Assembly (NCBI GenBank): GCA_902566705.1
Contig: CACFJT010000009.1
Location: forward strand, 1-51,857
Origin: an uncultured Pelagibacteraceae bacterium
GTDB taxonomy: Bacteria > Pseudomonadota > Alphaproteobacteria > Pelagibacterales > Pelagibacteraceae
DNA: 51,857 nt
Direction of reading: 5' to 3'
Shown here: piece after piece, positions 1 through 51,857 of the stretch
Position numbering within the stretch: the first letter of the stretch is position 1
How the letters are laid out: each line of letters begins with the position of its first letter
Position numbers and translations under genes: made by a program
Notes under the pieces: model-generated
The model's input: only the letters and a program-made list of their open reading frames with translations
Told to the model about the DNA's origin: nothing
The model's database searches: none

Positions 1-894
1 AATCAATATCCATTCAATTAATTTAATGAAGCTTATATTTTTATGAGCAGCAATTTCAGGCACAAGAGATAATTTTGTCATTCCAGGTTGCGTATTAATT
101 TCTAATAAATAAAATTTCCCATTATAAAACTTAAAATCTGAGCGAGTAACACCCCTGCAACCAATTATTTTATGTACTTTTAGAGCTATATCCATCACCT
201 CATTAATTTTTTTTTTAGGTATGTTAACGGGGATTATGTGTTGAGTTTTAGCTTTAGTATTGTATTTGGCCTGGTAATCGTAAAATTTTCTTTTTGGTTT
301 TAGTTCTATTGCTCCTAGTTTTTTATTTCCCATTATTGCAACTTGTATTTCTCTTCCACCAATAAATTCTTCAATAATAACCTTTTTATATTGTTTTATT
401 GAGTTAAGAATTCTAATTATATTTTTTTCATTACAAATATATACATTAACACTAGAACCCTCATTTAAAGGCTTCGCTACTACTGGAAATCTTAATTTTT
501 TTTTTATTTTTTTTACTAAATCTTCATTTTTTAAATCGTAAGAATAAGTAAAAAATTTTGGTGTATTTATTTTATTTTTAATAAATATTTTTTTTGAAAT
601 TTCTTTATCCATTGCAATAGACGATGCCATTACACCTGAATGTGTATAGGGAATTTTAAACCTCTCTAGAATAGTTTGAATATAACCATCTTCACCAAAT
701 TGGCCATGCAATGCATTAAAAATTACATTTGGTTTAAAAAATTTAATATTTTTTTCTAAATTATTATCTGGTTCAGTGATTTTAACTCTATAACCATTGT
801 TTTTAAGCTCATTAGCAACCTGTTGCCCTGTATCAAGACTAATTAGTCTCTCTTTCGATATTCCACCTGATATTATTAATATTTTTTTTTTCAA
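1..894 (-). CDS. ddl: D-alanine--D-alanine ligase (3' end outside window)
   Basis: ATP-grasp ligase that makes D-Ala-D-Ala for the peptidoglycan stem peptide in the cytoplasm. The minus-strand frame stays open from a TTG at 894 down to base 1, giving 298 codons. It starts MKKKILIISGG and contains NALHGQFGEDG (substrate loop), VVAKPLNEGSSVN (ATP-grasp), EEFIGGRE and, near the window edge, LLEINTQPGMT, the metal- and ATP-binding end of Ddl. Family members are a little over 300 residues, so only about ten C-terminal residues are missing. No ATG is available at the N-terminus. The TTG lies one base after the murB stop, which fits translational coupling. It is the last gene of the dcw operon visible here; ftsQ and ftsA, often next, are not in the window. 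Confidence 0.93.
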   Translation of the reverse strand, partial: MKKKILIISGGISKERLISLDTGQQVANELKNNGYRVKITEPDNNLEKNIKFFKPNVIFNALHGQFGEDGYIQTILERFKIPYTHSGVMASSIAMDKEISKKIFIKNKINTPKFFTYSYDLKNEDLVKKIKKKLRFPVVAKPLNEGSSVNVYICNEKNIIRILNSIKQYKKVIIEEFIGGREIQVAIMGNKKLGAIELKPKRKFYDYQAKYNTKAKTQHIIPVNIPKKKINEVMDIALKVHKIIGCRGVTRSDFKFYNGKFYLLEINTQPGMTKLSLVPEIAAHKNISFIKLIEWILI

Positions 895-895
895 T

Positions 896-1801
896 TTATT
901 CTAATATTTTAATTTCAGTTTCTAGTTTAATTCCTGTTTTCTTAAATACACTTTCAGAAACAAAATTTATCAATTTTTTCATATCTTCAAACTTAGCATT
1001 ACCTTTATTTACAAAAAAATTACAGTGTTTTTGAGAAATTGATGCATCTCCAAATGATTTTTCTAAAGGCACAGACTCTTTGATTAATTGCCAAACTTTT
1101 TTATCAGATTGATCAATGGGATTTTTAAATGTGCTACCACTAGTTCTAATTTTTGTTGGTTGAGCTTGCTCTTTTTTTTCTTTAAGTAGCCTTATTTCAT
1201 TCTCTATTATACTCTTATCTTTCTTAAAACCCTTAAATGATGCACTTAAAAAAATAAGATCTTCAGATAATCCGCTATCTCTATATTTAAAATTAATATC
1301 TTTTGCAGGTATAGTAATTACTTGACCTAATTTATTTACTGCTTGAATAGAAATAAGAATATCTTTAAACTCCCTTTGAAAACAACCCGCGTTCATTTTA
1401 ATACCACCTCCTATTGTTCCAGGTATACAAGAGAGAAACTCAAAACCACCCAAACCACTTTCCATTGCAAATTCGGATAAGGATTTATCTGTAACAGCAC
1501 TGCCAGCGACTATGATTTCTTCAGAATGCAAAGAAATATTATTAAAATTTTGAGTAAGTTTTATTACAACTCCATCAAATTTATTATCAGATATAAGTGT
1601 ATTAGAACCAGCTCCTAATATAAATATTTTTTCTTTATCTTGAATTTTTTTGAGAAACTTAATTAATTCTTTTAATTCACCTGCCTTATAAAAAGCTTTA
1701 GTTTTGCCTCCTATGTTAAACCAATTTTTTTTTTTTAGATCATAATCTAATTTTAAATTATTACTAAATTCAGGAATCAACTCTTTAAAATCAATTTTCA
1801 T
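896..1801 (-). CDS. murB: UDP-N-acetylenolpyruvoylglucosamine reductase
   Basis: FAD-dependent reductase that converts UDP-GlcNAc-enolpyruvate to UDP-MurNAc, the second committed step of peptidoglycan precursor synthesis. The 301 residues carry the FAD-binding NIGGKTKAF start, FILGAGSNTLI, the LSCIPGTIGGGIKMNAGCF segment (about 120-145), the RTSGSTFKNP segment whose serine is the usual proton donor, and a C-terminal ETEIKIL with the second catalytic acid. Its length fits a short MurB form. The ATG overlaps the murC stop as ATGA, so the two are probably translationally coupled. Confidence 0.95.
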   Translation of the reverse strand: MKIDFKELIPEFSNNLKLDYDLKKKNWFNIGGKTKAFYKAGELKELIKFLKKIQDKEKIFILGAGSNTLISDNKFDGVVIKLTQNFNNISLHSEEIIVAGSAVTDKSLSEFAMESGLGGFEFLSCIPGTIGGGIKMNAGCFQREFKDILISIQAVNKLGQVITIPAKDINFKYRDSGLSEDLIFLSASFKGFKKDKSIIENEIRLLKEKKEQAQPTKIRTSGSTFKNPIDQSDKKVWQLIKESVPLEKSFGDASISQKHCNFFVNKGNAKFEDMKKLINFVSESVFKKTGIKLETEIKILE

Positions 1802-3195
1802 AATAATAATTTAGGTAATTCTCGCATCCAACTTGAAATAGTCCCTGCACCCATTCCTATAACTATTTTTTTTCCGTATATGTTTGCTTTAATAAATTTT
1901 GCTAATTGTAGTTTATCATCTACTAAAAATAGTTGGATTCTTGAGTTTTTAATAATCTCTCTAGCGAAATTTATGTAACTAAATCCAAGCTTTAATTTTT
2001 CTCCAGCAGTATAAATTGGAAACAAAATTAATTTATCTGCATTTTTAAAAGCTAAAGTAAATTCTTTTTTTAAATCTTTTAATCTTGATATTCTATGAGG
2101 TTGGAAAATACATATTTTTTCATAATCTTTATAAACTTTTTTTACACCATCAAGTACTTCTTTGATTTCCGTAGGATGGTGGGCATAATCATCATAAAAA
2201 TCTACATTATTAAAATTGAAAATTTTATTAAATCTTCTTTGAACTCCCTTAAAATTTTTAAGTCCTTTTTTTATATTATTTATTGGTAGGCCCACTATTA
2301 ATGCTAATGCTGCTGCAGCTACAGAATTTTTAATATTATGTGTTCCTAATAAAGGAATTTTAAATTTTTTAATTAATTGATTTTTTTTATTAGGTAATTT
2401 TATATTTAAGTCAAACTCAGAATACTCTTTAAATTGTTTTATATTTTTAATACAAAAATTTGATTTGGCGTCCAGTCCATATGTATAGAAGTTTTTATTT
2501 TTTATATTTTTAATTAAGTTTTTATTATTTTTGTCGTCTAAACAAATAAATGATTTTCCAAATGAAGGAACCTTATTTACAAAATTTTCAAAATATTTAT
2601 TTAATTTATCCATAGTGCCGTAATAATCCATATGCTCTCGATCTATATTAGTGATGATTGAATATGTTGGTGGTATAAAAATAAAACTTCCATCTGACTC
2701 GTCTGCCTCTAATATAGACCAATCACTTTTCCCAAGCTTTGCAGAATTATTGATTGAATTAATTACTCCACCATTGATTATTGTAGGATCAATTTTCGTT
2801 TCTTGAAATATAGATGCTATCAAAGATGTTGTTGTGGTTTTACCGTGTGATCCAACTACCACAATATTTTTTGTTAAAGAAACAATATTCGCAAGCATTT
2901 CTCCTCTTTTATAAATGGGCAATAGTTTTTTTTTAGCTGCGGCAAGCTCAGGATTATTTTTTTTAATAGCTGAAGATATAACTAGGATGGTCGCCTTTTG
3001 TATATTTTGTTTCTTATGTCCAATGAAAACTTTTATTTTTTCTTTTCTTAACCTTTCAATATTTTTATTATTTGCTATATCGCTCCCTTGAACTTTAAAA
3101 CCTTTGCCTTTCATTATTAGTGCTAAACCACTCATACCTATTCCACCTATTCCAACAAAATGTATCAGTTCTGTTTTTGCTAATTTAATTTTCAT
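1798..3195 (-). CDS. murC: UDP-N-acetylmuramate--L-alanine ligase
   Basis: Mur ligase that adds L-Ala to UDP-MurNAc in the cytoplasm. The N-terminal Rossmann motif GIGGIGMSG is at about residues 15-23, the ATP-binding GSHGKTTT at 115-122, and the central EADESDGSF, NIDREHMDYYG and DDYAHHPTEI motifs all match MurC. At 465 residues it is full length. Its ATG lies inside the 3' end of murG (11-base overlap), and its stop overlaps the murB start by four bases. Nothing looks damaged. Confidence 0.96.
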   Translation of the reverse strand: MKIKLAKTELIHFVGIGGIGMSGLALIMKGKGFKVQGSDIANNKNIERLRKEKIKVFIGHKKQNIQKATILVISSAIKKNNPELAAAKKKLLPIYKRGEMLANIVSLTKNIVVVGSHGKTTTTSLIASIFQETKIDPTIINGGVINSINNSAKLGKSDWSILEADESDGSFIFIPPTYSIITNIDREHMDYYGTMDKLNKYFENFVNKVPSFGKSFICLDDKNNKNLIKNIKNKNFYTYGLDAKSNFCIKNIKQFKEYSEFDLNIKLPNKKNQLIKKFKIPLLGTHNIKNSVAAAALALIVGLPINNIKKGLKNFKGVQRRFNKIFNFNNVDFYDDYAHHPTEIKEVLDGVKKVYKDYEKICIFQPHRISRLKDLKKEFTLAFKNADKLILFPIYTAGEKLKLGFSYINFAREIIKNSRIQLFLVDDKLQLAKFIKANIYGKKIVIGMGAGTISSWMRELPKLLL

Positions 3196-4250
3196 TAATA
3201 ATTTTTAATATTTTTTGATTAACATTATTCCATGTATTTTGATAATTTAATTTCTGTAAATTATTTTTTTTTGTCATGTAATCTTGACTTTTATTTATCA
3301 ATTCTAGTAAGAATTTCTCAAATTTTTGATCATCAAAATTTTTTTGATCAATTATCCAACAACAATCCTGTTCCTTATAGTATTTAGCATTTTCATACTG
3401 ATGATTATCTTTTGATGACGGAAGTGGTATTGCTACAAATGGAATATTCAGTATAGATAGTTCAGCTAAACTTGAGGCACCTGCTCTTGTTATACATAAA
3501 TCGCCCTGTTTTAAAACTTCATTAAGATTGTGATCAAAACTGAAGACACTACTTTCAATATTATTTTGAGAATAAAAATTTTTTAAAAAATCAATATTTT
3601 TCACACTTGTTTGATGAATAATTTTTATAGAAACTTGTTTTGCTATACTTACAAAAGCTTTACCTAAAAGCTGATCGAAGATTTTTGCACCTTGACTACC
3701 CCCTATTATTATAATTGTGAATAAATTATCATTTTTTTGATATGCACTGGTTTCATAATATTCTTTCCTTATTAAAGGTTCAATTGTAGTTAATTTGTGA
3801 TTAATTCCAAATGGTAAATTAATTAAATTCTTTGAATAACATATTAGTTTTCTTGAAAAGTTTAAAAAAAATTTATTTGCTCTTCCAAGAACCATATTTG
3901 GTTCAATTAAAAAAATATTAATGCCTAATATTTTTGCTGCTAAACATATTGGTAAAGACATATAACCACCAGTAGAAATTAAAATTGAAATATTATTTTT
4001 TTTTAAAAGAAAAAAAAGATTTTATAGTAAGAAATAATATTTTTAAAAATGAAAAAGGAAGTAAGAAATAATTATTTAATTTTGGGGTATTAATTACTAA
4101 TGCTTTATAATCCTTATCTAAATATGCAAGACCTCTTATGTCAGTAGAAATTAAAACTTCATGAGTATTCTTTAAATGATTGTAAATTGTAATTGCAGGT
4201 ATCACATGACCTCCAGATCCACCTGTGGAAATTAAAATCTTTTTTATCAT
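3185..4250 (-). CDS. murG: MurG glycosyltransferase, reading frame broken by one extra base
   Basis: Membrane-associated transferase that adds GlcNAc to lipid I to form lipid II. Two adjacent frames together make one MurG. The first (4250-3993, 85 codons) has the N-terminal ISTGGSGGHVIPA motif and stops after SFKKK. The second (ATG at 3961) starts inside the ISTGGYMSLP motif and carries GGSQGAKIF and ITRAGASSLAEL, the UDP-GlcNAc site. The bases from 4250 to 3962 are 96 codons plus one, and the frames join at an A9 run (3996-4004). With A8 the protein would be 354 residues, normal for MurG. The gene is usually essential, so RNA polymerase slippage, a recoding event or a homopolymer error are all more likely than true loss. 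It lies between ftsW (3-base gap) and murC (11-base overlap). Confidence 0.9.
3996..4004 (-). other. A9 homopolymer at the murG frame break
   Basis: Nine consecutive A on the coding strand, directly before the TAA that ends the first murG frame. Removing one A (or adding two) joins the two halves through KKNNISILISTGG without any other change. This is the kind of tract at which polymerases slip. Confidence 0.85.
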
Positions 4251-4253
4251 TTT

Positions 4254-5375
4254 TTAAGTTATTTTTCTTTTTGTTAAATTTAAAATTATCCCAGCTAATA
4301 TAGATGTACTTATTATAGATGAACCACCATAACTTAAAAAAGGCAATGTCATTCCAGTGGTTGGAAATAATCTTATATTAACCCCAATATGAATAGTAGC
4401 CTGCATTAATATTAAACTAATAGATCCAATTAAAATAAGTTTGGCTTTATCATTTGTCTCAAAACTTATTTTTTTAAAAACCATATAGATTAAGATCAAA
4501 AACAATAATAATATTAACATTATGGCAACAACACCAAACTCTTCAGAAATTACCGAAATAATGTAATCAGTGTGGGCTTCTGGAACTCTATTTTTCAAAA
4601 CCCCCTCACCTATTCCTTTTCCAAAAAATCCTCCACTTGTAATTGACTCTAATGCTTTATCGGATTGGAAATTATGAGTACCTGTTTCTCTGTTAAAAAA
4701 AGAAAATATTCGTCCTTGGATATAATCAAACCTAGGTACAAAAATAATTAGATAAGCGATCAAAAATGCGCCAATAAAAATTATCGCCAAAAGAATGTAT
4801 ATATTAATTCCTGATGTAAAGATTAGAACTGCCCAAGAAAATACTACTAATAAAGTTTGGCCAATATCTGGTTGAGCTATTAAAAGTAAAGAAATGATGG
4901 ATATTAAAATAATGGATATCAAATACTTAAATAAAATATTTGATCTAATATCACATAAAATAGTTGCTAAAATTATTACTAAAAATGGTTTTAGAACCTC
5001 TATGGGTTGAAATCTTGGTAAAAAAAATAAGTCTATCCATCTTTTAGACCCTTTAACTTCAACACCGACAAATGGCACTAAAAATAAAGAAATAAGTGAA
5101 ATGAAAAAAAGAAAAATAGAGTATTTATATAATTGATCTGAATTTAAAGAGGAAAATATAAAAATAAGAGATATACCGATTAACACATAAATCAAATGTT
5201 TAAAAAAGAAGAAATAACTGTTGGTATCTAACTTATCAGAGGCTATTAGAGAAGTTGAAACTAAAGAAAAAAATAATCCAATAATAAATAATAAACTTAT
5301 TAGTAAAAAAATAGATTTATCTATGTTTTTCCACCATTGATAATAAAATTTGTAAACAATACTATCGCTTTGCAT
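4254..5375 (-). CDS. ftsW: Lipid II polymerase / septal SEDS protein FtsW
   Basis: Polytopic SEDS-family glycosyltransferase that polymerises lipid II at the division septum together with FtsI. The 373-residue product has about ten hydrophobic segments. It carries the family's KGSKRWIDL (about 110-118), PDIGQTLLV, EEFGVVA and the C-terminal FPTTGMTLPFLSYGGSS. RodA is the close paralogue, but position between murD and murG in the dcw cluster supports FtsW. The ATG overlaps the end of murD by 14 bases. Confidence 0.94.
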   Translation of the reverse strand: MQSDSIVYKFYYQWWKNIDKSIFLLISLLFIIGLFFSLVSTSLIASDKLDTNSYFFFFKHLIYVLIGISLIFIFSSLNSDQLYKYSIFLFFISLISLFLVPFVGVEVKGSKRWIDLFFLPRFQPIEVLKPFLVIILATILCDIRSNILFKYLISIILISIISLLLIAQPDIGQTLLVVFSWAVLIFTSGINIYILLAIIFIGAFLIAYLIIFVPRFDYIQGRIFSFFNRETGTHNFQSDKALESITSGGFFGKGIGEGVLKNRVPEAHTDYIISVISEEFGVVAIMLILLLFLILIYMVFKKISFETNDKAKLILIGSISLILMQATIHIGVNIRLFPTTGMTLPFLSYGGSSIISTSILAGIILNLTKRKIT

Positions 5376-6660
5376 TTATATACTTTTTAATTATTTGATT
5401 AAAATAATGTCCTCTATCTTCAAAATTTTTAAAAGTATCAAATGAAGCTCCAGCTGGACTGAAAAAAATAATATTTTTTTTATGTTTTTGAATATTAATT
5501 TCTGAAAAAATAGCTTTAAGAGTTTCTTTTAAATTTTTAAAATTTTTAGTTTTAAATCTATTTTTTAAAATTTTTATAAATTTTTTATGATGTGATCCAA
5601 AAATAAAGGGTTTAATATTTTTGCACTTTATTTTCGATACTTTAAATTTATCTCCTTTTTTGGGAATTCCTCCTAAAATCCAATATGCTTCATTTAAATT
5701 TTTTAACACATTCTCAGAAGAAGCAAGGCTTGTAGATTTTGAGTCGTTAATTATTGTGAGATTTTTTTTATCAAATATAATTTGTTGTCTGAAATCTAGA
5801 CCTTTAAATTTATTAATGGTTTTAATTAACTTATTATTATTAAGTTTTAATCTTGGAGCAATTTTTAATATAAATGATAAATTTTCTTTATTACCATCAG
5901 ATAAGAAATATTTATTAGTAATTTTATAAAACTTTTTATTTACACTTGAGGTCTGCACTCTATAGATTTTTGAAATATATTTATTTTTATTTAATTTTTT
6001 AGTTATCAGTTCATCCTCTTTTTTTACATATGCAAAAGATCCTCTTGTTTGAGATTTTAATAATTTAAATTTTGCATTTACATAATTCTTTAAACTTTTA
6101 TGTCTCTCAATGTGGTCTGCAGTTATGTTTAAAATTAATGCATATTTTGATCTAAATACGCTACTGTAATCTAGCTGATAAGAAGAAGCTTCAATTACAA
6201 AGATTGTTTTTTTTGTAATATTTTTTTCTGATAATGCTGGATTACCAATATTTCCAATAAGTCTTGAATCTCTTTTTTGATCGATTAAAACATTATGTAG
6301 AATTTTTGCAGTTGTAGATTTACCGTTAGTTCCTGTAATCGTAATACTTTCATTTTTATAAAATGAAAACAATATATCAAGATCAGTATGAATTTTTTTA
6401 AAATTTTTCTTTAAAAATTTTGATAATTTACAATTTGAAATATCAATTCCCGGACTAATAATAATTCTATCAAAATTTATTTTTTGAATTTGTTTGAAAC
6501 TAATGATTTTTTTTTTTAGTTTTAATTTAATTTTTTGATTGTCATCAAACAAATATACATCTGACTTGTTTTTTAAAAACTTATAAGATGAAATACCGCT
6601 CTTTCCTAAACCATAAATTAATATTTTTTTTCTTAAAAAAATATTATTAATTATTTTCAT
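5362..6660 (-). CDS. murD: UDP-N-acetylmuramoyl-L-alanine--D-glutamate ligase
   Basis: Mur ligase that adds D-Glu to UDP-MurNAc-L-Ala. Starting at the ATG at 6660 (MKIINNIF) it has 432 residues. An upstream in-frame ATG at 6717 would run 19 codons into mraY and puts no known domain there, so I reject it. Visible motifs are KILIYGLGKSG, the ATP-binding ITGTNGKSTT, NITADHIERH and NDSKSTS. The mraY stop and the murD start share one base (TAATG), a coupling signature. The gene ends inside the start of ftsW. Confidence 0.95.
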   Translation of the reverse strand: MKIINNIFLRKKILIYGLGKSGISSYKFLKNKSDVYLFDDNQKIKLKLKKKIISFKQIQKINFDRIIISPGIDISNCKLSKFLKKNFKKIHTDLDILFSFYKNESITITGTNGKSTTAKILHNVLIDQKRDSRLIGNIGNPALSEKNITKKTIFVIEASSYQLDYSSVFRSKYALILNITADHIERHKSLKNYVNAKFKLLKSQTRGSFAYVKKEDELITKKLNKNKYISKIYRVQTSSVNKKFYKITNKYFLSDGNKENLSFILKIAPRLKLNNNKLIKTINKFKGLDFRQQIIFDKKNLTIINDSKSTSLASSENVLKNLNEAYWILGGIPKKGDKFKVSKIKCKNIKPFIFGSHHKKFIKILKNRFKTKNFKNLKETLKAIFSEINIQKHKKNIIFFSPAGASFDTFKNFEDRGHYFNQIIKKYINAKR

Positions 6661-7745
6661 TATCTTAATTTTAAGGTAGCTAAACCAATCATTGCTAAAA
6701 TGATAGAGATAATCCAAAACCTAATCACAACTGTAGACTCTGGCCATCCTTTTTTCTCAAAATGATGATGAATAGGTGCCATTTTAAAAATTCTTTTACC
6801 TGTAAGTTTAAACGAAATTACTTGAACCATAACTGAAACTGCCTCTAGTACAAAAAGACCACCAGTAATAGCTAAAACAATTTCATGCTTTGTAATAATT
6901 CCTACTGCGCCTAAAGATCCTCCAAGAGATAATGAGCCTGTGTCACCCATAAAAATTTTAGCAGGTGGTGCATTAAACCATAAGAAACCTAAACAAGAGC
7001 CAATAATTGCTCCACAAAAAATTGATACTTCACCAGTTCCTTCTATGTAGGGTATTTGTAAATAATTTGAAAATACTATGTTTCCAGTAACATAACTTAT
7101 AAAAGCAAAACATGCTGCAACTAATATTACAGGCACTGTTGCCAGACCATCTAATCCATCCGTAAGGTTAACAGCATTTGATGAACCAATGATTACAAAT
7201 ATTGCAAATGGTACAAAAAACCATCCAAGATTTAAGATCAAATTTTTAAAGAATGGAAAGTATAAATTATTTAAATCTTGATAATCGTTTAAATAAACAA
7301 AAAAACTTACACCAATAATTGCTAAAATTATTTGTGAAGTTATTTTAAACTTTGAAGAAATTCCTGATGAGTTGCTATATTTAATTTTCTTAAAGTCATC
7401 ATATGCTCCCAATAAACCAAAAGTAATTGCTATGTAGATACAAAATAAAATATTAATATTTGATAAATCTGCCCAAAATATTACTGATACCAATAAGCCA
7501 AATAAAATTATTAAACCTCCCATTGTTGGTGTACCAATTTTCTTAACTATATGATCTTCAGGTCCATCGTCCCGGATTGGATTTAAAATTTTTTGTTTTG
7601 AAAAAAATTTAATAAAAGGACCTCCAATAATCAGCACAATAACTAATGAGGTAAAAAAGGATAAACCTGTTCTGAAAGTTAAATATTTAAATACATTTAA
7701 AAAACTAAAGGTATCAACAAAATTCAATAAAAATTGATAAAGCAT
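6660..7745 (-). CDS. mraY: Phospho-N-acetylmuramoyl-pentapeptide-transferase
   Basis: Integral membrane enzyme that transfers phospho-MurNAc-pentapeptide to undecaprenyl phosphate, giving lipid I. The 361-residue protein has about ten membrane segments. It shows DDGPEDHIVKKIGTPTMGG near the N-terminus, the metal-binding GAYDDFKKI, NAVNLTDGLDGLA, GDTGSL and the cytoplasmic APIHHHFEKKGW loop, all diagnostic. The ATG follows the murE-murF stop with no gap (TAAATG). Confidence 0.97.
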   Translation of the reverse strand: MLYQFLLNFVDTFSFLNVFKYLTFRTGLSFFTSLVIVLIIGGPFIKFFSKQKILNPIRDDGPEDHIVKKIGTPTMGGLIILFGLLVSVIFWADLSNINILFCIYIAITFGLLGAYDDFKKIKYSNSSGISSKFKITSQIILAIIGVSFFVYLNDYQDLNNLYFPFFKNLILNLGWFFVPFAIFVIIGSSNAVNLTDGLDGLATVPVILVAACFAFISYVTGNIVFSNYLQIPYIEGTGEVSIFCGAIIGSCLGFLWFNAPPAKIFMGDTGSLSLGGSLGAVGIITKHEIVLAITGGLFVLEAVSVMVQVISFKLTGKRIFKMAPIHHHFEKKGWPESTVVIRFWIISIILAMIGLATLKLR

Positions 7746-10589
7746 TTAATGCAATCCTTTCAGATCTTTTACTATGTCGTTGAATCCTGTCCTAAGTGAG
7801 GCTTTAATCATTAAATAATCATTGTTATTTAAATCATTTCTAATGAATTCAATAATTTGAGATTTGTTTAATAAAATCCTACCTTTTTTGGCTTTTGAAA
7901 TACCTGCAAATATTATAGATGCCATTTTACCTTTGACAAATACCTTGTGTATCTTGCTTTGATTAATTATTGGGGCTATAGATTGATGAAGTTTTTTAGA
8001 ATGCCTGCCGAGCTCTAACATATCACCAATTAATAAATATTTATTTGATTTTTTGGAGTCTATTTTGTCAAAGTTTTTTATTGCTGATTTTAATGATAGA
8101 GGATTTGAATTATAGCTTTGATCAATTAAATTAATTTTTTTATTATCAATTTTTACTACAGAATGGTCCCCTCTTCCCCCTGGAATTTTGAAATTGAGAA
8201 AAATATTTTGATTGAGTTTAAATATATTTTTATAAATACTTATAACTGCTAAAGCAGAGAGTGTATTATATATATTGTTTTGAAAATCGTTAGATAATGT
8301 GAAATACTTTTTTTTATTATTTAACTGAATATTAATTTTAAATTTTTTTCTAAAGGTCTTTATATTAATTAATTTAATATCTGCTTTCTGATTTTTAATA
8401 CCAAAAGAAACTACTTTAATTTTCTTTTCTTTGGCAATTTTTTTATGTAATTGAAAAAAACTATCATCTGCATTTAATACAAGATAACCACGAGTTTTTA
8501 TGTTGTTAATAATTTCAGATTTTGCCAAAGCAATTTGTTTGATATTTTTAAAATTTTTAGCGTGTGCATAATTTATATTTGTTATAACTCCAACATCTGG
8601 TTCTATAATTTTTGATAAATAATCAATTTCACCTTTTTTATCCATTCCAACTTCTAAAATTCCAAATTCATCATTTTGTTTTAAATTAAAAAGACTCAAA
8701 GGAACCCCGAATTTATTGTTATAAGATTTTGGAGAAATACTTATTTTCGAAATTTTACTTAATACATTGCCCAGTAATTCTTTAAGTGTAGTTTTGCCAC
8801 AGCTACCTGTAATAGCTATAATATTTGTATCAATACTTTTTCTAAAAGTCTTTGAAATATCTGTAAGGAATTTTAAAGTATTTTTTACTTTAATCTGACG
8901 ACTTTTATTTAAGTTATTTTGAAATCTGTTTACTACAGCCAATGATGCTTTTCTATTGAATGATTGTGCAACAAATTTATTACCATCATTTTTTTTTCCT
9001 TTAATAGCAAAAAAAATATCATTTCTGGTAACTTCTTGAGAATTAATTCTTGCTGTTTTTATAGATGTGTAGGGAGATAATTTTTTAATTTTAACTGCCT
9101 CTTTAACCACATTTAATTTTAAATTATTTGATAAATTATTATTTTTATTCTTAATTGCATTTAGAATTTCTTTTCTATCTGAAAAGAAAATTTTCTTATT
9201 TCCAATATCTTGCGTTATCTCATGACCTTTTCCAGCGACTAACAAAATATCACCTGAATTCAAATTATGAATAGCTTGTTTTATTGCTATTGCTCTATTA
9301 GAAATTTCTGTAATTCTTTTTTTTTTGATCCCTTTTTTAATATCTCTAATTATTTTTTGAGGATTTTCAAATCTAGGGTTATCAGTTGTAAGAATTATAC
9401 TATCTGCGAAATTACTAGCTATTCTTCCCATTTTTGATCTTTTATTTTGATCTCTATTTCCGCCACAACCAAATAGTACTGTGATTTCTTTATTAGGAAA
9501 TTGTTCTCTAAGATTTAAAAGACACGTTTTTAAAGCATCAGGCGTATGAGCATAATCTAGAATTGCTTTTGATTGATTTTTAATTTTTCCTATTTTTTCA
9601 AATCTTCCAGGGACTGGTTTTAATTTTGAAATTGTATTTAAAATTTTATTTAGACTAATACCACTATATTTTGCTGCAATTATTGCCATTAAAACATTTT
9701 TAAATTGTACTTTTCCTATTAGATTTAAATTTATATCCCTTATTGAGCCATTGAATTTAATTCTAAGGAATTGACCCTCTCCTTTAAAATAATGAGATAA
9801 GAGTTCTAGATTATTTTTCTCATCGTTGAGAGTATGCAATTTTAATTTCTTATTAATTGTAATTTTTTTTATTTTTTTAAACTCAGGTGTTAATTGATCT
9901 ACAATCACATTTCCTCTTTTTGAGATTAAGTTTTCGAATAAATAAAGTTTTGCATTTAAATAGTTTTTTAAATTTTTATGATAATCAAGATGATCCTGGG
10001 ATAAATTTGTAAATATGCCTGAATTAAACTTTAAACCATCTAATCTATTTTGCTTTAAACCATGACTTGAGGCTTCCATAATTACATTTTCTATTTTTTG
10101 ATTTTTTAACTTGCTTAATATTTTAGCCAACTTAATTGGATCTATTGTAGTATTAGATAAATTCAAATTAATTCTTTTTGATTTAACACCTAATGTACCA
10201 ATTGAAGCACCTTTTTTATTATTTAATTTTAATATTTGATAATAAAAATCTGCAACTGAAGATTTTCCGTTTGTACCAGTAACTGCAATTAAATTTTTTG
10301 GTTTTTTGTTATAAATTTTAAAAGCAGTTTCAGCTAATAATTTTCTTACATTATTTGTATGAATATACAAAATTCCATTTTGGAATTGATTTGTTTTTCT
10401 TTCGGTTACAATAATTTTAGATCCTTTTTTAATTGCTTTAGGAATAAATTTATTACCATCAATACTATTTCCTTTGATTGCAAAAAAAATATTATTTTTT
10501 TTAATACTCTTCGTGTCAAATGAAATTCCCGAAAAAGAAATATTTTTATAATTTTTATTTATGTTGTGAAAGTAGTTTCCTAGAAGCAT
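7746..10589 (-). CDS. murE/murF: Fused MurE-MurF ligase (adds meso-DAP, then D-Ala-D-Ala)
   Basis: One uninterrupted 947-residue frame encodes two successive Mur ligases. Residues 1 to about 475 are MurE: DTKSIKKNNIFFAIKG, ATP loop GTNGKS at 105-110, and DNPR at 403-406, the motif tied to meso-diaminopimelate specificity. Residues from about 490 are MurF: a second FFAIKGKKNDGNKF, ATP loop GSCGKT at 595-600, and NSNPLSLKSAI. The joint is a short lysine- and asparagine-rich stretch (about 475-495) with no stop and no obvious internal start. Together the two steps complete UDP-MurNAc-pentapeptide, whose consumer MraY is the next gene. MurE-MurF fusions are known, for example in Bordetella, so this one is probably an independent event. 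Confidence 0.94.
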   Translation of the reverse strand: MLLGNYFHNINKNYKNISFSGISFDTKSIKKNNIFFAIKGNSIDGNKFIPKAIKKGSKIIVTERKTNQFQNGILYIHTNNVRKLLAETAFKIYNKKPKNLIAVTGTNGKSSVADFYYQILKLNNKKGASIGTLGVKSKRINLNLSNTTIDPIKLAKILSKLKNQKIENVIMEASSHGLKQNRLDGLKFNSGIFTNLSQDHLDYHKNLKNYLNAKLYLFENLISKRGNVIVDQLTPEFKKIKKITINKKLKLHTLNDEKNNLELLSHYFKGEGQFLRIKFNGSIRDINLNLIGKVQFKNVLMAIIAAKYSGISLNKILNTISKLKPVPGRFEKIGKIKNQSKAILDYAHTPDALKTCLLNLREQFPNKEITVLFGCGGNRDQNKRSKMGRIASNFADSIILTTDNPRFENPQKIIRDIKKGIKKKRITEISNRAIAIKQAIHNLNSGDILLVAGKGHEITQDIGNKKIFFSDRKEILNAIKNKNNNLSNNLKLNVVKEAVKIKKLSPYTSIKTARINSQEVTRNDIFFAIKGKKNDGNKFVAQSFNRKASLAVVNRFQNNLNKSRQIKVKNTLKFLTDISKTFRKSIDTNIIAITGSCGKTTLKELLGNVLSKISKISISPKSYNNKFGVPLSLFNLKQNDEFGILEVGMDKKGEIDYLSKIIEPDVGVITNINYAHAKNFKNIKQIALAKSEIINNIKTRGYLVLNADDSFFQLHKKIAKEKKIKVVSFGIKNQKADIKLINIKTFRKKFKINIQLNNKKKYFTLSNDFQNNIYNTLSALAVISIYKNIFKLNQNIFLNFKIPGGRGDHSVVKIDNKKINLIDQSYNSNPLSLKSAIKNFDKIDSKKSNKYLLIGDMLELGRHSKKLHQSIAPIINQSKIHKVFVKGKMASIIFAGISKAKKGRILLNKSQIIEFIRNDLNNNDYLMIKASLRTGFNDIVKDLKGLH

Positions 10590-10591
10590 AA

Positions 10592-12283
10592 TTAATTAAC
10601 CTCTATATATTTTGTGGCTAAAATAGGCCCAATTTTATCTATGACTTTTCCAGCTACCTCTACTGAAGTCCAGCCAGCAGTATTATAAAGTGTACCCTTC
10701 CACCCACCTTTTCGATGTCTATACTTATAATAATAATCTTTAGATTTTTTTGGAGTATCAAGCATTACAACAAAAACAAATTGTGGGTTTGATGTGGGAA
10801 AAATGGAGGCAAAAGTATTTATTTTTGCCTCAGAATATGCTCCTCCTTTAGGTTGATCAGCGGTGCCTGTTTTTCCACCAATTTCATAATTTTGAACATC
10901 TGCAAATTTAGCTGTCCCTTCCTCAGTATTTACAATTTTTCTTAAAGCGCTAACAACTTGTTCTGAAATACCTTTGTTTAATATTCTTTTATTTTTTTTA
11001 TTAAAATTATTTTCTTTATAAATTAATGTTGGCTTAATTTCATACCCTCCATTTGATAAAACAGAATAACCTTTTGCTAATTGAAGAATTGTAGTTGCTA
11101 TTCCATGTCCAAAAGAAGCTGTAGCTAATCTGCATTTTCCAAAATCATAATTTTTTTGAGGAGCAACTTCTTCAATATCAAAATCAATATCACTTAACAC
11201 GCCAACTTTTTCTAAAAATAATTTAAATTTTTCTGAGCCAACTTTTTGGGCAATTTTTACTGATCCTATATTTCCAGATCTAACTAAAATTTGCTCTGCA
11301 GTTAAATCTGATGGTATTTCATTGTCATACTCACCTATTCTGTATTTGTCACATTTAATTGATTTAGGTAAATCTAAAAATTCAGTCTCTGGTTTAATTA
11401 CCTTCTCATTTAAGGCGCTAGCAAAAGTAAATGCTTTAAATACAGACCCAAGTTCATATGTTCCTTTAGTTACCCTATTAATATAATTCACATCTGTAAT
11501 ACTTTGTCTTTCATTTGGATTAAAATCTGGCAAAGAAACTAATGATAAAATATTGCCATTATTAACATCCATTAAAATGGCTGCACTACCTTTGCTTTTA
11601 AAAATTTCCTGATATTTAATTAATTCCTTTCTAATTAAAAATTGAATATCTTTATCTAAGGTTAGTTTAATTGACTTTTTTGACTTTCTAAGTTCATCAT
11701 TTAAAGATTTTTCTAATCCAGAAATACCATTATTATCATCGTCTATCTGACCTAAAACATGACTAAAAAGATTTTTTTGTGGATAAATTCTTAAAACTCT
11801 TTCTTCTGGAACTAAAGATTTGTCCCCTAATTTCATTATTTTTTCATAATTTTCTTCTGAAATTTTCTTCTCTAAATAAAAAAATTTCTTAGTTTTTATT
11901 TTTTTTTTAATTTCATCAAAGTTTTTATCAGGAAAAATAATATTTAAACTTAGAAGTAATTTTTTTTCATTGATTATGTCTGAAGTTTTTAAACCAATAT
12001 CAATCGATTTAACTGTCTTAGCTAAATAATTTCCATTAATATCTATAATATCTGCACGATAAAGCTGATTTTTAGATGCAGGAAGATTATTGATTTTTTC
12101 TAATTTACTCTTTCGTGAACCTAAGTGAACTAGGTGTATTGAGTAAATTAAATATAAAATAAAAAAAACAAAGAAAATAAAAGCTACACGATTAAATTGA
12201 ATATTTAATCCATTTTCTTTTTTCTTAAATGTAAAATCACTTTTATAGTCCTCTATAGTTAATTTTGATTTATTATCAGTCAT
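10592..12283 (-). CDS. ftsI: Septal transpeptidase PBP3
   Basis: Class B penicillin-binding protein that cross-links septal peptidoglycan in the periplasm. The N-terminal membrane anchor spans about residues 33-55. A dimerisation/pedestal domain follows, and then the transpeptidase domain with SVFK (about 281-284, active serine), SGN (about 337-339) and KTG (about 472-474). The product is about 563 residues. A GTG at 12286 directly precedes the ATG at 12283; I chose the ATG, which shares a base with the ftsL stop (TGATG). The gene lies between ftsL and murE-murF, the canonical place. Confidence 0.95.
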   Translation of the reverse strand: MTDNKSKLTIEDYKSDFTFKKKENGLNIQFNRVAFIFFVFFILYLIYSIHLVHLGSRKSKLEKINNLPASKNQLYRADIIDINGNYLAKTVKSIDIGLKTSDIINEKKLLLSLNIIFPDKNFDEIKKKIKTKKFFYLEKKISEENYEKIMKLGDKSLVPEERVLRIYPQKNLFSHVLGQIDDDNNGISGLEKSLNDELRKSKKSIKLTLDKDIQFLIRKELIKYQEIFKSKGSAAILMDVNNGNILSLVSLPDFNPNERQSITDVNYINRVTKGTYELGSVFKAFTFASALNEKVIKPETEFLDLPKSIKCDKYRIGEYDNEIPSDLTAEQILVRSGNIGSVKIAQKVGSEKFKLFLEKVGVLSDIDFDIEEVAPQKNYDFGKCRLATASFGHGIATTILQLAKGYSVLSNGGYEIKPTLIYKENNFNKKNKRILNKGISEQVVSALRKIVNTEEGTAKFADVQNYEIGGKTGTADQPKGGAYSEAKINTFASIFPTSNPQFVFVVMLDTPKKSKDYYYKYRHRKGGWKGTLYNTAGWTSVEVAGKVIDKIGPILATKYIEVN

Positions 12284-12588
12284 CACTCTTTAATAATTTT
12301 AAAATTTTGGATTTTATTTTTATCATTTGAAATATTGTAGACTCTTATGTCTTTTATATTTTTTTGGATTAATTCATCCTCAAAATACTGAGATTGATAT
12401 TCAAGCAATCTTTCTGCAGAACTTAAATAATCATACTCCAAGGATACATTTTCAAATTCAGTCTTTAAAACTCTTATATTCTCTTTTGCGGTAAATATTT
12501 CATCTTCAATTTGTTTAGTTGTATTTTTTATTATTGCAGTTGATAGGACTAAAAAAAAAACTACTACTGCTAAAACAAACTTTTTCAC
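12283..12588 (-). CDS. ftsL: FtsL-like division protein
   Basis: A 101-residue protein with a short positive N-terminus, one membrane segment (about residues 3-20, [17 protein letters not shown]) and a following helix rich in charged and heptad-like residues (about 25-75), probably a periplasmic coiled coil. That layout, the size and the place between rsmH and ftsI match FtsL, which joins FtsQ and FtsB in the divisome. FtsL sequences are poorly conserved, so the call rests on topology and context. The start is GTG, overlapping the rsmH stop as GTGA. Confidence 0.8.
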
Positions 12589-13595
12589 AGTTTGTCTCCA
12601 TAATTTTCAATTTCAATATAATTTCTGAATTGCTCCTCTATATCGGTATCAAAATTATAAAAATCTGTTTTTTTTATTACATATCTAAATTTAGCAGATC
12701 TAGATGGAGGATTGTCTTTTAACTCTTCCTCTGAAGGAGTTATTGGTTTTTTTTGAATTAAATTAAATAATGTATCTGCTTGTTTTACAACAGGGCTATA
12801 TCGTGAAATACTTTTATTTTCAGAAAGACTTTTAAAAAAATATTTTACTATTTTATCCTCTAAAGAATGAAATGTAACTACACCTAAAACACCTCCTTTT
12901 TTTAAAACTTTAGTGGCATTAATAAGCCCATAAATTAATTCACTTATTTCTTTATTTACAAATATTCTAAGTGACTGAAAAACTTTAGTCGCATTATGAA
13001 CTTTAAAATTTTTTCTTTTTTTTGATTTGTCAATAATTTCAACTAAAGATTTAGTATCAATTTGATTTTTAGATCTTTCTTTTATGATATTTCGCGTAAT
13101 AGATTTAGCTTCTTTTTCATCTCCAAAAAATTTAAAAATTTTTTCTAATTCCTTTTCATCAAGTTTATTGATTACATCTTCTGCTGAATAACTATTTAAT
13201 CCTAGTTGCATATTTAATTTACCAGTATTATCGAATGATAATCCTTTTTGTGGGTCTTTAATTTGAGTGTAGGAATAACCAAGGTCAAAAATTACTCCTC
13301 TTATGTTTTCATTTTTGAGTTTTAAATTACTTAACTGACTAAATTTAATATTTTTAAATATAAATCTATCTTCAAAATTTACTTTTAATTGATTGGCAAT
13401 TTTTTCACTCTCTAAATCTCTATCTAGAGCTATGACTTTTGTATTTTCAAAATCTAAAATTTTTTTGGAATAACCGCCTTGACCGAAAGTACAATCGATA
13501 AATGTGCCACCATGTTGAGGGGAAATAACGCTAATAATTTCTTTTAGCAGTACCGGATAATGCTTTTGCATTTTCGGTACTATGGTGGCGTCCAT
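12585..13595 (-). CDS. rsmH: 16S rRNA (cytosine1402-N4)-methyltransferase
   Basis: SAM-dependent methyltransferase (also called MraW) that modifies C1402 in the P-site region of 16S rRNA. The 336 residues include [10 protein letters not shown], the SAM-binding [12 protein letters not shown] (about 33-44), [23 protein letters not shown] and [12 protein letters not shown], typical of the family. The first ATG (13595) is preceded by AAGAGA at a usable distance. A second ATG eight codons later lacks one, so I keep the first. MraZ normally sits directly upstream; here ftsZ is in between. Confidence 0.95.
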
Positions 13596-13613
13596 TTATC
13601 TCTTGGAAGACCA

Positions 13614-15098
13614 TTAATTTTTTTGTCTTCTTAAGAATGCTGGTATCTCAAGATCATCCTCTTCCTCTTCGTGTTCAGAGGATAAAAGTTCATCTGAACT
13701 TGAGGTTTCGATTTCTGAACTGAATAAATCCGGCGCATCAGAATCAACTCCGAATTCTTTAAGATCATTAGAAACCTCTTCATCAACATTATTCTCTTGG
13801 GTTTCTTCATGATTAGTTTCCAAAGCCTCTTGTGCAAACGATTTTTCCATTTCATTAACTGAATTATCTTCAACTATACTCTCACTTTCCATTCTAGTAT
13901 TTTGAACAACTTCTTCTTTCATCGTTTGATTATGAGAGCTTTCATTTTGTTGTTCTTGAATAATCTCATTTTCAAGCTTTAAAGCATTAGCACCATGCGT
14001 AATTGGGTTTGATGCTGTTGAACTTGAAAAATTGAAAGATTTAGAAGATCCAATATTTGAAAAATCAGAATAACCAGGGTTACGATTATGTATCCTATGA
14101 ACCATATTTACTACTGATTTTGATTCAGGTTGCTGACCGTCCAATGATGTTGCAACAATTGAAACTCTAATTTTTCCATCAAGCTCTGTATCAGTAATAG
14201 CTCCAATTATTACCTCCGCCTCTGAGTCTACCTCAGATCTTATTTTGTTCACCACTTCATCTACCTCAAAGAGTTTAAGATCTTTACCTCCAGTAATATT
14301 AACTAATAATCCTTTGGCACCTTTTAGAGTGTAGTCGTCAATTAAAGGGTTGCTTATTGCCATCTCTGCAGCTTGCATTGCACGACCTTCACCTTCAGCT
14401 TCCCCAGTTCCCATCATAGCTTTGCCCATTGCTGCCATAACAGTTTCAACATCTGCAAAATCTAAGTTGATTATTCCAGGTCTTACCATCAAATCTGTCA
14501 CACTTTGAACACCATGTCTTAAAACATTATTTGAAAGATTAAATGACTCTTCAAAAGTAGTCTGTTCATTAGCTATTTTAAATAGGTTTTGGTTAGGAAT
14601 AACAATAATTGTATCAACATGTTTTCTTAATTCTTCCAAACCTTGTTGTGCTCTTCTCATCCTAGAAGGGCCTTCATATAAAAATGGAAGAGTCACAACA
14701 CCTACTGTTAAGATATTTAATTCTTTAGCAGCTCTGGCAATAACATGAGCAGCACCAGTGCCCGTTCCACCGCCCATACCAGCTGCAATAAAAACCATAT
14801 TTGCACCTTGAAGTGTATTTACAATTTCATTTAAAGATTCATCTGCTGCAGCTTGTCCAATATCTAATTTTGCACCAGCTCCTAATCCTTTGGTTAAATT
14901 TAAACCAATTTGAATTCTTGTTTTTGCTTTACTGAGCTTCAAATCTTGGGCATCGGTATTCACTGCAATAAATTCTACTCCTTGCATATTGTTTTCAATC
15001 ATTTCATTTATTGCATTTCCACCTGCTCCACCTACACCTAAAACTAGAAGTCGTGGCTGTAGTTCTTTTATCTCTGGTGCTTTAAAGTTAATTGTCAT
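13614..15098 (-). CDS. ftsZ: Cell division GTPase FtsZ
   Basis: Tubulin-like GTPase that forms the Z ring. The core carries [10 protein letters not shown] (about 21-30), the GTP signature GGGTGTG (109-115) and the T7 synergy loop [11 protein letters not shown]. After about residue 325 comes a long acidic, asparagine- and serine-rich linker. The protein ends in [10 protein letters not shown], the C-terminal peptide that binds FtsA-type partners. At 494 residues the length is usual for an alphaproteobacterium. A good ribosome site, GGGGA, precedes the ATG, and the mraZ stop forms part of it. Position directly after mraZ is unusual, since ftsZ normally ends the dcw cluster. Confidence 0.97.
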
Positions 15099-15107
15099 CT
15101 TTTTCCC

Positions 15108-15566
15108 CTATTGTTTGTTTTGTTGAAGCTCCCATTTAAGATTACCACGATTAATATTTGCTTTTTTCCTCGCTGTTATCTTAAATTTTTCAAATGCTGT
15201 TGGTTCCCATATTTGAAATGTTTGGCCTTGACCAACAAACAACATGCTATTTTTTATTTTTGCATGTTTTAATAATTTTGATGAAAGTGAAATTCTGCCC
15301 TCACTATCAAATTGTAAATTTATACTTTCTGCTAATATTGAAGTTGCAAAATAATCTCTTTTTTCCTCAAAGGGATTTAAGGAGTCAATTGCTGAAGAAA
15401 TTTTTTCTATTCTATCTTGAGAACATGCTTCTATAGATGAGTTATTAAATGATGGATAACATATAACACCATTGTAACCTAAATTGGATAAATGTGACCT
15501 AAAACTAGCAGGCACAGATACTCTCCCTTTTTTGTCTAATTTGTTTTCGTATGTTGATAAAAACAT
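15108..15566 (-). CDS. mraZ: Transcriptional regulator MraZ
   Basis: Ring-forming DNA-binding protein of the AbrB/SpoVT fold that controls its own dcw operon. The 152 residues hold two copies of the fold: FLSTYENKLDKKGRVSVPASF (about 2-22, DKKGR signature) and INLQFDSEGRISLSSKL (about 87-104, DSEGR signature). AAAGGAA lies 10 bases before the ATG. Its promoter and a three-repeat operator are directly upstream, which fits autoregulation. It is the first gene of the 15-kb minus-strand operon. Confidence 0.95.
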   Translation of the reverse strand: MFLSTYENKLDKKGRVSVPASFRSHLSNLGYNGVICYPSFNNSSIEACSQDRIEKISSAIDSLNPFEEKRDYFATSILAESINLQFDSEGRISLSSKLLKHAKIKNSMLFVGQGQTFQIWEPTAFEKFKITARKKANINRGNLKWELQQNKQ

Positions 15567-15594
15567 AAAACATAAATTCCTTTATTCCCATATT

Positions 15595-15619
15595 TGGGAA
15601 TTTATGGGATATTATGGGT
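15595..15619 (-). promoter_or_regulatory. Putative MraZ operator (three TGGG repeats)
   Basis: On the plus strand TGGGA, TGGGA and TGGGT occur at 15595, 15605 and 15615, each separated by exactly five bases. MraZ of E. coli is known to bind TGGG-type direct repeats with five-base spacers. The array covers the -10 element and probable start site of the mraZ promoter, so binding would block transcription. The first repeat is also half of the inverted repeat TTCCCATATTTGGGAA (15585-15600). Confidence 0.8.
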
Positions 15620-15637
15620 TTTACAACTAGACGTCAA
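15609..15637 (-). promoter_or_regulatory. Sigma70-type promoter of the mraZ-ftsZ-dcw operon
   Basis: On the minus strand TTGACG (15637-15632) and TAATAT (15614-15609) are separated by 17 bases, close to the sigma70 consensus. Transcription should begin near 15602, giving a leader of about 36 bases before mraZ. No comparable promoter was seen between the tightly packed downstream genes. Confidence 0.75.
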
Positions 15638-15740
15638 TACCTATTATTTAAGTACTTTTATTCTTTTATTAAGAGAGAAAATAGACACTGGCATTTTTAA
15701 ACGAGAACAATTAAAGAAACTTATAGTGATATTTTAATTT

Positions 15741-16103
15741 GAAGTGCCAGATAAACTATAAGCCGGGTTCTGTCATTTAAACCTATCATTTGTCTAGGCT
15801 TAAGATCACTCTTAAGCTCAAGCAACTAACCCTGATGACTAGCCAAGGACGGCTTTTAGTTTTTAAACAATGTCATCTCTACTTAGTCTTGCTCCCAGTG
15901 GGGTTTTCCAGCGTTCATTGTTACCAATAGAACCGGTGTGCTCTTACCACACCTTTTCACCCTTGCCATGTTATGGCGGTTTATTTTCTGTGGCACTATC
16001 CCTAGGGTTTCCCCCGCCAGGTATTACCTGGCACTGTGTCCTTGTAGAGCCCGGACTTTCCTCTTTAATAAAAATTTAAAGCGATAAGTCGTTTATCTGG
16101 CAA
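15741..16103 (-). ncRNA. rnpB: RNase P RNA
   Basis: Catalytic RNA that matures tRNA 5' ends. Read on the minus strand it begins with TTGCCAGATAAACGACTTAT and ends with AAGTTTATCTGGCACT-like pairing sequence, so both termini form the closing P1 helix (CCAGATAAAC with GTTTATCTGG). Inside are the universal GAGGAAAGTCCGGGC (about 16063-16049), CAGGGTGAAAAGGTG-type and AGAACCCGGCTTA segments. The last closes the catalytic core. The size of about 360 bases is typical of bacterial type A. End positions are good to a few bases. Confidence 0.93.
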
Positions 16104-16108
16104 GAATT

Positions 16109-16137
16109 AATTTACTACTTAATTTTTTAATTTTCAA
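16109..16137 (-). promoter_or_regulatory. Probable rnpB promoter
   Basis: On the minus strand TTGAAA (16137-16132) and TAAATT (16114-16109) are separated by 17 bases. They place the start about seven bases later, at the expected 5' end of RNase P RNA. The region is very AT-rich, so chance matches are common; position gives most of the support. Confidence 0.5.
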
Positions 16138-16143
16138 TAATTA

Positions 16144-16875
16144 TTATTTAAATTTTTTTACAATATTTTTACAAATTAGTGCACATTCACTATCAATTAA
16201 ACCATTTATCAGTTCTTTTCTAAATCTTCTCTGAAATGCTTTTATAACTAATTTTATATTATTTGATCTCTTATTAATTGGATGTTTTAAATATCCAATT
16301 TTATGCAAATTATTTATAAAAATTTTTATATCTGTTTCATTTATTTTTTTATTTCTTTCTTTTAAAAGAATTCTTTGACTTAAATTATGCCAATAACTTA
16401 TTTTCTTTTTAGCTAAAAATTCCCAAGGAAATTTTTCACCAGGATCTTTTTTTCTGTCTGGAGAAATATCAGAATGACCTAAAATATTTTTTGGTCTAAT
16501 TTTATACTTTTCAATCAAAAAATTGCTTAATTTTAAAACAGAATTTATTTGCTTCTTAGTAAATTTTTTATATTTAAAATCGTGTCCAGGATTACTGATC
16601 TCAATTCCAATCGAATATTTATTTAAATTTTTATATTTTTTCCAATTTGAGACTCCTGCATGCCAAGCTATATATAAATCAGGGACCATGGTTAAAATTT
16701 CCCCATTTTTTTTTATGAAATAATGACTGCTTACTTTTGACTTTAAACCTGTCAATCGATTTATAGCATCAATTTCATTTTTCATACCTGTATAATGGAA
16801 AATTATAAATTTTATTTCATTCCGTTTTCTTTTTTTTTGATTAAAATTAAGTGAATACTTTAAAGTTGTATACAT
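16144..16875 (-). CDS. N-acetylmuramoyl-L-alanine amidase (AmiD/AmpD type)
   Basis: Zinc amidase of the Amidase_2 family that cuts the MurNAc-L-Ala bond in peptidoglycan or its turnover fragments. The likely zinc ligands are visible as H27 in FHYTG, H134 in LGHSDISPDRK and D144 in KDPGEKFPW. SIGIEISNPG is the family core strand. The C-terminal 50 residues (FQRRFRKELINGLID) look like a peptidoglycan-binding helix bundle, an AmiD-like arrangement. The N-terminus shows no clear signal peptide, so the cellular location is uncertain. It is expressed divergently from mlaA and sits directly upstream of rnpB. Confidence 0.85.
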   Translation of the reverse strand: MYTTLKYSLNFNQKKRKRNEIKFIIFHYTGMKNEIDAINRLTGLKSKVSSHYFIKKNGEILTMVPDLYIAWHAGVSNWKKYKNLNKYSIGIEISNPGHDFKYKKFTKKQINSVLKLSNFLIEKYKIRPKNILGHSDISPDRKKDPGEKFPWEFLAKKKISYWHNLSQRILLKERNKKINETDIKIFINNLHKIGYLKHPINKRSNNIKLVIKAFQRRFRKELINGLIDSECALICKNIVKKFK

Positions 16876-16979
16876 ACTGAGTTTAAATATAAATTTTGAC
16901 CATTTATAAACACTTTATAGACATCATTTAAGATTAAATGTTATTTTACAATTGTTACATATATAATATATAATTGATT
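16876..16979. promoter_or_regulatory. Divergent intergenic region between the amidase gene and mlaA
   Basis: These 104 AT-rich bases must hold the start signals for both divergent genes. On the plus strand TTTACA near 16945 followed by a TATATAA-rich stretch ending just before the mlaA ATG could be a promoter. No element is convincing enough to name precisely, and no repeat or operator stands out. Confidence 0.35.
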
Positions 16980-17777
16980 ATGTTTAGAAAATTGACAATT
17001 ACAATTTTATCAGTTTTTTTATTATCTTTTAATGCTTATGCTGATTCTAGTGGTGATTTAGAATTAAAAAAAAATCAAACTAAAGAAATTAGAGATTGTT
17101 TTGAAAAGTTAAACAGAGCAACATTTGCATTTAATCAAGGTTTAGACAAAGCAATTATAAAACCACTTGCTAAAGGTTATAGAAATTTACCAGATCCATT
17201 ACAAAAAGGAACTAGAAATGCTGTGAGAAACTTATCTAATTTAATTACTATTCCTAACAATGTACTTCAAGGGGATGTGAGAATGGCAATAATAAATACT
17301 GGAAGATTAGTTATAAATTCAACAGTGGGAATTTTGGGTACAATTGATGTTGCAAACAAGATGGGTTTTCCAAATTATGAAATGGAAGATTATGGTCAAA
17401 CTTTAGGAGCATGGGGTATAGGTCCAGGCTGCTATATTGTTCTACCGGTATTAGGTCCGTCAAGTGTTAGGGATACTGCCGGATCATTTATAAATGTATT
17501 GGGTGGTGACCCTTGGTATAACGCTTCAGCTCATGGTAATAACGAATTTTTAAATCAAAATATTTTTATAGCATCTAAGGTTTTAAGTGGAATAGATTTT
17601 CGAGCAAACAATATTGAGTCAATAGAGAACTTAGAAGCAAATTCTATTGATTTCTATGCATCCGTAAAAAGCTTGTATACTCAGGATCGAGAAAACAAAA
17701 TAAAGAACAATCAAAGGGGTAATATTGAAGTTCTTTACAAAAATGAAGAAGACTGGGAAGAAATAGAAGATCAATAA
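16980..17777 (+). CDS. mlaA: MlaA-family outer-membrane lipid asymmetry protein
   Basis: Component of the Mla system, which removes misplaced phospholipids from the outer leaflet of the outer membrane. The family core is clear: FEKLNRATFAFNQGLDK, RNLSNLITIPNNVLQGD, NSTVGILGTIDVA, EDYGQTLGAWGIGPGCYIVL and LGPSSVRDTAG. I start at the ATG at 16980; an in-frame TTG two codons earlier is less likely. The N-terminus is a signal peptide ending near AYADSS. E. coli MlaA is a lipoprotein, but no lipobox cysteine is seen here, so the protein may be released by ordinary signal peptidase. mlaC follows 15 bases later. Confidence 0.9.
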   Translation: MFRKLTITILSVFLLSFNAYADSSGDLELKKNQTKEIRDCFEKLNRATFAFNQGLDKAIIKPLAKGYRNLPDPLQKGTRNAVRNLSNLITIPNNVLQGDVRMAIINTGRLVINSTVGILGTIDVANKMGFPNYEMEDYGQTLGAWGIGPGCYIVLPVLGPSSVRDTAGSFINVLGGDPWYNASAHGNNEFLNQNIFIASKVLSGIDFRANNIESIENLEANSIDFYASVKSLYTQDRENKIKNNQRGNIEVLYKNEEDWEEIEDQ

Positions 17778-17792
17778 TTCAAAATACAATAA

Positions 17793-18383
17793 ATGAAAAC
17801 AAAAAAAATTATCATAATTTTATTTTTTTTGAGTTTTTTAAATGGTCAAGTTTATTCTATGGAACCAGACGTATTTGTACAATCTACGGTAAATAGAGCA
17901 TCTCAAATTTTGTCAAAAAATATAACTAAGAAACAAAAAATTAATGAACTTAAAATAGTTGCAAAAGAAACTGTAGATATAAAGGGTGTCGGCTTTTACT
18001 CTATAGGATCCGTAAGAAAAAGATTGAACGAAGAACAAATGCAAAAATATTCAGAATTATTTGAGGCTTATTTTTTAAAAAGTTTTTCAAGCAGATTGTC
18101 TGAGTATACTAATCCAAAAATAGAAGTACAAACAAAAGAAGTTTTAAATAAAAATTATACTATTGTTAATAGTATATTGGTTGGCACATCTGAAAGACCT
18201 GAGGTAAAAATTGATTGGAGAGTTTACACAAAAAATCCTGATAATCCTTTAATTAGAGACTTAATTATTGAGGGCCTAAGTTTAGCAAGAACTCAAAAAG
18301 AAGAATTTGCATCAATTTTAAATTCAAATGATGGTGATATAAATAGTTTATTTAGAGCTTTAGAAAAGTTTTCTGAAAATTAA
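17793..18383 (+). CDS. mlaC: MlaC-family periplasmic phospholipid carrier
   Basis: Soluble shuttle that carries phospholipid between the MlaA complex in the outer membrane and the MlaFEDB transporter in the inner membrane. The 196 residues start with a signal peptide (KKIIIILFFLSFLNGQVYS). They contain family features such as VDIKGVGFYSIGSV, LNEEQMQKYSELFEAYF and DWRVYT...IRDLIIEGLSLARTQKEEF. It is in the same short operon as mlaA. The ABC-transporter genes mlaFEDB are not in this window, so the inner-membrane half must be encoded elsewhere. Confidence 0.87.
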   Translation: MKTKKIIIILFFLSFLNGQVYSMEPDVFVQSTVNRASQILSKNITKKQKINELKIVAKETVDIKGVGFYSIGSVRKRLNEEQMQKYSELFEAYFLKSFSSRLSEYTNPKIEVQTKEVLNKNYTIVNSILVGTSERPEVKIDWRVYTKNPDNPLIRDLIIEGLSLARTQKEEFASILNSNDGDINSLFRALEKFSEN

Positions 18384-18384
18384 T

Positions 18385-18402
18385 ATAATTTATATAAATT
18401 AT
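18385..18402. terminator. AT-only palindrome between mlaC and the tRNA pair
   Basis: ATAATTTATATAAATTAT is a perfect 18-base palindrome in the 23-base gap between the convergent mlaC and tRNA genes. It could act as a weak bidirectional transcript end, but it has no GC and may be chance in so AT-rich a sequence. Confidence 0.25.
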
Positions 18403-18406
18403 TAAA

Positions 18407-18483
18407 TGGTGGGCCCGCCAGGACTCGAACCTGGGACCAATACATTATGAGTGTACTGCTCTAACCAACTGAGCTACAGGCCC
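18407..18483 (-). tRNA. tRNA with CAT anticodon (tRNA-Ile2 or elongator tRNA-Met)
   Basis: A full cloverleaf of 77 bases with encoded CCA. The acceptor is GGGCCTG/CGGGCCC, the D-loop has the usual GG, the anticodon loop is CTCATAA (anticodon CAT), and the T-arm is CCAGG-TTCGAGT-CCTGG. The GGGCC acceptor resembles that of alphaproteobacterial tRNA-Ile more than elongator Met, so it may be the isoleucine tRNA whose C34 is changed to lysidine by TilS. Sequence alone does not settle this. It lies 57 bases after the tRNA-Val gene in the same direction. Confidence 0.92.
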
Positions 18484-18540
18484 AAACACATAAGATAATT
18501 ATATCATTTTTTTTATGTAATCAATTAAAGATACTTAAAA

Positions 18541-18615
18541 TGGTGGGCCGTGTTGGTTACGCTCCAACTACCCCTGCAATGTCAATGCAGTACTCTACTA
18601 TTGAGCTAACGGCCC
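18541..18615 (-). tRNA. tRNA-Val(GAC) with non-canonical D- and T-loops
   Basis: The 75 bases fold into a cloverleaf with perfect stems: acceptor GGGCCGT/ACGGCCC, D-stem GCTC/GAGT, anticodon stem CTGCA/TGCAG around TTGACAT (anticodon GAC), T-stem GTTGG/CCAAC, discriminator A and encoded CCA. The two loops that form the tRNA elbow are abnormal. The D-loop is AATAGTA, only seven bases and without the GG pair. The T-loop is AGCGTAA instead of the TTC-A consensus. It starts four bases after the rpoD stop codon and is probably cut from the rpoD transcript. It is either a divergent or decaying tRNA, or the loops carry assembly errors. Confidence 0.75.
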
Positions 18616-18619
18616 CAGA

Positions 18620-20443
18620 TTAGCTTTCAAGAAAACTTTTTAATTGCTTAGATCTACTAGGATGCTTTAATTTTCTTAAAGCTTTAGCCTCGATTTGTCT
18701 TATTCTTTCTCTAGTCACAGAAAATTGCAGACCGACTTCTTCAAGTGTATGGTCTGTATTCATTCCAACTCCAAATCTCATCCTAAGTACTCTTTCCTCT
18801 CTTGGTGTAAGAGTGGACAAAATTTTTGTAGTTGCCTCACCAAGATTTGATTTGATTGCCTGCTCTAATGGAGCTAAAGCTTTTGTATCTTCAATAAAAT
18901 CACCCAAACTACTATCTTCCTCATCTCCAACAGGTTTCTCTAATGAAACAGGTTCCTTAGAAATCTTTAGAACTTTTCTTACTTTATCTAGGGGCATCCT
19001 AAGCTTTTGAGCTAATTCTTCTGGTGTAGCTTCTCTACCAAATTCACTTAATATTAAACGTTGTGTTCTAACAATTTTATTTATAGTTTCAATCATATGA
19101 ACGGGAATTCTTATGGTTCTCGCCTGATCAGCGATTGATCTTGTTATAGCTTGTCTAATCCACCAAGTTGCGTATGTTGAAAACTTATACCCCCTTCTGT
19201 ACTCAAACTTATCAACAGCTTTCATTAAACCAATATTTCCCTCTTGAATTAAATCTAAGAATTGCAAACCTCTATTTGTATATTTTTTTGCAATAGATAT
19301 TACTAATCTTAAATTAGCTTCAACCATCTCCTTTTTTGCTATTCTAGATTCTTTCTCACCTTTTTGAATTCTACTAACTAATTTTTTAAAATCCGTAACT
19401 GAAATTCCTAATTTATAACTAATTTCAATCAATCTCTCTCTAATATTTTTGAATTCTTCCTTATTTTTGTTAAAAAACTGCTTCCAAAGATTGTTGGTAT
19501 CTAAAAATTTTTTTAGGTTAGGATTAATCTCATTGCCAATATAAAATTTAATAAATTCAGTTCGTGGTATTTTTTGATCCATTGCAAGCCTTAGAAGATT
19601 TCCTTCTAGGGAAATTATTTTTTTATTTTCTACATAGTGTTTTTGTACAAGCTCCTCTAGAACTGAGGGTGATAATTGTAAAGACTTAATATTTTCTAGA
19701 ATATCATTAACTATTTTTTCATACCCTCTCTCTTTTGCTGGAGAAAAAGTTTGAGAGTTAAGAACACATTTTAACTTTTCATTTTGGTATTTTATTAATT
19801 TATTGTATTCCCTAGTAAGAATATTTACTGTTTTTAAAACTTTTGGTTTTATTTCTGTTTCCATTGCTGCAAGAGTTGGATTAAAATCATCATCCTCATC
19901 ACTTGAATTTTCGTCTTTATCAACTTCCCCTGAATTTTTTTGTTTTGCACTTGGTCCTGTTGTTTCATCTTCCATGTAATTAGTATCAATATCAATTATC
20001 TCTCTTACTAAAATTTCATCTTTCTGTAGTTGATTATTCCATTCAAAAAATTGTTGAGCAGTTATAGGGCTTTGTGAAAGTGCAATTAACATTACATCTT
20101 TTCCAGCCTCAATTCTTTTTGCAATTGCTATTTCCCCTTCTCGTGATAATAGTTCAACACCTCCCATTTCTCTGAGGTACATTCTTATAGGGTCATCACT
20201 TTTTTCTATTGTTTTACCCTCTTCTTTGTTTGAATTATCTTTTTTTCTAAGAATTTTAAAATCAGATTTCTTTTCTACTAAAGAAATGTTTTCGTCCAAG
20301 ATATGAATAAATGCCTGGGCTAAATTTTCATCTGAAAGATTTCTTTTTCCTAAAGACTTACTTAACTCTTCATAAGTAATGAAACCCCTATGAGTTCCTC
20401 GACCCATTAATCTAGCAAACGATTTTGTAATAATTCTTTCCAC
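18620..20443 (-). CDS. rpoD: Primary RNA polymerase sigma factor (sigma70)
   Basis: Housekeeping sigma factor that directs RNA polymerase to -35/-10 promoters. The N-terminus holds region 1.1 ([13 protein letters not shown]). Region 1.2 includes [21 protein letters not shown], followed by an acidic non-conserved insert. Region 2 is [22 protein letters not shown] through [18 protein letters not shown]. Region 4, in the last 70 residues, includes [10 protein letters not shown] and [21 protein letters not shown]. The 607-residue frame opens with GTG. No ATG is available upstream before a stop eight codons away, and the first ATG (codon 14) would cut region 1.1. The tRNA-Val gene begins four bases downstream. 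Confidence 0.95.
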
Positions 20444-20465
20444 AGCAATTTGAGTTTGGAAGTCT

Positions 20466-20485
20466 TATATAATGTCAATTATATA
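20466..20485. repeat. Inverted repeat between dnaG and rpoD
   Basis: TATATAAT and ATTATATA form a perfect 8-bp inverted repeat around GTCA in the 67-base gap between dnaG and the rpoD GTG. It could be a hairpin in the mRNA or part of an rpoD promoter, since both arms resemble -10 elements. No strong -35 partner is visible. Confidence 0.4.
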
Positions 20486-20510
20486 AAAATCCATTACTAA
20501 TTTAGTCGGT

Positions 20511-22286
20511 TTAGTTGAGATTCTGCTTTTTTTTTAGCGCTTTTAGCTCATTAAATGTGGTCTCACTCATATCAATAGAAAACTTCGATTCTAATTCCTG
20601 GATTCTAAACTCAAGATCATAATTCATCAAATCTCTTGAGATATCCTCTAATAATTCGATAACTTTTTGATCATCATCAGATTGATTGTTTAGAATGTGT
20701 TTGATTGGAGCAAATTTATTTATTTTTTCTATTAATTGAATATCCAAATTAAGATCTTGAAATTTAATTTGCGAACCAGATTTTAATTTTTCAACAATCA
20801 TTTCAAATATTTTTTTATTTAACTCAGTAAATAATTTAATATTTTCAATCAAATGAATATTTGCTTGAAACAAATCTAATTTATTTATAACCAAATATAA
20901 TATGGAAAACTCTTTTAATTCAACACCAGTCAAAGACTGACTTTCTTTAAAATATTTTTTAGTACTTTCTAAAGATTTTGTTTTCTTTGAATAAAATATT
21001 TTATTCTTTTGATTGGAATGTGGTGTTAACTCAGCAATTTTTTCTAAAAAATATTCTAAAACATATTTTTTTATAAAATCATCTTTTATTGTATTTGCAA
21101 TCCCTCTTAGTTTTTTCTCAAAAGTAGCCATCGATGAAGGATTATTTTTAGTTTGTTTTTTATAATGACTAAAAATAAATTGATGAATGGATAATTTGCT
21201 CTGCTTTGTAAAATCTATAAAATTAGCTTTACCGATTTTATTTATATAGCTATCTGGATCTTCTTTGTCTGGTAAAAATAAAAATGAAATTTGTTTTTCA
21301 GGTTTCAGTTCCTTTATTGAATTTTCAGCAGCTCTTACAGCAGCTTTATAACCACTTTCGTCACCATCAAAGCATATTATGATGTCATCAAAAAATTGAT
21401 TTAAAGTTAAAATCTGCTTGTCAGTCAAAGAGGTCCCAAGATTTGCCACAACATTATCAATTCCATTTTTGCTTAGACCAACAACATCCATGTATCCTTC
21501 AACCAGATAAATATGATCGATCTTATTAGAAAGCTTTCTTGCTAGATCTAAATTATATAAGTTTGATCCCTTTTTAAAAAAATTTGTTTCGGGTGAATTT
21601 ATATATTTAGCTAAATAATCTATATTTTCAATTATTCTTCCACCTAAAGCAATTGGTTGACCTGAAATATTATTGATAGGAAATATTAATCTACCTCTAA
21701 ATCTTTCTATATAAACTTTTTTTTTCTCATCAAAATAAAATAAACCAGTCTCTAAAAGAGTTTGTTCACCATGTTCTTTTTTTAATTTTTCAAAATAATT
21801 TGGATTTTTTTCTATATATCCTATTTTAAATCTTTTTACTTCATCTTTACTAAGTGATCTATTTTTTAAATATTCTCTAGCAATCGAACAATCTTCATTT
21901 TTTAAAAGTTCATTGTGATAAAAATCTACATAATTACTAAAAATAGATTTATACTCATTCCATTTCTTCTCTTTTTCTTCATCTTGTTTTGAAAACATAT
22001 ATGGCTGCATCCCTGCAAATTGAGCTAAGTATTTGACTGCCTCTCCAAATTTTAAATTTTGAGTTTTCATCACAAAATCAAAAATATTGCCATGTTCTGA
22101 AGTTGCAAAACAATGGTAAAATTCTTTTTCATCATTTACAGTAAACGAGGGTGTTTTTTCATTTTTGAAAGGTGATAGACCTACAAATTCTTTACCTCTT
22201 TTTTTTAAAGAAACAGTTTTGGATACTACTGTTGAAACTTTCAACCTATTTTTAATTTCATCAAGGTACTCTTTTGGGTATTTCAT
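20511..22286 (-). CDS. dnaG: DNA primase
   Basis: Makes RNA primers for DNA replication. The N-terminal domain aligns well with the primase zinc-binding domain, but the usual CPFH and CFGC ligand sets read S38-P-F-K41 and C59-F-A-T62, so three of four zinc ligands are gone. The catalytic TOPRIM core keeps GRLIFPI, LVEGYMDVVGL, NLGTSLTDKQ and IICFDGDESGYKAA. The C-terminal third is the helicase-interacting region. The length of 591 is normal. The ATG shares one base with the end of the full-length yqeY frame (TAATG). The order yqeY-dnaG-rpoD is a familiar macromolecular-synthesis arrangement. Confidence 0.94.
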   Translation of the reverse strand: MKYPKEYLDEIKNRLKVSTVVSKTVSLKKRGKEFVGLSPFKNEKTPSFTVNDEKEFYHCFATSEHGNIFDFVMKTQNLKFGEAVKYLAQFAGMQPYMFSKQDEEKEKKWNEYKSIFSNYVDFYHNELLKNEDCSIAREYLKNRSLSKDEVKRFKIGYIEKNPNYFEKLKKEHGEQTLLETGLFYFDEKKKVYIERFRGRLIFPINNISGQPIALGGRIIENIDYLAKYINSPETNFFKKGSNLYNLDLARKLSNKIDHIYLVEGYMDVVGLSKNGIDNVVANLGTSLTDKQILTLNQFFDDIIICFDGDESGYKAAVRAAENSIKELKPEKQISFLFLPDKEDPDSYINKIGKANFIDFTKQSKLSIHQFIFSHYKKQTKNNPSSMATFEKKLRGIANTIKDDFIKKYVLEYFLEKIAELTPHSNQKNKIFYSKKTKSLESTKKYFKESQSLTGVELKEFSILYLVINKLDLFQANIHLIENIKLFTELNKKIFEMIVEKLKSGSQIKFQDLNLDIQLIEKINKFAPIKHILNNQSDDDQKVIELLEDISRDLMNYDLEFRIQELESKFSIDMSETTFNELKALKKKQNLN

Positions 22287-22748
22287 TATTTGTTCAACAA
22301 TTCTTTAATCATTGATCCTGCTTTAGAAAAATCAATTTCGTCTGCATGAGTTTTTTTTGAGTTCACCCATAACTTTTCCCATATCTTTTAATGAATTTGC
22401 TCCAATTTTCGAAATAACATCTGCACAAATTTTCTTAGTTTCCTCTTCACTAAGCTGCTTTGGTAAGAAACCTGTTAGGATGTCATATTCATTTTGTTCA
22501 ACCTCTAAAAGATCTGTTCTGCTATTTTTTTTGTAAATATCAATTGATTCGGCCCGCTGCTTAACCATTTTTTTCAAAAGTTTTTTAATATCCTCATCAT
22601 CAGTTTCCTTTTTATTGGGGCCTGATCTGTTAACAATGTCCAAATCCTTAATAGAAGATAATATTAACCTATAGGTTGATATTTTATTTTTATCTTTAGA
22701 TTTTAGAGCATTTTTATATTCGTTTTCAATGGTCTGTTTTAATGACAT
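22286..22748 (-). CDS. yqeY: GatB/YqeY-domain protein, 3' end frameshifted
   Basis: Small all-helical protein related to the tail domain of the GatB amidotransferase subunit; its exact role is not settled. The first frame (22748-22332, 138 residues) has LKSKDKNKISTYRLILSSIKD, EYDILTGFLPKQLSEEE and GKVMGELKK. It then runs into the unrelated tail NSCRRN. In another frame the expected end THADEIDFSKAGSMIKELLNK is present, stopping at 22286. The span 22748-22286 is 154 codons plus one base, and the frames join at an A8 run (22351-22358). With A7 the protein would be 153 residues, the normal family length. The full-length stop overlaps the dnaG start by one base, which supports the repaired frame as the real gene. 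Confidence 0.88.
22351..22358 (-). other. A8 homopolymer at the yqeY frame break
   Basis: Eight A on the coding strand between CTC and CTCATG. Removing one A (or adding two) restores the conserved YqeY C-terminus. This is the same direction of shift as at the murG A9 tract. Confidence 0.8.
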
Positions 22749-22824
22749 AATCTTTTAATCTACTTTAAAGAAAAAATTCTTCAAAAGAAAATTTGTTTTT
22801 TTACAATTTTATATTACATCTCTG

Positions 22825-22853
22825 TTGCGATAATAAAGCAATTATTGTATTAA
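22825..22853 (+). promoter_or_regulatory. Possible carAB promoter
   Basis: TTGCGA (22825-22830) and TATTAA (22848-22853) lie 17 bases apart, about 22 bases before the carA start. The leader would be only about 15 bases long, so no attenuator fits. The match is moderate in an AT-rich background. Confidence 0.4.
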
Positions 22854-22874
22854 CCTTTAACTCATGAGTTGTAA

Positions 22875-24071
22875 TTGAACAAAAAATCAAAAAAAACTAA
22901 CTCAAAAATAAAATCTCAAATCAATACAGGCGTTTTAGTTCTCGAAAATAAGAAGGTATTCAAAGGAATTGGAATTGGTTACCAAGGAGAAGCTACAGGC
23001 GAAGTTTGCTTTAATACATCATTAACAGGATACCAGGAAATTATTTCTGATCCTTCATATGCGGGTCAAATTATCAACTTTACCTTTCCACATATAGGAA
23101 ATGTTGGAACTAATAAAGAGGATCTTGAGTCTGATAAAATATGGGCAAAAGGACTAATAATTAACTCAGAAATAACCTCACCCTCAAACTATAGATCTTT
23201 TCTACATTTAGACTCTTGGCTAAAGAAAAATAAAATTGTTGGAATTACTGGCTTAGACACCAGAAGCCTAACAAGCTTTATAAGAGACAAAGGCGCCCCC
23301 AAAGGTACTATTAGTTATTCAAAAAAAGGAAAATTTAATATTAATAAATTGACCAACTCTACAATAAAATGGAGTGGATTAAAAAATCTTGATCTTGCAG
23401 AAGTAGTTTCAACCCAGAAAAATTATATTTGGAAAGGTCTTAAAACATGGAAAAAAGAGGTTGGATATAAAAAAAATAACAGGAACTCATTTCATGTTGT
23501 TGCAATTGATTATGGAATTAAAAAAAACATCTTAAGATATTTTTCTGACTTCAACTGTAAAGTAACAGTTGTATCCTGCAAAACTAGTGCCCACAAAATT
23601 TTAGCTCTAAAACCAAGTGGAATATTCTTATCAAATGGTCCTGGTGATCCAGCTGCAACAGGGAAATATGCTATAGAAATTATTAATGATCTAATTAAAA
23701 ATAATTTACCTATATTTGGTATTTGTTTAGGTCACCAGATTTTGGCATTAGCTTTAGGTGGCAAAACAAAAAAAATGAAGTTAGGACATAGAGGCGCAAA
23801 CCATCCTGTTAAAAATTTAGTAAACGACAAAGTTGAAATTACTAGTCAAAATCATGGGTTTGTAGTAGTTGAAGAAACTTTACCAAAAAAAATTTTAGTA
23901 ACTCATAAATCTCTTTTTGATAATACTATTGAAGGAATAAAGCTTAAAAATAAACCAATATTTTCAGTTCAATATCATCCTGAGTCTAATCCTGGACCCC
24001 AAGATAGTGTTTATTTGTTTCAAGAATTTATTAATAACATGAAAAAAAATGCCAAAAAGAAAAGATATTAA
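22875..24071 (+). CDS. carA: Carbamoyl-phosphate synthase small (glutaminase) subunit
   Basis: Class I glutamine amidotransferase that releases ammonia from glutamine for CarB; the product feeds arginine and pyrimidine synthesis. The N-terminal half has the CarA-specific [24 protein letters not shown] region. The C-terminal half has SNGPGDP, the nucleophile C284 in GICLGHQ and the catalytic HPES pair near the end. At 398 residues it is full length. The frame opens with TTG, since no ATG is available before the conserved [10 protein letters not shown]. The 3' end overlaps carB by 23 bases. Confidence 0.95.
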
Positions 24072-27000
24072 AAAAATATTAGTTGTAGGAGCTGGTCCAA
24101 TAATTATAGGACAAGCATGTGAATTTGATTATTCAGGAACACAAGCTTGTAAAGCTCTGAAAGATGAAGGTTATAAAGTAATTTTAATAAACTCAAATCC
24201 TGCAACCATTATGACAGATCCAGATGTTGCGGATAAAACTTACATTGAGCCAATTACACTAGGCGTACTAGAAAAAATTCTCAAAAAAGAAAAGCCAGAC
24301 GCAATTCTACCAACTATGGGGGGTCAAACTGCTCTCAATCTTGCAATGGAAGCTGAGAAAAAAGGAGTTCTAAAAAAATACAAAATAGAATTGATTGGAG
24401 CGAATTCAAAGGCAATTTCTAACGCTGAAGACAGAAAGAAATTTAGAAAAAATATGATTGATATAGGTTTAGATTTACCAAAATCTGAAATTGTTAATAA
24501 TAACAACCAAGCATCAAAAGTATTAAAAAAAATTGGTTTACCTGCAATTATAAGACCTGCATTTACACTTGGAGGACTCGGCGGAGGAATAGCTAAAACA
24601 AAAAAAGATTATTTTAAGATTGTTAAAACTGGGTTGCACGAGTCTCCTGTAAGCCAAGTTCTTGTTGAGGAATGTTTGGAAGGTTGGAAAGAATTTGAAA
24701 TGGAGGTGGTAAGAGATAAGAAAGATAACTGTATTATTATTTGCTCTATTGAAAATATAGATCCGATGGGAATTCATACAGGTGACTCAGCCACAATTGC
24801 TCCCGCTCTCACTCTTACTGATAAAGAGTACCAGGTAATGAGAAATGCATCTATTGCATGTTTAAGAAAGATTGGAGTTGAAACTGGAGGATCAAATGTT
24901 CAGTTTGCTATCAATCCTAAAAATGGACGAATGGTTGTCATTGAAATGAATCCACGTGTATCAAGATCATCAGCACTTGCATCAAAAGCAACTGGATTTC
25001 CTATTGCAAAAATTGCTGCAAAATTAGCAGTTGGTTATACCTTAGATGAATTAAAAAATGAAATAACTAAAGTTACTCCTGCATCATTTGAACCAAGTAT
25101 AGATTATGTTGTAACTAAAATTCCTAGATTTACATTTGAAAAATTTTCAACCTCTCCTGCAACTTTAGGAACATCTATGAAATCTGTAGGTGAAGCAATG
25201 GCTATTGGAAGAAACTTTAAGGAATCTCTACAAAAAGCACTAGTGTCTCTTGAAACTGGTTTTTCAGGTTTAGATAGAATTTTTGATTTAAATAAAAAAC
25301 AAATTGAAAAGAATCTTAAAGAAACTATTCCAAATAAGATATTACTAGTGGCAGAAGCAATTAGAAAAAAAATAAATTTAAAGAAAATATATAATTTATC
25401 CAAAATTGATCCTTGGTTTTTAGAACAAATTAAAGAGATAGTTGATTGTGAAACACAAATAAAAAATAAAGGACTTCCAAGAGATTTTGCAGAATTTAAC
25501 AGAATAAAATCAATAGGGTTTTCTGACAAAAAACTTTCAGAATTAACTAAAAAGTCTGAAGAAATTGTTAGAAGAAAAAGATCAGCGCTTAAAATACTAC
25601 CAGTTTATAAAAAAGTGGATACTTGTGCAGCTGAATTCAAATCTTTCACACCTTATATGTACTCAACTTACCAAAGAAATTTTTCAATTAACTCAGAATG
25701 TGAAGCTTATCCATCAAATAAAAAAAAAATAATTATTCTTGGAGGAGGACCAAATAGAATTGGTCAAGGAATTGAGTTTGATTATTGCTGTTGTCAGGCA
25801 AGTTTTTCATTAAAAGATGCAGGTTTTGAAACTATAATGGTGAATTGTAACCCAGAAACAGTTTCCACCGATTATGATACGAGTGATCGATTGTATTTTG
25901 AGCCTTTAAAAGAAGAATACGTTTTTAACATAATTAAAAAAGAACAAGAAAATGGAAACTTAGTTGGCGTGATAGCTCAGTTTGGTGGCCAAACTCCAAT
26001 TAAACTTGCTAAATTTTTACATGAAAACAAGCTGCCAATTTTAGGAACGCAATATACATCAATCGATTTAGCAGAAGATAGAGATCGATTTAGAAGTTTA
26101 TTGAATAAATTAAAACTTAAGCAGGCGGAAAGTGGAATTGCAAAGACATTTGATCAGGCAGTAAAAATTGCAGATAAAATAGGGTTACCATTAATGGTAA
26201 GACCTTCATATGTTCTGGGTGGAAGAGCAATGGAAATTGTTCATGAAAAAAATCAACTTAAAAAATTTATTGAGGAAGCTTTTAAAGCTGCAGAAGAAAA
26301 TCCAATTTTGATTGATAAATTTATCGATCATGCAATGGAAGTAGATGTGGATGCCATATCAGACGGACAACAAGTTCACGTTGCAGGTATTATGCAGCAT
26401 ATTGAAGAAGCTGGAATTCATTCTGGAGACTCAGCATGCAGCCTACCCCCTGTATCAATTAAACCATACCTTCTAAATGAAATAGAAAATCAAACTAAAA
26501 AACTTGCTTTAGCTTTAAAGGTTAAAGGATTCATGAACATACAGTTTGCAATAAAAAAAGATAAAATTTATGTGATTGAAGTTAATCCAAGAGCGAGTCG
26601 GACAGTTCCTTTTGTATCTAAAGCAAAAGGATTGCCTCTAGCTAAAATTGCATCAAGGGTTATGGCTGGAGAAAAATTATCAAGATTTAATTTAAAGGAC
26701 AAATCGAGAGGAATGTACGCAGTTAAAGAAGCTGTATTCCCATTTAATAAATTTCCAAACAGTGACTTGTTATTAGGGCCTGAAATGAAATCAACTGGAG
26801 AGGTTATGGGATTTGATAAAAATTTTGGAATGGCTTTCGCTAAAAGTCAAATTGCAGCAGCTAACTCATTACCAAAACAAGGATTAGCATTTATATCTCT
26901 TAAAGATAGTCACAAAGATGAGGGAATTGATTTGGCAAAAGAACTTCTTAAACTTAAGTTTACATTATGTGCAACTAGAGGAACTGCAGAATACATTCGA

Positions 27001-27276
27001 AAACATGGGATGAAATGCAAAATTATAAATAAAGTAAGCACTGGTTCGCCTCACATAGTAGATGTTTTAGACTCCAAAAAAATTGCATTAGTAATAAATA
27101 CTGGAGGTGGAAATAGTGAACATAGATTAAGCGATGCAATAGCCTTAAGAAGAGCAACATTAAAGAATAAAGTTCCTTATTGTACTAACATGTCCACTGC
27201 ACAAGCCTGTTTGGAAGCAATCAGATCATTAAAAACAAAAAAATTAGAGGTTACTTCGCTTCAGGATATAAATTAA
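24049..27276 (+). CDS. carB: Carbamoyl-phosphate synthase large subunit
   Basis: Makes carbamoyl phosphate from ammonia, bicarbonate and two ATP. The 1075 residues show the expected internal duplication. Each half has a pre-ATP-grasp segment ([19 protein letters not shown]; then [18 protein letters not shown]) and an ATP-grasp domain ([13 protein letters not shown]; then [13 protein letters not shown]). A C-terminal MGS-like allosteric domain ([19 protein letters not shown]) follows. The ATG lies within carA, so the two are translationally coupled. No damage is visible. Confidence 0.97.
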
Positions 27277-27282
27277 TTACAT

Positions 27283-27990
27283 TTAATTAAAAAATTTTTT
27301 TAATAAAGATAATAAATAAAATTGTATCAAGATAAATAAAACCCTTAAACTCATTTTACTTTCACTATTATAACGTCTATTAAAATCTATAGTTATGTCT
27401 CTAGTTTTTAGAATTTGCTTTGAATTGATCAAAAAATCGGCAAGGATTTTAAATCCTTTTCCAAAAAAAAAATTTTTATTTTTGTAATAGATTTCTTTTT
27501 TAAAAATAAAAAAACCACTCATTGGATCATTTGTTTTTATTTTAAAAATTCTAAAAAAATATATAAGTATGATTGAAGTAAATCTTCTTAACTCTGACAA
27601 TCCTTGATTTTTTCCTGATAAAAGTTTTCTTGATCCAATAACTATATCGAGATCATATTTTTTATAAGTTTTATACATTTTTTTTATATATTTTGGATCA
27701 TGCTGTAAATCTCCATCCATAACTAAAATATTTTCAAATTTAGATCTTCTGATACCATCAAAGCAAGATTGAGTAAGGTCTTTTTTTTTATTTCTTAATA
27801 TTGGTCTGAAAAATTTATATTTTTTTTTAAGTGCTTTTAACTTTATCTGACTATTATCAATTGAACTATCATCTACGAAGATAATTTCATATTTTATTTT
27901 TTTTAAATTTTGAATAATTTTTTTAGTTAAGGGAATTATGTTTTTTTCTTCATTTAATATAGGAATAACTAAGCTTAGTTTACCTTTCAT
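27283..27990 (-). CDS. Family 2 glycosyltransferase (polyprenyl-phosphate sugar transferase-like)
   Basis: A 235-residue GT-A glycosyltransferase. It has the opening LSLVIPILNEEKNI, the nucleotide-binding FVDDSSIDNS (about 40-49), the metal-binding MDGDLQHDP (about 92-100) and NDPMSGFFIFKKE. This set resembles dolichol/undecaprenyl-phosphate mannose or glucose synthases. A hydrophobic tail (VLFILIQFYLLSLLKKFF) could anchor it to the membrane. The sugar and acceptor cannot be read from sequence. Its ATG shares a base with the upstream stop (TAATG), linking it to the oxygenase-like and ELM1-like genes. It converges on carB with a six-base gap. Confidence 0.85.
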   Translation of the reverse strand: MKGKLSLVIPILNEEKNIIPLTKKIIQNLKKIKYEIIFVDDSSIDNSQIKLKALKKKYKFFRPILRNKKKDLTQSCFDGIRRSKFENILVMDGDLQHDPKYIKKMYKTYKKYDLDIVIGSRKLLSGKNQGLSELRRFTSIILIYFFRIFKIKTNDPMSGFFIFKKEIYYKNKNFFFGKGFKILADFLINSKQILKTRDITIDFNRRYNSESKMSLRVLFILIQFYLLSLLKKFFN

Positions 27991-28652
27991 TAATCTACTT
28001 TCCAGTCAGTCGGAAAAGTAACATAATTTACTTGAATACATCGTCTTTCTTTGACAATTTTTTTCTTTTCCATACCATGCCAGGTATTTGGTCCACTGGT
28101 AAAAAGATAACCATAATTATGTTTATAAGGAAGTGTCTTAACCTTCTCTAATTTTTCATTATAAAAGTCAGTACCTAAATCTTCAGATTCATTTGTTTTG
28201 TTAACAAATATTAAACCTGACATAAGTTTTTCTTTTATATCGCAATGAGGTTTCAACCAAAAACCCTCTCTGTCACAAATAACCTCAACTCTAACATAAG
28301 AATTTGATAGATCTTTATTTATCATTTTAGAAATTACTTCGTAAGTTGCTTTGGATTGAAGTTCATTAATAAATTTTACTAAATTTGGAAATTGTGATGA
28401 ATTTTCTTTATTAATAAAACATCTAAACTTTATAGCTTGTCCACCTGAAGCTATACCTTTTCTAAATTCTGCAGCTCCGCCATCTATTGCTCTTGTTCCA
28501 TCATAATTAAGATTATGTTTACTGACATCAGGAATGTCAGCTTTGACTATTTCATCAATAGCCTCTTCTGACAAAGCATCACTATACTCCCAATGATCAA
28601 AAGGAAAATGATGTTGTTTAGAATTATTTTTAATTGAATTTAAAAATGACAT
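27990..28652 (-). CDS. 2-oxoglutarate/Fe(II) oxygenase-like protein of unknown substrate
   Basis: I do not recognise a named gene. The C-terminal half of this 220-residue protein looks like a double-stranded beta-helix oxygenase. H136-C-D138 (in LKPHCDIKEK) gives an HxD pair, H192 (in NTWHGMEKK) the distal metal histidine, and R203/R204 a candidate 2-oxoglutarate contact. The N-terminal half (DHWEYSDALSEEAIDEIV) fits the entry helices seen in prolyl-hydroxylase-like members. It is coupled by one-base stop/start overlaps to an ELM1-like gene upstream and a glycosyltransferase downstream, so a glycan or surface target is a guess worth testing. No signal peptide is seen. Confidence 0.65.
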   Translation of the reverse strand: MSFLNSIKNNSKQHHFPFDHWEYSDALSEEAIDEIVKADIPDVSKHNLNYDGTRAIDGGAAEFRKGIASGGQAIKFRCFINKENSSQFPNLVKFINELQSKATYEVISKMINKDLSNSYVRVEVICDREGFWLKPHCDIKEKLMSGLIFVNKTNESEDLGTDFYNEKLEKVKTLPYKHNYGYLFTSGPNTWHGMEKKKIVKERRCIQVNYVTFPTDWKVD

Positions 28653-29596
28653 TATGATTGAATTTTTTCTTTAATGATTTTCGCTACTCTATTCGTTTCA
28701 TCTAATTTTTGATAGTTCCAATTTTCAATTTCTTCACCTAAGTTTCTTGTAATATTTAATTCTCTAAACAAATTTCTAAAATTCTGAAATCTGACGTCTT
28801 TTCTTTTTGGTAAAATATTAGCTACATAAATTGGTTTTCCAGTCAGAGCAGCTTCAGATATCATTGAGCTAGAGTCACATGTAACAACTATATTTTCCGA
28901 AATTCCTAAAGCTGAAAGATAAGCTTTTTTATCAACATTCATAATCACAGTGTGATTTTCTCCAAAAAACTCTTTTGCGTAATGTAAAGTATTTAATGGC
29001 GTTCTCATTGAAGGTATCACCACAAGTTGAAAATCATGTTTTTTCAATAGTTTGTAAAAAATTGAAAATATATGCTTCATATTTTTTGTTGAGTAGTCAT
29101 AATATTTTGTAGGACCACCCATTATCAAACACCAAACTTTTCTATTATCCTGTTTGATATATGAATTTAAATAACTTCTATTTTCTTCAATTTCATTTTC
29201 CGTTAAATAATGAATTGCACCTTTTGTTTTAATTACATTTGTGCCACTTATCCCATCATGTTTGGGAGCAACAATAAAATCAAAATGATTAAAATCAACC
29301 TTTGGATCTTGAATATGAATATTTAAAACTTTTTTTTTTGAAATACTTTTTAAGTGGATTGAGGGAATCACACTTTTTCTTCCACATGAAATAATTACAT
29401 CAAAATCAGACTCATTTATTTTTTTATAAACGTTTTGTGATACTGGAGTTAATTTTGGAGGAACAATTTTCCAAAAATTATTTAGTTCAACCTTATGGTG
29501 TGTAAAATCCAAATCTAAAGCTTTAGCTAAACCTTCTACCTGGCTTATCATACCGTGCATACCTTGAGTTAATAAAATACCTTTTAATTTAGTCAT
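28652..29596 (-). CDS. ELM1-family (DUF1022) GT-B-like protein
   Basis: A 314-residue protein of the family named after plant mitochondrial fission factor ELM1. Family landmarks are ILLTQGMHGM at the start, VISCGRKSVIPSIHLK (about 69-84), HIQDPKVDFNHFDFIVAPKHDG, WCLIMGGPTKYYDYS, and the C-terminal VTCDSSSMISEAALTGKPIYV, which resembles the nucleotide-sugar site of GT-B enzymes. The bacterial function is not established. Many alphaproteobacteria carry one copy, often near cell-envelope genes. Its start lies only 21 bases from the divergent trxB start, and its stop overlaps the next gene as TAATG. Confidence 0.75.
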   Translation of the reverse strand: MTKLKGILLTQGMHGMISQVEGLAKALDLDFTHHKVELNNFWKIVPPKLTPVSQNVYKKINESDFDVIISCGRKSVIPSIHLKSISKKKVLNIHIQDPKVDFNHFDFIVAPKHDGISGTNVIKTKGAIHYLTENEIEENRSYLNSYIKQDNRKVWCLIMGGPTKYYDYSTKNMKHIFSIFYKLLKKHDFQLVVIPSMRTPLNTLHYAKEFFGENHTVIMNVDKKAYLSALGISENIVVTCDSSSMISEAALTGKPIYVANILPKRKDVRFQNFRNLFRELNITRNLGEEIENWNYQKLDETNRVAKIIKEKIQS

Positions 29597-29617
29597 TAAT
29601 CACTATATAGCTCTCAT

Positions 29618-30565
29618 ATGAGTCAAAATCCAACTAAACACACAAAAGTGTTAATAATTGGATCTGGTCCTGCCGGATACACAGCTGCAGTTTATGCGGC
29701 TCGAGCGATGTTAAATCCAATTTTAGTTTATGGTTCTGAACCTGGTGGTCAATTAACAACAACTACTGATGTTGAAAATTTTCCAGGATTTGCTGAAGTT
29801 ATTCAAGGTCCGTGGTTGATGGATCAAATGAAAGAACAAGCTAAAGCAGTTGGTACAGAAATGATAGAGGACCACATAAGTAATGTTAATTTAAAAACCT
29901 CTCCGTTTGAGGCAACTGGAGATAGTGGTCAAAAATATACTGCTGATAGTATAATAATTTCTACAGGTGCTCAAGCAAGATGGTTAAATCTAAAATCTGA
30001 ACAAGAGTTTAGAGGATTTGGTGTATCTGCTTGTGCGACATGTGATGGTTTCTTTTTTAAAAATAAAGAGGTTGCAGTAGTTGGTGGAGGAAATGCAGCT
30101 GTTGAAGAAGCAATTTTTCTTACAAAATTTGCATCCAAAGTAAAATTAATTCACAGGCGAGATAGTTTAAGGGCTGAAAAAATGCTTCAAAAAAAATTGA
30201 TGGAAAATAAAAAAATTGAAATTATTTGGGACTCTGTAGTTGAAGATGTATTGGGTGATAAAGATCCTAAAAATGTTAAGGGAATTAAAATTAAAAATGT
30301 CAAAACAAATGTAACACATGAATTAAAGCTTGATGGTGTATTTATTGCTATTGGTCATGATCCAGCAACCCAGCTATTTAAAGATCAACTGGAAATGGAT
30401 AAAGAAGGGTACCTAATCACAAAAGCAGACTCGACTGAAACTAATGTGCCTGGAGTTTTCGCAGCTGGAGATGTAAAAGACAAAATTTTTAGACAAGCAG
30501 TCACAGCTGCTGGTATGGGGTGCATGGCAGCTCTTGAAGCAGAAAAACATCTATCTCACAGCTAA
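29618..30565 (+). CDS. trxB: Thioredoxin-disulfide reductase
   Basis: FAD enzyme that uses NADPH to reduce thioredoxin in the cytoplasm. The FAD-binding GSGPAGYTAAVYAARA is at about residues 15-30, the redox pair is C139-A-T-C142, the NADPH-binding VVGGGNAAVEEA follows, and the C-terminal GVFAAGDV closes the FAD site. At 315 residues it is full length. The gene starts 21 bases from a divergent gene, so its promoter probably overlaps that coding start. The next gene begins directly at its stop (TAAATG). Confidence 0.96.
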   Translation: MSQNPTKHTKVLIIGSGPAGYTAAVYAARAMLNPILVYGSEPGGQLTTTTDVENFPGFAEVIQGPWLMDQMKEQAKAVGTEMIEDHISNVNLKTSPFEATGDSGQKYTADSIIISTGAQARWLNLKSEQEFRGFGVSACATCDGFFFKNKEVAVVGGGNAAVEEAIFLTKFASKVKLIHRRDSLRAEKMLQKKLMENKKIEIIWDSVVEDVLGDKDPKNVKGIKIKNVKTNVTHELKLDGVFIAIGHDPATQLFKDQLEMDKEGYLITKADSTETNVPGVFAAGDVKDKIFRQAVTAAGMGCMAALEAEKHLSHS

Positions 30566-31588
30566 ATGTCAGGAAAAGTATTGCTAACTGGAATAAGCGG
30601 TTGGATAGCAAAACATACAGCAATAGAATTATTAAATTCTGGTTACGAGGTGCTAGGAACTGTAAGAAATGAAACTTTAATTGAACAAACCAAAGATACT
30701 ATTAGTAAATACGCTCCTATAGAGAAATTATCTTTTATTAAATTAGATCTTGTTAAAGATGATGGATGGAATGATGCAGCTAAAGGATGTAAATATATAT
30801 TTCATATTGCATCTCCTTTTCCAATAAAAGTTTCAAATAATAGAGAAAGCTTATTGCCTCCTGCAGTAGATGGTACTTTAAGGGTATTAAATGCTGGGAT
30901 TAATGCTGAGGTAGATCAAATTGTTAAAACCTCTTCTATTGTTGCTATGTTTAGAAAACCTAACAGAACTAATCCTTATACATTTGGAGAACAAGACTGG
31001 ACTGATGAAAATTGGGTAGAGGGGGTAAATGATTATTTTTTATCAAAAACTAAAGCTGAGAGAGTTGCTTGGGAATTGATGGAAAGCAAAGGATTAAAAA
31101 ATAAATTAACAACAATTTGTCCTGGTGGAGTCTTTGGTGATGCTCTAGATAAAAAAGGAGGTACTTCAATTGAGTATGTTAGACAATTCATGGCTGGTAA
31201 ATTTCCTGGAGCACCTAAATTTGCTGTTCTAATTTCTGATGTAAAAGATATTGCAAAAGCACATGTTGCTTGTATTGGAAATGATAAAGTTGGAGGTAGA
31301 AGATTAATTGTTGGAAAAGAAATAAAAAAATTAGTCGAATTATCCCAATTGATGGCTGAAGCAATGCCTGCTTATGCAAAAAAGCTTCCAAAAAAAGAAC
31401 TTCCAAATTTCATGGTAAAGTTGATAAGTTATATAGATTCAAGTGCTAAAATGATGATACCAGATCTTGGAATTTTAATGCAAACCGACCCCTCTTATGC
31501 TGAAGAGTTATTAGGGTTTAAATTTAAAGCTGCAAAAGATTGTATGGCAGAGAATGCAAAATCTGTTGTGAGACTAGGTTTAGTTTAA
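30566..31588 (+). CDS. NAD(P)-dependent epimerase/dihydroflavonol-reductase-like SDR
   Basis: Extended short-chain dehydrogenase of 340 residues. It begins with LLTGISGWIAKHTAIELL (dinucleotide site), has HIASPFPI, a serine region KTSSIVAMF, and the catalytic YFLSK (Y-x-x-x-K) pair. That pattern is found in dihydroflavonol-4-reductase/cinnamoyl-CoA-reductase-like enzymes that reduce carbonyl groups. The substrate is unknown. It follows trxB with no gap, and its stop directly abuts the stop of the convergent gene. Confidence 0.8.
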   Translation: MSGKVLLTGISGWIAKHTAIELLNSGYEVLGTVRNETLIEQTKDTISKYAPIEKLSFIKLDLVKDDGWNDAAKGCKYIFHIASPFPIKVSNNRESLLPPAVDGTLRVLNAGINAEVDQIVKTSSIVAMFRKPNRTNPYTFGEQDWTDENWVEGVNDYFLSKTKAERVAWELMESKGLKNKLTTICPGGVFGDALDKKGGTSIEYVRQFMAGKFPGAPKFAVLISDVKDIAKAHVACIGNDKVGGRRLIVGKEIKKLVELSQLMAEAMPAYAKKLPKKELPNFMVKLISYIDSSAKMMIPDLGILMQTDPSYAEELLGFKFKAAKDCMAENAKSVVRLGLV

Positions 31589-32235
31589 TTATAATTTTAA
31601 AATTTCATCAGACTCAAAAGTGATTTTTTGCAAATTTTCTTTAGCAATTTTGATCATTGCCTTTGCAACATTTTCTGAACTGATTGGTCTCATTTTTTTA
31701 AATGGCCCAAATAACAAAGGCGACAATGCGCTAAAAGCAAAAATACCTATTTTTTCACCTACTCTGTTCTCTTTTCTTTTACCCATTAAAAAAGAAGGTC
31801 TTAATATTCCTAATTTAGAGAAGTTTAATCTTTTTAATTCTTCTTCAACTAAACCTTTAAATTTCACATAATTCCCAGAACTATTTGGATTAGCATATAT
31901 TGAAGAAATAAAAATAAATGACTTAACTGAATTAGCTTTTGCAATTTGTGCAATTTCCTTTGGAATATCTAACTCTACTTTTTGGTAATCATTTTTATCA
32001 GGAGAATTTTGCTTTGTGGTACCAATACAAAAAAAACAATCATCTCCTGTAATTTCAGCTTTATGATTTCCTAAATTATTAAAATCAATATTTATAACCT
32101 CAACTTTTTCATTATTAATTGAAGTTTGAGAGCGAACAAAAATCTTAATTTTAGTGTAATAATTATCTTGAATTAATTTATTAACTAAATGGCCACCAAT
32201 TAATCCAGTGGAACCAAATACTATGGCTGTTTTCA

Positions 32236-32236
<1 letters not shown>
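31589..32236 (-). CDS. NAD(P)H-binding atypical SDR, TIP30/oxidoreductase HTATIP2-like
   Basis: A 215-residue single-domain Rossmann protein with VFGSTGLIGGHL at the N-terminus (GxxGxxG), CFFCIGTTKQNSPDKNDYQKVELD, SFIFISSIYANPNSSGNYVKFKGLVEEEL and LGILRPSFLMG. This matches the atypical SDRs annotated as NAD-dependent epimerase or HTATIP2-like oxidoreductases. The usual YxxxK pair appears as Y-V-K-F-K. The role is unknown. It is coupled to the aspartate aminotransferase gene by a TAATG overlap. Confidence 0.75.
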
Positions 32237-35627
<3,391 letters not shown>

Positions 35628-35646
<19 letters not shown>

Positions 35647-36383
35647 TTATTACTGGTGGAGCAACAAGAATAGGTGCTGCTATTGCTAAACAGTTGTCCG
35701 GTCAAAATAAAGAAATATTAATTCATTATAATAAATCAAAGTCTAAAGCAGAAAAATTAAAAAAAGACTTATCTAAAAATGGAACTAAAATTTATTTGGT
35801 CAAAGGAGATTTAAGAAAAGAAACTGATATTAAAAAAATAATTAGATTTGCAAAATTGAAATTAAAGTTTTTTGATTGCCTTGTAAATAACGCTTCAGTT
35901 TTTGAAAACGATAAATTAGAAAATTTTTCACTAGATAGTTGGAGTAAACATATAAGAACTAATTTAAGAGCACCTGCTTTATTATCTAAAGAATTTGCTA
36001 AAAATGTGAAAGGCAAAAATAATAATATTTTAAATATTATTGATCAAAGAGTATTCAAATTAACTCCTTACTTTTTTTCTTACACTTTAAGTAAAACTGG
36101 CTTGTATACATTAACAAAAACTAGCGCCATGAGCTTATCTCCAAATATAAGAGTAAATGCAATCGCGCCTGGACCCACTATCAAAAATCAAAGACAATCT
36201 GAAAAACACTTTAAAAAACAATATTTAGCGACACCTTTAAAACGACAAGTTGATGTAGAACAAATATGTAATGCAGTTGACTTTTTTATTAAAAATAGAT
36301 CTATTACTGGTCAAGTATTAGCAATTGATAGCGGGCAGAATTTAAACTGGCAAACACCAGATATAATGAGAGGGAAAGAATGA
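35628..36383 (+). CDS. Pteridine-reductase-like short-chain dehydrogenase (FolM-like)
   Basis: Classical SDR of 251 residues. [12 protein letters not shown] gives the NADP loop in the TGxxxRIG form typical of FolM/PTR1 pteridine reductases, NNASVFE follows, and the catalytic YTLSK (Y-x-x-x-K) sits near residue 155. [10 protein letters not shown] is the usual post-catalytic strand. folB, a dihydroneopterin aldolase gene, lies just downstream, which supports a role in reducing dihydromonapterin or dihydrofolate. That function is inferred from motif and context only. It overlaps uvrB and, as ATGA, the small gene downstream. Confidence 0.72.
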
Positions 36384-36526
36384 AAAAAATTAATCCTTTT
36401 CTTGCAGCAGCAATCATTTTGATAGGTGGTTTTTTTGCATTTAAAATAATGTCATTCTTTGGTTGCTACGTTCGTATTGAGGATGGAAATGCATGTTGGA
36501 ATCTTACTATTTTTGGAACTAAATAA
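36380..36526 (+). CDS. Small single-pass membrane protein, 48 residues
   Basis: A short frame starts at ATG 36380, inside the stop of the SDR gene (ATGA), and ends at TAA 36524-36526, whose last base is the first of the folB ATG (TAATG). Both junctions are coupling signatures, and without this gene a 142-base hole would interrupt a tight run. The product begins [19 protein letters not shown], a membrane segment of about 20 residues. It then has a short polar tail with two cysteines (FFGCY and NACWN). I recognise no family. Its topology could be either way round. Confidence 0.7.
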   Translation: MKKINPFLAAAIILIGGFFAFKIMSFFGCYVRIEDGNACWNLTIFGTK

Positions 36527-36951
36527 TGAAAAAGAATAATTTAAAAATTGTCAAAATAGACAAAAATAAAACTTTATTTAATTATGAGAAAAAAATTCTA
36601 ATTAATGAGTTAATTTTAGATTTAAAACTTGGTTATTACGACTCTGAAAAAGAAAAATCACAAAAAGTAAAATTTAGTCTTGAAATAGACTATGAGGATA
36701 AAAAACCTTCTAGCGATAAAGATATAAAATCTATTGTAAATTATGGAACAATTGTGAAATTAATTACTAAACTTGTAAAAAAGAAACATTATAACTTTTT
36801 AGAAACCTTGGCAGAAGCTGTTTTTGATGAATTATTTAAAGACAAAAGAATTGCTAAAATATTGTTAAAAATTGAAAAATTAGAAATCTTAAAACAGTGT
36901 TCATCTGTTGGTATTCAAATTACCAAAAAGAGAAGCAATGATAAGTTCTGA
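36526..36951 (+). CDS. folB: Dihydroneopterin aldolase family protein
   Basis: Enzyme of folate synthesis that splits dihydroneopterin into hydroxymethyl-dihydropterin and glycolaldehyde. The 141 residues contain [45 protein letters not shown], the catalytic-region [15 protein letters not shown] and LEKLEI-type strand, the T-fold pattern of FolB. The first 25 residues are an extension. The 3' end overlaps uvrC by 14 bases. Confidence 0.82.
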
Positions 36952-38773
36952 ATTAGGAAAAGACGTAATTAAAAAAGAGTTGCCTTTAGTGCCTAAACTT
37001 CCTGGAGTTTACAGGATGCTTAATGAGAAAAATGAAATTCTTTATGTAGGTAAGGCTAAAAATCTACCAAACAGATTAAAGAGTTACGTTGCTGAAAAAA
37101 ATCATATAATCAGAACTGAACGAATGTTATCTCAAACTAGGAAGCTAGAGATAACAACAACATCTAATGAAAGTGAAGCACTGCTTTTAGAAGCGAATTT
37201 AATCAAAAAGTATAAACCAAAATTCAATATCCTGCTTCGTGATGATAAATCATTTCCATTTATATTTATAGGCAACAAAGATAAGTGGCCCCAAATAAAA
37301 AGACATAGGGGTAAAAAAACAAAAGAAGGTTTTTACTTTGGACCTTTTGCTTCTGCTGGTTCTGCTAATTGGACAATCAAAATGATCCAAAAGATTTTTC
37401 ATTTAAGAGTGTGTGATGACACTGTTTTTAAAAATAGAGAAAGACCATGTATTTTGTATCAAATAAAAAGATGTTCTGGACCGTGTGTTGGTTACGTAAA
37501 AAAAGAGGATTATAATCAAACAGTAAACGACGCTATTGAATTTGTTTCAGGCAAATCTAGGAAAATTCAAAAAAATCTTTCTAATCAGATGGAAAAAGCA
37601 AGTGAGGATCTTGATTTTGAGAAAGCTGTAATATTAAGAGATAGAATTAAAGCGTTAAACATAATTCAATCTTCACAGAGAATTAACGAAGCAAATTTAG
37701 TTGAGGCAGATGTTATTGCTGGGTATAAAGAATCTGGAAAAACTTGTATTCAAGTATTTTTTTATAGATCAAAACAAAATTGGGGTAATCAAGCTTTTTT
37801 TCCAAAACATGATCCAGATGAAAAATTTAGTGAAATCCTAAATTCATTTGTCTCCCAATTTTATGAAAATAAAAGTGTTCCTTCATCAATTATTCTTTCA
37901 GAAGAAATAAAAGAAAAAGTACTAATTGAAAAAACACTTACTCAAAAAGAAGGAAAACAGATTAATATTTCAGTTGCAAAAAAAGGATCAAAACTACAGG
38001 TTATTAATCAAGCAATAAAAAATGCTAAAGATAGTCTTAATAGAAAACTTTATGAAAGTCAGAATAATAAAGAATTGTTCGATGCAGTAGCTCAAAAATT
38101 TAATTTAGAAAACAATATAAATTTAATTGAGGTTTACGATAATAGTCATATTCAAGGTACGAATAGTGTTGGAGCTTTAATAGCATACGGTGATGAAGGA
38201 TTTATTAAAAAAAGATATAGAAAATTTAATATTAAACACAAAAAAAATGAGCAAGATGACTATGGAATGATGAGAGAAGTGTTGAATAGAAGGTTTAAAA
38301 GAGCAGTTCAAGAAAAAGACAGCTACCTTGCTTTTCCAGATTTGGTTGTAGTAGATGGAGGAAAAGGTCAATATTCTGTTGCTAGAGAAACCCTTAACGA
38401 ACTAGGACTTCACGACATTCCAATTATTGCAATAGCAAAAGGCAAATTTAGAAATAGCGGTAATGAAACCTTTTTTCATAATGGCAAAGAATACAAATTT
38501 ACAAGAAACGACCCTACCCTTTTTTTTCTTCAAAGAATAAGAGATGAGTCACATAGATTTGCCATAAGCGCTCATAGAGCAAAGAGGAAAAAAGGTATTA
38601 GCAAATCTTTATTAGACCAAATAGAAGGTATAGGGGCTATAAGAAAAAGGGCTTTATTAAATCATTTTGGATCTGCAAGATCAGTAGAGTCTGCCAGCTT
38701 AGATGAAATTAAATCTGTAGAAGGTGTTGAAGAAAAAGTTGCAAAAAAGATATATAACTTTTTTCACGAATAA
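36938..38773 (+). CDS. uvrC: UvrABC excinuclease subunit C
   Basis: Makes both incisions around damaged DNA. The GIY-YIG nuclease domain is at the N-terminus ([20 protein letters not shown]), followed by CRY-like cysteines in [16 protein letters not shown], the UvrB-binding [17 protein letters not shown] (about 205-225), and the RNase H-like C-terminal nuclease ([23 protein letters not shown]). Two helix-hairpin-helix motifs end the protein. I use the ATG at 36938, preceded by AGAGA. An in-frame TTG ten codons earlier lies deeper in folB and adds nothing. The product is 611 residues. Confidence 0.96.
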
Positions 38774-38775
38774 TT

Positions 38776-39360
38776 ATGTTAAAAAAAATTCCAAACATAT
38801 TAACGATAGGGCGAATAATAATTGTTCCCTTTTTTGTTTTAGCTTTTTATCTTCCAGGATTTTATGGTGATCTTACTGCTTTAATATTGTTTATCGTTGC
38901 ATCATTTACAGATTTTTTGGACGGTATGTTGGCTAGAATGTTTGGGGTAGAATCGAAACTGGGTGAATTGTTAGATCCAATAGCTGATAAAATCATTGTT
39001 GCTACAGCATTAATACTTCTGGTTATGGATGGAACAATCAGAAATTATGAGGTAATTGCCGCAATAATAATTCTTACAAGGGAAATTTTAATCTCAGGTT
39101 TAAGAGAATTTTTAGCAAAAGGAAAAATAAAACTTCCCGTTTCAAACCTTGCTAAACTTAAAACAGTATTACAAATGGTATCAATAGCTCTTTTATTATC
39201 TGGCGATACAGGAAATAAGATAATTAACTTTCAAGATTATAACGCACAAACAATTGGTATAATTTTTTTATGGTTATCAGCTGCTTTAACACTTTTTACT
39301 GCATATGATTATATGCGAAAAGGCATAGATCATGCGATGTCAGAAGACAGTAAAGATTAA
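38776..39360 (+). CDS. pgsA: CDP-diacylglycerol--glycerol-3-phosphate 3-phosphatidyltransferase
   Basis: Membrane enzyme for the committed step to phosphatidylglycerol and cardiolipin. The 194 residues have four or more membrane segments. The CDP-alcohol phosphotransferase motif is complete as DFLDGMLARMFGVESKLGELLDPIADK (about 47-73), with the metal-binding aspartates. LTREILISGLREF supports PgsA over other members. It begins two bases after the uvrC stop; the uvrC-pgsA pair is common in proteobacteria. The 3' end overlaps the convergent ilvE by four bases. Confidence 0.94.
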   Translation: MLKKIPNILTIGRIIIVPFFVLAFYLPGFYGDLTALILFIVASFTDFLDGMLARMFGVESKLGELLDPIADKIIVATALILLVMDGTIRNYEVIAAIIILTREILISGLREFLAKGKIKLPVSNLAKLKTVLQMVSIALLLSGDTGNKIINFQDYNAQTIGIIFLWLSAALTLFTAYDYMRKGIDHAMSEDSKD

Positions 39361-40238
39361 GCTGCTTTTTTCTTCCTAACTAATTTTTGATAACTTTCAT
39401 TTAAATCAATTATCGTATCACAAACTTTAAATTGATTTTCTGCAATACATGATACAGGAGTTACCTCTGCTGCAGTTCCGGTTAAAAAACATCCAACAAA
39501 ATTTGGTAGTTCAGTTGGACTAATTTTTCTTTCATGTACTTTTATATTTTTTGATTTTGCAATTCCAATTACAGTTCTTCTTGTAATACCATCTAAAAAA
39601 GAATCTGGTATTGGAGTGTGAATCTCCCCATTTTTATCTTTGAAAAAAATATTTGCTCCAGTTGCTTCAGCAATATTCCCTTCATGATCGAGCATTAACG
39701 AGTCTGTATATCCTTGCTTTTCTGCCTCATGTTTTGAGAGAGTGCAAATCATATAAAGACCAGATGCCTTTGTATCCCATGGTATTGTATTGGGCGCTGG
39801 TCTTCTCCAATTTGAAATATTTAATCTTATTCCTTCGACTTTCAGTTTAGGATCAAAATATGATCCCCACTCCCAAGTTGCTATTGCTACATGAATTTTA
39901 GTATGTTGCGCAGAAATAGCCATCATCTCACTACCTCTCCAAGCCACAGGTCTAACATAACCATTTTCTACTTTTTGTGTCGCAACAATCTTGTTTGATG
40001 CAATATTTATTTCTTCCTCTGTGTAAGGAATTTCAAAACCCATTCTCTTTGCTGAATAAAAAAATCTTGAAGTGTGCTCCTCTAATTTGAAAATTGAACC
40101 ATCATAAACCCTCTCGCCTTCAAATACACAACTAGCATAGTGCATACCATGGCTTAAAACATGCAGTTTAACATCAGCCCAATCAACTAATTCGTTGTTG
40201 TACCATATTTTTCCAGATCTCTTATCGTAAGGTATCAT
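39357..40238 (-). CDS. ilvE: Branched-chain amino acid aminotransferase
   Basis: Fold-type IV PLP enzyme for the last step of valine, leucine and isoleucine synthesis. The 293 residues open with SGKIWYNNELVDWADVKLHVLSHGMHYASCVFEGER, have the PLP lysine in WDTKASGLYM, and the cofactor-phosphate region NIAEATGANIFF and GITRRTVI. The length fits IlvE. It is divergent from a MarR-type regulator; the gap of 25-73 bases depends on that gene's true start. Confidence 0.93.
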   Translation of the reverse strand: MIPYDKRSGKIWYNNELVDWADVKLHVLSHGMHYASCVFEGERVYDGSIFKLEEHTSRFFYSAKRMGFEIPYTEEEINIASNKIVATQKVENGYVRPVAWRGSEMMAISAQHTKIHVAIATWEWGSYFDPKLKVEGIRLNISNWRRPAPNTIPWDTKASGLYMICTLSKHEAEKQGYTDSLMLDHEGNIAEATGANIFFKDKNGEIHTPIPDSFLDGITRRTVIGIAKSKNIKVHERKISPTELPNFVGCFLTGTAAEVTPVSCIAENQFKVCDTIIDLNESYQKLVRKKKAA

Positions 40239-40311
40239 GTGTGAAAATTTTTTTAATTTATAAATGAAAAATATCTTTGTATCTTTAATATGTCAATATA
40301 ACTTACCTATT

Positions 40312-40749
40312 ATGAAAGAACTTTTGTATTTAAAAGATGACCAGCTAAAAGATCTGATTGAAAAACTATTTGTTAGCTACAGAGAAACCTTTTCTGACTC
40401 TAAAAAAATATTAGATAGATATTCAATTGGTTTGGCACATCATAAAGTAATTCATTTACTGTCAATGTATGAAGGGATCTCAATTTCAGAGCTACTTAAA
40501 AGGTTAAAAGTCACAAAACAAAGCTTAAATCGCGTTCTCAAAGATTTAATTAAACTTGAAATAATCACGTTTAAAAAAGATGATCAAGACACTAGAGTAA
40601 AACATCTTTTTCTCAATGACAAAGGAAAAAAAATTTTTAATGAAATATTTAATATTCAAAAAAAGAGAATTTATAATGCTTTACTAAATTCAAGTTCTGA
40701 GGAAGTTATAAATTTTGATAATGTACTAAGTAAAATAATTAATGGATAA
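40312..40749 (+). CDS. MarR-family transcriptional regulator (PetP-like by context)
   Basis: Winged-helix regulator. The helix-turn-helix and wing region reads LLSMYEGISISELLKRLKVTKQSLNRVLKDLIKLEIITFKKDDQDTR-like with the D-x-R wing tip, flanked by dimerisation helices. I choose the ATG at 40312 (MKELLYLKDD). A longer start at 40264 adds 16 residues with no family resemblance and leaves only 25 bases to ilvE. The order MarR, OmpR-type regulator, with a bc1 operon elsewhere in the window, recalls petP-petR of Rhodobacter, but the ligand and targets are unknown. Confidence 0.85.
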   Translation: MKELLYLKDDQLKDLIEKLFVSYRETFSDSKKILDRYSIGLAHHKVIHLLSMYEGISISELLKRLKVTKQSLNRVLKDLIKLEIITFKKDDQDTRVKHLFLNDKGKKIFNEIFNIQKKRIYNALLNSSSEEVINFDNVLSKIING

Positions 40750-41419
40750 ATTTAAAGCACATATACTTGTAGTTGATGATGATGATGGAATTAGATCTCT
40801 TGTAAAAAAATATTTAAATGAAAATAAATTCTTAGTTTCTACTGCAGAGAACGCAGAAAACGCGCAAGAAAAAATAAAAATAATTAAGTTTGATTTGATA
40901 GTTTTGGATATCATGATGCCAGGTAAAAGTGGCCTTGAGTTTATAAAAGATAATAAAAAAATGCTAAAAACCCCTATAATTCTTCTTACAGCTAAAGGAG
41001 AAGCAAATGAAAGAGTTGAGGGGTTAGAGATTGGTGCTGATGATTATCTCCCTAAACCATTTGAGCCAAAAGAATTAATTTTAAGAATACAAAATATATT
41101 GAGTAAAACAATAAAAACAGATCAGAAAAGAGTTATTAAATTTGAAAATGTAAAAATTGATTTGAATAAATTTTTAATTTTTAAAAGTAATAAAGAATTT
41201 AAGATTAATGCAACAGAAAAGGTAATTTTAGAAAAAATGATAAATAATCCAGGTAAAACTTTTTCAAGGGAAGATATTGGTCAATTGATTAATTTAGATA
41301 AAGAAAGATCAATAGATGTTATTATTACTCGACTAAGAAAAAAAATTGAAATTGATCCAAAAAATCCAAAATTTTTACAGACAATAAGAGGTGCAGGGTA
41401 TGTTCTCTGGATTGAGTGA
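40742..41419 (+). CDS. OmpR/PhoB-type response regulator
   Basis: Receiver plus winged-helix output protein of 225 residues. The receiver has the acidic pocket VVDDDDG (about 10-16), the phosphoacceptor D56 in VLDIMMPG, the threonine in LLTAKGE and the lysine in DYLPKPF. The C-terminal domain ends with the typical DVIITRLRKKIE...IRGAGYVLW. It overlaps the MarR gene upstream and the histidine kinase downstream, so it almost certainly works with that kinase. PetR/OmpR-like assignment is from similarity of pattern only. Confidence 0.92.
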   Translation: MDKFKAHILVVDDDDGIRSLVKKYLNENKFLVSTAENAENAQEKIKIIKFDLIVLDIMMPGKSGLEFIKDNKKMLKTPIILLTAKGEANERVEGLEIGADDYLPKPFEPKELILRIQNILSKTIKTDQKRVIKFENVKIDLNKFLIFKSNKEFKINATEKVILEKMINNPGKTFSREDIGQLINLDKERSIDVIITRLRKKIEIDPKNPKFLQTIRGAGYVLWIE

Positions 41420-42719
41420 TTTCTTCAAAAGAATATTACCAAAAAGATTATTCTATAGAGCACTTCTAATAGTTGCTATTCCAGTTCTGGTTTTGCAACT
41501 AATAATTACAATTGTTTTTTTTGATAGTCTTTGGATAAAAACAAACAAAGGTATGACTAGAACCTTAGTAAATGAAATAAGCACATTTATTGAGGCCTAT
41601 GGAAGTGAACAAACGAATAAACAAGAGCTACTAGATCTTTTTTCCATATTTTTAGATTTAAACATTGAATTAACTAAAAATGAAAAATTACAAAGTACAG
41701 ATACAGAAAGATGGTTCAGTCCTATAGATAGAACTTTAAGAAGAGAACTTAAATCTAAATTTGGATTAGATGAATATTGGTTTAATACTACAAGTTATAA
41801 AGAATTAATTGATTTAAGAATTAAATACGAAGAAGGTTATTTTAAATTTTTAATTCCAAAAGATAGAGTTGCGAGTTCTTCTGCAAGGATATTTGCCCTT
41901 TGGATCACTGTGCCTGCATTTATAATGGTGATAATTTCTCTCATATTTTTAAAAAATCAAACTAGACCGATTACAAACTTGGCGCGCGCAGCAGAAAGAT
42001 TTGGTAAAGGAGAAAATATTGAAGAATTTAAACCTTCAGGGGCCCTTGAAATAAGACAGGCTGGACATGAATTTGACAAAATGAGAAAAAGAATTGAAAG
42101 ACACATAAATCAAAGAACTGAGATGTTATCTGGTATAAGTCATGATTTAAGGACACCTTTAACAAGAATGAAATTACAACTAGCTTTCATAAAAGATAAA
42201 GAAACTGTCCAAAAATTAACTGAAGACATCGATGAAATGGAAAAAATGCTTAATGAATACTTACAATTTACCAGTTCATCGTATGTTGAAAAAGATGAAA
42301 TGTTTAATTTATCTGAATTAATTTCAGAGGTTGCTGAAAAATATAATAATAAAAATATTTTACTAAGTTTAATTCCAAGAATTTACTATAATGGTAGAAA
42401 AAATTTAATTAATAGGTGTTTAAATAATTTAATAGATAATGCCTTAAAATACGCGAACAAAGTTGAAATAGGCTTAAGTAAAAAAAATACAAACTTATTC
42501 ATTATTATTGATGATGATGGTCCTGGAATACCAAAAAATGAGTATGAGAATGTATTTAAACCTTTCTATAAAATAGATAAAGGTCGAGCAGACTCTAAAT
42601 CAAGTGTTGGACTTGGTTTGTCTATTTCATCAGACATTATTAAATCTCATGGAGGCAATATTATTTTAGAAAAATCAAAAATGGATGGTTTAAGAGTTAA
42701 GATTTTTTTACCCGTTTAA
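41400..42719 (+). CDS. EnvZ-like sensor histidine kinase
   Basis: Membrane sensor kinase of about 439 residues. Two membrane segments (about 20-43 and 165-184) bracket a periplasmic domain of about 120 residues. A HAMP linker (QTRPITNLARAAERFGKGE) follows, then the phosphoacceptor H248 in SGISHDLRTPLTRMKLQL, the N box (CLNNLIDNALKYA), the G1 box (IDDDGPGIP) and G2 (VGLGLSIS). I start at ATG 41400; an in-frame GTG three codons earlier is possible. It overlaps the response-regulator gene by 20 bases. Its stimulus is not evident. The 3' end overlaps ubiK on the other strand by 23 bases. Confidence 0.92.
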   Translation: MFSGLSDFFKRILPKRLFYRALLIVAIPVLVLQLIITIVFFDSLWIKTNKGMTRTLVNEISTFIEAYGSEQTNKQELLDLFSIFLDLNIELTKNEKLQSTDTERWFSPIDRTLRRELKSKFGLDEYWFNTTSYKELIDLRIKYEEGYFKFLIPKDRVASSSARIFALWITVPAFIMVIISLIFLKNQTRPITNLARAAERFGKGENIEEFKPSGALEIRQAGHEFDKMRKRIERHINQRTEMLSGISHDLRTPLTRMKLQLAFIKDKETVQKLTEDIDEMEKMLNEYLQFTSSSYVEKDEMFNLSELISEVAEKYNNKNILLSLIPRIYYNGRKNLINRCLNNLIDNALKYANKVEIGLSKKNTNLFIIIDDDGPGIPKNEYENVFKPFYKIDKGRADSKSSVGLGLSISSDIIKSHGGNIILEKSKMDGLRVKIFLPV

Positions 42720-42948
42720 CTTTTTTATTTTTATTTTTTTCTAGTTTATTTATTTTATTTTCAAGATTCTCAACACGTTTTGACAGTATTTCAAACTCGT
42801 CTTTACTTGTAAGTTTCATTTTAAAAACAAACTCATCTCTTTTAGATTTTAAAATATTAAATAGTTCTGTAGTTAAATCTTTAGAAGATACCAATCCCTG
42901 CTCTATTAATTTAGCAAACTTATCAATTATAAATTTAGAATTTTTCAT
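42697..42948 (-). CDS. ubiK: UbiK-type accessory factor (BMFP domain)
   Basis: Small coiled-coil protein that in E. coli assists the soluble ubiquinone-biosynthesis complex and can fuse membranes in vitro. From the ATG at 42948 it has 83 residues. FIIDKFAKLIEQG and a C-terminal heptad coiled coil (EFEILSKRVENLENKINKLEK) ending in a basic tail match the BMFP/YqiC pattern. An alternative ATG at 42963 adds five residues. Its start is 32 bases from the divergent lgt start, an arrangement common in alphaproteobacteria. Confidence 0.8.
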   Translation of the reverse strand: MKNSKFIIDKFAKLIEQGLVSSKDLTTELFNILKSKRDEFVFKMKLTSKDEFEILSKRVENLENKINKLEKNKNKKVKRVKKS

Positions 42949-42980
42949 ATTTAAGATATACATTATAAGTATTGTTAAAA

Positions 42981-43751
42981 ATGTTCATTAATAATTTTGA
43001 CCCAGTAGCCCTAGAAATATTTTCTTTAGAAATCAGATGGTATTCTTTAGCTTATATATTTGGAATTATAATAGGCTGGATTCTTGCAAAAAAATTATTT
43101 ATCCAAGACATAGAAGTTAAAAATAAATTTGATAATTATTTAACTTATTTAATTATAGGTATAATTTTAGGAGGAAGACTTGGTTATATTATTATTTATA
43201 ATTTAAGTTTTTATATAAGTAATCCATTAGATATATTAAAAATTTGGCAAGGAGGAATGTCCTTCCATGGTGGTTTAATTGGAGTTATTTTCGCATCTAT
43301 ATTTTTTGCAAAAAAAAGTAATCAAAACCCATTCTTATATTTAGATATTGTCGCTTTAGTAGCTCCAGTCGGTTTATTTTTTGGACGAATAGCAAACTTT
43401 ATAAATTCAGAGTTGTATGGAACCATAACTAATGTACCCTGGGCAGTAACATTTCTTCAGGTAGATAATCTTCCTAGGCATCCCTCACAATTATATGAAG
43501 CAATATTAGAGGGTTTATTTTTATTTTTATTATTAATTTATTTTAAAAATAAATTTTCAAACAAACCTGGTGTGATTTCAGGATTATTTTTAATAATTTA
43601 CTCAATTTTCAGATTTATTATTGAATTTTACAGAGTACCAGATGAACAGCTTGGTTATATACTTTTAAACTTAACGATGGGGCAAGTAGTAAGTTTAATA
43701 TTTATAATATCAGGAGTAATCTTATTTTATTTAAAATATGAAACTCGCTAA
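42981..43751 (+). CDS. lgt: Prolipoprotein diacylglyceryl transferase
   Basis: Inner-membrane enzyme that attaches diacylglycerol to the lipobox cysteine of prolipoproteins. The 256 residues have seven predicted membrane segments, SFHGGLIGVI, the Lgt signature GRIANFINSELYGT, HPSQLYEA and RVPDEQLG. I start at ATG 42981; a TTG three codons upstream is less likely. The 3' end overlaps midA by 14 bases. Confidence 0.95.
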   Translation: MFINNFDPVALEIFSLEIRWYSLAYIFGIIIGWILAKKLFIQDIEVKNKFDNYLTYLIIGIILGGRLGYIIIYNLSFYISNPLDILKIWQGGMSFHGGLIGVIFASIFFAKKSNQNPFLYLDIVALVAPVGLFFGRIANFINSELYGTITNVPWAVTFLQVDNLPRHPSQLYEAILEGLFLFLLLIYFKNKFSNKPGVISGLFLIIYSIFRFIIEFYRVPDEQLGYILLNLTMGQVVSLIFIISGVILFYLKYETR

Positions 43752-44790
43752 AACAAATAATTTACCGTTAGATCAATTTATAAATTTTGCTCTTTACGAT
43801 AAGGATAAAGGTTTTTATATGAAAAAAAATCCTTTTGGTGAAGATGGAGACTTTATTACTGCTCCCAACGTTACAAGATTATTTTCAGAAATTATCACAA
43901 TCTGGACGATTACTTTTTGGAAAAGCATTGGCTCTCCGAAAAAATTTAATTTGCTAGAACTAGGAGCTGGAAATGGTGAAATGATGAAAGTCATAGATGA
44001 GACACTTATAAATTTTCCTGAGTGTTACAATGCCTGCAGTTTTGTAATTCACGAAAAAAGTGATTTTTTATTAAATGAACAAAAAAAAAATTTAAATTCT
44101 AAAAAATTTTCATGGTTAAAAAATATTGAAAAAATAAACTCAAACCCAACAATTTTTTTAGCTAATGAATTTTTTGACGCCATACCGATCAAACAATTTT
44201 TTAAAAAAAAAAATAGTTGGTTTGAAAGATTTGTGAATTTGAGTGATCCAAACAAAGCTGAATTTAAAGAAGAAAAAATTGATATAGAAACAATTGAAAA
44301 ACATCTTAATTTCGAAATATCGAAAGATCAGAGCGTTATAGAATATTCGCCAGATGCATTTAAATATTTAAGAACAATTTGTGACTTAATACAAAAAAAT
44401 GATGGAGGAATGTTAATTATTGATTATGGATATGCAGATAACAAAATGCATGAAACTCTTCAGGCAGTGAATAATCACAAATATTCTAACGTTTTAGAAA
44501 ATATTGGAGAATCTGATATTACTTACAATATAAACTTTCATTCCTTTGAAAAATTTATAAATCAGTTTAAAGAAATAAATTCAATTTTTACAAATCAAAA
44601 AAAATTTTTAACAAATATGGGTATTCTTCAAAGAGCGGAAATAATCAGCAAAAATATAGCATTTTCTAAAAAAGCAGATTTATTTTATAGAGTAAGACGT
44701 TTAATAGATGAAAATCAAATGGGTGAATTGTTCAAAGTCATGCTTGTAAAAAATAAGAGAAACAATTTTAAGACAGGTTTTCAAAATTGA
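43738..44790 (+). CDS. MidA/NDUFAF7-family SAM-dependent methyltransferase
   Basis: Class I methyltransferase of 350 residues. In mitochondria its relative NDUFAF7 methylates an arginine of a complex I subunit; the bacterial role is probably similar but unproven. Features are PLDQFINFALYDKDKGFYM, DGDFITAPNVTRLFSE, the SAM loop LLELGAGNGEMMKVI, EFFDAIPIKQF and GGMLIIDYGYAD. It sits between lgt and pgeF, the conserved alphaproteobacterial order, with overlaps on both sides. Confidence 0.87.
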   Translation: MKLAKTNNLPLDQFINFALYDKDKGFYMKKNPFGEDGDFITAPNVTRLFSEIITIWTITFWKSIGSPKKFNLLELGAGNGEMMKVIDETLINFPECYNACSFVIHEKSDFLLNEQKKNLNSKKFSWLKNIEKINSNPTIFLANEFFDAIPIKQFFKKKNSWFERFVNLSDPNKAEFKEEKIDIETIEKHLNFEISKDQSVIEYSPDAFKYLRTICDLIQKNDGGMLIIDYGYADNKMHETLQAVNNHKYSNVLENIGESDITYNINFHSFEKFINQFKEINSIFTNQKKFLTNMGILQRAEIISKNIAFSKKADLFYRVRRLIDENQMGELFKVMLVKNKRNNFKTGFQN

Positions 44791-45545
44791 TAAAATCAAA
44801 AAAACTTTCAAAAATAAAAATAATTAAACATGGTTTTTTTAATAAAACTGGTGGTAAATCAAAAAAAATTTATAAAAGTTTAAACTGTGGTCCTGGTTCT
44901 AAAGATAATCCCTCAGATGTTAAAAAAAATTTACAAATAGTTAAAAAAAAAATAAAAGGCACTGCTAAAAGTATTTTGTTACTTCATCAAATACATAGTA
45001 ATAAGTTTGTTTATATTAATAAAAAAAATAAATTTAGATCAAAACCAAAAGCTGACGCAATAATTACAAATCAAAAAAATATACCTATTGGTATTTTAAC
45101 AGCTGATTGTGTGCCCATTTTGATCTGTGATGAAAGAAAAAATATAGTTGCAGCAATTCATGCTGGCTGGAAAGGCGCATACAAAGATATAATTAGTAAG
45201 GTAATCCAATTTATGGTCAAAAAAGGATCTAATCCTAGAAATATTACTGCAGCTATTGGACCTGCTATCTCAGCTAAAAATTATGAAGTTAAAGAGGACT
45301 TTATAAAAAAATTTATTAAAAAGGACAAAAAGAATAATAAATTTTTTAAAATAAAGTATAAAAAGCTTTATTTTGATTTGCCTAATTATGTAAAATCATG
45401 TCTTTTAAAGAATAAAATAAAAAATATCGATTCCATAAACATTGATACATTTGATATTAAGAATAATTTTTTTAGTGCGAGGAGAGCATTAAGACTAAAT
45501 CATGATGATTATGGTAGAAATATTTCAATAATTATGCTTAATTAA
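44787..45545 (+). CDS. pgeF: PgeF/YfiH-family protein (laccase-domain purine nucleoside enzyme)
   Basis: Cu-oxidase_4 (YfiH) family protein of 252 residues. It shows LLHQIHSN, LTADCVPILI and AAIHAGWKGAYKDI, with the metal-ligand His, Cys and His of the family. E. coli YfiH is reported to edit cell-wall precursors, and other members act on purine nucleosides, so the substrate is open. The frame opens with TTG overlapping the midA stop (TTGA). An ATG alternative is lacking before the conserved GFFNKTGG. Lysine content is high, as expected from the AT bias. Confidence 0.87.
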   Translation: MIKSKKLSKIKIIKHGFFNKTGGKSKKIYKSLNCGPGSKDNPSDVKKNLQIVKKKIKGTAKSILLLHQIHSNKFVYINKKNKFRSKPKADAIITNQKNIPIGILTADCVPILICDERKNIVAAIHAGWKGAYKDIISKVIQFMVKKGSNPRNITAAIGPAISAKNYEVKEDFIKKFIKKDKKNNKFFKIKYKKLYFDLPNYVKSCLLKNKIKNIDSINIDTFDIKNNFFSARRALRLNHDDYGRNISIIMLN

Positions 45546-45554
45546 CCTTTTTTA

Positions 45555-46487
45555 ATGAAATTATTATCCGGAAACAGCAACAAACCATTAAGCAAGAATA
45601 TTGCTAAATATCTAAAATCTAAATTGGTCAACTCTAGTATTAGAAATTTTTCTGACGGGGAAATCTATGTCGAAATTAATGAAAATATAAGAGGAAATAG
45701 TATTTTTTTAATTCAATCTATTTCATCTCCTGCAAATGATAACCTAATGGAACTACTATTGTGTATTGATGCACTTAAGAGATCGTCAGCAAAAAATATT
45801 ACAGCAGTTGTCCCTTATTTTGGTTATGCTAGACAAGATAGAAAAGTCGCACCAAGAACATCAATATCTGCAAAGCTAGTCTCAAATCTAATTACTAAAG
45901 CAGGAGCAGATAGAGTCGTCACCGTTGATTTACATGCAGGTCAAATTCAAGGGTTTTTTGACATTCCTGTGGATAACTTGTTTGCAACACCAATATTTGC
46001 AAGACATGTGAAAAAAAAGATAAAAAATAAAAATCTAATTTGTGTTGCACCAGATGTTGGAGGAACTGAACGAGCAAGAGCGCTAGGTAAAATATTAAAT
46101 GTTGGATTAGCTATTGTAGATAAAAGAAGACCAAAACCTGGTCAATCTCAAGTAATGAATATAATTGGAGATGTGAAAGGAAAAACTTGTATCCTTGTTG
46201 ATGATATAATTGATTCTGGTGGAACAATAGTAAATGCAGCTAAAGCACTTAAAGATAGAGGTGCTAAAGAAGTTTACGTTTATATAACTCATGGTGTACT
46301 TAGTGGAGAAGCTGTAAAAAAAATTAAAAATTCTGTAATTAAAAATTTGGTTATCACTGACACAATTGATAACATGAAAAGAGTTAAAGGTGCTAAAAAC
46401 ATTGAGGTTCTGTCAATTTCTAGCCTTATGGGTGAAGCAATTAAAAGAATATCTAACTCAACCTCAGTATCAGATTTATTCAAATAA
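45555..46487 (+). CDS. prs: Ribose-phosphate pyrophosphokinase
   Basis: Makes PRPP from ribose 5-phosphate and ATP, the common precursor for nucleotides, histidine and tryptophan. The 310 residues include [43 protein letters not shown] and the PRPP loop [12 protein letters not shown]. Length is normal. It lies upstream of rplY and pth, a common proteobacterial order (prs-rplY-pth-ychF). Confidence 0.97.
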
Positions 46488-46491
46488 ATAC

Positions 46492-46532
46492 CTTGAGTTC
46501 TTGAGGAACTTAAGCTAAAAAACCTAGTTTTT
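46492..46532 (+). promoter_or_regulatory. Two hairpins in the prs-rplY gap
   Basis: CTTGAGTTC (46492-46500) pairs with GAACTTAAG (46506-46514) around TTGAG, a nine-pair stem with one G-U. A second, AAAAAC (46518-46523) with GTTTTT (46527-46532), ends at the base before the rplY ATG, so there is no room for a normal ribosome site. This could be an attenuator, a processing site or a translation switch. The pairing is seen; the function is inferred. Confidence 0.4.
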
Positions 46533-47246
46533 ATGAATTCATTAGACGCTAACATCAGAAATACAAAGACTAAAGGTGAACTCAACTCACTGAGAAATAA
46601 CGGTAATGTGCCTGCGATAATTTATGGTGGTGAAGCTGAAAATGAGAAGATTTCTATATCTAAAAAAGTGCTTAAATCACTAATTGAAAAAGAAAATTTT
46701 TTATCAAGTATCATAACCTTAAATGTCGATGGTAAACCTCAAAAAGCTCTTCCAAGAGAAATAAAATACGACATTATTTCAGACGAGCCAATTCATGTAG
46801 ACTTTTTAAGAATAGTATCAGGGATAAAAGTCAGAATAGAAGTGCCAGTGAAATTTTTAAACCACGAAAAATCTCCTGGGTTAAAAAGAGGTGGAGTTTT
46901 AAACATAGTAAGAAGAAAAGTTGAACTAAAATGTCCAAGTGAAAAGATACCAGAAAATCTAGTGATAGATCTTGATGGTGTTGATATTGGAGAAAGTTTT
47001 AAAATTTCTTCAATAAATCTTGAAAGTGACGTTACACCTACTATTCAAGGAAGAGATTTCGTAATTGCAACTTTAGCAGCTCCGACTGTTATGAAAGAAC
47101 CTGAAAAACCTGCAGAAACTGAGGAAGCTGAGGGTGAAGGTGCAGAGGGTGCAGAGGCAGCAGCAACTGAAGGTGGTGATAAACCAGCGGCTGATGGTGA
47201 TAAAAAAGAAGGTGAAGACAAAAAACCTGCTGAAGAAAAAAAATAG
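46533..47246 (+). CDS. rplY: 50S ribosomal protein L25 (Ctc form)
   Basis: Binds 5S rRNA in the large subunit. The N-terminal L25 domain (about 1-90) has RNTKTKGELNSLRNNGNVPAIIYGG and EPIHVDFLRI. The C-terminal TL5/CTC domain (about 95-185) has VPVKFLNHEKSPGLKRGGVLNIV and VIDLDGVDIGESF. The last 50 residues are a low-complexity tail made almost only of Glu, Ala, Gly, Lys, Asp and Pro, richer in GC than the neighbours. No clear ribosome site precedes the ATG. Confidence 0.94.
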   Translation: MNSLDANIRNTKTKGELNSLRNNGNVPAIIYGGEAENEKISISKKVLKSLIEKENFLSSIITLNVDGKPQKALPREIKYDIISDEPIHVDFLRIVSGIKVRIEVPVKFLNHEKSPGLKRGGVLNIVRRKVELKCPSEKIPENLVIDLDGVDIGESFKISSINLESDVTPTIQGRDFVIATLAAPTVMKEPEKPAETEEAEGEGAEGAEAAATEGGDKPAADGDKKEGEDKKPAEEKK

Positions 47247-47286
47247 TTAATCAAATTTGAATTTTATCCTCCAAAATTAATATTTT

Positions 47287-47847
47287 ATGCTTCTACTTGT
47301 AGGATTAGGCAATCCAACCCCAGACAGTGAAAACAACAGGCACAATATTGGTTTCAAAATTATAGACGCGATAAATAAAAAATTTGGTCTTTCAAAACAA
47401 AAACCAAAATTTAAAGGACTTCTTACGACTGGAAACGTAGGAGACAAAAAAGTTTATGCTATTAAACCTTTAACCTTTATGAATAATTCTGGAATTTGCA
47501 TTAGAGAATTAATTGAGTATTTCAAAATAGATGCAGAAGATGTTGTTGTCTTTCATGACGATCTAGATGTAGAATTTGGAAAGATAAAAGCAAAATTTGG
47601 CGGTTCTGATGCAGGACACAACGGTATTGCATCAATAGATAAGTTTATTGGTAAAGATTATTCAAGAGTAAGAATAGGTATTGGCAAACCAAAAGATAAA
47701 ATGGAAGTAAGTGATTTTGTTCTTCAAAATTTTGATGAAGATGAAATGCTTTGGTTGGAAAAAATTACAGACAACATTACAGATTCTATTTCAATACTTA
47801 TCGACAAAAAATTAGATTTATTCTCTAGCACTGTAAATAATAAATAA
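47287..47847 (+). CDS. pth: Peptidyl-tRNA hydrolase
   Basis: Frees tRNA from prematurely released peptidyl-tRNA. The 186 residues carry VGLGNPTPDSENNRHNIGF with the catalytic histidine, KPLTFMNNSG, VFHDDLDVEFGKI with the catalytic aspartate, and GSDAGHNGIASID. The length is typical. The stop shares a base with the ychF ATG (TAATG). Confidence 0.96.
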   Translation: MLLLVGLGNPTPDSENNRHNIGFKIIDAINKKFGLSKQKPKFKGLLTTGNVGDKKVYAIKPLTFMNNSGICIRELIEYFKIDAEDVVVFHDDLDVEFGKIKAKFGGSDAGHNGIASIDKFIGKDYSRVRIGIGKPKDKMEVSDFVLQNFDEDEMLWLEKITDNITDSISILIDKKLDLFSSTVNNK

Positions 47848-48920
47848 TGAGTTTTAAATGTGGAATAGTTGGTTTGCCTAATGTGGGTAAATCTACATTG
47901 TTCAATGCTCTTACAAATTCGAGTAAAGCTCAAGCTGCAAATTTTCCCTTCTGTACAATAGATCCCAACGTGGGAGTAGTTCCTGTTCCAGATGAGAGAT
48001 TAATTAAATTATCTGAAGTTTCAAAATCAAAAAAAATAATTAATACGACTATTTCATTTGTAGATATAGCTGGTCTTGTGAAAGGCGCATCTAAAGGTGA
48101 GGGATTAGGTAACAAATTTTTGTCTCACATAAGAGAAGTTGATGCAATTATTCATATGATTAGATGCTTTGACTCAGATGATATTCAAAACGTTAATCCT
48201 GACGTTGATCCTATAAGAGATCTTGAAATTATTGAAACAGAGATGATGTTGGCTGACCTAGAGTCTACTCAAAAAAGACTTGAGAAAAATAATAAGAAAA
48301 ATGTAGACGAAGATCAGCTCAAGATTTTAGAGATTGCATTGGACTGCATTACTAATGACAAAGATATATCAATATTAAAATCTCAATATGATACAAAACA
48401 ACTTAATCAAAGTGGTCTTTTATCAATAAAACCAAAGATTTTTGTTTGCAATGTAGATGAGAAAAGCGTTCAGGATGGAAATAAGTATACTAAAAACTTT
48501 ATTGAAAAATTTGGAAAAGATAAAACTCTGATTGTTTCTGCGGACATAGAAAACCAAATAAATGCATTAGCTGATGATGAAAAAAAAAATTATATGGATA
48601 TGATTGGTTTAAAAGATACAGGTCTAAGTATGTTAATACAAAAGGGTTATAAAATATTAGAACTTGATACATATTTTACCTCTGGACCTGAAGAAACAAG
48701 AGCGTGGACTATACAAAAAAATTGTACTGCTCCTAAAGCTGCTGGAGAAATTCATACAGATTTTGAAAAAGGTTTCATTAGAGCTGAAACTATATCTTAT
48801 GAAGATTTCGTTACTAATAATGGATGGGTAAATTCTAAAGCTAACGGAAAAATGAGATTAGAAGGTAAAGACTATATTGTTAAAGATGGAGACGTATTAA
48901 ACTTCAGATTCAACACGTGA
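47847..48920 (+). CDS. ychF: Redox-regulated ATPase YchF (Obg family)
   Basis: Ribosome-associated P-loop NTPase of the Obg group that prefers ATP. The 357 residues have Walker A GLPNVGKSTLFNALT, Switch regions with NFPFCTIDPNVGVVPVPD and DIAGLVKGASKGEGLGNKF, and an altered G4 site as in YchF (FVCNVDE). The C-terminal TGS domain is AWTIQKNCTAPKAAGEIHTDFEKGFIRAE. The 3' end overlaps the convergent cytochrome c1 gene by 24 bases. Confidence 0.96.
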   Translation: MSFKCGIVGLPNVGKSTLFNALTNSSKAQAANFPFCTIDPNVGVVPVPDERLIKLSEVSKSKKIINTTISFVDIAGLVKGASKGEGLGNKFLSHIREVDAIIHMIRCFDSDDIQNVNPDVDPIRDLEIIETEMMLADLESTQKRLEKNNKKNVDEDQLKILEIALDCITNDKDISILKSQYDTKQLNQSGLLSIKPKIFVCNVDEKSVQDGNKYTKNFIEKFGKDKTLIVSADIENQINALADDEKKNYMDMIGLKDTGLSMLIQKGYKILELDTYFTSGPEETRAWTIQKNCTAPKAAGEIHTDFEKGFIRAETISYEDFVTNNGWVNSKANGKMRLEGKDYIVKDGDVLNFRFNT

Positions 48921-49676
48921 CCAGATTTTTTTCATACTAAAGTAAACTAAAACTGTAAGAATAATTAAATACACAATTGCTTTAAAGCCCATTTGATGTC
49001 GAGCTTCTAAATGAGGCTCAGCAGACCACATTAAGAAGGTTGTAACATCTTTTGACATCTGTTCTACTGTTGCATTTGTTCCATCACCATACTCTACTAA
49101 TCCATCTGATAATGGAGCAGCCATTCTAATTTTATTACCATACATATATTTGTTGTAATAAACTCCATCATCTAAAGATACGTTGCTAGGAGCTTCTTCA
49201 TATCCTTGTAATAAAGAATAGATATAGTCAACACCACCTCCTCTTGCTTTTACTAAAACAGACATATCAGGAGGATACGCACCTCCATTTGCAGCTTGAG
49301 CTGCTTTTACATTGTCGTACGGCATTACAAATTTATCAGATAGTTTACCCGGCCTCGTAAACATGTCACCATCAGAATTTGGACCATCTGTTACTTCAAA
49401 TGAGGCTGCTATAGCTTTAGCTTGAGCCTCGGAGAATTCTGGGCCACCTGGCTCTGCTAAATTTCTGTAACTTAAATACTTCATCGAATGACATGAAGCA
49501 CACACTTCAGTATAAACTTGATAACCTCTTTGAAGAGAGGCTCTATCAAACTTTCCAAATAGACCTTTAAAACTCCAATCAGTTTTTAGATATTCTACCT
49601 TTTCAGCAGCAAAAGAATATGAATTTGAAGCAAAAATTATGATTATTATAGAAAATAATTTAGATAAATTTTTCAC
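48897..49676 (-). CDS. petC: Cytochrome c1 of the bc1 complex
   Basis: Haem-c subunit that passes electrons from the Rieske protein to cytochrome c. The N-terminus is a signal peptide ([16 protein letters not shown]). The haem site CASCH is at about residues 59-63, the haem methionine lies in KIRMAAPLSDG, and a C-terminal membrane anchor (FKAIVYLIILTVLVYFSMKKIW) holds it in the inner membrane. I start at the GTG at 49676, just after the petB stop. A TTG at 49685, overlapping petB, would add three residues. It is the last gene of petABC and is not fused to petB. Confidence 0.93.
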   Translation of the reverse strand: MKNLSKLFSIIIIIFASNSYSFAAEKVEYLKTDWSFKGLFGKFDRASLQRGYQVYTEVCASCHSMKYLSYRNLAEPGGPEFSEAQAKAIAASFEVTDGPNSDGDMFTRPGKLSDKFVMPYDNVKAAQAANGGAYPPDMSVLVKARGGGVDYIYSLLQGYEEAPSNVSLDDGVYYNKYMYGNKIRMAAPLSDGLVEYGDGTNATVEQMSKDVTTFLMWSAEPHLEARHQMGFKAIVYLIILTVLVYFSMKKIWSRVESEV

Positions 49677-49677
49677 C

Positions 49678-50940
49678 CTATTCAATTTTACTTTCTTTAT
49701 TTCTGGCGGCAGCTAAATTTGGTGAACCACCGAGAACAGGTTCGGTAATACTTAGAGGAACTGGTAAAGTTTTTTCTTTAAAGCCTAAAACAGGAAGAAT
49801 AACTAAAAAATGTAAAAAATAATACGCCGTAGCAACTCTTGCTATCAACAAGTAAAGTCCTTCAGCTGGCATCGCGCCCACATAACCAAGTACCAAAACA
49901 TCTGCAACTAGTATCCAGTAAAATTGTCTATATAAAGGTCTGAATACTGCGGATCTTATTTTTGAGGTATCTAGCCAAGGTAAAATTGCTAAGATTAATA
50001 TTGCTGATAACATGGCCACAACTCCTAGCAATTTATCAGGAACTGATCTTAATATTGCATAAAATGGTAACAAATACCATTCAGGAACAATGTGTGCAGG
50101 AGTTACCATTGGGTTGGCCTCTATATAATTGTCCGCATGTCCTAAAATATTTGGAGCGTAGAATACAAAGAAAGCAAAAACAATCATGAACATTAATAAA
50201 GCAAAACCATCTTTTATTACAATATAAGGATGGAAAGGCACAGTGTCTTTAGATGGTTTTTTTATATCAATTCCAACTGGATTGTTGTTACCAGGAACAT
50301 GTAAAGCCCATATATGTAAAACAACTAATCCTAAAATTAGAAATGGTATTAAATAATGCAAAGTAAAAAATCTCGTCAACGTAGGGTTGTCAACTGAATA
50401 ACCACCCCATAACCAAGTAACTATTCCCTCTCCTACTAGAGGAATAGCACTAAATAAATTTGTAATAACTGTTGCTCCCCAAAAACTCATTTGACCCCAT
50501 GGCAACACATAACCCATAAAAGCTGCAGCCATCATCAATAAATAAATTATTATTCCTAAAATCCATATTATTTCTCTTGGAGATTTGTAAGAACCATAAA
50601 ACAAAGATCTAAAGATATGAATATAAACTGCTAGGAAAAACATTGATGCGCCATTTGCATGAATATATCTTATTAACCAACCATAGTTAACATCACGCAT
50701 AATATGCTCCACACTTTCAAAAGCCATATCAGCATGAGCAATATAATGCATTGCAAGAGTTAATCCTGTTACAATTTGAGTGATTAAACAAAAAGTTAAA
50801 ATTCCACCAAAGGTCCACCAATAGTTTAAATTTTTAGGAGTTGGATAATCCGTTAAATGATTTGCGAGAGTTAATAATGGAAGTCGATCGTTAAACCACT
50901 GCCCTACTTTTGATTTTGGTCTGTAATCGTGATCACTCAT
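49678..50940 (-). CDS. petB: Cytochrome b of the bc1 complex
   Basis: Eight-helix subunit that holds the two b haems and both quinone sites. The 420 residues show [79 protein letters not shown] with paired haem histidines, and the Qo-site PEW in [15 protein letters not shown]. It has both the N-terminal b6-like and C-terminal subunit-IV-like parts in one chain, the proteobacterial form. It lies eight bases after petA. Confidence 0.97.
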
Positions 50941-50948
50941 TTTTTTCT

Positions 50949-51458
50949 TTATCCAATTTTAATTGTATTTGCATTAACAAATTCATATTTGGGAACTTCC
51001 ATGTTCCAAGGTGCTGGACCTTTTCTAATTCTTCCTGAAGTGTCATAATGAGATCCATGACATGGACAGAACCAACCATTGTAATCTCCTTTGTCATTTA
51101 AAGGTACACATCCTAAATGTGTACAAACACCCAACATAACAAGCCACTCTGGGTTTTTTGCTCTATCTTCATCTTTCTCAGGATGAATTAAATCCTCCAT
51201 CTTCACAGCTCTTGCCTCTTCAATTTCCTCTTTAGTTCTTCTTCTAATAAATACTGGCTTACCTCTCCACAAAACAGTTAAAGTATTTCCAGGTGTTAAT
51301 GAACTTACATCTACCTCTGTGCTAGCTAATGCTTTGACAGAAGCATCTGGATTCATTTGGTCTATCATAGGCCAAACTACTGCGGCAGCTCCTACAGCTC
51401 CTACAGCTGTCGTAGCTGTAAATAAGAAATCTCTTCTTTTTGTTTTTTTTTCAGACAC
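50949..51458 (-). CDS. petA: Rieske iron-sulfur subunit of the bc1 complex
   Basis: [2Fe-2S] protein that takes the first electron from ubiquinol. The 169 residues begin with a Tat-type signal, [12 protein letters not shown], followed by a membrane anchor that stays uncleaved in this family. The cluster ligands are C112 and H114 in CTHLGC and C131 and H134 in CPCHGSH, and C117 and C133 make the structural disulfide. The frame opens with GTG, with no ATG upstream in frame. It is the first gene of petABC and is divergent from trmL across 92 bases. Confidence 0.96.
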
Positions 51459-51550
51459 TTTTAGTAGCTTTTGTTATTATCTCTTTTTGATTAAAAACAG
51501 TTAATATACGAATTCATATAATATAAAATAATTATTTTACTACTGAAAGA
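51459..51550. promoter_or_regulatory. Divergent gap between petA and trmL
   Basis: These 92 AT-rich bases must contain the petABC and trmL start signals. TATAAT occurs on the plus strand near 51518 and TATATTA-like elements on the minus strand, but no spacing is convincing. No hairpin or repeat stands out. Confidence 0.3.
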
Positions 51551-51857
51551 ATGACACATAATTCAACAATTTTAAGACCTAAAATAGCTTTATATGAGCC
51601 TGATATACCTCAGAATACTGCCGCAATCATTAGAACTTGCGCTTGTTTAGGTGCTAAACTAGAAATAATTGAACCATGTGGCTTTCTATTATCAGACAAA
51701 CGCTTTAAAAGAGTGGTTATGGACTATATGGACTATAGTCAAATAGAGTTTTATCAAAGTTTAGAAAAATTTTTTGTGGCTAAGGAACAACAGAGAATCG
51801 TATTGATGACAACTAAGAGTTCAATAAATTATACTAAATTTAAATTTAAGCCTGATG
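51551..51857 (+). CDS. trmL: tRNA (cytidine/uridine-34 2'-O)-methyltransferase TrmL (3' end outside window)
   Basis: SPOUT-fold enzyme that methylates the ribose of the wobble base in some leucine tRNAs. The frame opens with ATG and stays open to the window edge, giving 102 codons. KIALYEPDIPQNTAAIIRTCACLGAKLEIIEPCGF is the SpoU/TrmL motif 1 region, followed by KRVVMDYMDY. Other SpoU methyltransferases share part of this, but IALYEPDIPQNTAAI is typical of TrmL. The knotted SAM-binding end is not in the window. Confidence 0.88.
   Translation, partial: MTHNSTILRPKIALYEPDIPQNTAAIIRTCACLGAKLEIIEPCGFLLSDKRFKRVVMDYMDYSQIEFYQSLEKFFVAKEQQRIVLMTTKSSINYTKFKFKPD

Follow-up and report, generated by a model that had tools for sequence, protein, structure and literature searches.

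The window, which is the whole stretch of 51,857 nucleotides analysed here, carries on its reverse strand a tRNA-Val(GAC) gene with an encoded CCA and an alternative elbow (18541-18615), which is identified by both ARAGORN and Rfam and is kept in relatives; the identity and the CCA had been proposed in a preliminary description from the letters alone and are borne out. The anticodon GAC lies at 18581-18583 (ARAGORN, reverse strand). On the same strand, rpoD (18620-20443; NCBIfam NF004208, 782 bits against a cut-off of 555) ends with its stop codon 4 nt before the tRNA begins, and because of this spacing the tRNA would probably be cut by RNase P from a transcript shared with rpoD. The flanks of the tRNA hold two promoter-like matches, against an average of 1.5 in shuffles, and no terminator was found there. 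A second tRNA, with anticodon CAT (18407-18483, reverse strand; ARAGORN, Rfam), serves as a comparison neighbour, and its loops are canonical, as had been noted before. When scored with the Rfam tRNA model (RF00005), as had been proposed, tRNA-Val(GAC) reaches 53.6 bits and the CAT tRNA 72.7, with a gathering threshold of 29. A weak Rfam match to HPnc0260 at 18296-18444 (42.3 bits, below its gathering threshold of 59) overlaps the CAT tRNA in antisense and is probably the complement of that tRNA only.

Read 5' to 3' in its segments, the gene is GGGCCGT TA GCTC AATAGTA GAGT A CTGCA TTGACAT TGCAG GGGTA GTTGG AGCGTAA CCAAC ACGGCCC ACCA. All the stems are intact, but the pairing is not perfect throughout, as had been stated, since 10-25 is a G.U wobble. 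In standard tRNA numbering (our own assignment), the D-loop AATAGTA (18596-18602, reverse strand) is A14 A15 U16 A18 G19 U20 A21, with A18 at 18599 and G19 at 18598, and the T-loop AGCGTAA (18557-18563, reverse strand) is A54 G55 C56 G57 U58 A59 A60, with G55 at 18562 and C56 at 18561. Position 18 has A in place of G and position 55 has G in place of U, so the canonical G18/U55 is absent (this A18/G55 combination is called the swap from here on); the canonical U54/A58 is likewise replaced, by A54/U58, and A48 (18569, reverse strand) faces A15 (18601), an unusual 15/48 combination. The canonical bases of the outer elbow, G19 and C56, can both be read in the sequence. The earlier statement that the loops have “no GG” and “no TTC-A” is thus right for the strings but not for the outer pair G19-C56, which is intact in standard numbering. 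In its score above the gathering threshold, its cloverleaf, its anticodon arm and its CCA acceptor (Rfam, ARAGORN) the gene looks like an elongator tRNA, and the marks of a pseudogene, i.e., broken stems or a broken anticodon and lack of conservation in relatives, are absent.

The contact between G18 and pseudouridine 55 is described as highly conserved and near-universal in tRNAs, and the modification enzymes of the elbow have U55 (TruB, the near-universal pseudouridine-55 synthase), U54 (TrmA/TrmFO) and G18 (TrmH) as their target bases. In the canonical elbow, as set out in the accessible parts of two sources (PMC4810234, PMC7912444), the pairs are G19-C56 and U54-A58, and G18 is inserted between residues 57 and 58, where it contacts pseudouridine 55. 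By comparison with these accounts, tRNA-Val(GAC) has the same cloverleaf, 7-nt T-loop, G19, C56 and purine 57, and presumably the same L-shape, but differs in A18/G55 and A54/U58 and offers none of the target bases of TruB, TrmA/TrmFO and TrmH.

The genome from which the window comes (1.117 Mb, 87.7% complete, in 37 contigs, the window being contig 9) is taken to be that of a SAR11 bacterium (Pelagibacterales), judging by the small alphaproteobacterial genomes of its relatives and by named Pelagibacteraceae that share its type of Phe gene. It has 28 detected tRNAs, 25 of them with canonical loops. Among the 28 are exactly one Val(GAC) and a normal Val(TAC); a second, canonical Val(GAC) gene was looked for in the same genome and not found. 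The other two exceptions are Thr(GGT) (L020), with T-loop GTCAGTA, i.e., a G54/G58 combination in an otherwise normal elbow with GG in the D-loop and U55, and Phe(GAA), the sole Phe gene found in the genome, with D-loop AGGAGUA and T-loop UGCGAAU, which has the A18/G55 swap and keeps U54/A58. Unless another Phe tRNA is hidden in the missing 12% of the genome, the elbow of this single Phe gene must support translation.

Relatives were compared within the window's genus (g1), its family (f1, which includes g1 and other genera) and a second family of the same order (f2). A search of 61 genomes, the window's own and 60 relatives, gave 30 loci, of which 27, the window's included, have Val(GAC); all 27 have the T-loop AGCGTAA and 26 have the D-loop AATAGTA, the exception being L024 with AATAGAA. 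The stems of these genes vary by paired changes (e.g., GGGACTG...CAGTCCC in L038; also L049-L051) and the loops remain constant. The alignment of relatives that had been called for thus shows conserved loops, and the joint change in both loops is not due to chance. Together, the 61-genome search, a pattern search across the order (397 genomes) and a search of sister genera retrieved 64 Val(GAC) loci, of which 32 are swapped, 32 normal and none mixed, so that 18 and 55 change together; the normal ones are 30 loci from f2 plus G315 and G344. The 397-genome pattern, which left positions 18, 19, 54 and 55 free, matched in 273 genomes, and among the matches listed (149 rows of the 273, counted by hand) f1 has 106 swapped and two normal genes, f2 has 41 normal genes, and there are no mixed ones.

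Normal loops at the same locus in a relative, which had been named in advance as evidence against an abnormal elbow, do occur, but once: in G344 the Val(GAC) gene occupies the same position next to rpoD and shares the anticodon arm, and its two loops are both of the normal type, which argues for coupling of the loops and not for decay. The acceptor and T arms of G344 are identical to those of G315, so that recombination is likely. The gene is also frequently lacking: no pattern match to Val(GAC) was found in nine g1 genomes that are 90-97% complete, nor in 48 of the 53 sister-genus genomes searched, while the five that do have one (three of genus g7, two of g8) are all swapped. On these comparisons the Val(GAC) gene seems dispensable, yet conserved where it is kept.

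The Phe(GAA) gene follows the same rule. In 54 genomes of g1 with a match it is swapped in 28, normal in 26 and mixed in none; the first set had a match in 38 of 73 genomes (21 swapped, 17 normal) and the second in 16 of 22 (7 swapped, 9 normal), the elbow state covered being that of the matching genomes, with 35 of the 73 and 6 of the 22 giving no Phe pattern match. In f2 (42 rows from 48 genomes) and in the other f1 genera (14 rows) every Phe gene is normal, so that g1 is the only genus of the order in which a swapped Phe gene was observed, and none of the 110 rows is mixed. In a tree built from rpoD at 19 loci, 10 of them with a known Phe state, a single change accounts for the Phe swap, and because of this the rows within the genus do not count as independent events. 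Positions 18 and 55 thus change together, from G/U to A/G; mixed cases are few anywhere and none was seen in SAR11, where the result covers the Val and Phe genes.

The possibility that the element marks the end of the rpoD message as a tRNA-like processing signal, with no translating role, had been raised to explain the odd loops and is now highly improbable: rpoD does lie directly upstream in 19 of the 27 swapped Val(GAC) loci (18 of them over long alignments, the other being L035, at the edge of its contig) as well as in G344, and its stop lies only 4 nt away here, but eight loci (L041-L045, L049-L051) are away from rpoD with the same loops, the anticodon arm and CCA are complete, and this type of elbow is found again at sites far from rpoD. 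In four of the linked loci (L027, L034, L035, L039) the tRNA seems to begin with the last G of the TAG that ends rpoD, which would also fit such a signal; an RNase P cut there would leave the rpoD message with an incomplete stop codon.

A decaying spare, i.e., a pseudogene on its way out and tolerated since Val(UAC) reads all four valine codons, had likewise been suggested. The “spare” half of this suggestion is partly right, in that a normal Val(TAC) gene exists and a Val(GAC) match is missing in many relatives, and the score 19 bits under that of the neighbouring CAT tRNA would fit decay as well. The decay half fares badly, because the loops are identical throughout the genus while the stems have compensating changes, the CCA is intact, the loops change jointly and never singly in the Val and Phe rows seen from SAR11, and the same 18/55 swap is found in the only Phe tRNA of the genome. 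Conservation appears largely to refute this reading, and we consider it very unlikely.

The remaining option of the preliminary description, a rewired elbow, is supported, and to judge from the comparative data it is likely that the gene encodes a functional tRNA-Val(GAC) with an alternative, coupled set of D-loop/T-loop contacts. Two observations weigh against this reading: Val(GAC) is absent from many related genomes and thus dispensable there, and nine true viral tRNAs with mixed A18 and U55 exist (see below). The A18/G55 elbow looks like a working alternative rather than a product of decay.

The swap is also found in cells well outside the order. Named genomes were scanned with a pattern designed to skip the genus's own Val and Phe genes, which gave at least 118 stretches with at least 127 A18/G55 matches, lower bounds that yield no frequency. 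Among the matches listed are DPANN archaea, mostly with tRNA-Ala, Microgenomates-type bacteria with tRNA-His, Pelagibacteraceae with Phe, Actinomycetes with tRNA-like genes of many anticodons, Nostoc-type cyanobacteria and Verrucomicrobia. The verrucomicrobial matches fall mostly within tRNA-rich stretches made up mainly of G55-type tRNAs: in loci picked for having one, the G55-type outnumbers the other by 53 to 0 in five Opitutia loci and by 119 to 28 in 19 Verrucomicrobiia loci. These stretches, among them L263 and L298, are chromosomal. The idea of an essential verrucomicrobial tRNA-Ile with an A18/G55 elbow was dropped, as the loci concerned are tRNA-rich stretches dominated by the G55-type.

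One explanation for the origin of the swap is that loss of TruB licensed it, in that U55 was left unmodified and the G18-U55 contact was then traded for A18-G55. TruB (PF01509) was found in all genomes searched of genera g5 (4/4), g6 (4/4), g7 (5/5) and g11 (1/1), in 16 of 20 genomes of f2 and in 14 of 14 controls, but was not found in g1 (0/35), g8 (0/12), g9 (0/5), g10 (0/1) or g12 (0/1); the g1 genomes without it include several that are single-contig and 99-100% complete (e.g., G012, G062 and G063). The same genus, g1, is the one in the order with a swapped Phe gene, and the distribution of TruB would fit a relaxed need for U55. Furthermore, among 30 carrier genomes hand-chosen from the 118 listed scan loci (three of them Pelagibacteraceae), all ten of at most 1.1 Mb lack a TruB match, a link confounded by genome reduction and by incompleteness. 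The fit is partial, as 19 of the 20 large carriers, mostly Verrucomicrobia with tRNA arrays, do have TruB, roughly one in two of the g1 Phe genes seen has a normal elbow, and g7 has TruB together with a swapped Val(GAC) (G131, G190, G361), so that loss of TruB is not required for the swap. We have therefore rejected TruB loss as the cause and keep it as a rival that is rather doubtful, the link itself being suggestive.

The swap is found in viruses too, and 18 and 55 again move together. Among 2.9 million viral contigs, A18 with G55 and G18 with U55 were each found in at least 120 stretches. The mixed combination A18 with U55 gave 14 matches with a loose T-loop pattern, nine of which are tRNAs called by ARAGORN with such loops (L208, L209, L216, L217, L218, L220, L221, L224 and L226), and three with a strict one, one of them in a misread register; G18 with G55 gave six, none called by ARAGORN, and since L215 looks tRNA-like at most one is real. 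The swapped viral genes include Gly(GCC), CAT, Ile(GAT), Phe(GAA), Val(GAC) and others. On 120 viral loci chosen for carrying a swapped tRNA, the 763 tRNAs that remain after dropping 92 chosen by the pattern and 49 identical ones comprise 632 GG/UC, 81 AG/GC, no AG/UC, 40 others and 10 GG/GC, the last by a crude “contains GG” rule and mostly with AGGAG or odd loop lengths. On 116 viral loci chosen for a normal tRNA, the 664 tRNAs with a 7-nt T-loop comprise 628 GG/UC, 4 AG/GC and 3 AG/UC. The notion that the swap is common among phage tRNAs was accordingly rejected, given 4 of 664 on contigs chosen for normal tRNAs and 81 of 763 from contigs chosen for swapped ones: A18/G55 is a minority class in phages, yet 18 and 55 move together.

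These data bear on the possibility that the gene is a domesticated phage tRNA, i.e., that a gene from a phage or a tRNA array replaced a lost host Val(GAC). In its favour, Val(GAC) with the loops ATTAGTA/AGCGTAA exists in phages (L139, L194, L199), sister genera are mostly without a Val(GAC) match, and the A18 G19 plus G55 C56 pattern, searched for in 190 genomes drawn from the same class, was found in the window's own genome alone (0 of the 189 others), against at least 120 A18/G55 stretches in the viral contigs, samples that differ in size and kind. Against it, blastn gave no DNA match to tRNA-Val(GAC) in 50,697 phage records at E 0.1, the swapped class is small even in phages, and the swapped Phe gene has the same anticodon stem as most normal Phe genes in the genus, which points to a change in place. 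No swapped tRNA was found on four named phage loci, taken from 34 phage records that match the Phe gene. Such an origin is possible but, all in all, we think it unlikely. Two of the viral contigs with a swapped Val(GAC), L139 and L194, are rich in tRNAs and also match permuted and alphaproteobacterial tmRNA.

Returning to the coupled elbow, positions 54 and 58 also covary within the swapped class. In 201 distinct A18/G55 cores, 54/58 is U-A in 98, A-U in 58, G-G in 28, C-A in 12, C-C in 4 and G-U in 1, while in 124 normal cores it is U-A in 118, A-U in 5 and U-G in 1. The mutual information between the two positions in the A18/G55 cores is 1.41 bits, whereas none of 2000 shuffles exceeds 0.12, a contrast inflated by shared ancestry. 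All five main types are present in both phages and cells, and tRNA-Val(GAC), with A54/U58, belongs to the covarying set U-A, A-U, G-G, C-A and C-C. A48 facing A15, as in tRNA-Val(GAC), coincides with A54 in 15 of 18 cases. G19, C56 and G57 were fixed in the cross-kingdom patterns, and their constancy there reflects how the matches were chosen. A GNRNA-type pentaloop for the T-loop (G55 C56 G57 (U58) A59) was considered and rejected, as position 59 is often U or C (AGCGTTA, AGCGTCA).

Since G19-C56 is kept and 18/55 is swapped as a unit, we suggest that A18 still slots between 57 and 58 and there meets G55, replacing the G18-pseudouridine-55 contact, and that A54 and U58 would close the T-loop as a swapped pair; a reverse Watson-Crick geometry at 54/58 would fit the set U-A, A-U, G-G, C-C and C-A. 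In a coarse-grained simulation, as far as it is described in the accessible part of the source, the U54.A58 restraint and one of G18.U55 and G19.C56 can be removed with the native shape kept (PMC4191394), so that the G18.U55 restraint can be dispensed with as long as G19.C56 is present, in keeping with tolerance at 18/55. The L-shape would be kept, and charging, EF-Tu binding and ribosome binding would work, with tRNA-Val(GAC) presumably decoding GUC/GUU alongside the normal Val(UAC) tRNA; we infer use of the swapped elbow in translation from its conservation and from the Phe case. Without the target bases of TruB, TrmA/TrmFO and TrmH, such an elbow would be free of these modifications.

Two natural precedents resemble tRNA-Val(GAC) in part, so far as the accessible portions of their descriptions go. 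Eukaryotic tRNA-Ala with R15/A48 and A54/A58 (PMC7566577) likewise has A48 facing purine 15, A54 and purine 60, but there 58 stays A and no 18/55 change is described in that portion. In tRNA-Pyl and mitochondrial tRNAs (PMC7609411), the GG and TpsiC strings are likewise lost from both loops, but tRNA-Pyl also lacks G19 and C56 and has a 5-nt D-loop, whereas Val(GAC) keeps G19, C56 and a 7-nt D-loop and has a matched swap. In the accessible text of a study of SAR11 tRNA signatures (PMC3937112), a word search finds no mention of valine, the T-loop or the elbow. The literature searched, which was mostly without subscription journals, yielded neither an account of an A18/G55 elbow nor one of TruB being lost from SAR11. 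Work by Zagryadskaya, Kotlova, Steinberg and others on E. coli suppressor tRNAs from elbow libraries reportedly found that tRNAs with altered D/T-loop contacts can be active; those are laboratory selections, whereas Val(GAC) is a natural conserved gene. The staphylococcal tRNA-Gly for cell-wall synthesis is natural and has both GG and TpsiC altered, but it avoids the ribosome, whereas here the only Phe tRNA found is swapped, so translation presumably uses the swap.

On a wider and decidedly more tentative view, which we would put at somewhat short of even, A18.G55 may be a second stable solution of the tRNA elbow, modification-free and with a free choice of 54/58 pair, which has arisen many times. 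It would be used by the only Phe and the Val(GAC) tRNAs of many Pelagibacter-type bacteria, by certain tRNA-Ala of archaea and tRNA-His of Microgenomates, and in phage and verrucomicrobial arrays, and would be favoured by TruB loss or by escape from enzymes that read the elbow (modification enzymes, nucleases). A natural matched swap in ocean bacteria, phages and archaea suggests that the G18-pseudouridine-55 contact can be replaced as a unit; the swapped tRNAs are natural double mutants for testing elbow function, and one genus holds the same presumably essential tRNA, Phe, in both elbow forms. Gene finding is affected as well, as ARAGORN misses part of the swapped tRNAs on short segments, calling no tRNA for 29 of 121 viral A18/G55 matches.

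Finally, the actinomycete matches in Streptomyces, Actinomadura and relatives (L235, L239, L241, L247, L255, L312) are tRNA-like genes with the T-loop GGCGGAA and varied anticodons. No CCA was seen in them, and they lie mostly just before an ATG, with four in tandem in L241.
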